Assembly: GCF_000014145.1 (NCBI RefSeq)
Contig: NC_008255.1
Coordinates: 4,356,001-4,420,000 of the forward strand
Origin: Cytophaga hutchinsonii ATCC 33406
GTDB lineage: Bacteria; Bacteroidota; Bacteroidia; Cytophagales; Cytophagaceae
Length of the DNA: 64,000 bases
Direction: 5' to 3'
The position numbers and the translations under genes were made by a program. The notes beneath the pieces were generated by a model. That model did no database searches. It was not told the DNA's origin and was given only the letters and a program-made list of their open reading frames with translations. Shown here in pieces: positions 1-64,000 of this stretch. Within the stretch, counting starts at the first letter, position 1; every line of letters starts with the position of its first letter.

Positions 1-533
1 TAAAAAAATCATTGCATCCAAACAAGGAAGTATATGTGCAGCATATTCACCGGCTTGACAGGCCGGTGAGCGGTATTGTACTTTTTGCTAAAAAGAAATC
101 CATGCTGAAAGAATTAAGCGAACAGTTTGCACAGCGTACAGTTAAAAAATATTACCAGGCATTAACGCGTAAGGTAACAACCAATGGAAAGGGTGCATTG
201 AATCATTGGCATTTCAAAGATTCTAAAAATAAGAAGGCAATACTTTATAAGGAAGAACAGCAGGAAACATCAGCTGTATCATTAGGATATAGCACGTCAG
301 ATTACAATGCAGATTATACGTTGTGGGATATACAGCTGAATACAGGAAAGTATCATCAGATACGTGCTCAATTGTCTTTTGAAGGATATCCCATATTGGG
401 TGATGAATGCTACAAATCTACTGATGTGTATGCACCGAATGCCATTGCCCTGCATGCTTGTAAATTAGAGTTTGTACATCCTGTGAGTAAAGAATCAATG
501 CGTTTGGAAGCACAGCCAAATTGGCTTGTATAA
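1..533 (+). CDS. RluA/TruC-family RNA pseudouridine synthase, 5' end outside window
   Basis: The reading frame is open to the left edge, so the N-terminus is missing. The visible part carries the family's catalytic motif HRLDRPVSG (Asp is the nucleophile in this family) and the downstream KKYYQAL and Y-HQIRAQL segments typical of RluA-type enzymes, which isomerise uridine to pseudouridine in rRNA or tRNA. About 177 residues are visible, roughly the catalytic C-terminal two thirds of a short single-domain member. No S4 domain can be seen, but it could lie outside the window. Target RNA cannot be told from the sequence. A TTG at 12 could be read as a start, but it is an internal Leu codon. Confidence 0.9.
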   Translation, partial: KKSLHPNKEVYVQHIHRLDRPVSGIVLFAKKKSMLKELSEQFAQRTVKKYYQALTRKVTTNGKGALNHWHFKDSKNKKAILYKEEQQETSAVSLGYSTSDYNADYTLWDIQLNTGKYHQIRAQLSFEGYPILGDECYKSTDVYAPNAIALHACKLEFVHPVSKESMRLEAQPNWLV

Positions 534-565
534 GTGAATTAAAAACTTTTATTAAAATATAGCAT

Positions 566-904
566 ATGGAAAATTATGCGGTTGTATTAAGCTATTAGCA
601 TTAATGATTGGCTTTTCAGCAGTTGCTGATAAAATAAAACTGCCATACCTCATTCTTCTTATTGTTGTAGGTATTGCTATTGGCTTTGTCCCCAACGATG
701 CCGGAAATAGAACTGAATCCGGATATAATCTTTTTAATTTTTCTGCCGCCATTATTATATGACGCAGCATTTAATATTTAAATAAATGAATTCCGAACCA
801 ATCTGAACACAATAAGTACATTAGCTATTTCACTTGTTGGCCAAGGCTTAACATTGCCGTGGCTTGTAAAAAAACTCAGCATATTAAATAACCAACAATG
901 TTAA
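566..904 (+). pseudogene. Remnant of a CPA1-type Na+/H+ antiporter
   Basis: Three-frame reading gives pieces of one protein. It starts MENYAVVLS at 566, then shifts frame to LLALMIGFSAVADKIKLPY (592 onward), then shifts again near 695-705 to ELNPDIIFLIFLPPLLYDAA (about 706 onward), the conserved early membrane helices of CPA1 antiporters. A TAA then interrupts the frame before NEFRTNLNTISTLAISLV. The text next jumps to GQGLTLPWLVKKL, which in the family lies near the C-terminal end of the membrane domain, and stops at 904. So there are at least two frameshifts, one nonsense codon and a large internal deletion. The gene is dead; its 3' end touches the stop of the minus-strand deacetylase. Confidence 0.8.
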
Positions 905-1704
905 ATGTATCTGTATTGTGAACGTTCAATGCCAGTTCCGTTTAATAATATATCCCAGTCACATTTTTTCAAAAAATCATATTCTTTTTTTCGTTGCAGA
1001 TAAGAGCCGGCTTTATCTTCCCGTGCAGGGTGGCACATCCATTCAATGGTCGAATAATGGGATAGAGAAAGTTTTTTTAGTATAGGTTGAACATCGGTTG
1101 AAAACGAAAATCCGGAGTGTGTAAAATCCGTCACCAACACATCCGGACTATTGAATTTATTTAAATTATTTTTTGTGCACTGATAAAAAAAATAAATCAA
1201 ATACCTTCTGATATTTTTTACCTCCAGTGGCCGGCACCGGCGGATATTTTTAACACCAATCTCATGCAGCGCCTGGGTGATCATTCCGCTTAAAAACGGA
1301 TATTGATGAATGTGCTGGTGACTATCGGCATGCGTTATATCGATTCCATGATCGGACAAATAATAGTATTGTGACTTTATTTCGAGAAGTACATCGCTAT
1401 AATTTAGTTCGCCAAAAAATGCCCGCTGAAATAATGTTTTAGAATCATAAAAATTTCCGCACGCATCGTGCAGCGTAGATCTTGTTGAACCTGATAATGC
1501 CTGGCCGGAATTTAAACAAACATGTATACCCAGCGAAGCCCGATCCTGAAAAGGACTGATAGCACGCAATACATCACTGTCGCAATAATTTGCTAATAGC
1601 GTAACGTTATGAATGCTGTCTGATTGCAGCAGGTCAATTATAGCTGCGTTTGCATCTAGATCCCAGCCATAATCGTCTGTATTAAGAAGCAGCCTTTTTT
1701 TCAT
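901..1704 (-). CDS. YdjC/ChbG/HpnK-family carbohydrate deacetylase
   Basis: 267 residues, near the usual length. The N-terminus has the family motif LLLNTDDYGW (metal-binding Asp pair); further on come GIHVCLNSGQ and the second metal motif ADSHQHIHQ. Members remove the N-acetyl group from amino sugars: ChbG acts on chitobiose, HpnK on a hopanoid glycan, and Francisella NaxD on undecaprenyl-phosphate-GalNAc. No signal peptide is visible, so it is likely cytoplasmic. It is the last gene of a four-gene operon; its start overlaps the end of the GT2 gene by 23 bases. The context (GT2 plus ArnT-like transferase) favours a lipid-linked N-acetylhexosamine as substrate. That part is inference. Confidence 0.85.
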   Translation of the reverse strand: MKKRLLLNTDDYGWDLDANAAIIDLLQSDSIHNVTLLANYCDSDVLRAISPFQDRASLGIHVCLNSGQALSGSTRSTLHDACGNFYDSKTLFQRAFFGELNYSDVLLEIKSQYYYLSDHGIDITHADSHQHIHQYPFLSGMITQALHEIGVKNIRRCRPLEVKNIRRYLIYFFYQCTKNNLNKFNSPDVLVTDFTHSGFSFSTDVQPILKKLSLSHYSTIEWMCHPAREDKAGSYLQRKKEYDFLKKCDWDILLNGTGIERSQYRYI

Positions 1705-2677
1705 TTTGTGTATTCGTAATAATGGAACGGATAGAGTAGGGCGACATTCTTTTTTGCCCGAAATAATTATAAACGCCTACTTCAGCAAGAATGCCGATGC
1801 TTATAAAAAGCATGCCCATAATCACCAGCATACAACTGGAGAAAAACTCTACGATATACTGTTCTTTAATATTTAAATGGAAAAATAAATTACCAATACT
1901 AAAACCCGCAACACAAACCAGTCCTATAAAAAGCATACCAAAGCCTATGCTTCCAAATAACCGGAATGGTTTTTTTAAATACGAAACAAAAAATTTCAGA
2001 AAAATTAAATCAAGAAGCACTTTCCATATTTTATTCATTTTGTAATTACTGACACCGTGTAAACGTTCGTGAATCGTTATCGGTATTTCTGTATAGCGGA
2101 TTCCCTTGCGTGCAACAATTGCCCCTAAAAACCGATGATTGTCGCCTAATAAATTAGATTGCTTTAACAAATAGGCTCTGTATGCTTTGTACGTGGCGCC
2201 AAAATAACTCATATCGACCTGCGCCAGTTTACGGATCAGTTTATGGGCCATGGCTGACAGCTTGCTTTTCAACCAGCTATCCGGCCTTTTTTCTTTTGAG
2301 CCACCAACCAGATCATACCCTTCTTCTATTTTTTTCATAAAGCGGATAATATCCAGTGGATCATGTTGCAAATCCCCATCCATCGCAATAATTACATCTC
2401 CTTTGGCTAATTCAAATCCGGCACGCAATGCAATTGTCTGTCCATAATTACCCGCCAGGTCAATACCTTTCAATTCAGAAAACACCAGGCACATTTCTGA
2501 AATAATATCCGCAGAATCATCCGTGCTTCCATCATTTACTAAAATAATTTCAAAGCGATGCGGTAACGAAGAGAGTACCTGGTGTAAACGGCTGCAGAGT
2601 TCCGCAATATTTTTTTCTTCGTTGTAGACCGGCACCACAACGGAAATTTTGTTAATTACAATATCAGGACGCGGCAT
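1682..2677 (-). CDS. GT2 glycosyltransferase with two C-terminal TM helices (DPM1/GtrB/ArnC type)
   Basis: The N-terminus reads ISVVVPVYNEEKNI, followed by LVNDGSTDDS and the metal-binding MDGDLQHDP, all hallmarks of the polyprenyl-phosphate sugar transferase branch of GT2. After about residue 220 there are two hydrophobic segments (about 245-270 and 280-310), as in ArnC, GtrB and FlmF. These enzymes move a sugar from a nucleotide onto undecaprenyl phosphate at the cytoplasmic face. An in-frame start exists 33 bases upstream (2710), but the ATG at 2677, directly before PRPDIVINK, fits the family better. It overlaps the preceding gene by 14 bases, implying translational coupling. Confidence 0.88.
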   Translation of the reverse strand: MPRPDIVINKISVVVPVYNEEKNIAELCSRLHQVLSSLPHRFEIILVNDGSTDDSADIISEMCLVFSELKGIDLAGNYGQTIALRAGFELAKGDVIIAMDGDLQHDPLDIIRFMKKIEEGYDLVGGSKEKRPDSWLKSKLSAMAHKLIRKLAQVDMSYFGATYKAYRAYLLKQSNLLGDNHRFLGAIVARKGIRYTEIPITIHERLHGVSNYKMNKIWKVLLDLIFLKFFVSYLKKPFRLFGSIGFGMLFIGLVCVAGFSIGNLFFHLNIKEQYIVEFFSSCMLVIMGMLFISIGILAEVGVYNYFGQKRMSPYSIRSIITNTQNEKKAAS

Positions 2678-3533
2678 AATAATTATTTTTTTTAATGGGA
2701 TTAAACACAAAGTATATTCCGAAGAGAGAAACAGTTAAAGAGATCAGGTAGAATAACAAGCCAATACAAACAGCAGCGTCTTTGTCAAGTAAGAAATAAG
2801 CAGAGGCTGCCAGGAATGTATATTCTCTCGCGCCTAAACCGCCAATGCTTACAGGTAACACAGCAACAATAGAGGACAATAAAAAGGCGAACAGATAAAG
2901 CATGTACATTCCATCAATATCCAGCGCAAAAGAAATACATAGCGCACAGAAACACTGCAGTATCTGTACAAGCCAGGAAAGTAATTCTGTCTTTAAGAAT
3001 ACAAGGCCGGTAAAGAACGTGCGACAAAAAAATCTGTAGTAGAATATATTTATAGAAAGCACAAGAAAAGAAGCCGCATATATAGAAGGAATGGGATAGG
3101 AAACAGTTAATAAAAGAAAAGCCAGATTACAAAGTGCTACAAGGCCGCTGACCCGATCAAAAAAAACCACTTTGGTAATTGGTACATGCGCATAACCAAA
3201 ATCATTTTTTATTTTGATCACTTTATATGCATCTCCGCCAATACCACCCGGAAGAATGATATTATAAAGCATGCACAATAAATAAAGCTTGTGGCTGTAT
3301 GAATCAGGAATGGACAAATTATTTTTATCGAATAACAGATGCAGGCGAATGGAAGAAAATAGTTTGGATAAAATAAATAAACAGACTGCCGCCAATAACC
3401 AAAAAAGTTTAACATGCAGAAGAAGCTGAAAAATAAAATCGACAGATATTTTTGTATACACGAAGTATAAAGCAAGGCAGGTTACCAAGAGCTTTATGGA
3501 AAATACCAGGTATCGTTTTGTGGGGGCGTTCAT
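2664..3533 (-). CDS. UPF0104/LPG-synthase-TM-type integral membrane protein, possible lipid flippase
   Basis: 289 residues with about eight hydrophobic segments. It has the family signatures LPGGIGGDAYKV (about residues 95-106) and PVSIGGLGAREY (about 227-238), found in the flippase-like membrane domain of MprF and in stand-alone UPF0104/AglD proteins. The soluble aminoacyl transferase domain of MprF is absent. It sits between an ArnT-like transferase (4-base overlap) and a GT2 enzyme (14-base overlap). A role in moving the undecaprenyl-phosphate sugar across the inner membrane is an inference from this position; UPF0104 proteins are poorly characterised. A second, unrelated-context member lies at 62338-63366. 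Confidence 0.75.
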   Translation of the reverse strand: MNAPTKRYLVFSIKLLVTCLALYFVYTKISVDFIFQLLLHVKLFWLLAAVCLFILSKLFSSIRLHLLFDKNNLSIPDSYSHKLYLLCMLYNIILPGGIGGDAYKVIKIKNDFGYAHVPITKVVFFDRVSGLVALCNLAFLLLTVSYPIPSIYAASFLVLSINIFYYRFFCRTFFTGLVFLKTELLSWLVQILQCFCALCISFALDIDGMYMLYLFAFLLSSIVAVLPVSIGGLGAREYTFLAASAYFLLDKDAAVCIGLLFYLISLTVSLFGIYFVFNPIKKNNYYAAS

Positions 3534-5104
3534 TTTTTTACCAAATACAGTGTTGTGTTATCATAAGAGACCTGAAAACTATAGAGTATAGTTAAATGAT
3601 ATCTCTTTTTTAGCGCATAACGGTTGCAGATGTAATAATTACCAGCTACCGGCGGCCGTTTCTTTTGATGAATGATTTGCTTTTTATTCAGCGTGATATA
3701 ATAAAGTATGTCATCATTGATCGGTGGATATGCCAATAGATATAAAGGTTTACTTTTTGTAAGGGCAGCAATGGTAGCACCGATCTGCTTGTTTACACTT
3801 TCTGTAGCTTCTTTAGCCCGTAAAGGTAAAATGTATAAGTTAAAGCTGATACGGAGTATGACCAACAGTATGAAAAGAGAGAATATGCTGTTTAATTTTT
3901 TTGTGATAGTCACATACAGCAGTATGCAAATACCCGCCAATGGAATACCTGTCTTTAAAACGGAATATTCAATAAAACTGAATCTGTTGAGGAATGGAAG
4001 AATAAGGATTGTAACACCTGATACTAGCTGCAAGACCAAAACAATTTTTGAAATAGATGTTTCGACTTTATCGGAATAAATTTTTTGAAATAGATAAAAA
4101 GTGACCGTGAAAAATAATGGTAAAAACATAAATAAATACCGTGCACGTGTTTCTGCTGACAACCAGTACAAAACTATGTTACAGCCTATGATTATAAAGG
4201 AAACAAAAACAAAATCATTTTCTTTAAGCAAGAAAATACTGTTTCGTCTGAAAAATAAAAGTAGCAAGAGACTGAATGGTAAAAAGTCAGCAATGAATTG
4301 AAAAGGAAAGGATGCAATATGAATCAATGTTTCATTAAACCCTACAGAAGCAGGAGTGCGTTGTGTAGATTGATGAAGGAGGGTATTGAAGACGGTTTCA
4401 AGTGACATACGCTCGCTGTATTCATAATAGTAGATAGAAAGTAATAAAATAAAAATGCAAATGCCGGCTGCGTGTGCACAGCTGATAAGCGCACGGAATT
4501 TTTTTCTGTAAATAAAAACACTTAATAATGTAAAGAATTGAAAGGTACACGCGGGAAAACCTTTAAGGAAAAAACCAATTGTACAGAGTATATAAGAGCC
4601 GGCAAATAAATAAAAGTAGCTTTCTTTTCTGGATTGGATTAGTATCAGATAAAAGTTAGCAACAACGATTAAGGAAAATACCGGATCAATGTATCCCATC
4701 ATTGAATCGTAAAAGAGAATGCGGCCGCAGGTTAAAAATGCCAGGCTGCTCCACAAAGCAATTTGTTTGTTTACATGTTTTGAACAAACGATGAAATGCA
4801 GAATGCTTAAAATAAAAAAGCTACCTGTGGAAATAATCCGCAGGTGCCATTCAGAAAAATTTTTTGTATGCTTTATTAAAAAGCCAACGATCCAATTAAA
4901 CAAAGGTGGCTTGTTTAAATAAGGTTCACCGGCAATTGTAGGAAATACATAATCGCCGCTCAGGACCATTTCTAAGGACACAAGCGCACGTATCGGCTCA
5001 TCTGCCAGTACCGGCATCAGTCCTAAATTAATATTGAAAACAATAAAGATAAGTAAAAGGAAAACAATAAAGATTGTATCTTCCTTTTGGAAATGAGATA
5101 ACAT
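3530..5104 (-). CDS. ArnT-like membrane glycosyltransferase (GT39/GT83, PMT-2 superfamily)
   Basis: 524 residues, close to the 550 of ArnT. After a first TM helix comes the first periplasmic loop motif LADEPIRAL, the position of the catalytic acidic residue in ArnT/PMT enzymes, and then GEPYLNKPPLFNW. About 11 further hydrophobic stretches follow, then a C-terminal soluble tail of about 100 residues. Such enzymes take a sugar from undecaprenyl phosphate at the periplasmic face and add it to lipid A or another acceptor. It is the first gene of the operon; the leader is shared with a divergent gene. Acceptor and sugar are not known from sequence. Confidence 0.85.
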   Translation of the reverse strand: MLSHFQKEDTIFIVFLLLIFIVFNINLGLMPVLADEPIRALVSLEMVLSGDYVFPTIAGEPYLNKPPLFNWIVGFLIKHTKNFSEWHLRIISTGSFFILSILHFIVCSKHVNKQIALWSSLAFLTCGRILFYDSMMGYIDPVFSLIVVANFYLILIQSRKESYFYLFAGSYILCTIGFFLKGFPACTFQFFTLLSVFIYRKKFRALISCAHAAGICIFILLLSIYYYEYSERMSLETVFNTLLHQSTQRTPASVGFNETLIHIASFPFQFIADFLPFSLLLLLFFRRNSIFLLKENDFVFVSFIIIGCNIVLYWLSAETRARYLFMFLPLFFTVTFYLFQKIYSDKVETSISKIVLVLQLVSGVTILILPFLNRFSFIEYSVLKTGIPLAGICILLYVTITKKLNSIFSLFILLVILRISFNLYILPLRAKEATESVNKQIGATIAALTKSKPLYLLAYPPINDDILYYITLNKKQIIHQKKRPPVAGNYYICNRYALKKRYHLTILYSFQVSYDNTTLYLVKK

Positions 5105-5183
5105 TCATTAAAAGTATTGAATAGAAGTTACCAGAATGTTATCGCAGAATTATATTGAAGCGAAGGAATGATTATTATATTGT

Positions 5184-5191
5184 TACCTTTG
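5184..5191 (+). promoter_or_regulatory. Bacteroidota -7 promoter element (TACCTTTG)
   Basis: TACCTTTG matches the Bacteroidota consensus TAnnTTTG exactly and lies about 104 bases before the start of the histidine-kinase-like gene. A TTG at 5155-5157 is the nearest -33 candidate, but its spacing (26 bases) is longer than usual. This is a motif match only. Confidence 0.45.
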
Positions 5192-5294
5192 CTTTACCAA
5201 CAGCAGAAAAAAATATATTGGAACAATTTAAAAAAACCAAAATTTGCGTTTCGTAAAAGATTTTTATTTTATAGATTTATAAAAAGCCCGGTAA

Positions 5295-6191
5295 ATGATC
5301 CAAAAAAATAACATCGAAGTATATTTTCTTACTATATTATTAAGGATTTCATTTGTTGGTGTTCTGCTAATAACATTTTTTGACCTGGTTTTTGAATCCG
5401 GAAAATCCAGCGTAACAAGCAGCAACATTGTAGACATAATCATATTGGTCTGTATTGGTTTGGCTTTTATATTACTTCATTTTAATAAATACCATGCAGC
5501 TGTGATAACTGCCACGTTTACGCCATTAACTGCACTGTTTTATTCAAATATCTATCTGCCGCATTCGACCACAGCCATGGCAGCTATTATCGCTATCGGT
5601 TTCTCTTTTTCAATTTTGCTTAACGGGATCAGCAGAAAAATTATGCATGCGTATGTAGGCTTTGGTATGGCTGTTGTATTTTATTTTCAGTTTGCCGAAC
5701 CGAGTTTATATTTAAAGACCAGTTCGGGAGAGGTGATCACTACATTTATTTTTTACGCCGTTGTTTATAGCATCATCACATTTTCAGCAACAGCACTCAA
5801 GTTAAAATACGATTCCATCAACCGGGAATTAATCTCTAAAAATCAGGAACTGCTTGAAAAAAATATCCTGATGGAAAAAAAGAATCAGGAATTAATTGAA
5901 AGCGAAAACCAAATGAATGAAATCAACATACATTTGGAGCATATTGTGGAAGAACGTACTAACAATGTTAAAAGCAAAAATGAATATTTAGTAAAATACG
6001 CCTTTGCTAACGCGCATCACGTAAGGGGGCCGTTGGCACGTATTTTAGGCCTGCTTCAGCTTGCTAAAATAGAAACAACAGTTGATTACCCTTTTTTATT
6101 CAAAAACATTGAGCAGCAGGCCGAAGAAATTGATGAAGTATTAAAAACCATAAATAAGGAACTGGAAGAAGGGCAGGATATCTTTTTCTAG
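5295..6191 (+). CDS. Membrane protein with coiled coil and lone histidine-kinase DHp domain (no ATPase domain)
   Basis: 298 residues. Residues about 10-165 form six or so TM helices. Residues about 175-225 are a charged coiled coil (QELLEKNILMEKKNQELIES). The end is a dimerisation and phosphotransfer domain, with NAHHVRGPLARILGLLQLA, where H241 aligns with the phospho-acceptor His of HELRTPL. A normal kinase would go on for about 150 residues with N, G1 and G2 boxes. Here the frame stops about 57 residues after the His, and the next gene (opposite strand) ends 16 bases later, so no ATPase domain is hidden in another frame. It could be a phosphotransfer or sensing partner for another kinase, or a truncated gene. 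Confidence 0.75.
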   Translation: MIQKNNIEVYFLTILLRISFVGVLLITFFDLVFESGKSSVTSSNIVDIIILVCIGLAFILLHFNKYHAAVITATFTPLTALFYSNIYLPHSTTAMAAIIAIGFSFSILLNGISRKIMHAYVGFGMAVVFYFQFAEPSLYLKTSSGEVITTFIFYAVVYSIITFSATALKLKYDSINRELISKNQELLEKNILMEKKNQELIESENQMNEINIHLEHIVEERTNNVKSKNEYLVKYAFANAHHVRGPLARILGLLQLAKIETTVDYPFLFKNIEQQAEEIDEVLKTINKELEEGQDIFF

Positions 6192-6207
6192 TTTCCTCCA
6201 TTTTCTT

Positions 6208-9021
6208 TTACTGAATCAATACAAACGCTCCCCAGTAATACGGTTCCTTGTAAAGGGTTTTTAATTCCGCCTGAGCAGCCTTAAACGCTTTTTGTTTATC
6301 TGCTAATACCAGATAATTTTTATAAAAGCTGGTCATTAATTTTTGAGTTGCTTCATCATTTACTTTCCACAAGCTCATAATTAATGCATCTGCTCCTGCT
6401 ACAAGAAATGCACGCTGCAGCCCATATACACCTTCGCCATTTTTTACATCTCCCAGGCCCGTTTCACAGGCGCTCATAACTACAATTTCTGTTTTGTCTA
6501 AATTCAGATTCATTACTTCATAAGCGGTTAATACGCCATACTCGGCGTTGGCATCAATTGTCGCTTCCGCATTTGCCAACAGCAGCCCTGAACGCAGCAT
6601 AGGATTCAGCGCGGAATGTTCCGAACCAATGCCCATCGTTTTGTCCTCACCTTGTGTTTCGGCAATAAAAAATCCATGGGTAGCTATATGTAAAATTTTA
6701 GGATTAGATACTTTACGGATATTCTGTTCCGAAGCTTCATTCTGAACATACGTTGTAACCTTATATCCTTTTGCTGTAAGCTGTGTTTTGACTGATTCAA
6801 TTTCAACCTTTGTTCCCGGAAGCGGAGCGATACTTCCGGCAGTTCCAAAGACAGGATTACCAATCAATACGGCACTTGCAGCTGCAGTAGAAGCTGCGGC
6901 AGTTTTAAGTTTAATAATATCTTTTGAATTGGAAATAAGCTGAATATTTTTTTTATCCAGTAAATACGTTCCATCAGAAAATCTCAGTGTGCTGATATTT
7001 AATTGGCTGTATACACCATCCATAGATACGAAGATGGATTTTTTACCACTGGTCTTTTTATCAATCTCTTCCCAGTACTGTGTATACGAATACACATCGG
7101 CGAGTTTATTTTTAATCGAATTTCTATAATAGGCCAGGTATTTTTTTTCGAGCTGGTTGCCGTTCTTTAGTAAAACGAATGCTGGCAGGCTCATTTCTTT
7201 TGTAAGCACCAACGCACCATAATAAATAGTATCCGTTTTAATTTTATCAAATTTTGTAATGTGTATGATTTCGACAGCCGCATCATCCGTACCCAGGGCA
7301 AGCTGTATATTTTTCCACGTTACAGGTGCGTTTGTATAACCGGATTTAAAAACTGCTGAATGGGCAGAAAGATTTTTTTCTTTTGAATTAGCTGAACGTT
7401 CAATCGAATCTAAATTAATACGCTGTTCAGCCAGTTCAGATTTTGACATGCTGTATAACCGTGAAAGACTTTCTTTAGCATCCAGCCATTCCTGATATTC
7501 TTTAATTAAAGAAGCGTCTCCGCTGCTTAATATCTGTTGGCGGGTTTTGTTTGCAGCATTTAATAACAATGCTTTTGTTGCCAGCTGATAGGTATATAAT
7601 TGTCCTGTCAGCGCTGGCAGCTCTTTATACGTATCGGCAACAAAAGCTGCATAATGATCAAAGTGCGGATGCATTTTATCCCAGAAACGCGCTTTTTCGG
7701 CATCACTGAGAGCTGCAAAATATTCATTGATCAAAAGCATATTCTGATCCAGTACCGTTTGAAAACCGGATGATGCTACGGAATATTTTTTTGCCTGCCA
7801 ATCCAGCAAGGCAATGCATTCTTTAGTCTGCAAAACATCCGGATGGTTTTCACCAAGAGCTGCAATACGTATGGAGAGTGCTTTTGTAAGGTTTGTATAA
7901 GCGGCCGGCTGCTGATCCTGTGTTCTGTAGTAATTTCCTAAATTCTGCAATACACCTGCATAAGATGGGTGATTGGCACCGAATTTTTTCAAATAAATAT
8001 CTGCTGATTTTTTTAATAACGACTCTACTTCTGAAGTTTTGTTCATCTGCATATATAGTTCGGCCTGTAGATTTAATAAATGCGCATAATCGGGGTGGCT
8101 GCTGCCTAAACGTTTTTCTTTAATGGCGATGGCCTTTTTATAGATCTCATCTGCTTTGGAATAAGAGCCCATTTCCTCATACAGCAAGGCCTGGTTGATC
8201 AGCAGGCGCTGATAGTTCGTTGATTTTTCAGTCATTTCCGCAGACGCAATTCGTATTGCTTCTGCCAATAACTGATCAGCCTGCTGAAAACGCCCCATTT
8301 CTTCAAAGAGCATGGCCTGGTTATTTAATGTAATGGCATAAGCAGGCGATTGCTTTCCCGGATTGATTGCATTCAATTGAATGGCCTTTTCCAGCAGTTT
8401 TTCTGCTTCGGTATATTTGCCCAAATCTTTATATAAAACACCCAGATTATTTACAGATGAACCATAAGCAACACTGGATTCGCCGGATTGTGTTTTACGA
8501 ATATCAATAGCCAGCTTGTCAAATTCTTCTGCTTTCGAATACCGGCCCATGGTATGATACAACAAGCCGATATTTGCAAGTACTTTGCTGTAGCCTGCTT
8601 CAGCGGTTAGTCCATTACTTTCATAAATGAGCTTTGAACTTAAAAAAGTATTTTCGGCCGCATTGAATTTGTTGGAAGCGTACATCATTTCCCCAACTTC
8701 ATTGTTTTCTTCCGCTTTTTGTAAAGGCGTTAAGGAAGATCCATCACTTTGCCTTAACACATCTGAAAACATCTTTTGATTGCGCAGCCATTTTTCTTCG
8801 TTTTCATATAAACCCGCATTGTCGCTGAGTGAAATGGCATAATTAAAACTAGTGGTGTCGTATTCGGCTTTGCTTTTATCTAATTGCGTAACGAGTGCAT
8901 TTTTTGTTTTAGTAAGAATAGCAGAGGTGGAAACGCCGCCAATTGACCCCGGGATTTTAGGAAGCTGGGAAAATGCTGTAACCGGAGCCAGTAAAAAGAA
9001 AAGTACAAATAGCTTGTTCAT
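6208..9021 (-). CDS. Exported TPR-CHAT protein (caspase-like protease domain)
   Basis: 937 residues. A signal peptide (MNKLFVLFFLLAPVTAFSQ) leads into about seven 42-residue TPR repeats (about residues 100-400) of the kinesin-light-chain/TPR_12 style, for example YAITLNNQAMLFEEMGRF. A helical linker follows, and then a C-terminal CHAT domain from about residue 620. The catalytic dyad is visible: H782 in HIATHGFF and C852 in MSACETGLG. CHAT domains are caspase-like cysteine proteases, found in separase relatives and in bacterial defence effectors. This one carries a secretion signal, so a periplasmic or surface role is more likely than classic cytoplasmic defence. No partner gene is adjacent. 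The start codon lies inside a long palindrome (9016-9066). Confidence 0.85.
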   Translation of the reverse strand: MNKLFVLFFLLAPVTAFSQLPKIPGSIGGVSTSAILTKTKNALVTQLDKSKAEYDTTSFNYAISLSDNAGLYENEEKWLRNQKMFSDVLRQSDGSSLTPLQKAEENNEVGEMMYASNKFNAAENTFLSSKLIYESNGLTAEAGYSKVLANIGLLYHTMGRYSKAEEFDKLAIDIRKTQSGESSVAYGSSVNNLGVLYKDLGKYTEAEKLLEKAIQLNAINPGKQSPAYAITLNNQAMLFEEMGRFQQADQLLAEAIRIASAEMTEKSTNYQRLLINQALLYEEMGSYSKADEIYKKAIAIKEKRLGSSHPDYAHLLNLQAELYMQMNKTSEVESLLKKSADIYLKKFGANHPSYAGVLQNLGNYYRTQDQQPAAYTNLTKALSIRIAALGENHPDVLQTKECIALLDWQAKKYSVASSGFQTVLDQNMLLINEYFAALSDAEKARFWDKMHPHFDHYAAFVADTYKELPALTGQLYTYQLATKALLLNAANKTRQQILSSGDASLIKEYQEWLDAKESLSRLYSMSKSELAEQRINLDSIERSANSKEKNLSAHSAVFKSGYTNAPVTWKNIQLALGTDDAAVEIIHITKFDKIKTDTIYYGALVLTKEMSLPAFVLLKNGNQLEKKYLAYYRNSIKNKLADVYSYTQYWEEIDKKTSGKKSIFVSMDGVYSQLNISTLRFSDGTYLLDKKNIQLISNSKDIIKLKTAAASTAAASAVLIGNPVFGTAGSIAPLPGTKVEIESVKTQLTAKGYKVTTYVQNEASEQNIRKVSNPKILHIATHGFFIAETQGEDKTMGIGSEHSALNPMLRSGLLLANAEATIDANAEYGVLTAYEVMNLNLDKTEIVVMSACETGLGDVKNGEGVYGLQRAFLVAGADALIMSLWKVNDEATQKLMTSFYKNYLVLADKQKAFKAAQAELKTLYKEPYYWGAFVLIQ

Positions 9022-9066
9022 TACCTGTTAAATTTAGATTCAATCTAAATTTAACAGGTAATGAAC
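9016..9066. repeat. 51-bp perfect palindrome covering the start codon of the TPR-CHAT gene
   Basis: The left arm is 9016-9040 and the right arm 9042-9066, each 25 bases, exact reverse complements around a single C at 9041. The minus-strand ATG of the CHAT gene (9021-9019) and its whole ribosome-binding region fall inside. In mRNA this would make a near-complete hairpin burying the start. In DNA it could extrude as a cruciform or be a large operator. Confidence 0.95.
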
Positions 9067-9456
9067 GGAAAAGGTAGAAAAAAGCCCTTTTTGGCATCAA
9101 AAAATTAATGAAATCAGGCATAACATTACATTCTGCTCATTTTCAAACTATTTTCGGCGAATGAGTTTATTTTTTTCAGAAATAATATGTAAATTTAAAG
9201 TCGATTTGTGCTTTAAACCTACTAAAACAATTTATTCTGGTACTATTCTAAGAATAATCTATAGAAGTTTTAGAAAAAAACTCGATTCTGAATCAAAAAC
9301 GAAATATTTTGAAAACCGACCTAAAGTCAGTACAAATATTTGAAGAACAGAATCTGAATAAAATTTGTTAGAGGTTTTGATAGCATAAACAACAAACACC
9401 CCAAGTACCCAAGTAATAGTATCTGTTCTAGTAATTATTATAATAACAAAGTGTAG
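9067..9456. other. AT-rich intergenic region between CHAT gene and gltB
   Basis: 390 bases holding the divergent leaders of the CHAT gene (minus) and gltB (plus). No exact TAnnTTTG box was found; near matches are AATATTTG around 9335-9342 and a TAAAATTTG-like stretch around 9358-9366. A minus-strand open frame here overlaps the start of gltB and shows no protein-like features, so I do not call it. No RNA gene was recognised. Confidence 0.6.
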
Positions 9457-12400
9457 ATGAGAGAGAACAATCAAACCGGTCTGTATGATTCTAGTTTCGA
9501 GCATGATTCATGCGGAATTGGTTTCGTAGCCAACCTGAAAGGTAGAAAATCTCATGAAACAGTTGCAAATGCCCTACATATGCTTGAGCGTATGGAACAC
9601 CGTGGCGCGTGCGGTTGTGAGACTAATACCGGCGATGGTGCTGGTATCCTTCTTCAGGTTCCCCATGAATTTTTCGTGGATGAATGTGTCAAGATTGGCA
9701 TTAAATTGCCAGCCTTTGGCGAGTATGGTGTCGGTATGTTATTCCTTCCGAAGGATGAGAAGCTGAAGGAAGAGTGTAAGAAGATATTAAGTCGCCAGGC
9801 CGAGAAGCTGGGTCTGGCAGTTTTAGGCTACAGACTTGTTCCTACAGATGATTCAATGATCGGCGATAGCGCGATTGCTGTTGAACCTTCTGTTGAGCAA
9901 TTCTTTGTGAAGCGGCCGGATAGCGTGAAGGATGTGGAAACATTCGAACGTAAACTATACGTACTTCGCAACTACTCTACACGTATTGTTAAAGAAACAT
10001 TGAATAATGAAGAAGTGAATCAGCGTTTTTATTTCGCGTCATTCTCTTCCAGAACTATTATCTATAAAGGTCAGCTGATGACCGCGCAGGTAAAACAATT
10101 CTATCTTGATTTACAAAGACCGGAAATGGTTTCTGCATTAGCGGTTGTTCACTCCCGTTTCTCTACCAACACATTCCCGTCATTCAAATTGGCGCAGCCT
10201 TTCCGTTACATCGCACACAATGGTGAGATCAACACGGTAAAAGGTAACGTAAACTGGATCCGTGCGCAGGAAGCATTGTTAACTTCTACTGTATTTACAA
10301 AAGAAGAAATTGAAATGCTGTTACCGATCTGCGATCCGGGGAACTCAGATTCAGCACACTTAGATAACGTAATTGAATTACTTGTATTAAGCGGTCGTTA
10401 TTTACCACACGTAATGATGATGCTTGTACCGGAAGCATGGGACGGAAACGAAGCCATGTCTGAAGTAAAACATGCGTTCTACGAATACCACGCTGCAATG
10501 ATGGAACCTTGGGATGGCCCGGCTTCTATTTCATTCACAAACGGTAAAATTGTAGGCGCAACGTTAGATCGTAATGGTCTTCGTCCTTCCCGTTGGTGTT
10601 TACTGGAAGATGATACGGTGATCATGGCATCGGAAGTTGGCGTTATTGATGTTGATCCTTCAAAAGTTGTTACAAAAGGACGTCTGCAGCCAGGTAAAAT
10701 GTTCGTGGCTGATTTAGAGCAAGGACGTATTATTTCGGATGAAGAACTTAAAAATGATATCTGTACACGTAAGCCTTATGGTGAGTGGCTGAAAAACAAA
10801 ATCAAATTAAGCGAACAGCCGGAACCTCAGGTAATCTATAATCAACCGGATGCAGCAGCCTTGTTGAAAAAGCAGCAGGTGTTCGGTTATACATCAGAAG
10901 ATTTACGTTTGATCATCGGTGAAATTGCAACTACTGCTTACGAACCGCTTGGTTCAATGGGTATAGATACACCGCTTGCAATCCTGTCTGATCAGGCAAT
11001 GCATTTATCTGCGTACTTCAAACAATTGTTTGCGCAGGTAACCAATCCGCCGATTGACCCGATACGTGAGCGCATGGTTATGTCGCTTGTATCGTATGTA
11101 GGCGGTTCATTAAACCTGTTGGATGAGTCTCCATACCATTGTCGTATGGTTGAATTGCACCAGCCGGTTTTAACAAATAATGATTTAGAAAAACTTCGTC
11201 AGATTGATGATAAGCATTTCCAGACAAAAGCATTGGAAATAACATTCAAGGCAGACGAAATGCCGGGCAGCTTAGAAAAGGCATTGACCCGCATCTGTAA
11301 GTATGCTTCAGACGCAGTTAATGACGGCTACTCGATTATATTATTAACCGATCGTAAAGTTGACAGCGGACACACGCCGATTCCTTCATTACTGGCTACT
11401 GCAGCGGTACACCACCATTTAATCCGTGAAGGACAACGCGGTAAGGTGGGTATTGTGGTAGAATGCGGTGACGCCTGGGAAGTACATCATTTCGCAACAT
11501 TAATCGGTTACGGTGCATCTGCTATCAATCCATACTTAGCGTTCGAAACAGTAATCGGAATGAAACGCAGCGGCGAACTTCAAACGGAGTTAGCTGAAGA
11601 GAAATTGATTTACAATTACATCAAAGCAATTGATAACGGTTTGTTGAAAGTATTCTCTAAAATGGGAATCTCTACACTTCAGTCGTACCAAGGTGCACAG
11701 ATCTTTGAAGCATTAGGTATCAGTTCTGAAGTAATAGATAAGTATTTTACCAATACCGTTTCAAGAATTGGCGGCTTATCGTTAGATGGCATTGCGAAAG
11801 AAGCGTTGATCAAGCATGAGCAGGCGTATCCGAAAGTACCGGTACCACGTCCGAAACTGGAAGTGGGTGGTATCTATCAGTGGAAACGTCGTGGTGAATT
11901 CCACTTGTTCAATCCGCAAACAATCCATTTATTACAGCAGGCTTGCCGTAAAGGTGATTACCAGGTATTCAAGAAATATTCAAACCTGATCGATGATCAG
12001 AGTGTGAAAGCAATCACACTACGTGGTTTATTGAAATTCAAACAAACACGTGAGTCTATTTCAATTGACGAAGTTGAACCGGCAACTGAGATTTACAAGC
12101 GTTTTGCAACTGGTGCCATGTCATTCGGTTCAATTTCTCACGAAGCGCACTCTACACTTGCCATTGCGATGAACCGCATCGGTGGTAAATCAAACTCCGG
12201 TGAAGGTGGTGAAGATGAAATCCGTTTTGACCGTAAGCCAAATGGAGATTGGGAACGTTCTGCTATCAAGCAGGTAGCTTCAGGTCGTTTCGGTGTTACA
12301 AGTTATTACTTAGCGAATGCAGACGAGCTTCAGATTAAAATGGCACAAGGTGCTAAGCCGGGTGAAGGCGGTCAGTTACCAGGCCACAAAGTGGATGACT

Positions 12401-13995
12401 GGATCGGTCGTGTACGTCACTCTACGCCGGGTGTAGGTTTAATTTCTCCTCCTCCGCACCACGATATTTATTCTATTGAAGATTTAGCACAGTTGATTTT
12501 CGATTTGAAAAACTCAAATCCAAAAGCGCGTGTAAGTGTTAAGCTGGTGTCTGAAGCAGGGGTTGGTACTATCGCGGCGGGTGTTAGTAAAGCACACGCT
12601 GATTTAGTATTGATCGCCGGTTACGATGGTGGAACAGGAGCTTCTCCGATCAGTTCGATCCGTCACGCAGGTTTACCCTGGGAACTTGGTTTAGCTGAAG
12701 CGCATCAGACATTGGTTAAAAATAAATTAAGAAGCCGTATCACGGTCCAGTCCGATGGACAGATCCGTACCGGTAAAGATTTAGTTGTAGCTGCGTTATT
12801 AGGTGCAGAAGAATTTGGTGTTGCTACCGCAGCGCTTGTTTCTGTAGGCTGTATTATGATGCGTAAGTGTCACCTGAATACATGCCCGGTAGGTGTTGCA
12901 ACACAAAATAAAGAACTTCGTGCATTATTCAGCGGTGAGCCTGAACACGTAGTAAACATGTTTACGTTCCTTGCTGAAGAAATGAGAGAGATCATGGCTG
13001 AGCTTGGTTACAGAACAGTTGACGAAATGGTTGGTCAGGTTCAGAACCTAGAAAAACGTACGGACATCAATCACTGGAAATTCAAAGATCTTGATTTAAG
13101 TAAAATCTTATACAAAGAAGAAGCTGGTCCGGAAGTTGGATTATACAAAACAGAAGCACAGGATCACGGAATGGATAACATCCTGGATCTTACACTTGTG
13201 AGAGATGCAAAAGCTGCGTTAGATAATAAAGAGGTTGTTAAAGGCGAATATAAAATTGAAAACATTGACCGTTCTGCCGGCACCATGCTTTCGTACGAAG
13301 TGTCTACAAGACATAAAGGACAAGGCTTACCGGATGCAACGATTCAATATAAATTCAATGGTTCTGCCGGACAAAGTTTTGGTGGTTTCTTAGCACCGGG
13401 TATTCAGTTTGAATTAGAAGGTGAAGCAAATGATTATTGGGGTAAAGGTTTATCCGGTGGCCGTTTGATTCTGTATCCATCTAAACAGGCGAAGTTCAAG
13501 CCAAGTGAAAACATCATTGTTGGTAACGTAGCATTCTACGGAGCTACAAGCGGTGAGTCATATATCCGAGGACAGGCCGGTGAGCGTTTCTGTGTTCGTA
13601 ACTCAGGCGCGAAAGCAGTTGTTGAAGGTGTAGGTGATCATGGTTGCGAATACATGACAGGTGGTTTGGCTGTAATCTTAGGAGAAACAGGCCGTAACTT
13701 TGCAGCAGGTATGAGTGGTGGTGTTGCTTATGTGTATGACAAAGCAAGAACATTCCCGGCACGCTGCAACATGGAAATGATTGAATTTGATGTATTGGAT
13801 ACAGAAGACAACCAGACATTAAAAACAATGATTGAAAATCATTTGAAATATACAGGTAGCGATGTAGCGCAGGCTATCCTTAACAATTGGGATAATGCAG
13901 TGAAGGATTTTGTTAAAGTAATGCCTTCAGATTACAAAGCAGTTTTGTTAAAAAGAAAAAGTCAAGGAAATAAGGAGGCCGTAATCAATGGGTAA
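9457..13995 (+). CDS. gltB: Glutamate synthase (GOGAT), large (alpha) subunit
   Basis: 1512 residues, full family length. It converts glutamine and 2-oxoglutarate to two glutamates together with GltD. The first 18 residues are a propeptide; C19 (HDSCGIGF) becomes the N-terminal nucleophile of the class II glutaminase domain. The central and FMN-binding synthase domains follow, for example GAMSFGSIS and the GGEGGED loop, then [14 protein letters not shown]. The 3Fe-4S cysteines are C1132, C1138 and C1143 ([12 protein letters not shown]). The C-terminal beta-helix domain (GXXG repeats) is present. It overlaps gltD by 8 bases. Its codon use is more G+C-balanced than that of the surrounding small genes, as expected of a highly expressed gene. 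Confidence 0.98.
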
Positions 13996-15490
13996 ACCAA
14001 CGGGATTCATGGAATTCGGCAGAGAATTGCCAGGAAAAAGAGATCCGCAAGCACGTCTTAAAGACTACAAAGAACTCTATTTAGATTTCTCTGCTACACA
14101 AATAAAAAATCAGGCGGCACGCTGCATGAACTGCGGTGTACCGTTCTGTCACAGCGGTTGTCCGCTGGGTAACATCATACCTGAATTCAACGATGCGGTA
14201 TACAGAAACGATTGGGAAGAAGCTGCAGAGATCTTATTCTCTACAAACAACTTCCCTGAGTTTACAGGAAGAATCTGTCCTGCGCCGTGTGAAGCATCTT
14301 GCGTGCTTGGTATCAACAAACCTCCGGTAACGATTGAAAACATCGAGAAGAGCATTGTTGAAACAGCATTTGAAAAAGGTATCTTAAAACCAAACCCTCC
14401 TAAGAAACGCACAGGTAAAACGGTTGCGGTTGTAGGTTCAGGTCCTGCAGGCTTAGCTGCTGCGGCTCAATTGAACAGCGCCGGTCATACGGTAACGGTA
14501 TTCGAACGTGCCGATCAGGTAGGTGGTTTGTTGCGCTACGGTATTCCGGATTTCAAATTAGAGAAATGGGTAATCGACCGTCGTGTAAAATTGATGGAAG
14601 AAGAAGGCGTAATCTTCAAAACGAATACAAACGTTGGTGTTACAGTAAAAGCAAAAGATATCGTTAAAGAATTTGATGCAGTTGTATTAACAGGCGGTTC
14701 AACAGTTGGTCGTGATTTGCCGATCCCGGGAAGACAATTCAAGGGCGTGCATTTTGCGATGGAATTTTTGAGTCAGCAGAACAAACGCGTTGCTAACATC
14801 AAACCTGAAATTGATCATACAGGCGAAGCCTATAAAAACGGCGATTTATTAGCTACCGCTAAAAACGTAGTTGTAATCGGTGGGGGTGATACAGGTTCAG
14901 ATTGTGTGGGTACTTCAAACCGTCATGGTGCGAAGAGTGTATTGCAATTTGAATTGATGCCAAAACCACCTGAAAATAAAAACGAAACAACGCCATGGCC
15001 AAACTGGCCGATGATCCTGCGTACATCTACTTCACACGAAGAAGGTTGCGATCGTTTGTGGTCAATCACTACAAAAGAATTCATCGGTGATGCAGACGGG
15101 AACTTAACAGGATTAAAAATTGCTGAGATGGGCTGGGTAACTGCACCGGACAGCAAGCTTCCGAAGTACCAGGAATTACCGGGTACAGAGCGTGTTATTC
15201 CATGTGAGTTGACATTGCTGGCAATGGGTTTCTTACATCCGCAGCATGCTGGCATGCTGAATGAATTGGGTGTAGAATACGATGAGCGCGGCAACATCAA
15301 AGCAAATGGAAAATATCAGACAAACGTAGATAAAGTATTTACGGCAGGTGATATGCGCAGAGGTCAGTCACTGGTCGTTTGGGCAATCTCAGAAGGCCGT
15401 GAAGCAGCACGTAATGTAGATATTTTCTTAATGGGTACTACTAGCCTTGAAGCAAAAGATCACGGTATGCTGGATACGGTCTACGCATAA
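13988..15490 (+). CDS. gltD: Glutamate synthase, small (beta) subunit
   Basis: 500 residues. This NADPH-oxidising flavoprotein passes electrons to GltB. The N-terminus has the two 4Fe-4S cysteine clusters ([17 protein letters not shown] and [12 protein letters not shown]). An FAD-binding [13 protein letters not shown] loop lies at about residue 148, and an NADPH-binding GGGDTGSDC loop at about residue 297. The C-terminus holds the second FAD motif [16 protein letters not shown]. The ATG at 13988 sits inside the last codons of gltB, preceded by a strong AAGGAGG sequence at about 13972-13978, which is unusual in this group and supports coupled translation. A terminator follows. Confidence 0.97.
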
Positions 15491-15520
15491 GTAAAAGTTA
15501 AAATTGTATAATATATAAAT

Positions 15521-15553
15521 AAAAATGCCCCGGAGAAATTCGGGGCATTTTTT
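15521..15553. terminator. Bidirectional intrinsic terminator after gltBD
   Basis: The stem AAAATGCCCCG (15522-15532) pairs with CGGGGCATTTT (15541-15551) across an 8-base loop, and a T run follows. The A run on the left gives a T run on the minus strand, so it can also end the HTH gene at 15582. Confidence 0.9.
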
Positions 15554-15581
15554 ATTCATCAGACCTGTAAGGTTCAGCAGT

Positions 15582-15911
15582 TCATTTTTTCAGCAGCTTA
15601 TTATATTCTTCAAGCAACGTAATGTATTTCCCTTTCCAATAATCCACATCCGCTTTCAGTTGATCCATATCTCTGATGTTGTATTTTTCCTGCGGATCTT
15701 CAGTGCTATTTTTAACAAGCTTGGGAAAATTTTCAGAAAAATCGTGATGGATAATTGCGCCGATTTTTAAAATGGTGTCATTATCTACATCCACGCGGTC
15801 AAAAATATTGTACACGGTTTTGCGGGTTACCTGTAAGCTTTTAGCAACCTGTGTAACAGATATACCGCTTTGATTTACAGCTTCCTTTATGATTTCGCCT
15901 TTGTGTACCAT
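15582..15911 (-). CDS. Small XRE-type HTH transcriptional regulator
   Basis: 109 residues from the ATG at 15911 (MVHKGEIIKEAV). Residues about 5-60 form a Cro/C1-type helix-turn-helix, with VTQVAKSLQVTRKTVYNIF as the recognition region. The C-terminal 50 residues are charged and probably helical (LKADVDYWKGKYITLLEE), likely for dimerisation. An in-frame start 30 bases upstream exists, but it would place a perfect palindrome (15924-15941) inside the coding region, so I chose 15911. The palindrome is a likely autoregulatory operator. Target genes are unknown; the nearest candidate is the gene itself or the divergent lipoprotein gene. Confidence 0.75.
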   Translation of the reverse strand: MVHKGEIIKEAVNQSGISVTQVAKSLQVTRKTVYNIFDRVDVDNDTILKIGAIIHHDFSENFPKLVKNSTEDPQEKYNIRDMDQLKADVDYWKGKYITLLEEYNKLLKK

Positions 15912-15923
15912 ATTTATACAAAA

Positions 15924-15941
15924 TTGAGAAACCTTTCTCAA
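15924..15941. promoter_or_regulatory. Palindromic operator candidate upstream of HTH gene
   Basis: TTGAGAAA-CC-TTTCTCAA, a perfect 8+2+8 palindrome ending 13 bases before the chosen start of the HTH gene. Position and symmetry suit binding of a dimeric HTH protein. An imperfect dyad around ACTATAGT (15963-15970) lies further upstream. Confidence 0.5.
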
Positions 15942-16245
15942 AATTTTGGAAGCATATATTATACTATAGTGTATAAATAATGTTCATAAATATGTATAAT
16001 TGTATAATTTTTATAGGTGTTAGTTGTATATGTAATTTGCCAATACGATATGGACATTAGAAATACAATAATCTAATATAGCTTACAACCAAATTCATCA
16101 CGCTCAATGCTCGGTAGTAAAAAATAAAAATGCTTAAAAATCAACTTTTAAAATTTCAAAATCGACTTACCTTGGAGTCCAGAAACCATATCAAAAACGG
16201 GGCGATACTGAAAAGCCATACGAGTAGGAATTAAAAAAACATAGT
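15942..16245. other. Divergent intergenic region
   Basis: 304 very AT-rich bases between the HTH gene and a lipoprotein gene. TACCTTGG at about 16171-16178 resembles the -7 box (one or two mismatches to TAnnTTTG) and could serve the lipoprotein. No ORF or structured RNA was recognised. Confidence 0.4.
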
Positions 16246-16851
16246 ATGAAAAAAATCAACATTTTACTTTTAATTGTTGCAGCTATTGTAACATTCAGTT
16301 CTTGTACAAAAGAAGAGGAAGTTAAACCTGCCCCCACACGTTTACAAATCACTGTCAGAGATGAATTAGGTAATGCAGTATCCGGATCAATTGTTAAGTT
16401 ATATGCTACAGAAACAGATTGGGAGAATGAATCAAATCAGGTAGGTTCAACACAGGTTTCAGACGCATCCGGTATTGTAACATTCTCAGATTTGTCCGCA
16501 ATTAAATATTACTGGTTCGCAGAAAAAGATTGTAAAAACAACGCTAATGGTGCTGTCACTACAACTACTGCTTTGACAGTTAATGTTACCAATACAAGTA
16601 ATACAGTTCTTTCAAGCACAGGTACATTATCGTTCAATAATACATCAACAAACCCTTACCGCGTGTTTGTAAATAATGTTGAAGTGTTTACCATGAACGG
16701 TCAAACGACAGAGCAAATAGATTATGTTCCAGCAGGTTCATATTCCATACGAGTATTACAGGTAAGTGGCTATGCTGTTTATCCAACAGATCAAACGTAT
16801 ACTGGAACTGTAAGCTGCGGGACTGCTCTTTCAGTTGTTTTTCCTCAATAG
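16246..16851 (+). CDS. Lipoprotein with carboxypeptidase-regulatory/Ig-like fold
   Basis: 201 residues with an SpII signal peptide: MKKINILLLIVAAIVTFSSC, with C20 the lipidation site, then a short acidic linker (TKEEE). Acidic residues right after Cys often accompany surface export of Bacteroidota lipoproteins, though here a Thr-Lys comes first. Residues about 33-100 resemble a CarboxypepD_reg-like beta-sandwich (LQITVRDELGNAVSGSIVKL). The second half (about 110-200) is another Thr/Ser/Asn-rich beta domain. Function is not known. It is monocistronic, with a terminator 20 bases downstream. Confidence 0.75.
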   Translation: MKKINILLLIVAAIVTFSSCTKEEEVKPAPTRLQITVRDELGNAVSGSIVKLYATETDWENESNQVGSTQVSDASGIVTFSDLSAIKYYWFAEKDCKNNANGAVTTTTALTVNVTNTSNTVLSSTGTLSFNNTSTNPYRVFVNNVEVFTMNGQTTEQIDYVPAGSYSIRVLQVSGYAVYPTDQTYTGTVSCGTALSVVFPQ

Positions 16852-16873
16852 TAATTGTAAATAATTAAATTTT

Positions 16874-16908
16874 AAAGGATGCTTTTTTTAAATGCATCCT
16901 TTATTTTT
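16874..16908 (+). terminator. Intrinsic terminator after lipoprotein gene
   Basis: Stem AAAGGATGC (16874-16882) with GCATCCTTT (16894-16902), an 11-base T/A loop, then a T-rich tail. Confidence 0.8.
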
Positions 16909-16944
16909 ATCGCTCCAGCGCAACAAAAAGGTAATTATTTTTGA

Positions 16945-16970
16945 ATTTTGTTGCCTATAAACAACAAAAT
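16945..16970. promoter_or_regulatory. HipB-type operator O1
   Basis: ATTTTGTTG-N8-CAACAAAAT, a perfect inverted repeat of 9-base arms. It shares the core TTGTTG-N8-CAACAA with O2 (50 bases downstream). Confidence 0.65.
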
Positions 16971-16992
16971 TTAACTTTTTCGAATAAATGCA

Positions 16993-17017
16993 TATATTTG
17001 TTGTATAAAGACAACAA
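16993..17017 (+). promoter_or_regulatory. hipBA promoter -7 box overlapped by operator O2
   Basis: TATATTTG (16993-17000) matches the Bacteroidota -7 consensus exactly. Operator O2 (TTGTTG 16998-17003, CAACAA 17012-17017, 8-base spacer) begins inside it. Bound HipB would block the promoter directly, giving autorepression. Confidence 0.65.
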
Positions 17018-17020
17018 TAA

Positions 17021-17389
17021 ATGTCTTTTATTTATATTATGTCGTATATAAGCAACATAAATAATTGGTATGTGCTGAGTGATACAGCCATTATTGAACA
17101 ATTGGGAAAAGAGCTTAAACGCATGCGTCTAAAAAATAATCTTACCCAGCAGGAACTAGCAAACCGTTCGGGTTTATTCCGCAGTACCATCAGTGAAATC
17201 GAAAACGGACGTGTGGGGAGTCTGTTAAGTTTGATTCAATTGCTGCGTGCATTGGATAAGCTGGAACTGTTAGATGCTTTTGTAATAAAAGAAGAACTCA
17301 GTCCGTTGCTGGTTGCCGAACAGCAGGCGAAGCTGCGCAAGCGTGCATCAAACAAACGCAAACCTGATAAACCAGAAAGCGAATGGTAG
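17021..17389 (+). CDS. hipB: HipB-like antitoxin, XRE HTH regulator
   Basis: 122 residues from the first ATG. The HTH spans about residues 25-85: LGKELKRMRLKNNLTQQELA, then SGLFRSTISEIENGR, a textbook XRE recognition helix. The C-terminus is basic (KLRKRASNKRKPDK). It overlaps the HipA gene by 7 bases. In HipBA systems HipB binds DNA and neutralises the kinase. The true start may be later: a third operator copy (17037-17060) lies within the first codons, and a GTG at 17072 (VLSDTAIIEQ) gives a protein of usual length. Confidence 0.85.
   Translation: MSFIYIMSYISNINNWYVLSDTAIIEQLGKELKRMRLKNNLTQQELANRSGLFRSTISEIENGRVGSLLSLIQLLRALDKLELLDAFVIKEELSPLLVAEQQAKLRKRASNKRKPDKPESEW
17037..17060. promoter_or_regulatory. 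HipB-type operator O3, imperfect
   Basis: TTATGTCG-N8-CAACATAA, one mismatch from a perfect dyad, with the same TATA-rich 8-base spacer as O1 and O2. It lies just after, or inside, the start of hipB, depending on which start codon is used. Confidence 0.5.
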
Positions 17390-18675
17390 TAGCAAGCGTT
17401 GTGTTATGGGGCAAACATGTTGGTGCGGTGTTATGGAACTACGACAAGGGTTATGCAACGTTTGAATTTGAAGCAGGCTTTTTAAAGTCAGGTCTGGATG
17501 TTGCACCTCTAACAATGCCGTTAGCAAATGTCAGCAAAGGAGAAATTTTTCAGTTCGCGCAATTACCGAAAGAGACATTTCATGGGTTGCCTGGCCTATT
17601 GTCAGATGCATTGCCTGATCGTTTCGGGAATCAGCTGATTGATTTGTGGCTGGCATCGCAGGGGCGTGATAAAGCAAGTATGAGTCCTGTCGAACGGCTG
17701 TGTTACCTGGGGACGCGTGGCATGGGCGCGCTGGAATTTGAACCGACCGTACGCAACGAAAAAGAACCTTCAAAAGGATTAGAAATCGGCGCGCTGGTAG
17801 AGTTATCAAAAAAAGCGCTGTCGATGAAAGCTTCCTTAGACAGTCACTTTTCAAAGGAAGATGCAGAGACATTTGCAGACATTATAAAAGTAGGAACCTC
17901 GGCCGGTGGGGCACGTGCCAAGGCTGTGATTGCCTATAACGAGCAGACCGGTGAAGTGCGCTCCGGACAATTGCATTCGCCTGCAGGCTTTGAGCATTGG
18001 CTGATCAAGTTTGATGGTGTAACAAATGAACAGCTCGGTGATCCGAAAGGGTATGGAAGGATTGAATACGCGTATTACAAGATGGCTATTGATGCCGATA
18101 TTATAATGATGCCAAGCCTGTTGCTGGAAGAGGGTGGCCGCGCACATTTTATGACCAAGCGGTTTGACCGCATTGTCAACAATGAAAAGCTGCACATGCA
18201 GACCTTATGCGGCTTGTGTCATTTTGATTATAACAATCCGGAAGCCTATGCATATGAACAGGCATTTCAGGCCATGCGCCAGTTACGCTTGCCCTATACC
18301 GATGCGGAACAATTGTACATACGTATGGTATTTAATGTAGTGGCGCGCAACCAGGACGATCATACAAAGAACATCTCCTTTTTAATGGACAAAACGGGAA
18401 ACTGGAGTTTATCGCCGGCCTATGACGTAAGCTATGCATACAACCCGGAAAATAAGTGGATCGCCAAACATCAGTTAGCGGTAAATGGTAAGCGGGAAAA
18501 TATTATGCGTGAAGATCTGTTATCGGTTGCGAAACAGATGAACATTAAAAAGCCGAAAGAGATCATTGAAAAAATAACAGCGGTAGTAAGTAATTGGGAA
18601 GGATATGCACAGGAAGCAGGTGTTCCCAAGAATCAAATTACGGCATTGGGCAAAACACATTTGCTGAAAATGTAA
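17383..18675 (+). CDS. hipA: HipA-like Ser/Thr kinase toxin
   Basis: 430 residues, normal length. The N-terminal HipA_N1-type subdomain comes first (VLWGKHVGAVLW). A Gly-rich loop follows (VGTSAGGARAKAVI, S173 aligned with the autophosphorylated region of HipA), then the catalytic loop NQDDHTKN (D325/D326, H327, N330) and the metal-binding SPAYDVSYAY (D348). E. coli HipA phosphorylates glutamyl-tRNA synthetase and causes persistence; the target here is not known. All key residues are present, so the kinase should be active. It is an operon with hipB (7-base overlap). HipBA pairs are often horizontally acquired, but nothing here looks like an integration site. Confidence 0.92.
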   Translation: MVVASVVLWGKHVGAVLWNYDKGYATFEFEAGFLKSGLDVAPLTMPLANVSKGEIFQFAQLPKETFHGLPGLLSDALPDRFGNQLIDLWLASQGRDKASMSPVERLCYLGTRGMGALEFEPTVRNEKEPSKGLEIGALVELSKKALSMKASLDSHFSKEDAETFADIIKVGTSAGGARAKAVIAYNEQTGEVRSGQLHSPAGFEHWLIKFDGVTNEQLGDPKGYGRIEYAYYKMAIDADIIMMPSLLLEEGGRAHFMTKRFDRIVNNEKLHMQTLCGLCHFDYNNPEAYAYEQAFQAMRQLRLPYTDAEQLYIRMVFNVVARNQDDHTKNISFLMDKTGNWSLSPAYDVSYAYNPENKWIAKHQLAVNGKRENIMREDLLSVAKQMNIKKPKEIIEKITAVVSNWEGYAQEAGVPKNQITALGKTHLLKM

Positions 18676-18732
18676 GATAGGTAAGATTGAAATTCTATAT
18701 ATTCACATTACATTGAATAAATTACAACATAT

Positions 18733-19083
18733 ATGAAAAATATAATCGTACTGACAGTTTTATTTATTTCCTCAGCTTTTGTGTCCATTAAGTCATCTGC
18801 ACAGACAGGAAGTGAAGGATTTTTAATTATCAAAACATTTGAATCGATCGACATGCGGTTGAATAAAATAATTGTAACGGAGAAAGGAAAGAAAATAGAG
18901 GAAATAGATTTGTCGCGTACAAATGCATTGGTTGCAGCCGAGTCAAACCAGATATTAATTAACAATATGCAGGATAAATATAAAGGGAAAGGATATAAGT
19001 TGGTTGTTGTTTCATCCGGTTCGCAAATAATAGGCTCGCCAACAGATGTATTAATGACAACATATGTTTTTGAGAGGCAATAA
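18733..19083 (+). CDS. Small exported protein of unknown function
   Basis: 116 residues. A signal peptide with a cleavage site near SSAQ (residues about 1-24) is followed by about 90 residues with alternating beta pattern (KTFESIDMRLNKIIVTEKGK). I do not recognise a family. Similar short secreted proteins with an early -F-T-E/V- strand and a C-terminal YVFERQ-like end are common in this phylum, but no role is assigned. It sits between hipBA and an SRPBCC gene. Confidence 0.6.
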   Translation: MKNIIVLTVLFISSAFVSIKSSAQTGSEGFLIIKTFESIDMRLNKIIVTEKGKKIEEIDLSRTNALVAAESNQILINNMQDKYKGKGYKLVVVSSGSQIIGSPTDVLMTTYVFERQ

Positions 19084-19111
19084 TCTGTTTATGTTTTAAC
19101 AATAATATCTT

Positions 19112-19573
19112 ATGCAACCACAAAAAAACGTAACCAATAAAATCGCTATCCATGCAACTACTGCCACTGTTTGGGATGCATTGGTGAATCCGGCAAAAAC
19201 AAAAGTATACATGTTCGGGTGTGAAACCGTTTCTGACTGGAAAGTGGGCAGCGAATTATTATGGCGTGGACAGCATGAAGGCGAGGACATGGTTTTTGTT
19301 AAAGGAAAAATCCTTGCGATCAAGCCGAACAAGCTTCTTACTTATACCGTGATTGATCCGTTCGCCTCTTACCCCGACATTCCCGAAAATTACCTGAACG
19401 TTACCTATAAGTTAGAGGAACAAGGACCGGATACCATTTTAACGGTTACACAGGATGGCTTTGAAAGTGCCGCTGATGGTGAGAAGCGCTACCAGGATGT
19501 AAACAACAAGGGCGAAGGTTGGAACCCGATTCTGGTTCAGATTAAAGCACTGGTTGAAAGTATACAAAATTAA
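19112..19573 (+). CDS. SRPBCC-family protein (AHSA1-like)
   Basis: 153 residues. The pattern IAIHATTATVWDALVNPAKT at the N-terminus, then WKVGSELLWRG and a C-terminal amphipathic helix (WNPILVQIKALVESI), is that of the AHSA1/START-like fold, which makes a hydrophobic ligand pocket. Members have no single function. No catalytic residue can be named. It lies 28 bases after the previous gene and 38 before a GH3 enzyme. It is one of four SRPBCC proteins within 7 kb. Confidence 0.8.
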   Translation: MQPQKNVTNKIAIHATTATVWDALVNPAKTKVYMFGCETVSDWKVGSELLWRGQHEGEDMVFVKGKILAIKPNKLLTYTVIDPFASYPDIPENYLNVTYKLEEQGPDTILTVTQDGFESAADGEKRYQDVNNKGEGWNPILVQIKALVESIQN

Positions 19574-19610
19574 AGCGCACGGTATATAGACACCCTAAAA
19601 CAATCCATAT

Positions 19611-21848
19611 ATGAAGCATCTGTATTTTTTCACCGGAATATTTTTTCTTTCTGTTACCTGCGTTGCGCAAACAGACAGCATCGAAAATAAAATTCATGCC
19701 TTGGTTAAAAAAATGAGCCTGGACGAGAAGATCGGACAGACATGCCTGAAAGGAACCTCAAGCAGAAGCAAGGGTTTGTCGGAAGAGTTAAAAGAGCAGG
19801 TGCGCAAAGGACTGGTTGGCGCTATTCTGAATCTTACGGATACAGCGCTTGTGTTGCAGATTCAGCGGATTGCAGTGGAAGAAAGTCCGAACCACATCCC
19901 GTTGTTATTTGGCCGCGATGTGATCCATGGGTATAAAACAATTTTTCCTATTCCCCTTGGCCTGGCGGCAAGCTGGGATTCAGTGCTTGTAGAAAAGACA
20001 GCCATGATTGCTGCACAGGAGTCGTATTCAAGATGCATCAACTGGACATTCGCACCCATGGTCGATATCTGCCGTGATGCGCGCTGGGGAAGGATTGCAG
20101 AGTCGCCGGGAGAAGATCCGTACCTGGCGTCTGTTCTTGCACGCGCGTACATCAACGGTTTTCAGGGCAACAATCCTGCTCAACCGGGCCGTATTCTTGC
20201 GTGTTCCAAACATTTTGCCGCTTACGGTGCTGCCGAAGGCGGGAGAGATTACAATACCGTAAGCATGTCCCGGAGTACCTTGTGGAACATGTATCTGAAG
20301 CCATTCCATGCTTCCGTACAGGCAGGAGCTGCTACCTTCATGACTTCCTTCAATGATCTTAACGGTGTTCCTGCTTCAGGTAATGCATATTTATTAAAAG
20401 ACGTATTGCGGAACCAATGGAAGTTTCCAGGGTTTGTAGTAAGCGACTGGAATTCGGTAACGGAGATGATTACGCACGGATATTGTACCGATGAAAAAGA
20501 TGCAGCCCTGAAAGCCTTCTCAGCCGGGCTTGATATGGAAATGACGAGTCAGGCATATGCGCATCATTTAAAAACACTTATTGCTGAAAAAAAAATTACG
20601 GAACAGCAACTGGATGAACTGGTAAAAAATATTCTGCGGATAAAATTATACGCAGGTATTTTTGAAAATCCATATTTTAAAGAAAAAGAAAAATTTACAT
20701 TGCTGGATTCAGCAGCACTGACGCTTGCAAAAAAATCGGCCGTTAAAAGTTTTGTACTGTTAAAGAATCACAACAATACCTTGCCGCTTGCAGCAACTAA
20801 AAAAATAGCCGTTATTGGTCCGCTGGCCGAAGCACCTAAAGAACAGTTAGGCACCTGGATTTTTGATGGAGACAAGACCAATTCACAAACACCGTTAGCG
20901 GCATTGAAAAAAATGTATGGTGCGGAAAATATAAAATATGTACAAGGTTTAACCCATAGCCGCGACGAATCTCATGATGATTTTAACGCTGCTTATAAGG
21001 CGGCAAAGAAGTCGGATGTAGTCTTGTTTTTTGCAGGTGAAGAAGCAATTCTTTCGGGCGAGGCACATTCGCGGGCTGATATCCGCTTACCCGGTGCACA
21101 GGAAAGATTAATCCGTAAACTACATAAAGCAGGCAAGCCGATTGTGTTGGTTATTATGGCCGGCCGGCCGATTACAATTGAACATATACTGCCCAATGTT
21201 TCTGCCGTAGTAATGGCCTGGCATCCCGGTACCATGGCGGGACCCGCGCTTGCAGATGTATTGAGCGGAAAAGAAAATTTCTCCGGAAGGCTTCCTGTTA
21301 CCTGGCCCAAAACAGTAGGGCAGATTCCCATTTATTATAATCACACAAATACCGGCCGGCCGGCCGATTCCGTTTCGTTTGTTGGTATAAAAGATATTCC
21401 GATTGAAGCGTGGCAAAGTTCACTGGGCAACAACTCACATTACCTGGATGCTGGATATACACCGCAATACCCATTCGGATATGGCTTGTCGTACACAAAA
21501 TTTGTTTGTACAAACAGTTCCATCGAAAAAAATACACTTACAGTTAAAGATAGTTTGATTGTAACACTGTCGGTTTCAAATGCAGGTAGCCGCAGTGGTA
21601 TAGAAACAATACAGCTATATGTGCAGGATGTAACAGCAAGTCTGGTGAGGCCGGTTAGAGAGTTGAAAGCATTTGCTCAGGTTGAATTAAAGGCTGGAGA
21701 AACAAAAACAGTTCGGTTTGCAGTAGCAGTATCGGAGTTGGGTTTTTATAACAATGAAGGCATTTATGTTATTGAACCCGGAGCCTTTAATCTGTGGGTC
21801 GCACAAGATGCTGCAGGCGGCATGAAACAATCCTTTGAAATAAAATAA
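19611..21848 (+). CDS. bglX: Exported GH3 beta-glucosidase (BglX type)
   Basis: 745 residues. The signal peptide (about 1-20, ending CVAQ) is followed by the GH3 N-terminal barrel, with GRDVIHGYKTIFPIPLGLA, SKHFAAYGAAEGG and the nucleophile D279 in VVSDWNSV. Next comes the GH3 C-terminal sandwich (SFVLLKNHNNTLPL, then GEEAILSGEAHSR, supplying the acid/base region), then the Fn3-like domain typical of BglX. It releases glucose from the non-reducing end of cello-oligosaccharides or related glucans in the periplasm, fitting a polysaccharide-degrading organism. No T9SS tail is present, so a periplasmic location is likely. The csaA-like gene follows 11 bases later. Confidence 0.93.
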   Translation: MKHLYFFTGIFFLSVTCVAQTDSIENKIHALVKKMSLDEKIGQTCLKGTSSRSKGLSEELKEQVRKGLVGAILNLTDTALVLQIQRIAVEESPNHIPLLFGRDVIHGYKTIFPIPLGLAASWDSVLVEKTAMIAAQESYSRCINWTFAPMVDICRDARWGRIAESPGEDPYLASVLARAYINGFQGNNPAQPGRILACSKHFAAYGAAEGGRDYNTVSMSRSTLWNMYLKPFHASVQAGAATFMTSFNDLNGVPASGNAYLLKDVLRNQWKFPGFVVSDWNSVTEMITHGYCTDEKDAALKAFSAGLDMEMTSQAYAHHLKTLIAEKKITEQQLDELVKNILRIKLYAGIFENPYFKEKEKFTLLDSAALTLAKKSAVKSFVLLKNHNNTLPLAATKKIAVIGPLAEAPKEQLGTWIFDGDKTNSQTPLAALKKMYGAENIKYVQGLTHSRDESHDDFNAAYKAAKKSDVVLFFAGEEAILSGEAHSRADIRLPGAQERLIRKLHKAGKPIVLVIMAGRPITIEHILPNVSAVVMAWHPGTMAGPALADVLSGKENFSGRLPVTWPKTVGQIPIYYNHTNTGRPADSVSFVGIKDIPIEAWQSSLGNNSHYLDAGYTPQYPFGYGLSYTKFVCTNSSIEKNTLTVKDSLIVTLSVSNAGSRSGIETIQLYVQDVTASLVRPVRELKAFAQVELKAGETKTVRFAVAVSELGFYNNEGIYVIEPGAFNLWVAQDAAGGMKQSFEIK

Positions 21849-21859
21849 CATATCGCAAC

Positions 21860-22207
21860 ATGAGCGAGTCAATAAACAATCTTTCCTGGCAGGACTTTGA
21901 AAAAGTAGATATCCGTGTCGGTACAATTACACAGGCAGAAATATTTTCAGAAGCAAAAAAGCCGGCCTACAAACTATACATAGATTTTGGTCCGTTGGGA
22001 ATTAAAAAAACATCGGCACAAATCACTGTACTTTATTCAACCGAAGAGCTGATTGGTAAACAGGTTGTAGCCGTTGTAAATTTTCCACCAAAACAAATTG
22101 CAAACATACAAAGCGAATGCCTGATCCTGGGCGCCATTGGTGGTAATAAAGAAATCACGCTATTATCCCTGGATAAAGGAGTTGAGAATGGATTGAGAAT
22201 CGGATAA
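21860..22207 (+). CDS. csaA: CsaA-like tRNA-binding-domain protein
   Basis: 115 residues, the usual length. FEKVDIRVGTITQAE, then ARKP-type EAKKPAYKLYIDFGPLG and VAVVNFPPKQIA are the conserved blocks of CsaA, a homodimeric OB-fold protein related to the tRNA-binding domain of MetRS. In Bacillus CsaA was described as a secretion-linked chaperone; in most organisms the role is unclear. It is likely cotranscribed with the GH3 gene. Confidence 0.9.
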   Translation: MSESINNLSWQDFEKVDIRVGTITQAEIFSEAKKPAYKLYIDFGPLGIKKTSAQITVLYSTEELIGKQVVAVVNFPPKQIANIQSECLILGAIGGNKEITLLSLDKGVENGLRIG

Positions 22208-22274
22208 ACGTGTTTATCAACCTTTAAAAAAGTAATGCGTATAGTTAACAATACATCAAGCAAATTGCGTTTCA

Positions 22275-23228
22275 ATGCCAACACTTTGGAAAAAGGAAGA
22301 CATACGATTAAAAATCAAATATTATTTGATTCCTCAGGCACTTGTTTCGTTGTTCATTACGCTTTATCCATTTTTTATAGGTAATTTTTTCAGACAAGCA
22401 TATGTAATTACAAATTGGGAGTTGTTAAATCAGAATATAGTATTTCAGACGATTTTTATTATAACCGGAACACTTGTAATCGCTTATTTTGCTTACGCTA
22501 AAACAGGTATTTTTTTATTCGATTTTTATCAGAAAAAATGGGGACAGCGAAGTTCGTTTTTTATTTTACCCTTATTCATAGGTGCAATATGTTCCTTTGC
22601 GATACATACACATATCGATCATGCAAAAATCAGAAGCTATTCAATTACCAGCATAAATGAATTAAGAAATATTCATGACTCAACGGAAGTTTATACCATC
22701 GGATATTATAATATTTTATACGATGAATATTTTTACACGGAGCGTATAGAGGATGTAAATATAGGAACCTCTAAGCATCATCAGTATGTAACAGAAGTAA
22801 ATACCTATGCAGTTTGTCCGGTGTTGGTAAATTTTTCAACAGAATATGATTTGAAGAAACAAAAAGTATGGATTGGTTTTAATGTTTGTAAAAGATTTAA
22901 TTTTAGACATAACTATCAAGATCCATTAATTAAAGATGCAGCGTATGAAAATTTAACAAAAATTCATTCTCAAAAAGATGTTACATATTTCACAGAAACG
23001 TCTAATAAAATTTATGCGGATCTGATAAAAGAAAAGTTAAGTAACAATTCCATTCCATATACAGATCCAATAATTCTTGAAGCGCATTATGAACCATATG
23101 TCCCATATGATGGGTATGCATATGCGCTCAGTGCATTATATTTTTATTTAGGTGCTAACGCGTTTTTAACTATTGTTGCTATGACAAAATATGTTGATCA
23201 GAGTAAGAAAGAAAAACGGATAAAATAA
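22275..23228 (+). CDS. Uncharacterised membrane protein
   Basis: 317 residues. Three TM segments lie near the N-terminus (about 17-35, 57-75, 95-112), then a soluble domain of about 170 residues that is probably extracytoplasmic, then a final TM helix (about 285-305). The soluble part has no cysteine pairs or known motif that I can see. The layout (TM bundle, large loop, TM) resembles small Bacteroidota integral membrane proteins of unknown function. It has low G+C content compared with csaA upstream, 67 bases away. Confidence 0.65.
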   Translation: MPTLWKKEDIRLKIKYYLIPQALVSLFITLYPFFIGNFFRQAYVITNWELLNQNIVFQTIFIITGTLVIAYFAYAKTGIFLFDFYQKKWGQRSSFFILPLFIGAICSFAIHTHIDHAKIRSYSITSINELRNIHDSTEVYTIGYYNILYDEYFYTERIEDVNIGTSKHHQYVTEVNTYAVCPVLVNFSTEYDLKKQKVWIGFNVCKRFNFRHNYQDPLIKDAAYENLTKIHSQKDVTYFTETSNKIYADLIKEKLSNNSIPYTDPIILEAHYEPYVPYDGYAYALSALYFYLGANAFLTIVAMTKYVDQSKKEKRIK

Positions 23229-23282
23229 GCAATGTTGCCAGTGTCGGATAAAGTGGGAATGGATTGGGAATCGGTTGAAGAG

Positions 23283-23366
23283 CAAATTCCAAAAACAAAT
23301 AACAAAAAAACAAACGAATTAAATATACATTAAATCAAATCCATTTGGAATTTGTGTTTTGTTATT
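23283..23366. terminator. AT-rich hairpin between convergent genes
   Basis: The 11-base arms CAAATTCCAAA (23283-23293) and TTTGGAATTTG (23344-23354) are exact reverse complements. A second, near-perfect pair (AAATAACA..ACAAA at 23297-23314 with TTTGTG..TTATTT at 23350-23366) offers an alternative fold. Position between converging genes suggests termination, but G+C content is low. Confidence 0.35.
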
Positions 23367-23382
23367 TAGAATTTCAACCAAG

Positions 23383-24348
23383 CTATTTGTTATACTTATT
23401 CCTGTAATCCACCGGCGACATACCTGCTACCTTTTTAAACACATCTCTAAACGCTTTCACATCGGTATAGCCAACGTCGTACATCACTTCGTTCACCGTT
23501 TTCCGGCCGGATTCCAATTGCTTTTTAGCTGCTTCAATTTTTACACGCTGAATGTATTCAATAACTGTATTTGTGGTTGCTTTTTTGAATCGCCGCTCAA
23601 ACGTTCTGCGCCCTATACCAAATTTTTCTGCCAGTTCGTCAACGGTTATTTTTTCTGCAAAATGTTTTTCAATAAATTCCTGCGCTTTAATGATCGGCAG
23701 GTCGTCGTGATCTTTTTGTCCTTTAAACATGACAAACTGCGACTGCGTATTGCGATCCATTTCAAGCAAAAAAAATTTCGATGCCATAATGGCCATTTCG
23801 CGGTTGGTATATTTTTCTACCAGATATAACAGCAGGTTCCAGTATGAGGTAGCACCGCCGCTGGAATAGATGCCATTCTGATCGGTGATAATCTTATCAT
23901 CCGTAAGCGTAACGTCAGGAAACATGGTCCGGAATTCATTCGCAAACAACCAGTGCGTGGAACAGCTCTTACCTTTTAATATACCCGTTGAAGCAAGCAG
24001 GAATGCACCGACACATAAGCTCGCAACTTCTGTACCTTTTTTATAGTGCTCTGTGATCCATGGCAGGTAAGCGCTGTTCTTTTTTATTGCCTCCTGCATA
24101 TTACCGCTTAAGGCTGGGATAATGATGAGATCTGTTTTTTTTATATCTTTTATTGTCGCATCTGTATGAATAGAAATGAGCCCATCCTGAAGGGTTACTT
24201 CTTTATTCAGCCCCACAAGGTTTACTGAAAAGGCCGGTTGCAACTCAGCAATCTTTAAAAAGTCGTTTATGGCACTGAACATATACCGCGGATCTACAAT
24301 AGCAGCAGGCACAGCAGTTTCAAGAACTAAAATAGACACGTGTTTCAT
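23383..24348 (-). CDS. AraC-family regulator with DJ-1/PfpI (GATase1-like) domain
   Basis: 321 residues. Residues about 4-180 are a DJ-1/PfpI-like domain with the nucleophile-elbow Cys C112 (SLCVGAFLLAS), as in GATase1_AraC regulators such as FtrA/ArgR-type. The last 100 residues are a double HTH of AraC type (FGIGRRTFERRFKKATT and DVGYTDVKAFRDVFKKVAG). Such proteins sense small metabolites and activate nearby catabolic genes. The divergent neighbour at 24464 (SnoaL-like) and the SRPBCC genes behind it are natural targets, which is inference. Confidence 0.9.
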   Translation of the reverse strand: MKHVSILVLETAVPAAIVDPRYMFSAINDFLKIAELQPAFSVNLVGLNKEVTLQDGLISIHTDATIKDIKKTDLIIIPALSGNMQEAIKKNSAYLPWITEHYKKGTEVASLCVGAFLLASTGILKGKSCSTHWLFANEFRTMFPDVTLTDDKIITDQNGIYSSGGATSYWNLLLYLVEKYTNREMAIMASKFFLLEMDRNTQSQFVMFKGQKDHDDLPIIKAQEFIEKHFAEKITVDELAEKFGIGRRTFERRFKKATTNTVIEYIQRVKIEAAKKQLESGRKTVNEVMYDVGYTDVKAFRDVFKKVAGMSPVDYRNKYNK

Positions 24349-24430
24349 GCTGTAAAGTAAGCCAAAAGATTTGTCGTAATCAACCCGTCAGTTTGTCGTT
24401 TTTGCACGATCTTTAGTAGGATATTACACT

Positions 24431-24438
24431 TACATTTG
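24431..24438 (+). promoter_or_regulatory. -7 promoter element (TACATTTG)
   Basis: Exact match to TAnnTTTG 25 bases before the ATG of the SnoaL-like gene. A TTTG at 24401-24404 is a possible but distant -33 element. Confidence 0.5.
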
Positions 24439-24463
24439 TATTATCCAAAACGCATACGAATAC

Positions 24464-24799
24464 ATGGAAACAACACATTATTCAATAGCCCAACATTTTT
24501 CCAGCGGAGATTTTCCGGCAGTTTACGCTTGTTTTAATGATATAATAGAATGGAATATTATTGGAAATCAGGTAGTGAAAGGAAAGGCTGATGTAATTGA
24601 TTTCTGCAATAAAATGTTACCAGAAATGAAAGGTGCTGTATTAACAAATGATAATGTGATTCAGAATGAAAATCAGATTGTAATTGAAGGGAAATGTCGT
24701 TATTTTGATGCGGAAGGAAAAGAAGCGTTCGTAAGTTATTGTGACATTTACCGGTTTGAAAACGATACAATAAAAACAATTACTTCTTATTGCATATAA
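24464..24799 (+). CDS. SnoaL-like (NTF2-fold) protein
   Basis: 111 residues. The pattern of an N-terminal helix (YSIAQHFSSGDF), then WNIIGNQVVKGKADVIDFC, and final beta strands (YCDIYRFENDTIKTITSYCI) is that of the SnoaL/NTF2-like fold. Members range from polyketide cyclases to detoxification enzymes and ligand-binding proteins. No function can be set. It is first in a run of plus-strand genes followed by three SRPBCC proteins. Confidence 0.75.
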   Translation: METTHYSIAQHFSSGDFPAVYACFNDIIEWNIIGNQVVKGKADVIDFCNKMLPEMKGAVLTNDNVIQNENQIVIEGKCRYFDAEGKEAFVSYCDIYRFENDTIKTITSYCI

Positions 24800-24830
24800 A
24801 TAAATTTTAAAACATAAATGATAACGATAC

Positions 24831-25244
24831 ATGGGAAATAAAATAACTGTTGAAGTAACAGTATACGCGGCAATCGAAAAAGTATGGAAATACTGGAACG
24901 AACCTGCACACATCATGAAGTGGTGCCAGGCATCGCCGGAATGGCATGTGCCTGCTGCCCAAAATGACTTAAAAGCGGGCGGTACATTTACAACAACAAT
25001 GGCAGCAAAAGACGGCAGCATGAGTTTTGATTTTGGCGGGGTGTATGATCAGGTAAAAACAAATGATCTGATCGAATATACGATAGGCGATGGAAGAAAA
25101 GTACGAATTGTTTTTACGCATACAGGAGATACAACAAACATTGTTGAAAGTTTTGATCCGGAAGAAACCAATCCAAGAGAGCTGCAGCAAAGTGGCTGGC
25201 AGGCAATTTTAAATAGTTTTAAATCATATACTGAAAATAATTAA
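24831..25244 (+). CDS. SRPBCC-family protein (AHSA1-like)
   Basis: 137 residues. VEVTVYAAIEKVWKYWNEPA, then MKWCQASPEWHVPA and the C-terminal ESFDPEETNPRELQQSGWQAIL are the usual blocks of the AHSA1 (activator of Hsp90 ATPase homologue 1-like) branch. It is a cytoplasmic hydrophobic-pocket protein of unknown ligand. It follows the SnoaL-like gene by 31 bases. Confidence 0.85.
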   Translation: MGNKITVEVTVYAAIEKVWKYWNEPAHIMKWCQASPEWHVPAAQNDLKAGGTFTTTMAAKDGSMSFDFGGVYDQVKTNDLIEYTIGDGRKVRIVFTHTGDTTNIVESFDPEETNPRELQQSGWQAILNSFKSYTENN

Positions 25245-25267
25245 TTCTAACCTAACCTTTTTTCGAC

Positions 25268-25798
25268 ATGAAAATTCTTAAGAAAATTTTAATCGGTCTT
25301 GCCGTATTCATTGCATTACTATTGCTTATAGCAGTATTTATTCCGACAACCTATACCGTATCTGTATCAACGACTATTCATAAACCGCAGCAGGAAGTAT
25401 ATGACTATGTTAAACAGATTAAAAATCAGGAAAACTACAGCATCTGGGTAATGCAGGATACAAATGTAGTAATGACGTATACAGGTACAGATGGCACGGT
25501 TGGCTTTATTGCAAACTGGAATAGCAAAGATGATAATGTTGGGGAAGGCGAACAGGAGATCACGAAAGTTGATGGGGAACGTGTAGATGTGGACCTGCGT
25601 TTCAAACGCCCGTTTGAAGGACAATCCAAAGCAGCAACAATTGTGAAAGCAGTCTCTGCGAATGAAACACAGGTAACGAGTGAGTTTTACGGACATAATC
25701 CATACCCTACAAACTTAATGTGTTTTGTTGGAAAAATGTTTATCAAAGACGCACAAACGCAGAATATGGCCAACCTGAAAGCCATTCTGGAAAAATAA
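25268..25798 (+). CDS. Membrane-anchored SRPBCC protein, paralogue 1
   Basis: 176 residues. An N-terminal hydrophobic segment (about 8-26) anchors a START-like domain (polyketide-cyclase-2 type) with KPQQEVYDYVKQIKNQENY, TDGTVGFIANW and a closing helix. It is a clear paralogue of the next gene, sharing VGFI-W, GEQEIT and LRF-RPF/KPF blocks. The ligand is unknown. Confidence 0.75.
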   Translation: MKILKKILIGLAVFIALLLLIAVFIPTTYTVSVSTTIHKPQQEVYDYVKQIKNQENYSIWVMQDTNVVMTYTGTDGTVGFIANWNSKDDNVGEGEQEITKVDGERVDVDLRFKRPFEGQSKAATIVKAVSANETQVTSEFYGHNPYPTNLMCFVGKMFIKDAQTQNMANLKAILEK

Positions 25799-25828
25799 TA
25801 GTACAGTACTTCATTAAAAGCAACGTAT

Positions 25829-26353
25829 ATGTTAGCATACATAGCATACAGTATCGGCGGATTACTGGCAGTTATTGTATTAATCGCACTGGTTATCAAA
25901 AAGGATTATGTAATTGTATCTGAAGTTGTAATTAATAAGCCAAAGGATGAAGTTTTTAATTACATTATTCAGCTGAAAAATCAACGGTATTATAACAAAT
26001 GGATAATGGCTGATCCTGACGTAAAGCTTAGCTATGCGGGTGTTGACGCAACCGTAGGATTTATTTCTGCCTGGGAAACAAATAATGCCGGAAAAGGAGA
26101 ACAGGAAATTACAGCCATTAAAAACGGAGAAAGCTGTGATGTAGAACTGCGTTTTGAAAAACCATTTAAAGGAGTGAGCTATTATAAAGCAGTAACGGAA
26201 TCGGTTTCAGCATCACAGACAAAAGTGCGTACCACATTCAATACGCGAACAGAATTTCCAATGAGCGCAATGATTCCCTTTTTGAAAATAATGCTGACAA
26301 AGGATATGCATGAAAATGCCAGGAATTTAAAAACTGTTATTGAAAAACAATAA
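25829..26353 (+). CDS. Membrane-anchored SRPBCC protein, paralogue 2
   Basis: 174 residues with the same plan as the gene before it: a TM segment (about 5-24), then a START-like domain (NKPKDEVFNYIIQLKNQRYY, ATVGFISAWETN, GKGEQEIT). The tandem pair arose by duplication. It ends one base before the start of a 73-residue ORF. Confidence 0.75.
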   Translation: MLAYIAYSIGGLLAVIVLIALVIKKDYVIVSEVVINKPKDEVFNYIIQLKNQRYYNKWIMADPDVKLSYAGVDATVGFISAWETNNAGKGEQEITAIKNGESCDVELRFEKPFKGVSYYKAVTESVSASQTKVRTTFNTRTEFPMSAMIPFLKIMLTKDMHENARNLKTVIEKQ

Positions 26354-26354
26354 A

Positions 26355-26573
26355 ATGATTGTAGAGGTTTTTAAAACGAATGTATTAAATAAAGAGGTTG
26401 CTGACAAAATTGTTAGCGACCTTTCTATCGAAATGCCTCAATCAAAAATAAATTTTGACCTTAGCGATTGCGATAAAATTTTGCGTATTGAAAGCCGTAC
26501 CGAAATTCATATTGAACGTGTTACCCAACATATGATCAGCTGGGGATATAAATGCGAGATACTGGAGGCTTAA
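26355..26573 (+). CDS. Small HMA-fold-like protein of unknown function
   Basis: 72 residues from the ATG at 26355, one base after the previous stop. The order beta-alpha-beta-beta-alpha-beta (MIVEVFKTNV, KEVADKIVSDL, KINFDLSDCDKILRIES, ERVTQHMISWGYKCEIL) resembles the heavy-metal-associated ferredoxin-like fold, but there is no CxxC metal site. Function unknown. It is probably cotranscribed with the SRPBCC pair. Confidence 0.6.
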   Translation: MIVEVFKTNVLNKEVADKIVSDLSIEMPQSKINFDLSDCDKILRIESRTEIHIERVTQHMISWGYKCEILEA

Positions 26574-26596
26574 TTTTTTGGAATAATTTTCTATTT

Positions 26597-26698
26597 TTCA
26601 TATACATTTCAAAAATTCCTGATGAGAATGTGCCTGCAATCACATTAAATAACGTATCTTATGTATTCAAAAATACTCTTTTTTGAAATGTATATGAA
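26597..26698. repeat. 19-bp inverted repeat ending at the UbiA start codon
   Basis: Left arm 26597-26615 and right arm 26680-26698 are exact 19-base reverse complements with a 64-base loop. The right arm ends on the A of the ATG at 26698. It could sequester the translation start, bind a regulator, or end upstream transcription. Confidence 0.8.
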
Positions 26699-27573
26699 TG
26701 ACACAGTTAATTGATAAAAATACCTTAAAATTATTACGGGTACCTTTTTCTCTTTTTTTAATGCCCTTATTTTTATTGGCATTAAGCCAGTCTGGTGTCT
26801 ATATTTTAAGCGTGTATGTACTTATATCATTCTTTATTATCCACTTTCTGGTTTATCCATCAAGCAATGGGTATAACAGTTATATAGACAAAGATGAAGA
26901 CAGCATTGGCGGTCTGGAAAAACCTCCTATGCCAACTAAAAAATTATATTATCTCACCCTTGTACTGGATGTACTTGCACTACTGCTGGCATACTTCCTT
27001 GTCAGTCCGTTGTTTGCTTTGTGTATACTTATGTATATGCTGGCTTCAAGAGCTTACAGTTCAAAAGAGATCCGGTTAAAAAAGTATCCTTACATTGGTT
27101 TTCTGGTAGTAGTTTTTTTTCAAGGCGCATTTACATATTATACCTGCTATGCAGGTATAACCGGCCATGCCTTGGAGCTGAATAAACCTGCGTTGTTTTT
27201 GTTGCTGGCTGGTTCCTTCCAGATTGCAGGGGCGTATCCGTTAACGCAGATCTATCAGCATCAACAAGACCTGAGAGATGGTGTTATAACGATAAGCTAT
27301 AAGCTTGGATATGCCGGAACATTTATTTTTACCGGAATAATGTTTACAATCACAAATGTGTGCTATTTTATCTATTTCAATCTGACAGGAAAATTAAACA
27401 ATTTCTATCTCGTGCAGATTTTCTTTATTCCCATTGTCGCTTATTATATATATTGGTTCGTAAAAGTTCTTCAGGATACAAAAGCTGCCAATTTTAAACA
27501 TACCATGTACATGAATCTTGTTGCAGCAATCTGTATGAACAGCTGCTTTCTTGTATTATACAGCATTAATTAA
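26698..27573 (+). CDS. UbiA-family prenyltransferase
   Basis: 291 residues, eight or nine TM segments. The first Asp-rich motif NSYIDKDED (NxxxDxxxD, about residue 60) and the second, QQDLRDG (about 200), bind the Mg-diphosphate of the prenyl donor in this family. Members attach prenyl chains to aromatic acceptors (ubiquinone, menaquinone, tocopherol, heme O) or to glycerol phosphate. Here the neighbour is a type III polyketide synthase, 10 bases downstream, so an aromatic polyketide is the most likely acceptor. That is inference. A 19-bp inverted repeat ends at its start codon. Confidence 0.85.
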   Translation: MTQLIDKNTLKLLRVPFSLFLMPLFLLALSQSGVYILSVYVLISFFIIHFLVYPSSNGYNSYIDKDEDSIGGLEKPPMPTKKLYYLTLVLDVLALLLAYFLVSPLFALCILMYMLASRAYSSKEIRLKKYPYIGFLVVVFFQGAFTYYTCYAGITGHALELNKPALFLLLAGSFQIAGAYPLTQIYQHQQDLRDGVITISYKLGYAGTFIFTGIMFTITNVCYFIYFNLTGKLNNFYLVQIFFIPIVAYYIYWFVKVLQDTKAANFKHTMYMNLVAAICMNSCFLVLYSIN

Positions 27574-27583
27574 AAATTGAACC

Positions 27584-28672
27584 GTGAGTTATATTGCAGC
27601 GATAGAAACGAGTGTGCCGGAGCATATGCATACACAAAAAGAGTTTACAACCTTTTATGCAAATTCCACAGAGGATGTTGACGTTCAGCGGAAGATTAAA
27701 ATTATTGCTTCTAAAACAGGAATTGAAAAGCGGTATTCGGTGCTAAAGGATTTTAATGCTCAGCCGGAAGATTTTGAATTTTTTCCAAAGGATGCTTCAT
27801 TACTTCCAGAACCCGGATTGTCAAAACGTATGGAGATCTTTAACAAAGAAGCTCTTCAGCTTTCCATTAAAACAATATCAAAGATTCCGGAATTCGATCA
27901 TATTAAAAATACAATCACGCACCTGATCACCGTAACGTGTACCGGTTTATTTGCACCGGGTCTGGATATACAGTTGATCCAGGCATTAGCATTGAAGCCG
28001 TCCATTAACAGAAGCAGCATTAATTTTATGGGTTGTAATGCCGCCATACTTGCGTTGAAGCAGGCGGATGTTATCTGTAAGGCAAATGGAAATGCAAACG
28101 TACTAATTGTATGCACGGAATTATGTTCGATCCATTTTCAAAAAGATTATTCGGATGACTATATTATCTCAAATCAGTTGTTCGGAGATGGTTGTGCTGC
28201 TGTACTTGTAACGGCTGATCCGGTAGCATATGCAACGGATCAATTAGTTAAAATAAATGAATTTCACTCCTTGCTTTTACATAAAGGCTATAATGATATG
28301 GCCTGGCAGTTATCGGAAACAGGTTTTAGAATGAATTTGACAACGTATGTGTCAGACCTGATCAATGGCAATATTAAACAGATGCTTGCAGACATAAATG
28401 TTGATGCGAATGCCATTAATTTTTGGGCCGTACATCCCGGAGGCAGAAAAATTATTGATGGCTTTTGTGAGGCATTGCGATTAGATAAAGGTCAGCTGGA
28501 AGCTTCTTATGATGTATTAAAAAATTACGGAAATATGTCTTCCCCGACAATCCTTTTTGTATTGAAACAGGTGCTTGATGGAAACAAAGAATCTGCAAAA
28601 GGCAAATCCCTATTGACAGCTGCGTTTGGGCCAGGATTGAGTATAGAAACGCTTACGCTGGTATATGCTTAA
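27584..28672 (+). CDS. Type III polyketide synthase
   Basis: 362 residues with a GTG start, 10 bases after the UbiA stop. The catalytic triad of chalcone/stilbene-type synthases is visible: C151 (FMGCNAAI), H284 (AVHPGGRK) and N317 (NYGNMSSPT). These homodimeric enzymes extend an acyl-CoA with malonyl-CoA and cyclise the chain to resorcinols, pyrones or phloroglucinols. The Cys motif and length fit the bacterial alkylresorcinol/pyrone group better than plant enzymes, but starter and product cannot be told. It overlaps the methyltransferase gene by 8 bases. Confidence 0.92.
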   Translation: MSYIAAIETSVPEHMHTQKEFTTFYANSTEDVDVQRKIKIIASKTGIEKRYSVLKDFNAQPEDFEFFPKDASLLPEPGLSKRMEIFNKEALQLSIKTISKIPEFDHIKNTITHLITVTCTGLFAPGLDIQLIQALALKPSINRSSINFMGCNAAILALKQADVICKANGNANVLIVCTELCSIHFQKDYSDDYIISNQLFGDGCAAVLVTADPVAYATDQLVKINEFHSLLLHKGYNDMAWQLSETGFRMNLTTYVSDLINGNIKQMLADINVDANAINFWAVHPGGRKIIDGFCEALRLDKGQLEASYDVLKNYGNMSSPTILFVLKQVLDGNKESAKGKSLLTAAFGPGLSIETLTLVYA

Positions 28673-29357
28673 ATTCAGGAGTCATACAAAAGAATTACTG
28701 GATGGAGACGCAATTCCTGAAAAGGATTTGTTTCAAAATCTGAAAGAATTAGACACTATAAATAAATTGCTTGGCGGATATAAGATCAGCTTGTCTGCCA
28801 TTGATGAACTGATTAAAAATGCTGCTGCATATAAGCTTGTAGATATAGGCTGTGGCGGAGGTGATACATTAAAATATATGTATCACTGGGCCAAAAGAAC
28901 GGATAAAAATCTTTCATTGGTTGGCATTGATATTAAACCGGTTTGTATTGAATATGCAAAAACAAATACAGCTGATTTGCCTATTCAGTATATCTGCGAT
29001 GATTATAAACAGGCGTTTAATCATATTGAAAAAATTGATTTTATTCACGCGTGTTTATTTTGTCATCACCTTTCAGAAGAACAACTTGTAGAACTGATTC
29101 AGTTTGCTTTAATAAATAAAACAACATTGGTTGTGAATGATCTTGAACGCAATCCGATCGCATATTATTCCATCAAATGGCTGACAGCAATTTTTTCTCA
29201 TTCGTATCTGGTGAAAAATGATGCGCCGCTTTCTGTTGCACGCGGATTTAAAAAGAAAGAATGGGAAGCGCTTCTGAAAAAGGCAGGAGCTGCAACGTAT
29301 TCGGTTAAAAATAAATGGGCATTCCGCCATCAGGTGATTGTTTATGGAAATCAATAA
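28665..29357 (+). CDS. Class I SAM-dependent methyltransferase
   Basis: 230 residues. SAM-binding motif I is VDIGCGGGDTL (about residue 65) and motif II ends in VGIDIKPVCIEYA. The post-motif region IDFIHACLFCHHLSEEQ fits small-molecule methyltransferases. Its place between a type III PKS and a flavoprotein recalls the Streptomyces srs operon, where SrsB methylates an alkylresorcinol. Translational coupling is likely at both ends (8-base and 14-base overlaps). Confidence 0.87.
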   Translation: MLKFRSHTKELLDGDAIPEKDLFQNLKELDTINKLLGGYKISLSAIDELIKNAAAYKLVDIGCGGGDTLKYMYHWAKRTDKNLSLVGIDIKPVCIEYAKTNTADLPIQYICDDYKQAFNHIEKIDFIHACLFCHHLSEEQLVELIQFALINKTTLVVNDLERNPIAYYSIKWLTAIFSHSYLVKNDAPLSVARGFKKKEWEALLKKAGAATYSVKNKWAFRHQVIVYGNQ

Positions 29358-30477
29358 CAAACCCTATAAATGTGCTGTTATCGGAGGCGGTGTTGCAGGT
29401 CTAAGCCTTGCTATTCAGCTTGCGGACCATGGTCTGGATGTTATTGTATTTGAAAAGAATACGTATCCGTTTCATAAAGTCTGCGGCGAATATATTTCAA
29501 TGGAAAGCTGGAATTTTTTGCTTTCATTGGGTTTGCCGCTGACAGAAATGCATCTTCCGCATATAAAACAACTAGGTATTTCTTCTGAAAAAGGCTTTAT
29601 GCTTCAGGCACCGTTAGCATTGGGCGGCTTTGGAATAAGCCGTTTTACACTGGATCAGCAATTGTATTTTTTAGCAAAGGCAAAGGGCGTCCGGGTTATT
29701 GAAAATTGCAGAGTAACACATGTTACAAACGATGCTGATCAGATAACATGCATCACAACATCTGCCGGAATATTTACTGCAGAAATTGTTTGCGGCAGTT
29801 ATGGAAAATATACACCCGCGTTTGCCAAAAATGAAACCAATTCAAAAAAGGAAGTTATAAATTACATAGGCGTTAAATATCATATTAAAACTGATTTCCC
29901 AAATAATAAAATTGAATTGCATAATTTTGAAGGCGGTTACTGCGGTATTTCAAAAGTTGAAAACAATACATATTGTTTGTGTTATTTATCTGCTTCAGAT
30001 CAATTGAAGCAGGCAGATAATGATATAAAAATCCTGGAAGAAACTATATTGTTTCGGAATAAATACCTGAAACAAATTTTTACGGAATCGAAATTTTTGT
30101 TTCAGCAGCCTGTTGTTACCAGCAATGTTACCTTTCATAAAAAAAATACATATGTAAACGGCATTTTCTTAGTAGGTGATGCTGCCGGTTCGATAACACC
30201 GCTCTGCGGAAACGGCATGAGCATGGGCTTACGCGGATCATTTATTCTGGCGCAACTGTTGATTTCCTTTTATAAAACAAACAGCCGTAAAAAACCGCTG
30301 ATTGCCGCATATCAGCATGAATGGAATAAACAGTTTAATACACGCATACAAACAGGATATTATCTTCAACACCTGTTTGGCAAAAAAAACACAACACATC
30401 TTGTTTTGAAAACACTGGATAAACTTCCGGGGCTTACTCAAAAAATTATTGGACTTACGCACGGGAAACCGTTTTGA
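29344..30477 (+). CDS. FAD-dependent oxidoreductase, geranylgeranyl-reductase/monooxygenase type
   Basis: 377 residues from the ATG at 29344. The FAD Rossmann loop is VIGGGVAGLSLAIQLADHG, followed by KVCGEYIS, the signature shared by geranylgeranyl reductases and related group A flavoproteins. The second FAD motif is LVGDAAGSITPLCGNGMSMG. The family includes prenyl-chain reductases and aromatic hydroxylases or halogenases. In this operon it may hydroxylate the polyketide ring (as SrsC does) or reduce the prenyl tail; sequence alone does not decide. Confidence 0.87.
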   Translation: MEINNKPYKCAVIGGGVAGLSLAIQLADHGLDVIVFEKNTYPFHKVCGEYISMESWNFLLSLGLPLTEMHLPHIKQLGISSEKGFMLQAPLALGGFGISRFTLDQQLYFLAKAKGVRVIENCRVTHVTNDADQITCITTSAGIFTAEIVCGSYGKYTPAFAKNETNSKKEVINYIGVKYHIKTDFPNNKIELHNFEGGYCGISKVENNTYCLCYLSASDQLKQADNDIKILEETILFRNKYLKQIFTESKFLFQQPVVTSNVTFHKKNTYVNGIFLVGDAAGSITPLCGNGMSMGLRGSFILAQLLISFYKTNSRKKPLIAAYQHEWNKQFNTRIQTGYYLQHLFGKKNTTHLVLKTLDKLPGLTQKIIGLTHGKPF

Positions 30478-30524
30478 TTTATATATTTAATCATACTATA
30501 GTTACGTTATCGGATACATAATCA

Positions 30525-31298
30525 ATGGCTGGATTTTCAGTATACATACCTTGTGATGCATTAAAGCCATTTGTTAAAAGTCTGGCTATTTCAGAAAATG
30601 AACACGAACAGGTTTATAAAGTAATTCCGGATACAGCCCTTGTTTTAGGTTTTCAATACAAAGGAAAACTGGCGTATCTAGATGGGTCAAATGAATTGCC
30701 GCTGGCACGTTCGGGTGTAAGCGGACTGAGTGATCACTATAAAATATTTAAAAACTCGGCGGGTATTGGTACCGTGCTGGTTTTCTTTACAGAAACCGGA
30801 GCAGCGCATTTTTTCAAACAGCCGTTGCATGAATTATTCAGGGAAAGTATTTCACTGGATAACTTTATGTTTCAATCCGAATTGTTGATTCTGGAAGCAC
30901 AGCTGGGTGAATCGAAAACAGACCTTGAGCGGATCTCCGTTGTAGAACGGTTTTTACTTTCAAAAATCCGTAGTATTGAACCGGATAAACTAGTATTGGC
31001 AGCCCTTGCACTTATTCATAAAAGCAAAGGCATGATCCGTATCACAGAATTGATGGCGCAGTTACACATCAGTCAAAGCCCGTTGGAAAAGAGATTCAGG
31101 CAGGCAGTAGGCGCATCACCTAAAAAGTTTTCTTCCATTGTGCGGCTAAAACATGCTATTCAGCAGCAGACGCATTCAAACTCCCTTACTGAATTAAGTT
31201 ACGAACTGGGCTTTTACGATCAGGCACATTTTATCAAAGAGTTCAAAAAATTTACCGGAGATACACCAGAGATTTTTTTTTCTTCTCAAAATTCGTAA
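30525..31298 (+). CDS. AraC-family transcriptional regulator
   Basis: 257 residues. The N-terminal 140 residues form the sensor domain seen in many Bacteroidota AraC proteins (opening FSVYIPCDALKPFVKSL). The C-terminal double HTH has TELMAQLHISQSPLEKRFRQ and LGFYDQAHFIKEFKKFTG. It is 47 bases after the flavoprotein gene, so it might regulate the polyketide operon or the following YbcV-like gene. No operator was recognised. Confidence 0.87.
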   Translation: MAGFSVYIPCDALKPFVKSLAISENEHEQVYKVIPDTALVLGFQYKGKLAYLDGSNELPLARSGVSGLSDHYKIFKNSAGIGTVLVFFTETGAAHFFKQPLHELFRESISLDNFMFQSELLILEAQLGESKTDLERISVVERFLLSKIRSIEPDKLVLAALALIHKSKGMIRITELMAQLHISQSPLEKRFRQAVGASPKKFSSIVRLKHAIQQQTHSNSLTELSYELGFYDQAHFIKEFKKFTGDTPEIFFSSQNS

Positions 31299-31379
31299 AA
31301 ACGATTTTTTACAATTCGGGCAAGAGATCTTTTCAAATATTTGTATCAGAAATGTATCAGATATCAAACAACTACTTAT

Positions 31380-31769
31380 ATGTTTACACTTGAACAGATT
31401 AAAGCGGCACATGCCAAAGTAAAAAGCGGCGCAGATTTTCCTTCATATATTCAGGAACTTATAGGCTTAGGCCTGAAGCAATATACGCAGTTTGTAAGCG
31501 ACGGGCATACAATTTATTCCGGAACGGATAATGTTACCATTCAGTCAGAAGCAAAATATCCGGCATTTACTATCGCTGAGAAGGCAGACAAAGCAAAACT
31601 AAAACAGGATCTGGGGATACACCAGCAGGGCGGCACGAATTACATGACATTTTGTGAACAGGCAGCAGCTGCAGGTGTTGAAACATGGATTGTTGATATG
31701 CACAACATGACCTGTATATATTATGATAAAAGCGGAAATGAGATGCTTGCGGAAAACATCCCTGCATAG
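31380..31769 (+). CDS. DUF1398 (YbcV-like) protein
   Basis: 129 residues from the ATG at 31380. MFTLEQIKAAHAKVKSGADF, then YIQELIGLGLKQYTQFVSDG and the end GVETWIVDMHNMTCIYYD match the DUF1398 family, small cytoplasmic proteins of unknown function. In this phylum they often lie next to AraC-type regulators, as here. A stem-loop follows at 31779-31810. Confidence 0.8.
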   Translation: MFTLEQIKAAHAKVKSGADFPSYIQELIGLGLKQYTQFVSDGHTIYSGTDNVTIQSEAKYPAFTIAEKADKAKLKQDLGIHQQGGTNYMTFCEQAAAAGVETWIVDMHNMTCIYYDKSGNEMLAENIPA

Positions 31770-31778
31770 ATAATGAAA

Positions 31779-31810
31779 ATTAGCCGCTCCGCCGCTTCGT
31801 AGCGGCTAAT
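31779..31810. terminator. GC-rich stem-loop after YbcV-like gene
   Basis: ATTAGCCGCT (31779-31788) pairs with AGCGGCTAAT (31801-31810). The plus-strand tail is A-rich rather than T-rich, so termination efficiency is uncertain. Confidence 0.45.
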
Positions 31811-31855
31811 AAAAATGTCAGCAAGTTTCAGATTTTATTATCGTTAAAAACTGAA

Positions 31856-31863
31856 TACTTTTG
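31856..31863 (+). promoter_or_regulatory. -7 promoter element (TACTTTTG) of the Ada-AlkB operon
   Basis: Exact TAnnTTTG match 19 bases before the ATG at 31883. No clear TTG was found at the -33 distance. Confidence 0.5.
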
Positions 31864-31882
31864 TGTGTAAAGTATCAGTAGA

Positions 31883-32731
31883 ATGAACGAACAGGAACAG
31901 ACCAATTACAGCCGTATAGCAGAAGCGATTGAATACATCCGGGCGCACTATAAAGAACAGCCGGGTCTTGATGAAGTTGCAGAGAAAGTTCATTTAAGTC
32001 CGTTTCATTTTCAACGGATATTTACAGAATGGGCAGGTATAAGTCCGAAAAAATTTTTACAATATATAAGCATTCAGCATGCAAAAGAATTATTAAATCA
32101 GTCGCAGCCAACGTTGTTTGATATTGCAGATACTGTTGGTTTGTCTAGTACAAGCAGGCTGCATGACTTGTTCATAAAAATAGAAGGTATGACGCCGGGC
32201 GAATATAAAAACAGCGGTGAAAATCTTTCTATTCAGTATAGTTTTTCAGATACACCGTTCGGAAAAATACTGGTAGCTTCTACATCTAGTGGAATCTGTC
32301 AGTTAACATTTATTGAAAGTGAACAGGACGGACTTACGCGTCTGCAGTCTGTTTTTTCAAATGCCAGCTATACACATGCTGTAAATGAAATGCATGAAAA
32401 TGCGCTGCGTATTTTTTCAATGGATTGGTCGAAGCTGAAACAGATAAAACTGCATTTGAAAGGAACAGATTTTCAATTAAAAGTCTGGGAAGCATTATTA
32501 AAAATTCCTGTGGGTACATTAACAACCTATGGAGATATTGCTTCAAAAATTTATAAGCCTTCAGCTTCCAGAGCCGTAGGGACAGCAATTGGCAGTAATC
32601 CGATCGCGTTTTTAATTCCGTGTCACCGGGTGATACAGACAAGCGGAAATATTGGAGGGTATATGTGGGGGCCAACAAGAAAGACTGCCATAATAGGTTG
32701 GGAAGCAGCTAAAATTGAGGGCACGAAATAA
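31883..32731 (+). CDS. Ada-like fusion: AraC HTH plus O6-methylguanine-DNA methyltransferase
   Basis: 282 residues. Residues about 5-110 form an AraC double HTH (VAEKVHLSPFHFQRIFTEWA). Residues about 115-282 are the methyltransferase, with the acceptor Cys C247 in IPCHRV and the arginine-finger/turn segment SRAVGTAIGSNP. It removes O6-alkyl from guanine by suicide transfer and probably activates alkylation genes. The Ada N-terminal zinc domain (methylphosphotriester sensor with four Cys) is missing, so sensing may differ from E. coli Ada. The stop overlaps the alkB start by one base (TAATG). Confidence 0.93.
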   Translation: MNEQEQTNYSRIAEAIEYIRAHYKEQPGLDEVAEKVHLSPFHFQRIFTEWAGISPKKFLQYISIQHAKELLNQSQPTLFDIADTVGLSSTSRLHDLFIKIEGMTPGEYKNSGENLSIQYSFSDTPFGKILVASTSSGICQLTFIESEQDGLTRLQSVFSNASYTHAVNEMHENALRIFSMDWSKLKQIKLHLKGTDFQLKVWEALLKIPVGTLTTYGDIASKIYKPSASRAVGTAIGSNPIAFLIPCHRVIQTSGNIGGYMWGPTRKTAIIGWEAAKIEGTK

Positions 32732-33333
32732 TGGACCTTTTTAATCAAGACCCGACGGCAAATCTCTTGCCCTTTGATGGCATTGTTCAGTATTATGGTC
32801 CGGTTATGAAGCGTGATACGGCCGATCACTATTTAAATACATTACTGCAGGATATTGAATGGAAAAATGATGAAGCTATTATTTATGGCAAACATATTAT
32901 CACCAAACGTAAAGTTGCGTGGTACGGAGATCGTGCTTTTTCTTATACCTATTCAAATACAACCAAACAGGCATTGATATGGACAAAAGAATTGCTTGAA
33001 CTGAAGCAGTTAGTTGAAAAACTAACCGGCGACACATTTAATTCCTGCTTGTTGAATTTGTATCATACTGGAGAGGAAGGAATGGCCTGGCATAGCGACG
33101 ATGAAAAATCATTGGGCTTAAATACCTGTATTGCATCGCTAAGTTTTGGTGCTGAACGGAAATTTTCTTTAAAACATAAAACAACCGGCGATACAGTTAT
33201 TCAAATGTTGCAACACGGAAGTTTGCTGGTAATGAAAGGCGCAACACAAACCAATTGGCTGCATTGCCTGCCTAAAACTAAAAAAGTACTTTTGCCGCGT
33301 GTGAATCTTACGTTCCGGACAATTATTAAATAA
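32731..33333 (+). CDS. alkB: AlkB-like 2-oxoglutarate/Fe(II) dioxygenase, DNA repair
   Basis: 200 residues. Iron ligands are H121 and D123 (WHSDDE) and H178 (NWLHCLP). The 2-oxoglutarate-binding arginines are near the end (PRVNLTFRTI). The nucleotide-recognition lid NSCLLNLYHTGEEGMAWHS is of the AlkB/ALKBH2-3 type. It oxidatively removes methyl groups from 1-methyladenine and 3-methylcytosine. Coupled to the Ada-like gene, it makes a two-gene adaptive-response operon. Confidence 0.92.
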   Translation: MDLFNQDPTANLLPFDGIVQYYGPVMKRDTADHYLNTLLQDIEWKNDEAIIYGKHIITKRKVAWYGDRAFSYTYSNTTKQALIWTKELLELKQLVEKLTGDTFNSCLLNLYHTGEEGMAWHSDDEKSLGLNTCIASLSFGAERKFSLKHKTTGDTVIQMLQHGSLLVMKGATQTNWLHCLPKTKKVLLPRVNLTFRTIIK

Positions 33334-33339
33334 TGCAGG

Positions 33340-33575
33340 GGAACAGACTGATTAAGCAACAATTTCATCAAATCCTTCTTCCGGAGATTTTAATGTTACG
33401 TTAAAAAACCCAACAACACGTATTGCTGTCTGGACTCCAAAGGTGCTGTAGTAAAGCAGCTGGTCAAATTCGGAATGCTCTCTTGAATTTGGGATGAATT
33501 TCTTACAGGTATTTATACAATTCAATTATATACATAGATAATACAACAGAAATTATTCGCGTTGTGAAGATCTGA
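33340..33575 (+). pseudogene. Decayed T9SS C-terminal sorting domain
   Basis: Reading across frames gives ISSNPSSGDFNVTLKNPTTR, then after a frameshift and two stops ..AVVKQLVKFGN.., then TGIYTIQLYTDNTTEIIRVV. This aligns piece by piece with the last about 75 residues of the M6 protease at 34138 (SPNPSVESFTITLKKPSAL.., LLTGIYMLSVVYTDNTTENI). It is the tail of a lost paralogue; its body has been deleted back to the alkB stop. Its own terminator still follows at 33631. Confidence 0.75.
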
Positions 33576-33630
33576 TTTTTATAACGCAATAACAGATAAC
33601 AAAAATCATTACGTAGCTGGAATGGTTTTT

Positions 33631-33668
33631 AAAGTCCGGATAACAACTGTTATCCGGACTTTTTATTA
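33631..33668 (+). terminator. Intrinsic terminator behind the decayed T9SS gene
   Basis: 15-bp stem: AAAGTCCGGATAACA (33631-33645) with TGTTATCCGGACTTT (33648-33662), then a T-rich tail. It resembles the terminator of the intact gene at 36571 (AAGTCCCGGCA..), supporting common origin. Confidence 0.85.
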
Positions 33669-34137
33669 TTTGCTCAGCCATTAAATAAGTTGTTTGACGC
33701 CGGTTATCCTTTCAATGCAACCATTCAATCATTATACATTTTTATACGTGTACGATTAAATATTTTTGTTTAGAAAGTTCGACAAAGCGTACGTTCAATC
33801 TCAGGATTATTACATTCAGTTTAAACCAAACCCAGTTAGAAAATGAAAAACCAGCATTTCACGTAACACAGTCAGAAATGTTTTTCTTTGACGGTTACAA
33901 ACCATCTGCACCGTAAGATTTATCCTTTGTTAACTAATGAAATCTCTTTTAGCAAAATATATAATCTTATAAAGAATCGTTTTAATGCATTCAATAATCA
34001 AAAACAGACATTTGTTATTGTAACACAATCTGTTTAGTATTAAAACGATATGTCTACCGGTATTGTATTCTTTTTAATAACAATCTTTTCAATCGTTTTT
34101 ACAGCAGTATTAAATTTCAACTTAAGCATTTTACATT
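33669..34137. other. Long leader region of the M6 protease gene
   Basis: 469 AT-rich bases with no convincing ORF. TATTTTTG (33761-33768) matches the -7 consensus but is 370 bases from the start. Short open stretches (for example at about 33843) are interrupted. Whether further remnants of the lost paralogue lie here I cannot tell. Confidence 0.45.
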
Positions 34138-36528
34138 ATGAAAAAACTAATATCTAAAATGAGGAGTGTTTCGCTTACCTGCATTATTTTCATGTTCGTA
34201 TTCTCCCTCTCTGTGCAGGCATCTTACATGAAGGATGTACCTGTTAAAGTAAAGCAACCTGATGGAACAGAGTTAACGTGTCTGGCAACGGGTAATGAAT
34301 TTCACAACTGGCTTCACGACGCAAAAAATTTCACTATTATAAAAAATCCTGTTACGGGATATTATGTGTATGCAATTTTAGTGAATGGAAAATTAGCACC
34401 GTCAGCATTTATTGCTGGCAAAACCGATCCGGCTTCAAAAGGTATTTTACCGGGTGTCAATCTGAGTGAAACCGAAGTAGCTAAAAAGACACAGGAACTG
34501 AAAGCTCAAAAAGCAATTCCTCAGTCAAACCTGAGAACTGCTGCAGCAGCTCCTGTACGCCCGGCTACAGGTATCTATAACAACCTTGTTATATTTATCA
34601 GCTTCAGCGATCAGGCAGAAATTTCAACGCCGCTTTCGCAGATTACACCAAAATTTAATACATTAGGAATAAATTCTGTGCGTGATTTTTACAAAGAAGT
34701 TTCAAACAGTCAGCTGGATGTGGTAACAAGTTTTTATCCGGTTTCTTCAGGAACATATCCGATCTCGTATCACGATTCTCATCCAAGAAGTTATTATACA
34801 AAAGATGCGCCGGATGGGTACAACAATACAAGTCCGGATTTAACAACACGCGAGCATACCTTATTGGCAAATGCAGTAAGAGCTGTGCAAAATCAGGTGC
34901 CGGCAAACTTATTGATCGATGGGGATAATGATGGAAACATAGACAATATTGTTTTTGTAATCAATGGATACAATGAAGGCTGGTCAGATCTGTTATGGCC
35001 GCACCGTTGGTCATTGTTCTCTGAAACAGTTTCCATTAATGGGAAAAGAGCATACGACTATAATGTTATTTTTACAGAAGCATTAGGCGTTGGTGTGATC
35101 TGTCACGAATTGTTCCATTCTTTTGGCGCACCGGATCTATACCATTATACCGATTATCCGCATGATCCGGTGGGTGATTGGGATTTAATGGCAAGCGGCG
35201 ACTGGAATACACCAAGACATATGACCGTACATTTTAAACAACGTTATGCGCATTGGGTCGCCAGCGTACCAACACTTACTGCAGCAGGAAGATATAGCCT
35301 GGCTCCGTTGTCACGTTCTCCTTATGCAGCTTACAGAATCAACCTGCCTGATACAGATCAGTTCTTAATGTTAGAATACAGAAAAAAAGAAGGCCGCTAT
35401 GAATCCGCACTAAGCGGACAGGAAGGTTTAATCATCTATAGAGTCAATCCGAATATTGAAGGGAATGCAAATAATGGTCCGGAAGAATTATATATCTTCA
35501 GACCGGATGGAACAAACAGTGTAAATGGAAGTTTGTATCAGGCAGCCTTTTCTCAAACAAACAGCAGGACACGTTTCGATGATTATACCAATCCGGCATG
35601 TTTTCTTACAGACGGAACACCGGGAGGCTTACCTGCTTTTTATGGCATTACAAATGTATCTGTACTGGGTGATGTTATAAGCTTTGATTATATGGGTGGA
35701 GATACAGGAAATAAACTTCCTGTTGTTCAAATTACAAATCCTAAAAGCACATCAACACTTACTGCTCCGGCATCGTTTGTAATTGTTGCCAATGCAAGTG
35801 ACGCAGATGGAAGTATTGCAAAGGTAGAATTTTTCAACGGAACAACATTATTAGGAACAGTTACTTCAATACCATATAGCTTCTACTGGCAAAATGTTGC
35901 AGCAGGTACCTATACAATAATTGCTAAAGCTACAGATAATGGAGGTGCAACCGCTACTACATCTGTAACAATAACAGTACAGCCAGGTGCTTCACTGGAA
36001 GATATTATCGGAAATGCATGCGGACAGAATGGCGGCACGGCTACATATAGCCTGAATGCCTCTAACCGTACAAATGCTACCGGATATAACTGGTGGTATA
36101 CAGGAAACAAGCAATCCTTAACACCTGTTGTGAATCAGCCTTATAACGCAGTAATGACATATGGTTCGGCGTTCTCCGGTGGTCAGTTGTGTGTAGGTGT
36201 AAACTATAGTGCTGCTCCGTGGTACAAACAATTCTGTAAAAATCTTTCTGCTTGTCCATCAAACATTAATGCGTTCAGAGTAGATGAAACAGAACAAACC
36301 ACAACAGTAGTTTCGCCAAACCCATCTGTTGAAAGCTTTACAATAACGTTGAAAAAGCCATCGGCGTTGATCACGATAATGGATTCAAAAGGTACGGCTG
36401 TAAAACAACTGTCTGGTGCGGAAGGAACGGTTGAATTTGGCAATGATCTGCTTACAGGAATTTATATGCTTTCTGTTGTGTATACAGATAACACAACAGA
36501 AAATATTCGCGTGGTGAAAATAAAATAA
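34138..36528 (+). CDS. Secreted M6-family metalloprotease with Ig-like module and T9SS sorting domain
   Basis: 796 residues. A signal peptide (about 1-28) is followed by the protease region of immune-inhibitor-A type, with the zinc site HELFHSFGAPDLYHY (H323, E324, H327). Residues about 525-615 are an Ig-like module (LPVVQITNPKSTSTL, ASDADGSIAKVEFFNGTTLL). Residues about 620-700 form a Trp/Cys-containing domain of unknown function. The last about 75 residues are a T9SS type A sorting domain (VVSPNPSVESFTITLKK ending in IRVVKIK), so the protein is exported through the outer membrane and anchored or released. It probably degrades extracellular protein. Confidence 0.9.
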   Translation: MKKLISKMRSVSLTCIIFMFVFSLSVQASYMKDVPVKVKQPDGTELTCLATGNEFHNWLHDAKNFTIIKNPVTGYYVYAILVNGKLAPSAFIAGKTDPASKGILPGVNLSETEVAKKTQELKAQKAIPQSNLRTAAAAPVRPATGIYNNLVIFISFSDQAEISTPLSQITPKFNTLGINSVRDFYKEVSNSQLDVVTSFYPVSSGTYPISYHDSHPRSYYTKDAPDGYNNTSPDLTTREHTLLANAVRAVQNQVPANLLIDGDNDGNIDNIVFVINGYNEGWSDLLWPHRWSLFSETVSINGKRAYDYNVIFTEALGVGVICHELFHSFGAPDLYHYTDYPHDPVGDWDLMASGDWNTPRHMTVHFKQRYAHWVASVPTLTAAGRYSLAPLSRSPYAAYRINLPDTDQFLMLEYRKKEGRYESALSGQEGLIIYRVNPNIEGNANNGPEELYIFRPDGTNSVNGSLYQAAFSQTNSRTRFDDYTNPACFLTDGTPGGLPAFYGITNVSVLGDVISFDYMGGDTGNKLPVVQITNPKSTSTLTAPASFVIVANASDADGSIAKVEFFNGTTLLGTVTSIPYSFYWQNVAAGTYTIIAKATDNGGATATTSVTITVQPGASLEDIIGNACGQNGGTATYSLNASNRTNATGYNWWYTGNKQSLTPVVNQPYNAVMTYGSAFSGGQLCVGVNYSAAPWYKQFCKNLSACPSNINAFRVDETEQTTTVVSPNPSVESFTITLKKPSALITIMDSKGTAVKQLSGAEGTVEFGNDLLTGIYMLSVVYTDNTTENIRVVKIK

Positions 36529-36569
36529 ACGCCTTTTCAAACAGTAAACAATACATTTTGTATTAAGTT

Positions 36570-36606
36570 AAAGTCCCGGCAGCAGGTTGTTGCCGGGACT
36601 TTTTTA
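36570..36606 (+). terminator. Intrinsic terminator after M6 protease
   Basis: Stem AAGTCCCGGCA (36571-36581) with TGCCGGGACTT (36591-36601), followed by five or more T. Confidence 0.88.
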
Positions 36607-36681
36607 TTCTCATTTAAACCCACTTGATTTAATAAAACAAAATGATGAACTTATAGGAATTAAAAGTCTCTAATAACGTGT

Positions 36682-37563
36682 ATGGATTATTATAAAATTT
36701 TGGGCATTGAAAAAAATGCTACAGAAGCCGATATTAAAAAAGCCTATCGGAAGATGGCCCGCAAATACCATCCGGATTTGAATCCCAATGATAAAGTGGC
36801 CGAACAAAAATTCAAGGAAGTTAATGAAGCGAATGAAGTATTAAGCAATGCAGAAAACCGGAAAAAGTATGATGCCTATGGCGAGAACTGGAAACAGGGA
36901 AATGCCTATGCGAATGCTGATCAGCAGCGTTATCAGCGCCCTCCGAATCAGGGCGGAGGCGGCAATCCGTTTGACGGCGATTTTTCAGACTTCTTCGGAT
37001 CGATGTTTGGAGCAGGTGGAGCAAGAGGTGGCCGGGGCGGCACAAAATTTAAAGGGGCAGACCTGTTTGCAGAACTACAGTTAGATCTTAAAGAAGTTTT
37101 TGTTACCCATAAAAGAGAGCTGAATGTAAACGGTAAAAACATCCGCATTACAATTCCTGCGGGGATTAAGGACGGACAAACAATCAAAATTGCGGGCTAC
37201 GGTGGTGACGGTTTAAATGGCGGCCCGAAAGGCGATTTACAGATTGAAATATCTGTTACGAATAACACAAAATTTAAAATAGACAACAACGACTTGCATA
37301 ACACGGTAGAACTGGATTTATATAAGGCACTATTAGGCGGGGACCTGATCGTAGATACGTTTGATGGAAAGGCAAAATTAAAAGTTGCTCCCGAAACACA
37401 AAACGGAACCAAAGTAAAACTCAAAGGCAAGGGATTGCCGGTATATAAAAAAGAAGGTGTGTTCGGAGATCTGTACATCACATATAACATTTCCCTTCCA
37501 ACCAATCTTACTGAAAAAGAAAAAGAATTATTCACGGAACTCTCTAAACTCAGGAACGCATGA
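36682..37563 (+). CDS. cbpA: DnaJ-family co-chaperone, CbpA type
   Basis: 293 residues. The J-domain spans about 1-70, with the HPD motif at H30-P31-D32. A Gly-rich linker (about 85-125) follows, then two beta-barrel substrate-binding domains (from LFAELQLDLKEVFV onward). There is no CxxCxGxG zinc finger, which separates it from DnaJ proper. It stimulates DnaK. It overlaps the next gene by 4 bases (ATGA); that gene encodes a CbpM-like modulator, confirming the type. Confidence 0.93.
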   Translation: MDYYKILGIEKNATEADIKKAYRKMARKYHPDLNPNDKVAEQKFKEVNEANEVLSNAENRKKYDAYGENWKQGNAYANADQQRYQRPPNQGGGGNPFDGDFSDFFGSMFGAGGARGGRGGTKFKGADLFAELQLDLKEVFVTHKRELNVNGKNIRITIPAGIKDGQTIKIAGYGGDGLNGGPKGDLQIEISVTNNTKFKIDNNDLHNTVELDLYKALLGGDLIVDTFDGKAKLKVAPETQNGTKVKLKGKGLPVYKKEGVFGDLYITYNISLPTNLTEKEKELFTELSKLRNA

Positions 37564-37853
37564 ATATAGAAAACTTTATTCCGGTACACAAAATCTGCAC
37601 ATACTATCAGGTAGAAGTTTCCTTTTTAAATGGATTAGGGGAAATTGGACTGATTGAAATAAATACGGTTGAAGAGATTGGTTATATTCATATGGATCAG
37701 ATTGGAAGCATTGAAAAAATGATCCGCATGCACCATGATCTGGATGTTAATATTGAAGGAATTGATGTTGTATTTAATTTATTGAATAAAATTGAAGCGT
37801 TGCAACAGGAGTTAAAAGGTACAAGAAACAGATTGAAAATGTACGAAGGTTGA
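37560..37853 (+). CDS. cbpM: CbpM-like chaperone modulator
   Basis: 97 residues. The N-terminus (IPVHKICTYYQVEVSFLNGL) and the helical remainder (IEKMIRMHHDLDVNIEGI, then a coiled coil NKIEALQQELKGTRNRLK) match the MerR_2/CbpM family, which binds the J-domain of CbpA and blocks its action on DnaK. The ATGA overlap with cbpA supports the pairing. Confidence 0.85.
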   Translation: MNIENFIPVHKICTYYQVEVSFLNGLGEIGLIEINTVEEIGYIHMDQIGSIEKMIRMHHDLDVNIEGIDVVFNLLNKIEALQQELKGTRNRLKMYEG

Positions 37854-37936
37854 AAAGCGTACTGAGCGTATATGTTTTCATAACCCCCATTGCGGTTAAT
37901 CCGTAGAATAAAACGTTCTAACCAGTTATAGCCAAC

Positions 37937-39481
37937 ATGAATCGTACGGATTACATTCTTACCATTACAAAAGGAATTTTAGAAGCACCGGAAGAAATTA
38001 CAGCAGGATTAATAGAATATTTCAGTGCCATTTTTGAATTAAAAGAAATGCAGAAGCCAGGATTTGTTGTACTGGCAGCAGGTTTGGAAAATGGGAAAGA
38101 TGGTTCATTTACCGATTGGGTAAAAGCACTTCGTGTTGAAAAAGTTAAAAAATGTGTGCTACGTTCTTCGGCACAGGAAGCTGAAAAACTTCCCGCGCAT
38201 ATTGCCGCAGCCTTTGCCGGTGCACAGGAATATCTGTTTGAAGTAATCACTGAAAAAACGGCACACTGCTATGTGATAAGATCAATTTATTCTCCGCAGT
38301 ACGCAATTACTACAGAATTATTCACGGAATTAACGGATGCGCAAACCAACAGTGCGGCATTGTGGCAACTGGTTGCGGAACTGATAACAGAATCGAATGA
38401 ACTGAATGGCCGCAAAACTGTAGATAAAAGTGTTGTAAAAGAATATCTGAATAGCCGGGAAGGTAAAGAAGAATTTAATTTTCTTGCATCAAAATTATCG
38501 GAAGAAATGCAGATTGAATGTGTGGTAACACAATCGCCATTTATTTTTCCGCAACACCTGCAGCACTTGTTTTATCAATCGGATTTTTCATTTTATGATG
38601 GTGCTGATAGAGAGATTGCGTTTCTATATACACTGAAAGCATGTTCAGCAGAAGAGTTACTGATGCTTGTGCAGGGACAGCCATTTGCTGCAGATATCTG
38701 GGCGCAGTGTGAGAAAGAATTAAAAGAGTATCCGCGGGAAGGCATACCCGTATTAGCTGCTTCAGAATTTGAAGCATATATTAAAAGTCAAACAACAGAA
38801 GCGCTCAATCAAAATGGTATTGCCAACATAATATGTGTTGCAATACGTACACTAAGTGAACAACATCATGTACGCCCTGCGATCCCTGAAGCATTAAAAG
38901 ATGTTTTTGGTCCGGATAAAAAGGAATACGACAAAGCACTTGCACGCGGCAATGTAAAAGACAGATGGTATTTGAAATCGAATGAAAAGCCCTGGGAGAT
39001 CTGTTATTTTGAACCGGTAGACATTACTACTTTATTAGAACCTGAAATTGATTTGAAAAAAGCAAAGCAGGAATTTGCGCAGGCGCTTTCAGAAATTGAA
39101 GGGTTTGCTAAAAAAATCCAGTCTTCTTACCAGGAAGCTTTCCGGTTTGCTGGGTACTTTTTAAGCGCAGCTGTCCCGGCCGGCAATTATGATCCGCCCC
39201 ATCTTGAAATCATTTCAAAAGATCTGGAGGCAAAAGGATTCTCAGAACGTGCGATTCAGATATTGGTAAATAATTTTCTCTATCTGGAAGAATGGCATAA
39301 AATGAAATTCGATACGGAAACCATTCTTGGTTTGTTTGCAGTTAATAATGCGGATCACTTTGGCGGTATGGGTTCGTGGAACGATCAGTATGTGGAAGAA
39401 GATCCGGAAACGTATAATCGTGTATCTGCACGTACGTTTGATGCAATGAAAAAATATTTTGTTTCGTTACTTTCTAAATAA
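37937..39481 (+). CDS. Uncharacterised 514-residue cytoplasmic protein
   Basis: I recognise no family. There is no signal peptide or TM helix. The composition is acidic and Glu/Ala-rich, with long predicted helices (for example KKAKQEFAQALSEIEGFAKK). The C-terminal part has FGGMGSWNDQ, reminiscent of small helper modules but not diagnostic. The C-terminal third (about 395-514) looks like a separate helical domain. The gene starts 84 bases after cbpM and is followed by a small membrane protein 6 bases later, so it may head an operon with it. Confidence 0.65.
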   Translation: MNRTDYILTITKGILEAPEEITAGLIEYFSAIFELKEMQKPGFVVLAAGLENGKDGSFTDWVKALRVEKVKKCVLRSSAQEAEKLPAHIAAAFAGAQEYLFEVITEKTAHCYVIRSIYSPQYAITTELFTELTDAQTNSAALWQLVAELITESNELNGRKTVDKSVVKEYLNSREGKEEFNFLASKLSEEMQIECVVTQSPFIFPQHLQHLFYQSDFSFYDGADREIAFLYTLKACSAEELLMLVQGQPFAADIWAQCEKELKEYPREGIPVLAASEFEAYIKSQTTEALNQNGIANIICVAIRTLSEQHHVRPAIPEALKDVFGPDKKEYDKALARGNVKDRWYLKSNEKPWEICYFEPVDITTLLEPEIDLKKAKQEFAQALSEIEGFAKKIQSSYQEAFRFAGYFLSAAVPAGNYDPPHLEIISKDLEAKGFSERAIQILVNNFLYLEEWHKMKFDTETILGLFAVNNADHFGGMGSWNDQYVEEDPETYNRVSARTFDAMKKYFVSLLSK

Positions 39482-39487
39482 ATACAT

Positions 39488-39697
39488 ATGGCCATAATTG
39501 TTTTTTTTATAGGGTTTATAGCGGTGTTAATAAGCGCTTTTTATATTTCGTTTAATGTATATGCAACACTAAACAGCAGAGGAAATAAGTTAGCTGCACT
39601 CGCCTCAATTATAGCTTTTGTTGTAAGCTTAATCGGCTTAGGTGTTATTGTTTTATTTGTTTGGGCTGAGTTGACCGGCGGATTCAGCAGAAGATGA
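39488..39697 (+). CDS. Small two-TM membrane protein, tandem paralogue 1
   Basis: 69 residues with two hydrophobic helices (about 2-24 and 36-60), a basic loop (NSRGNKLA) and a C-terminal GGFSRR. It begins 6 bases after the previous stop. A paralogue lies 60 bases downstream with the same plan and end. Function unknown. Confidence 0.65.
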   Translation: MAIIVFFIGFIAVLISAFYISFNVYATLNSRGNKLAALASIIAFVVSLIGLGVIVLFVWAELTGGFSRR

Positions 39698-39763
39698 TCA
39701 ACCGGACAGTAAAAAAATGTATGAGTAGATAAAAAATCAGTACGGATTTATAAATAAATGCAT

Positions 39764-39970
39764 ATGGAATTAACACCTTTGATTGGACTTGCTGTAATAC
39801 TTATAAGTTCTTTTTTAATTTCCTGGAAAGCATATAAAGCACTACGTAGCAGAGGAAAGCAATATGCAGTTTTCTTTGCGGTAATGAGCTTTGTTGTCAG
39901 CTGTGTACTTATCTGGGTGGCTTTACTATTTGCCTGGATCGTTTTTGGAGACGGATTCAGCAGAAGATAA
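39764..39970 (+). CDS. Small two-TM membrane protein, tandem paralogue 2
   Basis: 68 residues from the ATG at 39764 (an ATG two codons earlier is equally possible). Two TM helices flank the loop LRSRGKQYA, and the C-terminus GDGFSRR mirrors its neighbour. Its last 45 bases overlap the 3' end of the convergent DUF2306 gene, which is unusual; the conserved end in paralogue 1 argues that this reading is real. Confidence 0.65.
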   Translation: MELTPLIGLAVILISSFLISWKAYKALRSRGKQYAVFFAVMSFVVSCVLIWVALLFAWIVFGDGFSRR

Positions 39971-40609
39971 TATAAAGTTTTTTTTCATCCGGATATAATA
40001 TTCCGCTAAAAGCAGGTTGGGTACAAAGCCAAGCCAGGCATTGATCATATAAAGCGAATCCGGATCTATGGTCGTGGCAGCACTTAAAATCATTTTCCAG
40101 CTGCGTAACGTAATGGCAGAAAAAGTAAGTGCATAACTACGGATCATATAGTTTTCATGGCTCCTGAAATTTTTATTTTTAATATCAAGAAATGCTTTCA
40201 GCGTAAACCAGAACCAAAGGCAATCCAGTATCATAAAAGCTGTTTTAGTTGGAAAGCCTCCGTTTGCGTAATAAGCCATAATAAGTGCTGCAGGAAAATT
40301 GATTACAAGTATGTTGAATACATACACCTTACCGATGAACCTGTGAATAGCGGGATAGCCTGTCTGTAGATGTTTTGAGAATTGTGTAAAACCTGCAATC
40401 AGACAAAAAATACTTGTGAAGACATGAATATAAAAAGCAATTTTCCAGCGGACAATGTGCATGTATTCCTGTTTGTATTGCAGAAAAGCCACGTGTTCAT
40501 CGAAGCTGCTGTATTGCAGAATCGTTAGTGACATAAGAAAGGTTGCTATACAGAGAAGGGTATAGATAATAATTGTTTTCAGTATATCAAGCACAAATGC
40601 CCGCATCAC
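39926..40609 (-). CDS. DUF2306 membrane protein
   Basis: 227 residues with six or seven TM helices. Blocks such as HVFTSIFCLIAGFTQFSKHL, HRFIGKVYVFNIL and HENYMIRSYALTFSAITLR, with conserved His residues in or near helices, match the DUF2306 family (predicted membrane proteins with cytochrome-like histidines). The role is unknown. It overlaps the upstream DMT transporter by 4 bases and the convergent small gene by 45. Confidence 0.8.
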   Translation of the reverse strand: MMRAFVLDILKTIIIYTLLCIATFLMSLTILQYSSFDEHVAFLQYKQEYMHIVRWKIAFYIHVFTSIFCLIAGFTQFSKHLQTGYPAIHRFIGKVYVFNILVINFPAALIMAYYANGGFPTKTAFMILDCLWFWFTLKAFLDIKNKNFRSHENYMIRSYALTFSAITLRSWKMILSAATTIDPDSLYMINAWLGFVPNLLLAEYYIRMKKNFILSSAESVSKNDPGK

Positions 40610-41502
40610 ATAATTTCTTTTTTTCTATTGATCATATATACTGCCGCAATGCCTAACACGCCGCCAATAATAGTATGCAGCAATAATGTTTCGTTTAGGA
40701 ATACCCAAGAAGACACCGCTGCAGAAACCGGTACTAAAAAAATAAAACTGCTTGCTTTCTCCGGACCGAGAGTTGTTGTAGCGTAAAAATAATAGCTCGT
40801 AGCAAGTGATGTTGCAAAGATACCGCTGAATAAAATGTTCCACCAGAAATACTGATCCGCGTTATGAAGTATATTATTCAAGTCTGTAAGGTTTACAAAC
40901 GGAATCATAATTAAAACTGTTGCCAGGTACATCCATAAACTGAAGCTCATAGAAGAGCCATAAGTAGATGCTTTCGACGTGATCCGGCTCATCACTGCCC
41001 ATACAAAGGCAGCCAGCAAAAAATAGATATTGCCGGATGCAAAGAGTTCATCCAGACTACCCCATATTTTCAATAAGGTTGCACCGGCAACTAAACCCAG
41101 CACCAATCCGATCGTTTCATTCCGTGACGGCTTTTTTCTATTCAATACCAATCCGATACTATAAGCCATGATCGGATTCATCGTTGTAACCAATACACCG
41201 CCTGCTCCGGCCAAGCCATTTTTCAATCCGTAAAAAAACAAATAGGTGTAAGCAGACAATAACAATCCGGCTGCCAGTAATGAAGGAATGCCTTTTCTAT
41301 GAATGGTCAGCGGTGCCTTCATAAAAAAGAATACAGGTAAGAAGCCTGCGAATACAACGATATACCGGATCAGAACAATAGTAACAGGAGAGCCATAAGA
41401 AGCCGCCACTTTACCGGAAGGCCAGCTTAAGCCCCAGAAAAACATGCTCACTACAATACCTGTAAAAAGTAATTTCTCTGATTTGTTTTCCTGAGCAGTC
41501 AA
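40606..41502 (-). CDS. EamA/DMT-family transporter
   Basis: 298 residues, ten TM helices in two EamA repeats (first: MFFWGLSWPSGKVAASYGSP; second begins at about FLLAAFVWAVMSRITSKAS). Drug/metabolite transporters of this type export small metabolites or amino acids; the substrate cannot be given. It is first gene of a two-gene operon with the DUF2306 gene. Confidence 0.88.
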   Translation of the reverse strand: MTAQENKSEKLLFTGIVVSMFFWGLSWPSGKVAASYGSPVTIVLIRYIVVFAGFLPVFFFMKAPLTIHRKGIPSLLAAGLLLSAYTYLFFYGLKNGLAGAGGVLVTTMNPIMAYSIGLVLNRKKPSRNETIGLVLGLVAGATLLKIWGSLDELFASGNIYFLLAAFVWAVMSRITSKASTYGSSMSFSLWMYLATVLIMIPFVNLTDLNNILHNADQYFWWNILFSGIFATSLATSYYFYATTTLGPEKASSFIFLVPVSAAVSSWVFLNETLLLHTIIGGVLGIAAVYMINRKKEIM

Positions 41503-41661
41503 TGCGGTAATGATTAGAAATACGGTTGATTAAAAATACTACTTATTATTCAATGTAGTTCAAATTAAAACCGTTTTCTCAAACGCCCGGTCACATGTAT
41601 GTAAGGGCAATTAAGCGCAGTGTATCTTATTTTACACCGGCTTGGCGCACCGGGGTGATCG

Positions 41662-41715
41662 ATCCCTTATCAAACGGAGCCGATCTTTTAACCTCAACAA
41701 CGTTTGATAAGGGAT
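41662..41715. repeat. 15-bp perfect inverted repeat
   Basis: ATCCCTTATCAAACG (41662-41676) and CGTTTGATAAGGGAT (41701-41715) with a 24-base spacer. It lies directly next to the terminator at 41725, so the two could form a double-hairpin. There is no T run after this one. Confidence 0.75.
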
Positions 41716-41719
41716 TATA

Positions 41720-41751
41720 TAAAAAAAGCACCCGTGTTTCACGGGTGCTTT
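41720..41751 (-). terminator. Intrinsic terminator for the debranching-enzyme gene
   Basis: Stem AAAGCACCCGT (41725-41735) with ACGGGTGCTTT (41741-41751). On the minus strand the stem is followed by a T run (A tract at 41721-41727), so it ends leftward transcription of the gene at 41796. Confidence 0.88.
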
Positions 41752-41795
41752 CATATGTACTACTATCTTAAAGCGTATTACCTAAAACCTATTAC

Positions 41796-43781
41796 TTATA
41801 AATTGTATTCTTCAATAACCCTTAATACTTCTGCAACACCCCAGGCTTGAGCTACACAGCCGCGCGGGTAGTGCGGCGCGTCTCCGTCAAAGATTTCAGA
41901 AACACTGCCGATGCAGCTTTCTTCCAGGTGATAAGCAAAATTATAAATTACTTTCTGGCTTAAACGGTGTGCATGATCGCCGCTTACACGCATCATTACA
42001 TCAACGTATGGCCCAAGCAGCCAGCTCCAAACAGTTCCCTGGTGATACGATGCATCACGCCTTCTCCAGTCGCCCTGATAAATACCATAATAATTATGGT
42101 CGTGCGGACTTAAGCTCCGCAAACCAACAGGCGTATATAAGTGCTCTTCCACACAATAGAAAACAGCCTGAGCCTTGTCAGCTTCAAGAAGCTGGAACGG
42201 AAGGCTGATAGCGAAAAGCTGATTCGGCCGGATAGATGGATTTGGCTGATCGTTTTCATCAATCAGGTCATACAAATAATTGCCATCCTGGTTCCAGAAG
42301 CGCGACAAGAACGCGTCTTTTACTTTCTGTGCCGATGCTTCAATAGCCACAGCATCGTGTGCCTGATTATTGGTATCTAATAAATACGCGAATATTTTTA
42401 ACGTATTATACCATAATGCCTGGATCTCAACGGGCTTACCCATACGTGGCGTAACAACCCAGTCGCCAACCTTGGCATCCATCCAGGTTAATTGCTGGCC
42501 GGTTTCTCCCGCGAATAACAGGCCATCTTCAGCAACTTTAATGTTGTATAATGTTCCTTTGAAATGATGATCAACAATATCTTTTAAAACAGGAAGAATC
42601 TCATTCAGAACAAAGTTGCGGTCCTGAGTAGTTTGCAGGTAACGGTATACTGCTACAAAGAACCATAGCGTACCATCAACGTTGTTGTATTCCGGCGCTT
42701 CATCGCCATCTTTAAAACGGTTTGGCACCATCCCATTCTGAACGCTTTCTGCAAATGCTTTTATAATTCTTTTTGCATCATCAAAGCGGCCGGTGGTTAA
42801 ACACAGCCCAGGCAATGCAATCATTGTATCTCTGCCCCAATCTGTAAACCAGTGGTAACCGGCTATTACAGTTTTTAACGATTCAGAACGCTGCACGACA
42901 AATTGATTGGCAGATAACGTTAATTGTTCAATCGTTGAATTAACTGTCCTGCCGTTAAGAAGCCCCATTCTGCGCACTCTTTCCTGCTCATATAAGTCAA
43001 AAGCATTTCTGCCTGCAGGATCGTTCGTTGAAAGAATAACACCAAATGAATCGCCGGCATTAAGTGACAGGGAGAAGGTACCGTGATTGAACAGATCTTC
43101 TTCACATTCTAAACCTCTGTAACGGTCAACCGCATAATCAAACTGATAGAACCAGTTCGGGTCGTTGCGTAACGACGCATTGGGTATGGAAATAAATATT
43201 TCCGGTGAAGTTGGATAAGGTTGTGTCCTGAATACGCCGTTCTCAAACGTGCAGGCAGGATCAAACACATCATTTGCTTTATGAAGGGAATGATAATCTC
43301 TGCCGGAAATAAGAGGAAGTAATTTAAATGTAAATGTTGTGGGCGCCTGAAGTACATTGTAAATGATTACGGTTGTATTTTCGCCATGCAGCATAACAAC
43401 TGTTTTGCGGATCACAACACCGTTTACTTCAAACGTAAATTCAGGAAAAAATTCTTTTTTAAATTCAGCCATGTGTACATAGCCCTGAGGAGAAAGCGAT
43501 TCTCTGTATTTGTTGGTGCTTAAGTGAAACCATTCGTCATTTAAAACAATGATCTCATCTAATTTATTAACCAATACGGTACGCTCAGTAGGTGGTTTGG
43601 TAGCAGCAACCAGGATACCGTGATATCTCCGGGTATTACAGCCGCTTAATGAACTCCCGGCCCATCCGCCCAAACCATTGGTTTCAAGCCATTCGGAACC
43701 TTCCCATAGCTTTCCTGAAGAAGAGCCATAAAAAAGTTTGTGAACATCTGTTTGAATGGCTGTCTTATCTAATCGTAACAT
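41796..43781 (-). CDS. Glycogen debranching enzyme / amylo-alpha-1,6-glucosidase (GH133-like)
   Basis: 661 residues from the ATG at 43781 (MLRLDKTAIQ); an ATG four codons upstream is also possible. The N-terminal beta domain has ETNGLGGWAGSSLSGCNTRRYHG, and the C-terminal (alpha/alpha)6 barrel has WFTDWGRDTMIALPGL, EYNNVDGTLWFF and the final GSVSEIFDGDAPH. This is the archaeal/bacterial amylo-alpha-1,6-glucosidase type, which removes 1,6-linked glucose from glycogen. No signal peptide, so cytoplasmic. It is followed by a terminator and separated by 215 bases from the GH1 gene upstream. Confidence 0.92.
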   Translation of the reverse strand: MLRLDKTAIQTDVHKLFYGSSSGKLWEGSEWLETNGLGGWAGSSLSGCNTRRYHGILVAATKPPTERTVLVNKLDEIIVLNDEWFHLSTNKYRESLSPQGYVHMAEFKKEFFPEFTFEVNGVVIRKTVVMLHGENTTVIIYNVLQAPTTFTFKLLPLISGRDYHSLHKANDVFDPACTFENGVFRTQPYPTSPEIFISIPNASLRNDPNWFYQFDYAVDRYRGLECEEDLFNHGTFSLSLNAGDSFGVILSTNDPAGRNAFDLYEQERVRRMGLLNGRTVNSTIEQLTLSANQFVVQRSESLKTVIAGYHWFTDWGRDTMIALPGLCLTTGRFDDAKRIIKAFAESVQNGMVPNRFKDGDEAPEYNNVDGTLWFFVAVYRYLQTTQDRNFVLNEILPVLKDIVDHHFKGTLYNIKVAEDGLLFAGETGQQLTWMDAKVGDWVVTPRMGKPVEIQALWYNTLKIFAYLLDTNNQAHDAVAIEASAQKVKDAFLSRFWNQDGNYLYDLIDENDQPNPSIRPNQLFAISLPFQLLEADKAQAVFYCVEEHLYTPVGLRSLSPHDHNYYGIYQGDWRRRDASYHQGTVWSWLLGPYVDVMMRVSGDHAHRLSQKVIYNFAYHLEESCIGSVSEIFDGDAPHYPRGCVAQAWGVAEVLRVIEEYNL

Positions 43782-43996
43782 AGCAATTTGCAAAAGGTAG
43801 GAATGAATTTTATTGGAGGTTTCCCCATCTGTAATAAAAGGAGGATACCCTTACGAAGTTAACCTATATTTTAATAATCCCACACATTAAAACTTAAAAA
43901 ATCTGCGTTTTTACCAATATTAACGGCTATTTTCAAAATAGTGTTAACAAAGGTTTAAGCTTGTTTGTGTTCAGGATATGCTTCATTAAGAAGCTA

Positions 43997-45385
43997 TTAT
44001 TCCCGAATAAAAGAACCATACCAGAGACCTGATTCTTTTACAATTCTGTTTTGATTTTTAAAGTCGGTGTATATCAAGCCAAAGCGCGGATGATAGCCTT
44101 CCGCCCATTCAAAATTATCTGTCCAGGTCCAGACAAAATACCCATCAACTTTTGAGCCTTCGGCCCGCGCACGTAAAACCTGTTCAATATGATCCTGCAA
44201 ATACGTGGTCCGTAAATGATCGGATATTAGACTCTCGTGATGTGTGTCTTCAAAGGCAGCGCCATTCTCTGTGATCAGGATTTTTTTAATGCCAGGATAC
44301 GCATCAAATTTTCTGATCATATGATAAATAGATTCCGGATAAACTTCCCAGTTCATTAAGGTATGCGGCACCTTCCGGTTTGGGGCCGTGATAAGGCGCG
44401 CATTCAGGTAAGGCGTAAACCAGGAATGTTTTACAAATTCACGTGTATAATTCTGAACACCAATAAAATCAAAATCATATTTCATCTTATACTCATCGCC
44501 GGGCAGAATATACTGATGAATATTCTGCAGGGGTTTTAAGGTATCAATCGGATAGCCCATACCAAGCGTTGGTTCAATGAACATACGGTTTAACAGCGCA
44601 TCTACTTTATACGCAGCCAGGTGATCTTTCTCAATATTGCGGTAAGGCTCAATGTGTGAGCAGGAAAATGTAGTACCTACTGTAGCATTGGGATAAATGG
44701 ATTTGATAGCACGTGCACCTTCGCACATACTTAATACGGCATGGTGGATAGCGGGAAGAAAATTTTTCATGCCTCTGCGGCCGGGTGCATGTAAGCCTAA
44801 AAAATAACCTGCACCAACAAACACCATCGGTTCATTCATTACCATCCAGTGCTGCACGCGGTCACCAAAGTGTTTGACGCATATGGCAACATATCCGGTA
44901 AACCAGTTTACAACTTCTCTGTTCGTCCAGCCGCCACGCTTTTCCAGCGCCTGCGGTAAGTCCCAGTGATAAAGGGTTACCCAGGGTGTGATGCCGTAAC
45001 GCAGACAGGTATCAATTAAACGATCGTAAAAAGCAATGCCTGCCGGATTAATCTCACCCGTGCCCGAAGGCAGGATGCGCGACCAGGAAATTGAAAAACG
45101 AAAATGATTGATGCCCAGCGATTGCATGAGTTTCAGATCATCTTCATAACGGGAATAAAAATCGCAGGCAATGTTTGCGTTTTTTCTGTCCTTGATCTTA
45201 TTTTTATTTTCATTTGTAAAGGTATCCCATATGGAAGGACCTTTACCATCTATGTTATAGGCTCCTTCTGTTTGATACGCTGAGGCAGATACGCCCCAAA
45301 CGAAAGAAGCATCCAGTTGTTTTTTATACGCATATAAAGTCGAAGCATCTTTTTCTAAAGATGCTTTAGGCTCAGAAAGTATCAT
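43997..45385 (-). CDS. GH1 beta-glucosidase
   Basis: 462 residues, full length. FVWGVSASAYQTEGA is the N-terminal signature. The acid/base is E185 in MVMNEPMVF and the nucleophile E373 in ILITENGAAF. Other barrel motifs include HFRFSISWSRILPSG and WTWTDNFEWAEGY. No signal peptide, so it probably hydrolyses imported cellobiose or short beta-glucosides in the cytoplasm, complementing the exported GH3 enzyme. It starts 2 bases after the glycosyltransferase stop, implying an operon. Confidence 0.94.
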   Translation of the reverse strand: MILSEPKASLEKDASTLYAYKKQLDASFVWGVSASAYQTEGAYNIDGKGPSIWDTFTNENKNKIKDRKNANIACDFYSRYEDDLKLMQSLGINHFRFSISWSRILPSGTGEINPAGIAFYDRLIDTCLRYGITPWVTLYHWDLPQALEKRGGWTNREVVNWFTGYVAICVKHFGDRVQHWMVMNEPMVFVGAGYFLGLHAPGRRGMKNFLPAIHHAVLSMCEGARAIKSIYPNATVGTTFSCSHIEPYRNIEKDHLAAYKVDALLNRMFIEPTLGMGYPIDTLKPLQNIHQYILPGDEYKMKYDFDFIGVQNYTREFVKHSWFTPYLNARLITAPNRKVPHTLMNWEVYPESIYHMIRKFDAYPGIKKILITENGAAFEDTHHESLISDHLRTTYLQDHIEQVLRARAEGSKVDGYFVWTWTDNFEWAEGYHPRFGLIYTDFKNQNRIVKESGLWYGSFIRE

Positions 45386-45387
45386 AG

Positions 45388-46428
45388 TTAAAGGTCAAGC
45401 TCTTTTTCCCATTTCTGTGCAATGTCTAATATACTTGCCGCGGGATTGAATTTTGTGAAGATCTGTTCAATAATACGTTCGGTGATATCGGGATAATCCA
45501 CTTCAATGCGTGAATCGTTTTCGAGCCACTGTTCTATTACGGCGTAGTGTTTCTTTTTCAAACTTTTAATAACAGGCACGCCCATCTCTGCCAATGCGGC
45601 TGCATTGCAATGTTGTTCGTACTGCCCTTTCATTGGAATGACTAACAGTTTTTTCCCCATAAACAGAGCTTCGGCAGGTGTTTCAAAACCTGCACCGCAG
45701 ATAACGCCTTCAGCGGTTGACATACTTTTAATGAACAGTTCATTCTGGATAGGAAGAATGTGCACATTTTTTTCAGTAACAGGTGTGGTATTGTGTTTTG
45801 AAAATACCTGCCATTGAATATGTTTAAACCGGGATAAACTTTTTATTAAGCGTTCATCGTCATAAGAAGGCAGATAGACGGTGTAGTGACCAAGGTTTTC
45901 AATGTGTGCCGCGCGTATCTGCTGGCGGATAACAGGCGTAAAAATATTTTTATCGTAGCGTTCAAAATGAAACCCATACTGGTGTGTGGTAGGCGCATAA
46001 TACCGCAGAATTGTCTGGCCAAGAAGATCAAAATTTGAAGGCTTTGGAGATTTTGCATTTAATACAGCAGCCTGGTGACTTAAGGAAATGCAGGGCTTGT
46101 CTGCGCCATAACATGCCCAGGCACTTACGGGTTCAAAATCATTGATCACCAGATCGTATTCGTGAATGGGTAATTGTTTTATTTCGTTGTAAAGGCGTTT
46201 CGATTTTAATTTCATAAAGGTCTTGAACATGTCAACACCTCCTTTTTTGCCGAAAATAAAACTTAATCCCTTAAACTGATATTTTACCGGAAAAGGTAGT
46301 GCAAGGTCTCCCTGAACACCGCTTACTAAAATATCGACATCACCTTTTTTTTGTAATAAAGGAACGATGTCCATTGAACGGCTCAAATGGCCATTTCCCG
46401 TGCCTTGTATGGCGTACAGTATTTTCAT
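45388..46428 (-). CDS. Glycosyltransferase-like protein (GT-B, UDP-sugar transferase type)
   Basis: 346 residues. The opening KILYAIQGTGNGHLSRSM is the acceptor-side glycine loop of GT-B enzymes such as MurG. The C-terminal half has GVICGAGFETPAEALFMGKK followed by MKGQYEQHCNAAALAEMG, the nucleotide-sugar-binding block. The acceptor is unknown. The family is widespread in Bacteroidota, often next to a phosphoesterase like the divergent gene at 46776. It is upstream of GH1 with a 2-base gap. Confidence 0.82.
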   Translation of the reverse strand: MKILYAIQGTGNGHLSRSMDIVPLLQKKGDVDILVSGVQGDLALPFPVKYQFKGLSFIFGKKGGVDMFKTFMKLKSKRLYNEIKQLPIHEYDLVINDFEPVSAWACYGADKPCISLSHQAAVLNAKSPKPSNFDLLGQTILRYYAPTTHQYGFHFERYDKNIFTPVIRQQIRAAHIENLGHYTVYLPSYDDERLIKSLSRFKHIQWQVFSKHNTTPVTEKNVHILPIQNELFIKSMSTAEGVICGAGFETPAEALFMGKKLLVIPMKGQYEQHCNAAALAEMGVPVIKSLKKKHYAVIEQWLENDSRIEVDYPDITERIIEQIFTKFNPAASILDIAQKWEKELDL

Positions 46429-46775
46429 TCGTTACAGGCTTGATGAACTTCTTATTCGGAATGGGGAATAGAATTCAACCCATTTGCTGATCAGATAATT
46501 TTCAATCACCTGATAAAAAAAGTTCGATAGCTTTTTTGCGGGCTTCAACATAACAGTGTGTGGTTTGTTAAACTTCTACTGGTATAAAAATACGTCTTCA
46601 ATATATCCTGACGATTACGGCAATGTTACCATACTATTATTCAATTCAGGCTTTATTAACAGAAGCATAACAAAAGCCTAATCTAATGCTTACAACTCTT
46701 TTGTTAATTTGCTAAGCCTTCAGAAATGCAGATGTACAAGGCTTGCATCATACCTCTTAGATAAAAAAAACGCGT
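46429..46775. other. Divergent intergenic region, GT gene and phosphoesterase gene
   Basis: 347 bases holding both promoters. A 9-bp inverted repeat (TAACAAAAG 46668-46676, CTTTTGTTA 46698-46706) with a 21-base spacer is the only structure I noted. No clear TAnnTTTG box and no ORF were found. Confidence 0.5.
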
Positions 46776-47672
46776 ATGAAAACACATTACAGAACCATAG
46801 TGCTTTCAGATATACATTTAGGAACTTCGAGTTCGAAGGCGAAAGAAGTATCTAATTTTTTAAAAAACCACACGTGTGATACGTTATTGCTTAATGGAGA
46901 CATCATTGATGGCTGGCAATTGCAGAAGTATGGCAAATGGAAAAAATCACATACGCGTTTTTTCCGTAGGGTGATTAAAATGACCGAACAGAATAAAACG
47001 AAAGTATATTACCTGCGCGGCAATCACGATGATTTTTTAGATACCATCCTGCCTTTATCTTTCGGCAACATTCATATTGACCGGGAATACATTCACCAGG
47101 GTGCAACAGGTAAAATGTATTACGTTGTGCATGGAGATGTATTTGATACGGTAACTTCACAGTTAAAATGGATTGCAAAACTGGGCGATGTAGGCTATAC
47201 ATTTTTATTGTGGCTGAACAAACACTATAATAACTACCGCGTTAAGCGTGGCCTTCCATATTATTCCTTATCACAGGCCGTAAAACAAAAAGTTAAAACG
47301 GCAGTTTCATATATATCCGATTTTGAAATGCAGCTGGCAGATCTGGCACGCTCAAGAAAGTGTGACGGTGTAATCTGCGGACACATTCACCAGCCGGCGA
47401 TTAAAGAATATAACGGTATTGAATATCTCAATTCAGGTGACTGGGTAGAAACACTTTCTGCACTGGTTGAAACGATCCATGGAGAATGGAAGTTGATTTA
47501 TTACAACCAGGCGTTTGATGAAGACCGTGATAGTACAGAAGATGCAGATGACCCATTGTTTGTGTTTGAAAACATGGCACGTTTTTCAAAAGATGTAACC
47601 ATTTACAAACCCAGATATTCAGCTTTTAATGGTATGAACCCGGCCGACAACCTGGCTACAAACAATCAATAA
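46776..47672 (+). CDS. LpxH-like calcineurin-type metallophosphoesterase
   Basis: 298 residues. The metal motifs of the calcineurin fold are all present: LSDIHLGT, NGDIIDGW, LRGNHDDF, YYVVHGDVFD and ICGHIHQP. The arrangement matches UDP-2,3-diacylglucosamine pyrophosphatase-like proteins (LpxH family), which cleave UDP-diacylglucosamine in lipid A synthesis. LpxH itself is about 240 residues; the extra C-terminal 50 residues here are not conserved there, so a different nucleotide or phospholipid substrate is possible. The next gene starts 1 base after its stop codon. Confidence 0.82.
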   Translation: MKTHYRTIVLSDIHLGTSSSKAKEVSNFLKNHTCDTLLLNGDIIDGWQLQKYGKWKKSHTRFFRRVIKMTEQNKTKVYYLRGNHDDFLDTILPLSFGNIHIDREYIHQGATGKMYYVVHGDVFDTVTSQLKWIAKLGDVGYTFLLWLNKHYNNYRVKRGLPYYSLSQAVKQKVKTAVSYISDFEMQLADLARSRKCDGVICGHIHQPAIKEYNGIEYLNSGDWVETLSALVETIHGEWKLIYYNQAFDEDRDSTEDADDPLFVFENMARFSKDVTIYKPRYSAFNGMNPADNLATNNQ

Positions 47673-47673
47673 T

Positions 47674-47997
47674 ATGACGCAATCAGAAATTAAAGTAAAG
47701 CTCCTTGATATTGTAAAAAAGCAGGAAACAAAAATGCATCATATTGCATTGGATATAACCTTGCTTAACGGCAATATTTTATTGAAATCATTCCGCTTAT
47801 TCGAATTTGACATCCATTCAAATGAATTAAAAGGAATGACGATGCAGGAAGAATACAGCTATATCCGCGAAGAGCGCGAGCCTGTGTATGCACACTTTAA
47901 TCTGGAAGAAGTTAAAGAACTTGAAACAGCTACGGCAAACTACTTGTTTTTAAACGAACCTATGAACGTTCTTGTTAACGGCGCTGAATCAATATAA
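47674..47997 (+). CDS. Uncharacterised small protein
   Basis: 107 residues, mixed alpha/beta, no TM or signal. The composition is ordinary and no family is recognised. It begins 1 base after the phosphoesterase stop, so it is likely cotranscribed. Its last 9 bases overlap the end of the convergent orphan T9SS domain gene. Confidence 0.6.
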   Translation: MTQSEIKVKLLDIVKKQETKMHHIALDITLLNGNILLKSFRLFEFDIHSNELKGMTMQEEYSYIREEREPVYAHFNLEEVKELETATANYLFLNEPMNVLVNGAESI

Positions 47998-48231
47998 CGT
48001 AAAGCGTTCTTCTTTTAATTTCTCATTTAAATAAGAAATAGTGATCCGGTAGGTTCCTTTTGATAACCCGGAAACATCAATAGAGATCTTATTCTCACCT
48101 TTGTTCAATTCTTCCCAAAGAGATAATTTTTTTTCGCCTATCAGATTATAGACTTTAATGTTGACCAATTGATAGCTGTTAGCAAAAAGTTGTAAATCAA
48201 TGAAATGTCCTAGCGAAGTTGAAATTGACAT
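47989..48231 (-). CDS. Orphan T9SS-sorting-domain-like protein (80 residues)
   Basis: The whole protein reads like a T9SS C-terminal domain: NIKVYNLIGEKKLSLWEELN, then ISIDVSGLSKGTYRITISYL and a basic/aromatic end (KEERFTLY). It has no signal peptide and lacks the usual PNP start. A -7 element (TATCTTTG on the minus strand, 48265-48272) lies 34 bases upstream, so it may be expressed. It may instead be a gene remnant. Confidence 0.6.
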   Translation of the reverse strand: MSISTSLGHFIDLQLFANSYQLVNIKVYNLIGEKKLSLWEELNKGENKISIDVSGLSKGTYRITISYLNEKLKEERFTLY

Positions 48232-48264
48232 AATAAAAGCTGGTTGAGCGGTTGTTGATCTCTA

Positions 48265-48272
48265 CAAAGATA
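48265..48272 (-). promoter_or_regulatory. -7 element (minus strand TATCTTTG)
   Basis: Exact TAnnTTTG match facing the orphan T9SS-domain gene, 34 bases from its start. A dyad (CACATAAT 48288-48295, ATTATGTG 48305-48312) lies just upstream and may bind a regulator. Confidence 0.45.
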
Positions 48273-48357
48273 CACGTACTACATTATCACATAATTATGC
48301 TCTTATTATGTGTAAGTGAATAGTTTACGGCAGAATCTTACATGCATGCATATGGGC

Positions 48358-48397
48358 GTAACAATTTGGTAACATTGGAGTGATACTGAGGTAACAA
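48358..48397 (+). promoter_or_regulatory. PHO-box-like array of 11-bp-spaced direct repeats
   Basis: GTAACAA (48358), GTAACAT (48369), a degenerate GTGATAC (48380) and GTAACAA (48391) occur at exactly 11-base steps. This is the geometry of PhoB sites (11-bp direct repeats with a CTGTAAC/TGTCA-like core in E. coli). It lies before a near -7 box (TTGCTTTG at 48406-48413) and the first gene of the phosphate region. Confidence 0.65.
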
Positions 48398-48435
48398 TAG
48401 AAGTGTTGCTTTGCACCCGAATAGCTCGTATTAAA

Positions 48436-49449
48436 ATGAAAAAACTTATTGTAACAGTAGCCCTGTCAATCGCAGGATTACTATGTGCTTACGCGCAAAC
48501 CCCAGCTCCATCACAAAGCTTTGCAGACCATCCCCGGGCCTATACGCATAGAAACTCGTTCTGGACCGAGTACAACATCAACGGATCAATCGATTCATTG
48601 CAAAGATGGCAGTACCAGGTAGATTATCAATACCGCAGAATGGCTGATGCCAGCTACATCAAAGATGGTGATCAGGGAAACATTTTTAAAAATCCATATC
48701 AGCAGGTATTAAGACCGTGGATTCACTACTGGGTAATTCCTAAAAAACTTCGTTTCTCTTTATCTCCTATTGGATACTGGATCACATGGACTCCGCCGCA
48801 GGAAGGCAGTGCTTATAAGATTGACGGCCAGGATAAGGGACAGGCAGTATTTCCTGAATTCAGAATCTGTCCGCAGATAACCGTAAACAGTCAGTTAGGG
48901 CGGTTATTATTTTCAAACCGCTACAGGTACGAATTCAGATACATCGGTAACAGAACACAATCCACAAATTTTATGGATGATCTGGGTGATGGTTTCAGCT
49001 TTTACCCGAATGCTATCGGTTCAGGAAACGGCAGCAGCCACCAGGGCAGGTTACGTTGGCAGATACGTGCGCAGTTATTACTCAACAGTTCTAAAATGCA
49101 AAAGAACACCGTCTATATAAATGCATGGAATGAATTGTTTATAGGAACAGGGAAGCACGTTGACTTCAACAAAATGCTGAATCAAAACAGAACCGTTGCG
49201 TTGTTTGGCTGGAAGCTGCCTACACAATACCCGATCCGTATTGAAGCAGGTATTACCTATCAGGTAAACTATCTGTACAACATTGATGTAGTGCCTACGC
49301 AGCCGGATATTTCATACAACAAAAGGAACGTTGAAGCAAACACAGCATATACAATCTATGTGATCTTTGATGAGTTTCATACGTTGTTTAAAAAGAATGG
49401 AAGAAAACCTCAGGATGAACCTAAGTTCCCGCACCCTGCTGAAAGATAG
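48436..49449 (+). CDS. Exported DUF2490-type outer membrane beta-barrel protein
   Basis: 337 residues from the ATG at 48436. The signal peptide (about 1-21, ending CAYA-Q) is followed by a beta-rich, Tyr/Arg-rich chain with periodic aromatic ends (FWTEYNINGSID, LRFSLSPIGYWITW, NRYRYEFRYIG), typical of DUF2490 proteins. A barrel is inferred. It is the first gene behind the PHO-box-like repeats, so likely phosphate-starvation induced. A strong terminator follows. Confidence 0.75.
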   Translation: MKKLIVTVALSIAGLLCAYAQTPAPSQSFADHPRAYTHRNSFWTEYNINGSIDSLQRWQYQVDYQYRRMADASYIKDGDQGNIFKNPYQQVLRPWIHYWVIPKKLRFSLSPIGYWITWTPPQEGSAYKIDGQDKGQAVFPEFRICPQITVNSQLGRLLFSNRYRYEFRYIGNRTQSTNFMDDLGDGFSFYPNAIGSGNGSSHQGRLRWQIRAQLLLNSSKMQKNTVYINAWNELFIGTGKHVDFNKMLNQNRTVALFGWKLPTQYPIRIEAGITYQVNYLYNIDVVPTQPDISYNKRNVEANTAYTIYVIFDEFHTLFKKNGRKPQDEPKFPHPAER

Positions 49450-49456
49450 TCATTCA

Positions 49457-49506
49457 GTAAAAAGAACTGTTTTGTGCAGCAACAGGTACAAAACAGTTCT
49501 TTTTAC
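49457..49506 (+). terminator. Intrinsic terminator, 19-bp stem
   Basis: 49457-49475 pairs perfectly with 49488-49506 across a 12-base loop; the 3' arm contains a run of five T. The A-rich left arm lets it work in both directions. Confidence 0.9.
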
Positions 49507-49538
49507 TACATATTTTATACTCACAATCATCTGATGTC

Positions 49539-49568
49539 AGTTTTTAATTACTAAGTTTTTAATTACTA
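49539..49568. repeat. Tandem 15-bp direct repeat upstream of the porin gene
   Basis: AGTTTTTAATTACTA occurs twice back to back (49539-49553, 49554-49568), ending 18 bases before the porin ATG. It may be a regulator site. Confidence 0.7.
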
Positions 49569-49586
49569 TTTGAATTAACCCTAACA

Positions 49587-50882
49587 ATGAAAAAGATTAT
49601 TGGAGCAGCAGTGTTGTGGATTGCAGGTATGGTTTGTGCGCAGGCACAATCGCTTGCGGCAAAGGATTCTGTTATTGCTACACCAACCACTTCTTCTATT
49701 ACAGCTTCAGACACAAAACCTGCTGAAACGAAAAAGAAAAATTGGTATGAAGTGATAAGTTTAAGAGGGTATGCGCAATTTCGTTATAACCGGTTGCTGG
49801 AAACAAATTCAGACCTTAAGTGTGATCAATGTGATAAAAGTATCGGGAACAACGGTGGCTTTTTCTTTCGCAGAGCACGCCTTGTATTCAGCGGAAATAT
49901 TCACGAACGGGTTTTTATATACATTCAGACAGACGTAGCAACAAATGCTACAGCGGGCTCTACGCTTGGGTTAAATTACCTTCAGATCAGAGATTTCTAC
50001 GGCGATATTTATTTAACCAAAGACCGGAAATTACGGGCACGAGTTGGTATCAGTAAGGTGCCGTTTGGTTTTGAAAACCTGCAGTCGTCTCAAAACAGAG
50101 TTGCATTTGACCGTACAGATGGTATGAACAGCTCTGTGTACAATGAGCGCGACCTGGGTGTGTTTTTTTATTTTACACCGGACAAAATAAAGGAACGGTT
50201 CAAATACCTGGTAGATTCGGGACTAAAAGGGACAGGCGATTATGGTGTGTTTGGTTTTGGAATGTACAATGGACAAACAGCAAACAGAAGTGAGCTGAAC
50301 AACTCGCTGCATACAGTGATGCGTGCTACCTATCCCTTTCAAGTAAATGAGAAACAAATACTGGAATTAGGCATACAGGGATATTCAGGGTTGTTCCATG
50401 TAGGAGAGGCTGTTTCCCCTGCAAACGTAGCGCTGGAAGGCAACAATCAGGATTACACCGATCAACGTGTGGCCGCTTCGGTAACGTTGTATCCGCAGCC
50501 TTTCGGGGTACAGGCAGAATATATGTATGGCAGAGGGCCGGTATATCAATATAACGGACCAATGGCGGCCGTAATGCATGAAATTATTACCGGTAGAAAC
50601 GAAGGCGGTTATCTGCAGATTATGTATATGAGAAAAATTAAAAACATGACGGTAACCCCTTATACAAGAGGGCAGTATTTTTTTGGCGGGAAAAAGCCGG
50701 AATTGGATGCCCGTCGCCATATTGTTAAAGAACTTGAAATGGGTATTGAATTTCAGATCATTAAGCAATTAGAAGTAACCCTTGCATATACGATTTCTGA
50801 TCGCGTATTTGAAGATTCCCGTAATCCGGTTAATCACCAGAAGGGTAATTTTATGAGAATGCAGCTGCAGCTCAATTTCTGA
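49587..50882 (+). CDS. Phosphate-selective porin O/P-like protein
   Basis: 431 residues. A signal peptide (about 1-20, ending AQA-Q) is followed by a short linker and a 16-strand-barrel-like sequence. The opening strand ISLRGYAQFRYNRLLETNSD, then FFFRRARLVFSGNI, match OprO/OprP-type porins, and the C-terminus ends in Phe (MQLQLNF), as outer-membrane barrels do. It lets phosphate or polyphosphate into the periplasm. The gene stands just before pstS, so it belongs to the phosphate region. Anion choice is inferred from family and context. Confidence 0.85.
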   Translation: MKKIIGAAVLWIAGMVCAQAQSLAAKDSVIATPTTSSITASDTKPAETKKKNWYEVISLRGYAQFRYNRLLETNSDLKCDQCDKSIGNNGGFFFRRARLVFSGNIHERVFIYIQTDVATNATAGSTLGLNYLQIRDFYGDIYLTKDRKLRARVGISKVPFGFENLQSSQNRVAFDRTDGMNSSVYNERDLGVFFYFTPDKIKERFKYLVDSGLKGTGDYGVFGFGMYNGQTANRSELNNSLHTVMRATYPFQVNEKQILELGIQGYSGLFHVGEAVSPANVALEGNNQDYTDQRVAASVTLYPQPFGVQAEYMYGRGPVYQYNGPMAAVMHEIITGRNEGGYLQIMYMRKIKNMTVTPYTRGQYFFGGKKPELDARRHIVKELEMGIEFQIIKQLEVTLAYTISDRVFEDSRNPVNHQKGNFMRMQLQLNF

Positions 50883-50993
50883 TGGAATGTTACAATTAAA
50901 TAATATATAAAGTTAAAATATAGTCCTTAACTTGCAGCGAAGTTGTGTGGGTAGGTACTATAAAATGTATCACACTAATTCTTAAAAGTAAAA

Positions 50994-52016
50994 ATGAAAA
51001 AATTAATCTTTATTGTCTTTGTTGCTGCTTTTTTAAGCAGTTGTGGCGGTGGTGCTAAAACTGAAAATGCTGGCGCCTCTGAAAAAACCTCTATTAAAGT
51101 AGATGGTTCATCTACGGTTTTCCCGATTTCAGAAGCGGTTTCGGAAGAGTTTGAAATTGAAAACCCAACGGTTCAGATCACAGCAAATGCTTCCGGAACA
51201 GGAGCAGGGTTTAAGAAATTTATCCGTAATGAAATTGATGTAACGGGCGCTTCAAGACCGATCAAAGCATCTGAAGATAAAGACTGCGCAGCAAACAATA
51301 TTCAATATCTTGAAATTCCGATTGCATACGATGGTTTAGCTATTGTTGTAAGCAAAGAAAATACGTGGGCAGACAACCTTACGGTAGCAGAATTGAAAAA
51401 AATATGGGAGCCGGCAGCTAAAGGAACAATTACACACTGGGATCAGGTTCGTGCAGGCTGGCCGCATGAAAAAATTAATTTATATGGTGCAGGTACAGAA
51501 TCCGGCACATTTGATTATTTCACAGAAGCAATTGTTGGTGAAGCAAGATCCTGCAGAACAGATTATACAGCAAGTGAAGACGATAACGGTTTAGTAAGCG
51601 GAGTTGCCGGTGACAAATATTCTTTGGGTTATTTTGGCTATGCTTATTTCTTTGAAAATCAGGATAAATTGAAATTGGTTGCCATTGATGATGCCGATGA
51701 AGCAAACGGAAAAGGTGCTGTATTGCCTACAATAGAGACAATTGTAAACGGAACATACCAGCCTCTTTCACGTCCGTTACTGATTTACATTAATAAAGTA
51801 TCTTCAGAAAGACCTGAAGTAAAGAAATTTGTAAACTACTATATTGATAATGCGCAAACACTTGTTCCTGAAACAGGTTATGTAGCCTTATCTCCGGAAG
51901 CATATAAATTGGTAAAAGCCCGCTTTGAAACTGGTACAACTGGCTCACTTTTCTTAACTTTGAAGACTACAGTGGGAGTTAAGTTAGAAGAAATATTACA
52001 AACACCTCAGCAGTAA
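50994..52016 (+). CDS. pstS: Phosphate-binding lipoprotein of the Pst ABC transporter
   Basis: 340 residues with an SpII signal (lipobox LSSC, lipid on C17). Phosphate-binding segments of PstS are clear: KVDGSSTVFPIS, ANASGTGAGFKKF, VTGASRPIK and GAGTESGTFDYF. It captures phosphate in the periplasm and hands it to PstCA. As a lipoprotein it differs from soluble E. coli PstS. It is 111 bases after the porin gene with no terminator between, so the two may be cotranscribed. Confidence 0.95.
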   Translation: MKKLIFIVFVAAFLSSCGGGAKTENAGASEKTSIKVDGSSTVFPISEAVSEEFEIENPTVQITANASGTGAGFKKFIRNEIDVTGASRPIKASEDKDCAANNIQYLEIPIAYDGLAIVVSKENTWADNLTVAELKKIWEPAAKGTITHWDQVRAGWPHEKINLYGAGTESGTFDYFTEAIVGEARSCRTDYTASEDDNGLVSGVAGDKYSLGYFGYAYFFENQDKLKLVAIDDADEANGKGAVLPTIETIVNGTYQPLSRPLLIYINKVSSERPEVKKFVNYYIDNAQTLVPETGYVALSPEAYKLVKARFETGTTGSLFLTLKTTVGVKLEEILQTPQQ

Positions 52017-52031
52017 TCGCTGAATCCTTGA

Positions 52032-52919
52032 ATGAAACGTTCAGAAAAAGTTATAGAATCATTCTTATTTGCCTGCAGTCTGTTAACTATATTAACAACT
52101 GCAGGCATTATATCCGTTCTTTTATTCGAAACAGCGCGGTTTTTTCAGGTTGTATCCATCTGGGATTTCCTTACAGACACAGAATGGTCCCCATCTTTTG
52201 CTAAAGAACAGCAGCATTTCGGTATCATGCCCTTATTGGCAGGTACATTCTTAACAACATTCATTGCTATGGCAGTAGCAGTTCCCTTAGGAATTACCAT
52301 TGCTGTATATTTAAGTGAATACGCAAGTTCCAGAGTGAGACAGATTGTAAAACCTGTTTTAGAGATCCTGGCATCTATTCCAACCATTGTATATGGTTAT
52401 TTTGCACTCGCATTTGTCACCCCATTAATACAGCATCTTTTTCCAGGTCTGGAACTAAGCAATTTCAATGCATTAGCGCCAGGTATTATCATGGGTATCA
52501 TGATCCTGCCGCTGGTTTCTTCTTTAAGTGAAGATGCCTTATATGCCGTACCAAGAACATTACGGGAAGGTTCATATGCAATGGGTGCTACTAAATTTCA
52601 AACAGCTTTTAAAGTAATTATTCCTGCCGCCTTATCCGGTATCGCGGTTTCAATCATTCTGGCCTTATCAAGAGCCGTTGGTGAAACCATGATCGTTGCT
52701 ATTGCCGCAGGTAACAAACCAACCTTAACATTTAATCCGCTTAATCAGGTTCAGACAGCAACAACCTATATTGTACAAACGGTAAACGGAGATGTCGCAA
52801 ATGATTCCATTGAATACAAAACCATTTATGCCGTTGGGATGAGTTTATTTGTAATCACCTTGCTTTTGAATAACATCAGTTTCTGGCTGAAAAAACGCTA
52901 CCAACAAGTTTATAAGTAA
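52032..52919 (+). CDS. pstC: Phosphate ABC transporter permease PstC
   Basis: 295 residues, six TM helices. The EAA-type loop is visible at EDALYAVPRTLREGSYAMGATK, and the second conserved block is VGETMIVAIAAGNKP. It starts 15 bases after pstS and ends 5 bases before pstA. It forms the channel with PstA. Confidence 0.95.
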   Translation: MKRSEKVIESFLFACSLLTILTTAGIISVLLFETARFFQVVSIWDFLTDTEWSPSFAKEQQHFGIMPLLAGTFLTTFIAMAVAVPLGITIAVYLSEYASSRVRQIVKPVLEILASIPTIVYGYFALAFVTPLIQHLFPGLELSNFNALAPGIIMGIMILPLVSSLSEDALYAVPRTLREGSYAMGATKFQTAFKVIIPAALSGIAVSIILALSRAVGETMIVAIAAGNKPTLTFNPLNQVQTATTYIVQTVNGDVANDSIEYKTIYAVGMSLFVITLLLNNISFWLKKRYQQVYK

Positions 52920-52924
52920 TTGAT

Positions 52925-53821
52925 ATGGCGAAGAAGTTAGGCAAAAGAATGCGCCAAAAACAAGTGCGCAAAAATAAGTGGTACGAGTATCAGGATAAAT
53001 CATATAAATTCATCGCACTGGCTGCAACCGGGATTGGCATATTGGTACTGGTGGTTTTATTATGGGATGTTTTTTCAGATGGTTTCAGCCGTATTGATCT
53101 GAAATTCCTGATGGATTCATCTTCACGTAAAGCAAAAAATGCCGGCATCTACGCGGCACTCGGAGGTACCTTATGGATCATGGCATTAACAACGCTTATC
53201 GCATTCCCGATAGGTATCGGAGCCGGTATCTATCTGGAAGAATACAACACCAAAGGACGTATGTCAAATCTGCTGGAAATTAATATTTCCAACCTGGCAG
53301 GTATACCATCCATCATTTATGGTTTATTAGGGCTGGAGATTTTTTCACGTACGCTGATGTTAGGCGACACGGCCATTACTGGCGCGCTTACCTTATCATT
53401 ATTGATTCTGCCGATCATAATTGTTTCTACGCGCGAAGCATTAAAAACAGTTCCGTATAATTTACGCGAAGCTTCTCTTGCATTAGGGGCTACAAAATGG
53501 CAAACGATCTGGTACCAGATTCTGCCGGCATCTATTCCGGGTATTGTTACCGGCGCGATCCTTGCAATCTCAAGAGCAATCGGCGAAACAGCTCCATTGA
53601 TCGTTATCGGTGCAGCTACGTATATCACTTCTGTGCCAAGCTGGCCAAACGAATCCTTTACCGTGTTGCCGATACAGATATTCTATTGGATCGGTAAACC
53701 GCAGCACGATTTCCAGGTGAACGCTGCAGCAGCGATCATCATATTATTGGCAATCACATTCATAATGAATGGAGCTGCTGTATATTTACGCTACCGGTGG
53801 CAGAAAAAAATCAAGTGGTAA
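52925..53821 (+). CDS. pstA: Phosphate ABC transporter permease PstA
   Basis: 298 residues, six TM helices after a basic N-terminus (KKLGKRMRQKQVRKNK). The EAA loop is at REALKTVPYNLREASLALGA, followed by AIGETAPLIVIGAATY. It is paired with PstC. The gap to pstB is 97 bases. Confidence 0.95.
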   Translation: MAKKLGKRMRQKQVRKNKWYEYQDKSYKFIALAATGIGILVLVVLLWDVFSDGFSRIDLKFLMDSSSRKAKNAGIYAALGGTLWIMALTTLIAFPIGIGAGIYLEEYNTKGRMSNLLEINISNLAGIPSIIYGLLGLEIFSRTLMLGDTAITGALTLSLLILPIIIVSTREALKTVPYNLREASLALGATKWQTIWYQILPASIPGIVTGAILAISRAIGETAPLIVIGAATYITSVPSWPNESFTVLPIQIFYWIGKPQHDFQVNAAAAIIILLAITFIMNGAAVYLRYRWQKKIKW

Positions 53822-53918
53822 ACACTGATTAGATATTTATTGAATAAAATTACACGAGCATATGTTTGATGGCAGAAGTTTAATAAACTAAACTACATCA
53901 GGCTAAAATAGCAAAAAG

Positions 53919-54668
53919 ATGAAAATTGAAGCGAACGACGTACACGTATATTATGGCTTAGACCACACGCTGAAAGGTGTGTCACTAAGTGTAAAAAAAA
54001 ATACGGTTACTGCCTTAATTGGTCCCTCTGGTTGCGGAAAATCAACGTTTCTGCGTTGCATGAACCGGATGAATGACCTGATAGATAATTGCCAGGTTAA
54101 AGGAAATATTTTAATTGACGGCGTGGATATTAATTCACCTTCAGTGAATACAAATGAATTGCGTAAAGCAGTAGGTATGGTTTTTCAAAAACCAAACCCG
54201 TTTCCGAAATCAATCTTTGAAAACGTTGCTTACGGACTTCGTGTAAACGGCGTATCGAATAAAGAATACATCAACGATAAAGTGGAATGGTCGTTAAAGC
54301 AGGCAGCACTTTGGGATGAAGTAAAAGATAAACTGAAAAAATCCGCATTAGCATTATCCGGCGGTCAGCAGCAGCGTTTGTGTATTGCACGTGCACTTGC
54401 CGTTGAGCCATCCATTCTGTTAATGGATGAACCTGCATCCGCACTTGATCCGATCTCTACGTCTAAAATCGAAGAACTGATCTACAACCTGAAAGCTTCT
54501 TACACGATCATGATTGTAACACACAACATGCAGCAGGCTTCTAGAACAAGTGATAAAACCGCATTCTTTTATATGGGTGAACTGGTAGAATACGATGATA
54601 CACGTACACTATTTACCAACCCTAAAAAAAAACGTACACAGAACTATATTACAGGCCGTTTCGGTTGA
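53919..54668 (+). CDS. pstB: Phosphate ABC transporter ATPase PstB
   Basis: 249 residues. Walker A is GPSGCGKST, the Q-loop region is [11 protein letters not shown], the signature is LSGGQQQR and Walker B is [12 protein letters not shown]. The FQKPNPFP block is specific to PstB. It powers phosphate import through PstCA. phoU follows 60 bases later. Confidence 0.97.
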
Positions 54669-54728
54669 TCCCGAACATCCTTCAAAAATAAACTACAGTA
54701 TTTTTACACCTTTGATTCAAGCATATAT

Positions 54729-55400
54729 ATGAATCTATTAGAAACAGAATTAGGAGAATTAAAAAGCGAATTGATCGATATGACACATCTGGTAAAAGAA
54801 CAGATGGAAAAAAGTATCACCGCTTTTTATACGTTTGATCATGACCTTGCAAAAGAAGTCATGAAAAATGAAAAAAGAGTAAACGGAAGTGAATTAAAAA
54901 TAGATAGCCGTTGCGAACACATCCTCGCCTTGTTCAATCCGGTTGCGATTGATCTGCGCTTCGTTGTGGCATCATTGAAAATGGTTTCAGACCTGGAACG
55001 TATCGGAGACAATGCAGAAGGCGTATGCAAATTTTTGCTGATGTCTGAAAAACCATTCGATCCGGTATTGATAGAAAAAATGCGTTTCAAAGAAATGACT
55101 TCTATTGTACTTGAAATGTTAAATACATTATGCGAATCATTTGAAACAGACAATACAAAATTAGCACGTACAGTTTTTTCTAAAGATGAAATTCTGGATG
55201 AGATCAATTCAAATGCGAATAACGTATTAGCTGAATACATCAGCGGAAATCAGGATCGTGAAAAAGTCTTACAAGCTGTTTACTTGCTTTCGATGATCCG
55301 TAAGACAGAACGCGTGGGTGATTACATCACAAACATTTCAGAAGAGATTATTTTCTATGTAAAAGCGAAAGTTTTAAAACATAAAAAAAACAAGGAATAA
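54729..55400 (+). CDS. phoU: Phosphate-signalling regulator PhoU
   Basis: 223 residues. It has two three-helix PhoU repeats; family motifs are ELKSELIDMTHLVKEQME, FNPVAIDLRFVVASLKM and DLERIGDNAEGV (metal-binding acidic residues), then TERVGDYITNISEEI in the second repeat. PhoU links PstB to the PhoR/PhoB pair (not in this window) and restrains the Pho response. It is followed by a 20-bp-stem terminator. Confidence 0.95.
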   Translation: MNLLETELGELKSELIDMTHLVKEQMEKSITAFYTFDHDLAKEVMKNEKRVNGSELKIDSRCEHILALFNPVAIDLRFVVASLKMVSDLERIGDNAEGVCKFLLMSEKPFDPVLIEKMRFKEMTSIVLEMLNTLCESFETDNTKLARTVFSKDEILDEINSNANNVLAEYISGNQDREKVLQAVYLLSMIRKTERVGDYITNISEEIIFYVKAKVLKHKKNKE

Positions 55401-55416
55401 AACACGCATTATTATT

Positions 55417-55462
55417 CTATAAAAGAAAAGTCCTGCCCACCAGCAGGACTTTTCTTTTATAG
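55417..55462. terminator. Intrinsic terminator after phoU, 20-bp stem
   Basis: 55417-55436 and 55443-55462 are exact reverse complements with a 6-base loop; the 3' arm is T-rich (ACTTTTCTTTTA). It marks the end of the pst operon. Confidence 0.9.
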
Positions 55463-55484
55463 AGCCAATGTGTATCTTGTATAT

Positions 55485-56330
55485 ATGCAAAAGCAATGTT
55501 TCTTTTTATGGATCAGCTGGTTCGTTTTTATAACGGTTGCGCAGGCACAGCCGGGAACAAAGCAAGGAAACGAACCGGTACAAAAAGAATATCAACAAAC
55601 GCTTTATCAGGTATCGGGCAGAGCAGACCTTGTCATTGACAAACCTAATGTTACGCTGTATCTGGAAACATTGTATAATACAAATGGTGTATATGCATCC
55701 ATCATTGAACAGACGCGCTGGAACATAAGGCCAGGCTTTGATTGGGGGCTAACAGAAAAATGGCACGTAGGCGCATCCGCACGGATCAATGCGAACAACG
55801 GCGGAATTTATAATTATACCACACGTATTTATATTCAGCACAGAGGCAAAATAAGTTCGCTGCTTTTTCTGAAAGAATTTTTATACGAACAATTTAATTA
55901 CGTGGACAACACATTAAGCAATACATCGCCAGGTGGCACCAGCACAACCAGAAGGCCTGCCGAAGGGAGAATATGTATTGGCCTGGGGCTTGGCAGATAC
56001 ATCGGGGTAGGGCAGCATGATTTTGGCGTATTTCTTTCTTACCGTCCATACATTCAATTTGATTATGTGCAGGATGGTGTTGCTTTTTATAAGAACCGGT
56101 TCATTGATTATACCAACCTTAGAATAGATGCAGGTTTTTTATTTAGTAAAGTATGTTATGTAGGATTGTATGCATGCAGGGATACAAATTTTTCATATGT
56201 TCCGGCAGCAGATCCGTATAAGAGAAATGCAATAACACCTTCCGCTGGTTTTGTGCTGAATGTGCTGTTGTTTTCAAACAATCTGGCTGAAAAAAGTACA
56301 GCAAACTTCAGCTATTTTTATACGAAATGA
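55485..56330 (+). CDS. Exported beta-barrel-like protein of unknown function
   Basis: 281 residues from the ATG at 55485 (a GTG 15 bases upstream would add five residues before the signal). The signal peptide ends near AQAQ. The rest is beta-rich and aromatic, with segments such as VTLYLETLYNTNG and HDFGVFLSYRPYIQF that suggest a small outer-membrane barrel. It lies after the phoU terminator, so its link to phosphate is uncertain; it may be distantly like the DUF2490 protein at 48436. Confidence 0.65.
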   Translation: MQKQCFFLWISWFVFITVAQAQPGTKQGNEPVQKEYQQTLYQVSGRADLVIDKPNVTLYLETLYNTNGVYASIIEQTRWNIRPGFDWGLTEKWHVGASARINANNGGIYNYTTRIYIQHRGKISSLLFLKEFLYEQFNYVDNTLSNTSPGGTSTTRRPAEGRICIGLGLGRYIGVGQHDFGVFLSYRPYIQFDYVQDGVAFYKNRFIDYTNLRIDAGFLFSKVCYVGLYACRDTNFSYVPAADPYKRNAITPSAGFVLNVLLFSNNLAEKSTANFSYFYTK

Positions 56331-56352
56331 TAAAAATAGCCTCAAAGGGGCA

Positions 56353-56380
56353 TTTGGAATACAGTAAATTGCTAACTTTA
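56353..56380 (+). promoter_or_regulatory. Promoter candidate for the holin-X/GGGPS operon
   Basis: TTTG (56353-56356) and TAACTTTA (56373-56380, one mismatch from TAnnTTTG) are 16 bases apart, close to the usual -33/-7 spacing. Confidence 0.45.
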
Positions 56381-56400
56381 ACATAACCAAAAAATGGAAT

Positions 56401-56775
56401 ATGATAAAGCTGTTGTTACAACTTTTTAAAACAGGCACTGTAGTAGATACAGTTCAAACACTTTTTCAATCAAAAATTGAAAATTATAAAATCGATTTTT
56501 ATAAAAAACTATCCGATGTATTAGCCAGTGTTATTTCAATCATTATTATTTCATTTGTGTTTTTAATGATGTTATTATTCTTAGGATTCGGCTTAAGCTT
56601 TTATTTAAATATCGTACTGGAAAGCTCGTATCAGGGCTTCCTTATTGTAGGTATGTTGTTCCTGCTGGCAGCATGGATCATGTCTGTAACTATTCGTACC
56701 GGCTACCTGAAACGAAAACTATTTGGCCTTGTCATGCGCATTCTGCAAAATAAGTCCAATCATAATGAACTGTAA
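56401..56775 (+). CDS. Phage-holin-3_6/holin-X-like membrane protein
   Basis: 124 residues. An amphipathic N-terminus leads into two TM helices (about 43-68 and 78-100), then a basic tail (KRKLFGLVMRILQNKSN). This is the holin superfamily III/DUF1469 layout, which in chromosomal settings is rarely a true phage holin. The next gene, a GGGP synthase, starts immediately after the stop codon (TAA-ATG), so the two are translationally linked. No phage genes are nearby. Confidence 0.7.
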   Translation: MIKLLLQLFKTGTVVDTVQTLFQSKIENYKIDFYKKLSDVLASVISIIIISFVFLMMLLFLGFGLSFYLNIVLESSYQGFLIVGMLFLLAAWIMSVTIRTGYLKRKLFGLVMRILQNKSNHNEL

Positions 56776-57540
56776 ATGCTCATGAGTTCTGTTTACGAGC
56801 AATTGATAGAGAATAGCAGCAAGGGTAAAAAAGCATTTGCCGTATTGCTGGATCCGGATAAATTGGACGATCGCTCCCTTAAAAGTATTGTCATGCTTGC
56901 AATGGAGTGTAGGGTCGACTATTTTTTCGTTGGCGGCAGCTTGTTATCTAAATACAACATCTCTGAAATTGTTCAGACGATAAAACAATATACATCCATA
57001 CCGGTTGTGCTTTTCCCGGGAAGCCACCTGCAGGTAGAGCCGAATGCGGATGCTATTTTATTTTTATCTCTTATCTCAGGAAGAAATGCGGACTTCCTGA
57101 TTGGACAGCATGTTGTTGCCGCACCGATTGTTAAACAAAGCAAACTTGAAGTTCTTTCAACCGGATACATGTTAATTGATTGCGGCGAACAAACAACTGC
57201 TTCATATATCAGTAATACAACACCATTGCCCTATGATAAACCTTCGATTGCTGCCGCTACAGCACTTGCCGGCGAAATGCTTGGACTGAAAGTAATGTAC
57301 CTGGATGGAGGAAGCGGCGCCGCCAAACCGGTTAGCGCCGAAACAATTGCTGCAGTAAAAAAAGCAGTACATTGCCCGGTTATTGTTGGGGGGGGGGTAA
57401 ATACAGAAGAAAAGGCATTTGCCGCACTAGAGGCAGGCGCAGATGTTATTGTGGTAGGTACTGCCATTGAAAAAGACCCAAATCTATTGGTTGCAATTTC
57501 AAATAAAGTTGCGGGGTACAGTAAAAGCATAAACGCTTAA
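56776..57540 (+). CDS. Geranylgeranylglyceryl-phosphate synthase family protein
   Basis: 254 residues, TIM-barrel. AVLLDPDKLDD, FFVGGSLLS, VLFPGSHLQVEPNADAILFL and the phosphate-binding VIVGGGVNTEEKA with final VVGTAIEKD match the GGGPS family (PcrB/archaeal type). Bacteroidota members attach a long prenyl chain to glycerol-1-phosphate; the purpose in these bacteria is not settled. The GGG loop is encoded by a run of ten G (57388-57397), a slip-prone site. The gene directly follows the holin-X-like gene. Confidence 0.9.
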   Translation: MLMSSVYEQLIENSSKGKKAFAVLLDPDKLDDRSLKSIVMLAMECRVDYFFVGGSLLSKYNISEIVQTIKQYTSIPVVLFPGSHLQVEPNADAILFLSLISGRNADFLIGQHVVAAPIVKQSKLEVLSTGYMLIDCGEQTTASYISNTTPLPYDKPSIAAATALAGEMLGLKVMYLDGGSGAAKPVSAETIAAVKKAVHCPVIVGGGVNTEEKAFAALEAGADVIVVGTAIEKDPNLLVAISNKVAGYSKSINA

Positions 57541-57544
57541 AAAA

Positions 57545-57576
57545 GAAGAGACCGCTTATTGCTAAACGGCCTCTTA
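57545..57576 (-). terminator. Hairpin terminator of the AraC gene (probable)
   Basis: AAGAGACCG (57545 onward) pairs with CGGCCTCTT (ending about 57575), one mismatch. On the minus strand a T-rich tail follows, so it suits the AraC gene at 57610 better than the GGGPS gene. Confidence 0.5.
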
Positions 57577-57609
57577 AAACTGAACAGTATTCTATTAAAC
57601 GTAAACTTT

Positions 57610-58533
57610 CTAGATATTCATCAGAGACTCTCTGCGTCTCATTTTTCCGGCAGGTATACCAAACATCATTTTAAAACGACGGCAGAAATACGCCGTGTCT
57701 TTGTACCCGACTTCACCACCAATTTCGCGGATACTTTTCTTGGATGTACGAAGCAGATCAACCGCTTTTTCCATACGCTGGTATTCAATGTAATCCTGTG
57801 GATTGATACCGGTAAGCATTTTGAAATACTGGCCTACATAATCTTCCGATACATTGGCAACACCGGCCAATACTTTGTTCGATAAATCGCCTCCAAGGTA
57901 TTTTTTAATATATGCAAAGATGTCAAGCAATCTCGGATCTTTAAAGTATGTACTGTTTGTTGCCAGACGTTCAACAAATAAATTCTTCCGAAGAATAAAG
58001 CGGATAATCTCTACAACAATACGGTCCGTATTGATATTGATCACGCGGTCTTTGCCGGCTTCGTCGGCAAGGTCTTCTTCAACCGTATCAAGAATATACT
58101 GGCTTAATTTAGGCGTATCCGTAATGATAAACGGAGGAATATCCAATGACGTAAAGAAGTTTACAGAATCAAATACTTTTGCTTCAAAAGAAACGTAGCT
58201 GAAAGAGTTTGGATCTGTACCGATAAGAGACGGATCAACAACAGAGTTTAAAAATTTTTCTCTGTTCGTTAACAATTCTTCATTAGATAGTTTTATAGCA
58301 TTTCCTGAACCATACGAAATGGAAACAGATCTGCCGCCAGGGATGAATAACAATTCACCTTCTTTTACTTTTGTGCGTTCCTCACCAAAAGAAATTTCAC
58401 CTTTATGAAGCAACACAATCATGTTACTTACATCGTAGTAATTATCAACTGTAAGCGATTGAACAATCCGAATGGATTTAGATTTGATGTATCGTACACC
58501 TAAGGATTCAATAATTTTATTATAATCTTCCAT
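57610..58533 (-). CDS. AraC-family transcriptional regulator
   Basis: 307 residues. The N-terminal region has a cupin-like pattern (VLLHKGEISFGEERTKVKEG, LLFIPGGRSVSISYG). A helical middle follows, and residues about 205-300 are a double HTH (AGVANVSEDYVGQYFKMLTG, then GGEVGYKDTAYFCRRFKMMF). It stands alone between a convergent GGGPS gene and a codirectional acyl-CoA dehydrogenase; regulated genes are unknown. Confidence 0.87.
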   Translation of the reverse strand: MEDYNKIIESLGVRYIKSKSIRIVQSLTVDNYYDVSNMIVLLHKGEISFGEERTKVKEGELLFIPGGRSVSISYGSGNAIKLSNEELLTNREKFLNSVVDPSLIGTDPNSFSYVSFEAKVFDSVNFFTSLDIPPFIITDTPKLSQYILDTVEEDLADEAGKDRVININTDRIVVEIIRFILRKNLFVERLATNSTYFKDPRLLDIFAYIKKYLGGDLSNKVLAGVANVSEDYVGQYFKMLTGINPQDYIEYQRMEKAVDLLRTSKKSIREIGGEVGYKDTAYFCRRFKMMFGIPAGKMRRRESLMNI

Positions 58534-58706
58534 GACAGTCCATTATTTTTGGATAATTACAAGAAAAAAGATCAGACAAAATAGTATTAGTATTTGTACG
58601 AAACTAATATAAAAAACATGGAAAGACAATAAAAATGAAAAAAAATATACCTATTAATTAAACTTTTATAAGTTTTGACGCTTTTTCAAATAATTGATTA
58701 ATGTTA

Positions 58707-59846
58707 TTATTTGAATAATTCCCTGCCGATAACCAATTTTTGTATTTCTGAAGTTCCTTCATAAATCTGCGTAATTTTGGCATCGCGCATCATGCGCTCA
58801 ACATGATATTCCTTCACAAAACCATATCCTCCGTGTATTTGAACGGCTTCGATGGTTGTATCCATAGCTACCTGAGACGCAAAAAGCTTAGCCATTGCTG
58901 CCGCTTCAGTATAGTCTTTATGCTGATCTTTTAAATAAGCGGCCTTTAAAACCAACAATCTGGCCGCATCAATTTTAGTTGCCATGTCAGCCAGTTTAAA
59001 TTGAATAGCTTGATGGTTAAATATTTCTGTTCCGAAAGATTTCCGCTCTTTAGAATAAGCAAGCGATAATTCCAGCGCACCGGAAGCAATGCCTAAAGCC
59101 TGTGCCGCAATCCCGATCCGGCCGCCATTAAGTGTTTGCATAGCGAATTTGAAGCCAAAACCATCGTCACCGACCCTGTTTTCTTTAGGTATTTTTACAT
59201 CTGTAAACATTAAAGAGTGTGTATCGGATGCCCGGATCCCCATTTTATTTTCTTTTTTACCTACCACAAAACCAGGCGTCCCTTTTTCAACAATAAACAC
59301 ATTAATGCCTTTATGTTTTAATTCCGGGTGTGTTTGTGCAATTACCAAATAAACAGAAGCTGAATTGCCATTGGTGATCCAGTTCTTAGTGCCGTTTAAA
59401 ATATAATGATCGCCCTGTTCTACAGCTGTTGTACGCTGAGAAGTAGCATCAGAACCAGCTTCAGGTTCAGATAAACAGAATGCGCCGATACGCTCGCCCG
59501 AAGCTAATGGTTTAAGATATTTTTGTTTTTGCGCTTCTGAGCCAAAATGCTCAAGGCCCCAGCAAACAAGTGAATTATTTACCGACATACAAACTCCTGT
59601 GGAAGCATCTACTTTACATATTTCTTCCATGGCCAATACATAGGATACGGTATCCATGCCAGCGCCGCCATAGGTTTCAGCCGTCATGATACCCATCAAT
59701 CCCAATGCGCCAAGTTTTTTGATCTGTTCCGCAGGGAATTTCTGCTGTTCATCACGTTCTATCACCCCAGGCAATAACTCCGTTTGTGCAAAATCTCTTG
59801 CCGCCAACTGCACTGCTTTTTGCTCTTCAGTTAAATCAAAATTCAT
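58707..59846 (-). CDS. Acyl-CoA dehydrogenase
   Basis: 379 residues, the size of short-chain enzymes. The N-terminal helical domain is followed by CLSEPEAGSDATSQRT (FAD/substrate signatures), the middle beta domain NWITNGNSASVYLVIAQT, and the C-terminal QIHGGYGFVKEYHVERMMRDAKI. The catalytic base is the Glu in IYEGTSEIQ. It catalyses the first oxidation of fatty-acid beta-oxidation, probably on a short chain (butyryl-CoA-like), using FAD and an electron-transfer flavoprotein. Confidence 0.95.
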   Translation of the reverse strand: MNFDLTEEQKAVQLAARDFAQTELLPGVIERDEQQKFPAEQIKKLGALGLMGIMTAETYGGAGMDTVSYVLAMEEICKVDASTGVCMSVNNSLVCWGLEHFGSEAQKQKYLKPLASGERIGAFCLSEPEAGSDATSQRTTAVEQGDHYILNGTKNWITNGNSASVYLVIAQTHPELKHKGINVFIVEKGTPGFVVGKKENKMGIRASDTHSLMFTDVKIPKENRVGDDGFGFKFAMQTLNGGRIGIAAQALGIASGALELSLAYSKERKSFGTEIFNHQAIQFKLADMATKIDAARLLVLKAAYLKDQHKDYTEAAAMAKLFASQVAMDTTIEAVQIHGGYGFVKEYHVERMMRDAKITQIYEGTSEIQKLVIGRELFK

Positions 59847-60005
59847 AATCGCTTCAGAATTGTTTTGTAATATAATGTACGGTTAAATAAATCAATAGTT
59901 TGAACGAATTGCTATTTTAAACGTAAAATATTATATATATTATACTATTCTATTACTACTACCATCTAACCAAAAAACAATCAGTCACTTTTAACCATTA
60001 CTTTT

Positions 60006-60434
60006 ATGAGCACTCAATTTGAAAAAGACAACACAACAGGCAAAAACCATTCAGGAGTAAACGCAAACTGGCCGGTTCGTGTGCTTACAGCAACATCAAT
60101 CATTGGTGATGATGTATTAAATGAAAAAGATGAAAAAATCGGCGTAATCAAGGATATTATGCTTGACATCCGCAGAGGGTTTATTGATTATGTAGTTGTT
60201 GAATGCAGCGGATTCCTTGGTTTTGATGAGAAATTCTTTGCCATCCCTTTTTCTTCCCTGCATATCAGACAAAGCAGAAAAGCGTTTGTATTAACAAACG
60301 GATCTGAATTGCTTAAAAAAGCCCCGGGTTTTGATAAAGCACACTGGCCGGATACCAACAGTCATTCGTATGCGCAGGCAAAAGGTTTCTGGGATGATAA
60401 CTTTATGGGACCAAGCGCAGGGTTTTCATTCTAA
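60006..60434 (+). CDS. PRC-barrel domain protein
   Basis: 142 residues. Residues about 28-105 form a PRC barrel (VLTATSIIGDDVLNEKDEKI, GVIKDIMLDIRRGFIDYVVV). The ends are Gly/Asn-rich. PRC-barrel proteins occur in photosynthetic reaction centres and RNA processing, but stand-alone members like this are usually of unknown or stress-related role. Small lipoprotein genes lie downstream on the other strand. Confidence 0.85.
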   Translation: MSTQFEKDNTTGKNHSGVNANWPVRVLTATSIIGDDVLNEKDEKIGVIKDIMLDIRRGFIDYVVVECSGFLGFDEKFFAIPFSSLHIRQSRKAFVLTNGSELLKKAPGFDKAHWPDTNSHSYAQAKGFWDDNFMGPSAGFSF

Positions 60435-60452
60435 GAAATAATATAGACATAC

Positions 60453-60496
60453 ATTAATACAAAAGGCTCCTTATTGCAGGAGCCTTTTGTATTAAT
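60453..60496. terminator. Bidirectional intrinsic terminator, 19-bp stem
   Basis: 60453-60471 and 60478-60496 are perfect reverse complements with a 6-base loop. It serves the PRC-barrel gene and, from the other side, the lipoprotein gene at 60513. Confidence 0.9.
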
Positions 60497-60512
60497 ACAG
60501 ACGGGAATAAAA

Positions 60513-60704
60513 CTACTCTACTTTTTTCTTTAATTTCTTAGCTTCTTTTTCAGTAGCATCACCGGCATCATCTGCCGCATCTTTAATATTGTCGCCAGCA
60601 TCTTCTAAATGATCTTTAGCTTTTTCAGAAGGCGTTTTTTCTTTGCAGGATAAAACTGATGCGCCTAATGCAGCCGCAAATAAAAGTACATAAATACGTT
60701 TCAT
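60513..60704 (-). CDS. Small lipoprotein, paralogue A
   Basis: 63 residues. The SpII signal is MKRIYVLLFAAALGASVLSC, with lipidated C20. The mature part is a short highly charged helix (EKAKDHLEDAGDNIKDAADD...), rich in Asp, Lys and Ala, like LEA- or CsbD-like stress peptides. A paralogue (60850) shares the signal and leader. Function unknown. Confidence 0.75.
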   Translation of the reverse strand: MKRIYVLLFAAALGASVLSCKEKTPSEKAKDHLEDAGDNIKDAADDAGDATEKEAKKLKKKVE

Positions 60705-60754
60705 AGTAGTTGTTTTTTAGTTATAGATTTAATTTACGCAATCTATGAACAAAT

Positions 60755-60787
60755 AAAAAAACCATATCTGCAGGATATGGTTTTTTT
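60755..60787. terminator. Intrinsic terminator between the two lipoprotein genes
   Basis: AAAAAAACCATATC (60755-60768) pairs with GATATGGTTTTTTT (60774-60787). It is T-rich in both directions and ends the upstream lipoprotein transcript (60850). Confidence 0.85.
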
Positions 60788-60849
60788 GCAATCATTTTTT
60801 ATAATCTTACAAGTAACGAAGCTAACTTCTGCTGCAGCATCGTATTTGT

Positions 60850-61047
60850 TTAATGGGCATCACTGCCATTTTTCGTTGTTTTTTGCGTCTCTTCTTTCAT
60901 ATCTTCTTTAACGTCTGCAGCTTTTTCTTTAATGTCCTGTTCGGTATTTTCTATTTTATCATGAACGTTAGAGTCAGCTTTTTTCTCACATGAAAAAACA
61001 GATGCACTTAATGCAGCAGTAAATAGAATTACATAAATACGTTTCAT
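60850..61047 (-). CDS. Small lipoprotein, paralogue B
   Basis: 65 residues. The signal MKRIYVILFTAALSASVFSC (lipid on C20) differs from paralogue A at a few positions only. The mature part is a charged helix (HDKIENTEQDIKEKAADVKE). The leader sequence before both ATGs is also alike, so the pair is a recent duplication. It is followed by its own terminator. Confidence 0.75.
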   Translation of the reverse strand: MKRIYVILFTAALSASVFSCEKKADSNVHDKIENTEQDIKEKAADVKEDMKEETQKTTKNGSDAH

Positions 61048-61088
61048 AGTAATGATTGTTTTTAGTTATGTAATTAATGTACACAAAC

Positions 61089-61121
61089 AAAAAAGCCATG
61101 TCAAGCTGACATGGCTTTTTT
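61089..61121. terminator. Intrinsic terminator, 15-bp stem
   Basis: AAAAAAGCCATGTCA (61089-61103) and TGACATGGCTTTTTT (61107-61121), 3-base loop. It ends the minus-strand zinc-peptidase operon (61147 upward). Confidence 0.88.
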
Positions 61122-61146
61122 GTAATCATTTTATATAAAAGTGCAA

Positions 61147-61845
61147 TTAGTCATCTCTGCTCATGCCTAAAAACATCATTACATAATACAGCAATTGTGC
61201 AAATGCACCAACCGCAACTACAACGTATGTTCTGGCAGCCCATTTTAAAGCATCTTTTGCCATCGCGTGTTCTTCTGTATTTGTAACACCACGGGACTCC
61301 ATCCAGGCCAGTGCACGGTTACTGGCATCAAATTCTACCGGTAATGTAATAAGGGCAAACACGGTAAGTATTAAGTTACATGCAATGATGATCAGTAAAA
61401 CATAAGGTAACGTTTGCGGACCAACCAGAAACATACCACCAAAGATCATTACCATCATTAACACATTTAAAATGCCAGCGCTGATGTTTTGCACAGGCAC
61501 TAATGTTGAACGAAGTTCAAGCATGCTGTATGCCTGTGCATGCTGTAATGCGTGGCCGCATTCGTGTGCAGCAACGGCAGCCGAAGCAGCGCTGCGGCCG
61601 TTATATACATCCGTACTTAAATTTACTGTTTTGTCAGCCGGATTGTAGTGGTCCGTAAGCCTGCCTTCAACAGAAATGACTTTTACATCATAAATCCTGT
61701 TGTCACGCAGCATTTGTTCCGCCACTTCTTTCCCCGACATTCCCGATAGAAGTTCATATCTGGAATATTCTTCAAATTTACGCTTTAACTTATTACTTAC
61801 ATACCAGCTCGCGAGCATGGTTACAATCGCAATAACGAAAATCAT
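61147..61845 (-). CDS. Membrane zinc metallopeptidase (YugP/neutral zinc metallopeptidase family)
   Basis: 232 residues. An N-terminal TM helix is followed by a soluble part holding the zinc motif HECGH (H94, H98) in AAHECGHALQHA. Two or three further TM helices follow, with a conserved PVEFDASNRALAWMES block, a feature of the YugP family. The substrate is unknown. It starts 4 bases after rfaE2. Confidence 0.87.
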   Translation of the reverse strand: MIFVIAIVTMLASWYVSNKLKRKFEEYSRYELLSGMSGKEVAEQMLRDNRIYDVKVISVEGRLTDHYNPADKTVNLSTDVYNGRSAASAAVAAHECGHALQHAQAYSMLELRSTLVPVQNISAGILNVLMMVMIFGGMFLVGPQTLPYVLLIIIACNLILTVFALITLPVEFDASNRALAWMESRGVTNTEEHAMAKDALKWAARTYVVVAVGAFAQLLYYVMMFLGMSRDD

Positions 61846-61849
61846 ATAC

Positions 61850-62335
61850 TTATTGGTTTAGACTGTGTTTGATTTTATCAATGATTCCCGTCGTTGAATA
61901 GCCGTTTACAAGGTCTATTGTTTTTACGGAACCTCCCTGTTCAATTACAAAATCTGCGCCAACTATTTTATCTATTGTATAATCACTGCCTTTTACCAAA
62001 ACGTCAGGCTTTATGTCAGTAATAAGTTCTAAAGGAGTTGCTTCATCGAACAAAATGACAGCATCTGTACAAGCTAATGCCGCCAGCATACGTGCGCGGG
62101 CATACTCATTATTTAACGGCCGTTCCGGACCCTTTAAACGTTTTACAGACGCGTCTGTATTTAATCCGACAACAAGCCGGCTTCCCAGCTGTTTTGCCTT
62201 TTCCAGATAGTCAATGTGGCCTAAGTGAAGAATGTCGAAACAGCCGTTTGTAAAAACAACTTCACCTTCCTGTTTCCATTTTTCAACTAATTTAGCACCT
62301 TCCGCTACCGTGACAATTTTATCAGCATGTGCCAT
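61850..62335 (-). CDS. rfaE2: D-glycero-beta-D-manno-heptose 1-phosphate adenylyltransferase
   Basis: 161 residues, the length of a stand-alone HldE C-terminal domain. The cytidylyltransferase motif is [12 protein letters not shown], with the second block [11 protein letters not shown]. It makes ADP-D-glycero-beta-D-manno-heptose from the 1-phosphate in LPS core or S-layer glycan synthesis. The kinase half is not fused, as is common in this phylum. The start is 2 bases after the UPF0104 gene stop. Confidence 0.9.
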
Positions 62336-62337
62336 AT

Positions 62338-63366
62338 CTATACTGTTTCTAATGTGGTGTCTTCCGTCTTTTTATTTCTTCCCAGTAACAATGAAAGGGT
62401 AAAACTAATTCCACCTATAATAATTACTGTTAAGGTTTGAGAAGTATGCAGAAGAAAGGCATAAGAAATTCCATCTTCTTTTGTAACGCCATAAATAACC
62501 AACGCAGAAGAAACCAGAATATGAAAGATGCCGATACCGCCCTGCACCGGGGCAGACATTCCGATACCGCCAACCACAAGCAATACGAGTCCGGCGTTAA
62601 CACCTAAATGCGCCGTAGGTTCGAAAGCGAAGAAGACCAGGTATGTCATCAGATAATAACAGAACCAGATCAATAAAGTATGAAATAAAAACAGCCACTT
62701 TTTTTCAAGTTTGCGGATACTGATAACACCTTCCCATACGCCGCTTAAGAATACAGACACTTTTTGGTAAGTGCTGTTTTTACGGATCTCATGTCTGAGA
62801 AACCACAACATCGCACACAGACCAATACCCAGGAAAGCAAAAACCACCAGATAAATATACATTTGCTGTAAGCTTGAAAAGAGGTTTTGAAATTTTTCAA
62901 TGAAAATCTCAGACAAAAATGTACTTATGCGGTCAAATTCAATAACGAACGTTACACCGATGAGTGTTAACAGCGCTATAAGGTCAAATACACGTTCAGC
63001 AACAACACTGCCGAAGGTAGCGTTAAACGGTGCTTTGCTCATTTTATTAAGCATAAGACAACGTGCCACCTCGCCGGCTCTTGGTAAGAGTACATTTGCA
63101 AAATAGCCTGACATTAGCGCCAGAAATGTTTTATATACCGGAGGTTTTATGTCCAGCGGCTCCAGCAATAAATTCCACCGTACAGATCTTGACCAGTACG
63201 CTACAAGCGATGCAAGAATTGACATAGCGATCCAGAAATAATTTGCATTTCTAAAATCTTCGGCAATTTTATTGGGGTCCTGATCTTTAATTACGTACCA
63301 AAACAACAAACCACCAAGTCCGAACATGAGTACGTACTTGGTGGCATCTTTTAATGTTTTATTCAT
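62338..63366 (-). CDS. UPF0104/LPG-synthase-TM-type integral membrane protein
   Basis: 342 residues, eight TM segments or so. [20 protein letters not shown] and [19 protein letters not shown] are the family blocks. The role is unknown; such proteins are suspected lipid flippases. It sits between panD (6-base gap) and rfaE2 (2-base gap), a link with cell-envelope sugar synthesis by context only. Confidence 0.8.
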
Positions 63367-63372
63367 ATAGTT

Positions 63373-63720
63373 TTAAATAAGTCTGTTATTGGCATCCGGA
63401 AAAATCAAGGTAGGTTTCCATTTTTTTGCCTCTTCAAAATCCATGGACGCGTATGCGATAACGATTACGATATCACCCACAGCTACCTTACGGGCTGCCG
63501 GGCCGTTTAAACAAATTACACCGGTGTTTTTTTCGCCTTTGATCACGTATGTTTCAAAACGTTCACCGTTGTTGATGTTAACGATCTGAACTTTTTCGTT
63601 TTCAATAATATTGGACGCCTCCATCAACGCTTCGTCAATTGTAATGCTTCCAACATAATGTAATTCCGCCTGTGTAACCTTAACGCGATGGATTTTCGAT
63701 TTTAGTACTTCAATATTCAT
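63373..63720 (-). CDS. panD: Aspartate 1-decarboxylase
   Basis: 115 residues. The self-cleavage site G24-S25 (YVGSITID) yields the pyruvoyl cofactor at Ser25. Other blocks are [15 protein letters not shown] and [19 protein letters not shown]. It makes beta-alanine from aspartate for pantothenate and CoA. It is 22 bases after panC. Confidence 0.97.
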
Positions 63721-63742
63721 GAGAATGATTTAACGGTCAAAA

Positions 63743-64000
63743 TTATAAAATAATAACTAGATTATCGATAAGCCTGACACCTTCAACGTAAGCAGCTATA
63801 CATACAGCTATTTTTGTCTGATCCGCATATTCAGTTATTGCTTCGAGTGTGTCTGCTGCAACAATCTCCAGATACTCAACCTCAATTTCCTTAAATTGAT
63901 TCAAATAGTTTTTTCCTGCATGTTGCGCATCCGAAACAGTTACCTTGTCTTGTTTAATCTGTTTTTCAATTACAGACAATGCTTTATAAATATTGGCGGC
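63743..64000 (-). CDS. panC: Pantoate--beta-alanine ligase, C-terminal part, cut by window edge
   Basis: The frame is open to the right edge (AANIYKALSVIEKQIK at the boundary). The visible C-terminal part has VEYLEIVAADTLEAI and the final AAYVEGVRLIDN, conserved at the end of PanC. It joins pantoate to beta-alanine with ATP. Adjacent panD supports the assignment. Confidence 0.9.
   Translation of the reverse strand, partial: AANIYKALSVIEKQIKQDKVTVSDAQHAGKNYLNQFKEIEVEYLEIVAADTLEAITEYADQTKIAVCIAAYVEGVRLIDNLVIIL

Follow-up and report, generated by a model that had tools for sequence, protein, structure and literature searches.

The window, that is, the whole 64,000-nucleotide stretch of Cytophaga hutchinsonii ATCC 33406 DNA analysed here, carries four plus-strand ORFs encoding UbiA, a type III polyketide synthase (PKS), a methyltransferase and a flavoprotein, in that order. 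The first (26698-27573, 291 aa) encodes a UbiA-superfamily membrane protein, presumed to be a prenyltransferase on account of its Pfam UbiA match, its motifs and its AlphaFold2 model. The type III PKS gene (27584-28672, 362 aa, GTG start) was recognised by its Pfam domains and active-site residues. The third gene (28665-29357, 230 aa) encodes a SAM-dependent methyltransferase, which matched Pfam Methyltransf_25 (40.7 bits; cut-off 27) and NCBIfam PRK06202 (125.4 bits, under the cut-off of 243). The last (29344-30477) encodes an FAD-dependent oxidoreductase, 377 aa long if translation begins at the ATG of position 29344, with a TTG in the same frame at 29338; its presumed role as a ring hydroxylase draws on Pfam, its model and fold neighbours, its genome distribution and slot replacement. 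The ORF coordinates confirmed the four genes and three junctions described in the first-pass annotation, namely a 10-nt gap (UbiA/PKS) and overlaps of 8 nt (PKS/methyltransferase) and 14 nt (methyltransferase/flavoprotein). Since the same genes cluster in many other genomes, their grouping is more than chance. No Rfam family reached its gathering score in 24000-32000 of the window, and the numbers of sigma-70-like sites (20 vs. 19.0 in shuffles) and terminator-like sites (4 vs. 3.1) were uninformative. The 111-bp stretch that contains an upstream inverted repeat occurs once in the genome.

The distribution of the genes was assessed by tblastn and genome searches, as ORF calling missed genes such as the UbiA of many Dyadobacter loci. 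In a sample of 296 Bacteroidota genomes, UbiA relatives (E < 1e-50) were present in 21, all of which also had the PKS and the flavoprotein and 20 of which had the methyltransferase; UbiA and PKS were unlinked in five. Eight genomes of one family, whose UbiA hits had E values between 1e-15 and 1e-20, were not counted among these 21, as those hits probably represent another UbiA type. We also inspected the loci of the best 80 of at least 561 UbiA relatives in a species-wide collection, a set that leans to close relatives and is more biased than the 296-genome sample. The PKS was found at all 80, the methyltransferase at 72, the flavoprotein at 69 and the full gene order at 67. Among the 13 incomplete loci, seven had less than 2.5 kb of contig past UbiA, three had hydroxylase replacements and three had real gaps: L159 and L161 have UbiA and PKS with no methyltransferase or flavoprotein within about 7-8 kb downstream, and no methyltransferase was found by tblastn at L183. 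The cluster is therefore a broad Bacteroidota version and not a local curiosity, and this breadth is new here. No paper on the Bacteroidota cluster was among the open-access matches listed; the earlier statement that no product has been assigned in this genus was uncontradicted by these matches.

The flavoprotein matched Pfam DAO (48.5 bits; cut-off 27.9) and FAD_binding_3 (47.6 bits; cut-off 22). Its top NCBIfam match was the geranylgeranyl reductase family TIGR02032, at 87.6 bits against a family cut-off of 158.8. The first-pass annotation, which assigned the enzyme to this type, had offered prenyl-chain reduction as an alternative function. In such a pathway, the enzyme would saturate the isoprenoid added by UbiA, much as happens when bacteriochlorophyll or archaeal ether lipids are made, and the ring would only be methylated. 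The UbiA protein is consistent with such a role, as its top-scoring NCBIfam model was bacteriochlorophyll synthase (39.6 bits; cut-off 212.3) and the fold nearest to its model was archaeal DGGGP synthase; the agq product of Actinoplanes missouriensis also carries a reduced geranyl chain, according to the partial descriptions cited below. However, the flavoprotein occurred in 63 of the 296 Bacteroidota genomes, always with the PKS (63/63) and in 42 of the 63 without this UbiA, and its relatives adjoin the methyltransferase and PKS in 24/24 closely related clusters that lack this UbiA. Furthermore, PHBH/UbiH-like (phenol-hydroxylase-like) enzymes occupy the flavoprotein slot in three UbiA clusters (L180, L185 and L204). 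The structural model (pLDDT 91.7) does not tell a reductase fold from hydroxylases or halogenases. Because the flavoprotein tracks the PKS rather than UbiA and is replaced by phenol-hydroxylase-like enzymes, ring hydroxylation is its most likely function, and prenyl-chain reduction appears unlikely despite the sub-cut-off NCBIfam match. Flavin-dependent halogenases carry a WxWxIP motif. This motif was absent from the window enzyme and 28 other rows, and we rejected a halogenase assignment although halogenases head the list of fold neighbours.

The UbiA protein has the superfamily domain (Pfam UbiA, 76.9 bits; cut-off 34.2), and its AlphaFold2 model (pLDDT 96.0) has the UbiA fold, with UbiA-type structures as Foldseek matches. 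In place of the canonical Asp-rich motifs (NxxxDxxxD and DxxxD), it has the altered forms N57xxN60SxxDxD and Y186-Q187-x-x-x-D191. The first Asp of motif II is replaced by Gln in 41/41 aligned rows, and the third Asp of motif I is variable among them. This subfamily with altered Asp motifs is new here. The alterations lower the certainty about the prenyl donor but not about family membership. They would also fit a UbiA that leaves the PKS product unprenylated, acting on another lipid or having another activity, and merely co-occurs with a three-gene alkylquinone pathway. The three-gene core does occur without UbiA, including at plasmid loci: five of seven hand-picked plasmid PKS loci are annotated with a nearby methyltransferase and FAD enzyme (one is without them and one is unannotated there), UbiA appears in the annotation of none of the seven, and a search for UbiA relatives on plasmids gave no match at E 0.01. 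In addition, the available part of a published study describes a UbiA-containing type III PKS cluster whose PKS, activated in a foreign host, gave unprenylated alkylresorcinols. Against this stand the 21/21 co-occurrence of UbiA with the PKS, including the five unlinked genomes, and the adjacency of the PKS to UbiA at all 80 best loci, drawn from at least 561 UbiA relatives. We therefore consider a UbiA unconnected to the PKS product improbable.

The PKS matched Pfam Chal_sti_synt_N and Chal_sti_synt_C (106.4 and 86.4 bits, respectively; cut-off 27). Its Cys-His-Asn triad, characteristic of a type III PKS, is formed by C151, H284 and N317, and inspection of the sequence verified the earlier report that these residues are intact. 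T120, A124 and C181, the counterparts of T144, A148 and C205 in an alignment with PKS18, are conserved in 26, 26 and 24 of 26 relatives, respectively; W241 is conserved in 26/26. Taken together, these residues hint at a starter with a long chain and at a resorcinol as the product. An alkylpyrone that is then methylated and prenylated is very unlikely: the acyl-tunnel residues match those of PKS18, described as an alkylpyrone synthase in the source excerpt, but Trp (W241) occupies the alignment position held by Leu in the PKS18-type enzyme of Tsukamurella, the hydroxylase-like slot enzymes fit a phenol, and the partly available source on related Planctomycetota operons reports alkylresorcinols from their PKSs. 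A single origin of the PKSs of UbiA clusters was disfavoured (AU p 0.009; 17 rows vs. 18, with long branches flagged).

Genes for YceI (isoprenoid-binding) proteins were found at 12 of the 80 best loci (from at least 561 UbiA relatives), for example at L126:11774-12313. The profile used at the loci was derived from this recurrent neighbour family, whereas the background count used Pfam. These YceI neighbours are new here.

We propose that the four genes probably make a prenylated phenolic lipid, an alkylresorcinol that is methylated, hydroxylated and prenylated. Starting from a long-chain acyl group, the PKS would add malonyl units and cyclise the chain to an alkylresorcinol, which the methyltransferase would methylate. 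The flavoprotein would then hydroxylate the ring to give an alkyl-methoxyhydroquinone or quinone, and the membrane-bound UbiA would add an isoprenoid to the ring or a phenol oxygen. What the analysis shows directly is the genes themselves, the intact PKS residues, the conservation of the gene set and the hydroxylase-like enzymes in the flavoprotein slot; from these we infer every substrate, the order of the steps, the chain lengths and the prenylation site. Such a product would reside in the membrane as a lipid, and a role in redox or antioxidant functions is our guess. This proposal is supported by the 21/21 co-occurrence, the 80/80 adjacency, the PKS residues, the slot replacements, the UbiA fold and the YceI genes, as well as by the agq precedent and the alkylresorcinols of the Planctomycetota operons. 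Counted against it are the altered UbiA motifs, the best score of the flavoprotein with geranylgeranyl reductase, the gaps at L159, L161 and L183, the evidence against a single clade for the PKSs of UbiA clusters, and the single methylation alone that was described, in the portion of the study available, when a Gimesia methyltransferase and FAD gene were co-expressed. The prenylated aromatic polyketide of the first-pass annotation is favoured by gene content, co-occurrence and the PKS signature residues, as a prediction.

Menaquinone is usually taken as the isoprenoid quinone of Bacteroidota. Tentatively, many members of the phylum might have a second prenylated redox lipid beside it, with a ring from a polyketide rather than chorismate. 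The UbiA subfamily that makes it would have a rewired metal site, and YceI lipocalins would carry the lipid through the periplasm, where it could serve as an antioxidant or as an additional electron carrier. If the proposed pathway is correct, a compact four-gene route to phenolic lipids with prenyl chains is widespread in a menaquinone phylum. It would provide a predicted lipid class with defined genes and a UbiA subfamily whose active site departs from the canonical one, and it would suggest what the YceI proteins encoded next to some clusters may bind.

Several known systems resemble the operon in part, as far as the available portions of the sources describe them. The flexirubin/dialkylresorcinol system was rejected, as the flexirubin genes reported for a Dyadobacter are darA/darB, a different system (PMC9606717). 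UbiA lies near a methyltransferase and type III PKS in the loseolamycin locus of Micromonospora endolithica (PMC7587189) and in a Gephyromycinifex locus (PMC8779670), but loseolamycins are described as alkylresorcinols for which the text seen gives UbiA no role, and an acyl-CoA dehydrogenase gene stands where a flavin oxygenase is expected (PMC7587189). Like the hid, srs and pkq systems, the operon groups genes for a PKS, a methyltransferase and a flavin oxidoreductase. The srs (Streptomyces griseus) and pkq (mycobacteria, Streptomyces) systems combine a type III PKS, a methyltransferase and a hydroxylase/oxidoreductase to make long-chain or polyketide quinones; they are actinobacterial, and the excerpts mention no prenyltransferase (PMC9927152). 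The hierridin genes hidABC of cyanobacteria and the Planctomycetota methyltransferase-oxidoreductase-PKS operon share the three enzymes and an alkylresorcinol core but are generally described without UbiA, one Raphidiopsis cluster having a prenyltransferase (PMC8086630, PMC10896814); one Planctomycetota flavoprotein has only 23% identity to that of the window. On comparison of the descriptions, the nearest precedent appears to be agq of A. missouriensis, which the first-pass annotation, citing srs, did not name. There, a type III PKS pathway yields alkyl-O-dihydrogeranyl-methoxyhydroquinones and ends in O-prenylation by the UbiA-like AgqD (Awakawa et al. 2011, via PMC3227686, PMC3569393 and PMC10896814). 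The agq host is actinobacterial, AgqD is known here from description rather than sequence, and the agq product has a reduced geranyl chain, whereas, with the flavoprotein acting as the hydroxylase, the operon studied here is left with no second redox enzyme for such a reduction. Nevertheless, the operon has the agq-type gene content as described (a UbiA-like gene, a type III PKS and tailoring enzymes), and agq likewise hydroxylates and prenylates a type III PKS alkylresorcinol, uses a UbiA-like prenyltransferase and leaves a methoxy group on its product.

Re-reading of the window sequence bore out the four open reading frames of the first-pass annotation, together with their junctions and the PKS triad. 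The genes encode a UbiA-family protein (26698-27573), a type III PKS (27584-28672), a methyltransferase (28665-29357) and a flavoprotein (29344-30477), all on the + strand, and each protein scored above the Pfam cut-off for its named family. The source genome is one contig of 4,433,218 bases, of which the window is 4,356,001-4,420,000. Directly 5' of the UbiA start lies a perfect 19-nt inverted repeat (arms 26597-26615 and 26680-26698, 64 nt between), and the last base of its second arm is the A of the UbiA ATG. The stretch with this repeat occurs once in the genome. The repeat was absent from the searched upstream stretches of two congener loci, one of which (L094) had none and the other (L095) a different one. 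Further upstream are two tandem SRPBCC (Polyketide_cyc2-like) genes, the first (25268-25798) above and the second (25829-26353) below the Pfam cut-off; L094 has two copies and L095 one. An AraC-family regulator gene (30525-31298) begins 47 nt past the flavoprotein gene. It is present in L094 (79% identical) and was not found adjoining the cluster in L095.

The distribution of the gene set was determined in 296 Bacteroidota genomes, with a UbiA relative counted at E below 1e-50. A PKS match at E 0.001 was found in 155 genomes. UbiA relatives were confined to 21 (39-48% identity, the window's own genome aside). Each of these 21 also encodes a PKS, at E no higher than 4e-72 (hypergeometric p 6e-7), and the flavoprotein (p 4e-16); both p values are uncorrected for shared ancestry. 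The methyltransferase was found in 20 of the 21, genome G190 having no match at 1e-15. The PKS adjoined UbiA in 16 of the 21; in the other five (G072, G146, G158, G166 and G190), both genes were retained though distant or on separate contigs. Gene order and orientation varied among lineages. In a second collection, with one genome per species, at least 561 stretches encode a UbiA relative. The best 80 of these were analysed; all were Bacteroidota, going by their titles, with PKS in 80/80, methyltransferase in 72/80, flavoprotein in 69/80 and the order UbiA-PKS-methyltransferase-flavoprotein in 67/80. The UbiA of an uncultured Cytophaga (L127), at 70%, was among the two closest named matches listed.

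The UbiA family assignment is clear from both profile and fold. The subfamily motifs N57-x-x-N60-S61-x-x-D64-x-D66 and Y186-Q187-x-x-x-D191 were invariant in 41 rows. In the alignment with 4od4, motif I varies at its third Asp, and motif II has Gln in place of its first Asp. Since chlorophyll synthases likewise deviate from the canonical second motif, the altered motifs remain compatible with prenyl transfer by this putative prenyltransferase. The window's genome carries three further UbiA-family genes, each with a higher Pfam score.

Flavoprotein relatives (E 1e-25) were found in 63/296 genomes, every one with a PKS match, and 42 of the 63 had no match to the operon's UbiA. In 24 of these 42, the flavoprotein was 35-41% identical to the window's, and flavoprotein, methyltransferase and PKS genes were consecutive in all 24, with gaps below 310 nt. 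Three UbiA clusters without the flavoprotein (L180, L185 and L204) encode a 530-534 aa PHBH/UbiH-class enzyme directly after the methyltransferase (a 2-nt gap and overlaps of 32 and 38 nt); its matches to several aromatic hydroxylase models all fell short of the model thresholds. The Flavobacteriaceae locus L103 combines PKS, methyltransferase and a PHBH/UbiH-class enzyme, and this neighbour family is present in 8 loci. Given its distribution with PKS and the PHBH/UbiH-class enzymes in its slot, the flavoprotein fits an action on the phenol ring. Two observations count against a ring step: the family that the flavoprotein matched best, though without reaching the cut-off, was geranylgeranyl reductase, and its predicted structure (pLDDT 91.7) showed about equal similarity to halogenases, to hydroxylases and to a geranylgeranyl reductase-like protein.

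Window PKS residues T120, A124 and C181 map through alignments to T144, A148 and C205 of PKS18, residues of that enzyme's long acyl tunnel; the two PKS18 chains compared disagree at C205. Among 26 PKS relatives, T120 and A124 were conserved in all and C181 in 24. W241 was likewise conserved in 26/26, and in a wider set its column was Trp in 30/35 PKSs, including 17/17 from UbiA genomes; the exceptions were four group-B enzymes (Phe) and one PKS18-type enzyme (Leu). According to PMC9927152, Trp281 is part of what decides between resorcinol and pyrone formation in the Azotobacter enzymes ArsB and ArsC. We infer that W241 occupies the same column. In the tree, PKSs from UbiA clusters did not form a single clade; therefore, UbiA was probably gained or lost repeatedly, or the PKS was exchanged.

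Four of the 24 UbiA-less clusters, L114-L117, run flavoprotein-methyltransferase-PKS, followed by genes that by eye are SDR-, ketosynthase- and PPTase-like. Their PKS is divergent, with Phe in the W241 column and Pro in that of C181, so that starter supply and product may differ. At loci L102-L108 (Flavobacteriaceae-like), genes for a PKS, a PHBH-like enzyme and a methyltransferase of distant similarity have, by eye, a MATE-like transporter gene on one side and an aconitase-like gene on the other.

YceI-family genes occurred 13 times in 12 of the best 80 of at least 561 UbiA loci (L126, L147, L151, L155, L157, L162, L163, L164, L167, L171, L174 and L203), 9 of the 13 no more than 300 nt from the cluster. 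The density of such genes across 19 relatives, 1.06 per Mb, predicts 1.2, and the p-values overstate this enrichment because the loci are related to one another. A YceI gene also adjoins the UbiA-less cluster L114; the window's genome has five, none at the operon. PDB relatives of these neighbours are called polyisoprenoid-binding protein, and most YceI structures hold isoprenoids, e.g. ubiquinone-8, according to an excerpt of PMC9113575. Given these neighbours and the polyketide quinones of Actinobacteria (PMC9927152, in part), we hypothesize that the predicted product may act as a redox lipid or antioxidant.

Extracts of the literature describe a related pathway in Actinoplanes missouriensis: AgqA is its type III PKS (PMC10896814), the UbiA-like AgqD O-prenylates an alkyl-methoxyhydroquinone (PMC3227686), and the products are 6-alkyl-4-O-dihydrogeranyl-2-methoxyhydroquinones (PMC3569393). 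As in the window operon, a UbiA gene lies close to type III PKS genes in Micromonospora endolithica (PMC7587189) and Gephyromycinifex (PMC8779670), and a prenyltransferase is present in one cyanobacterial hierridin-like cluster, as far as the portions of these sources go. T3PKS clusters in Flavobacteriaceae have been counted by Antismash-type surveys (PMC7440613, in part). No description of the Bacteroidota UbiA cluster was found in the open-access papers searched, within the part of the result lists covered. The prenylated type III PKS pathway is already known from agq; given this precedent and the literature searched, the Bacteroidota UbiA cluster would be a further form of it.
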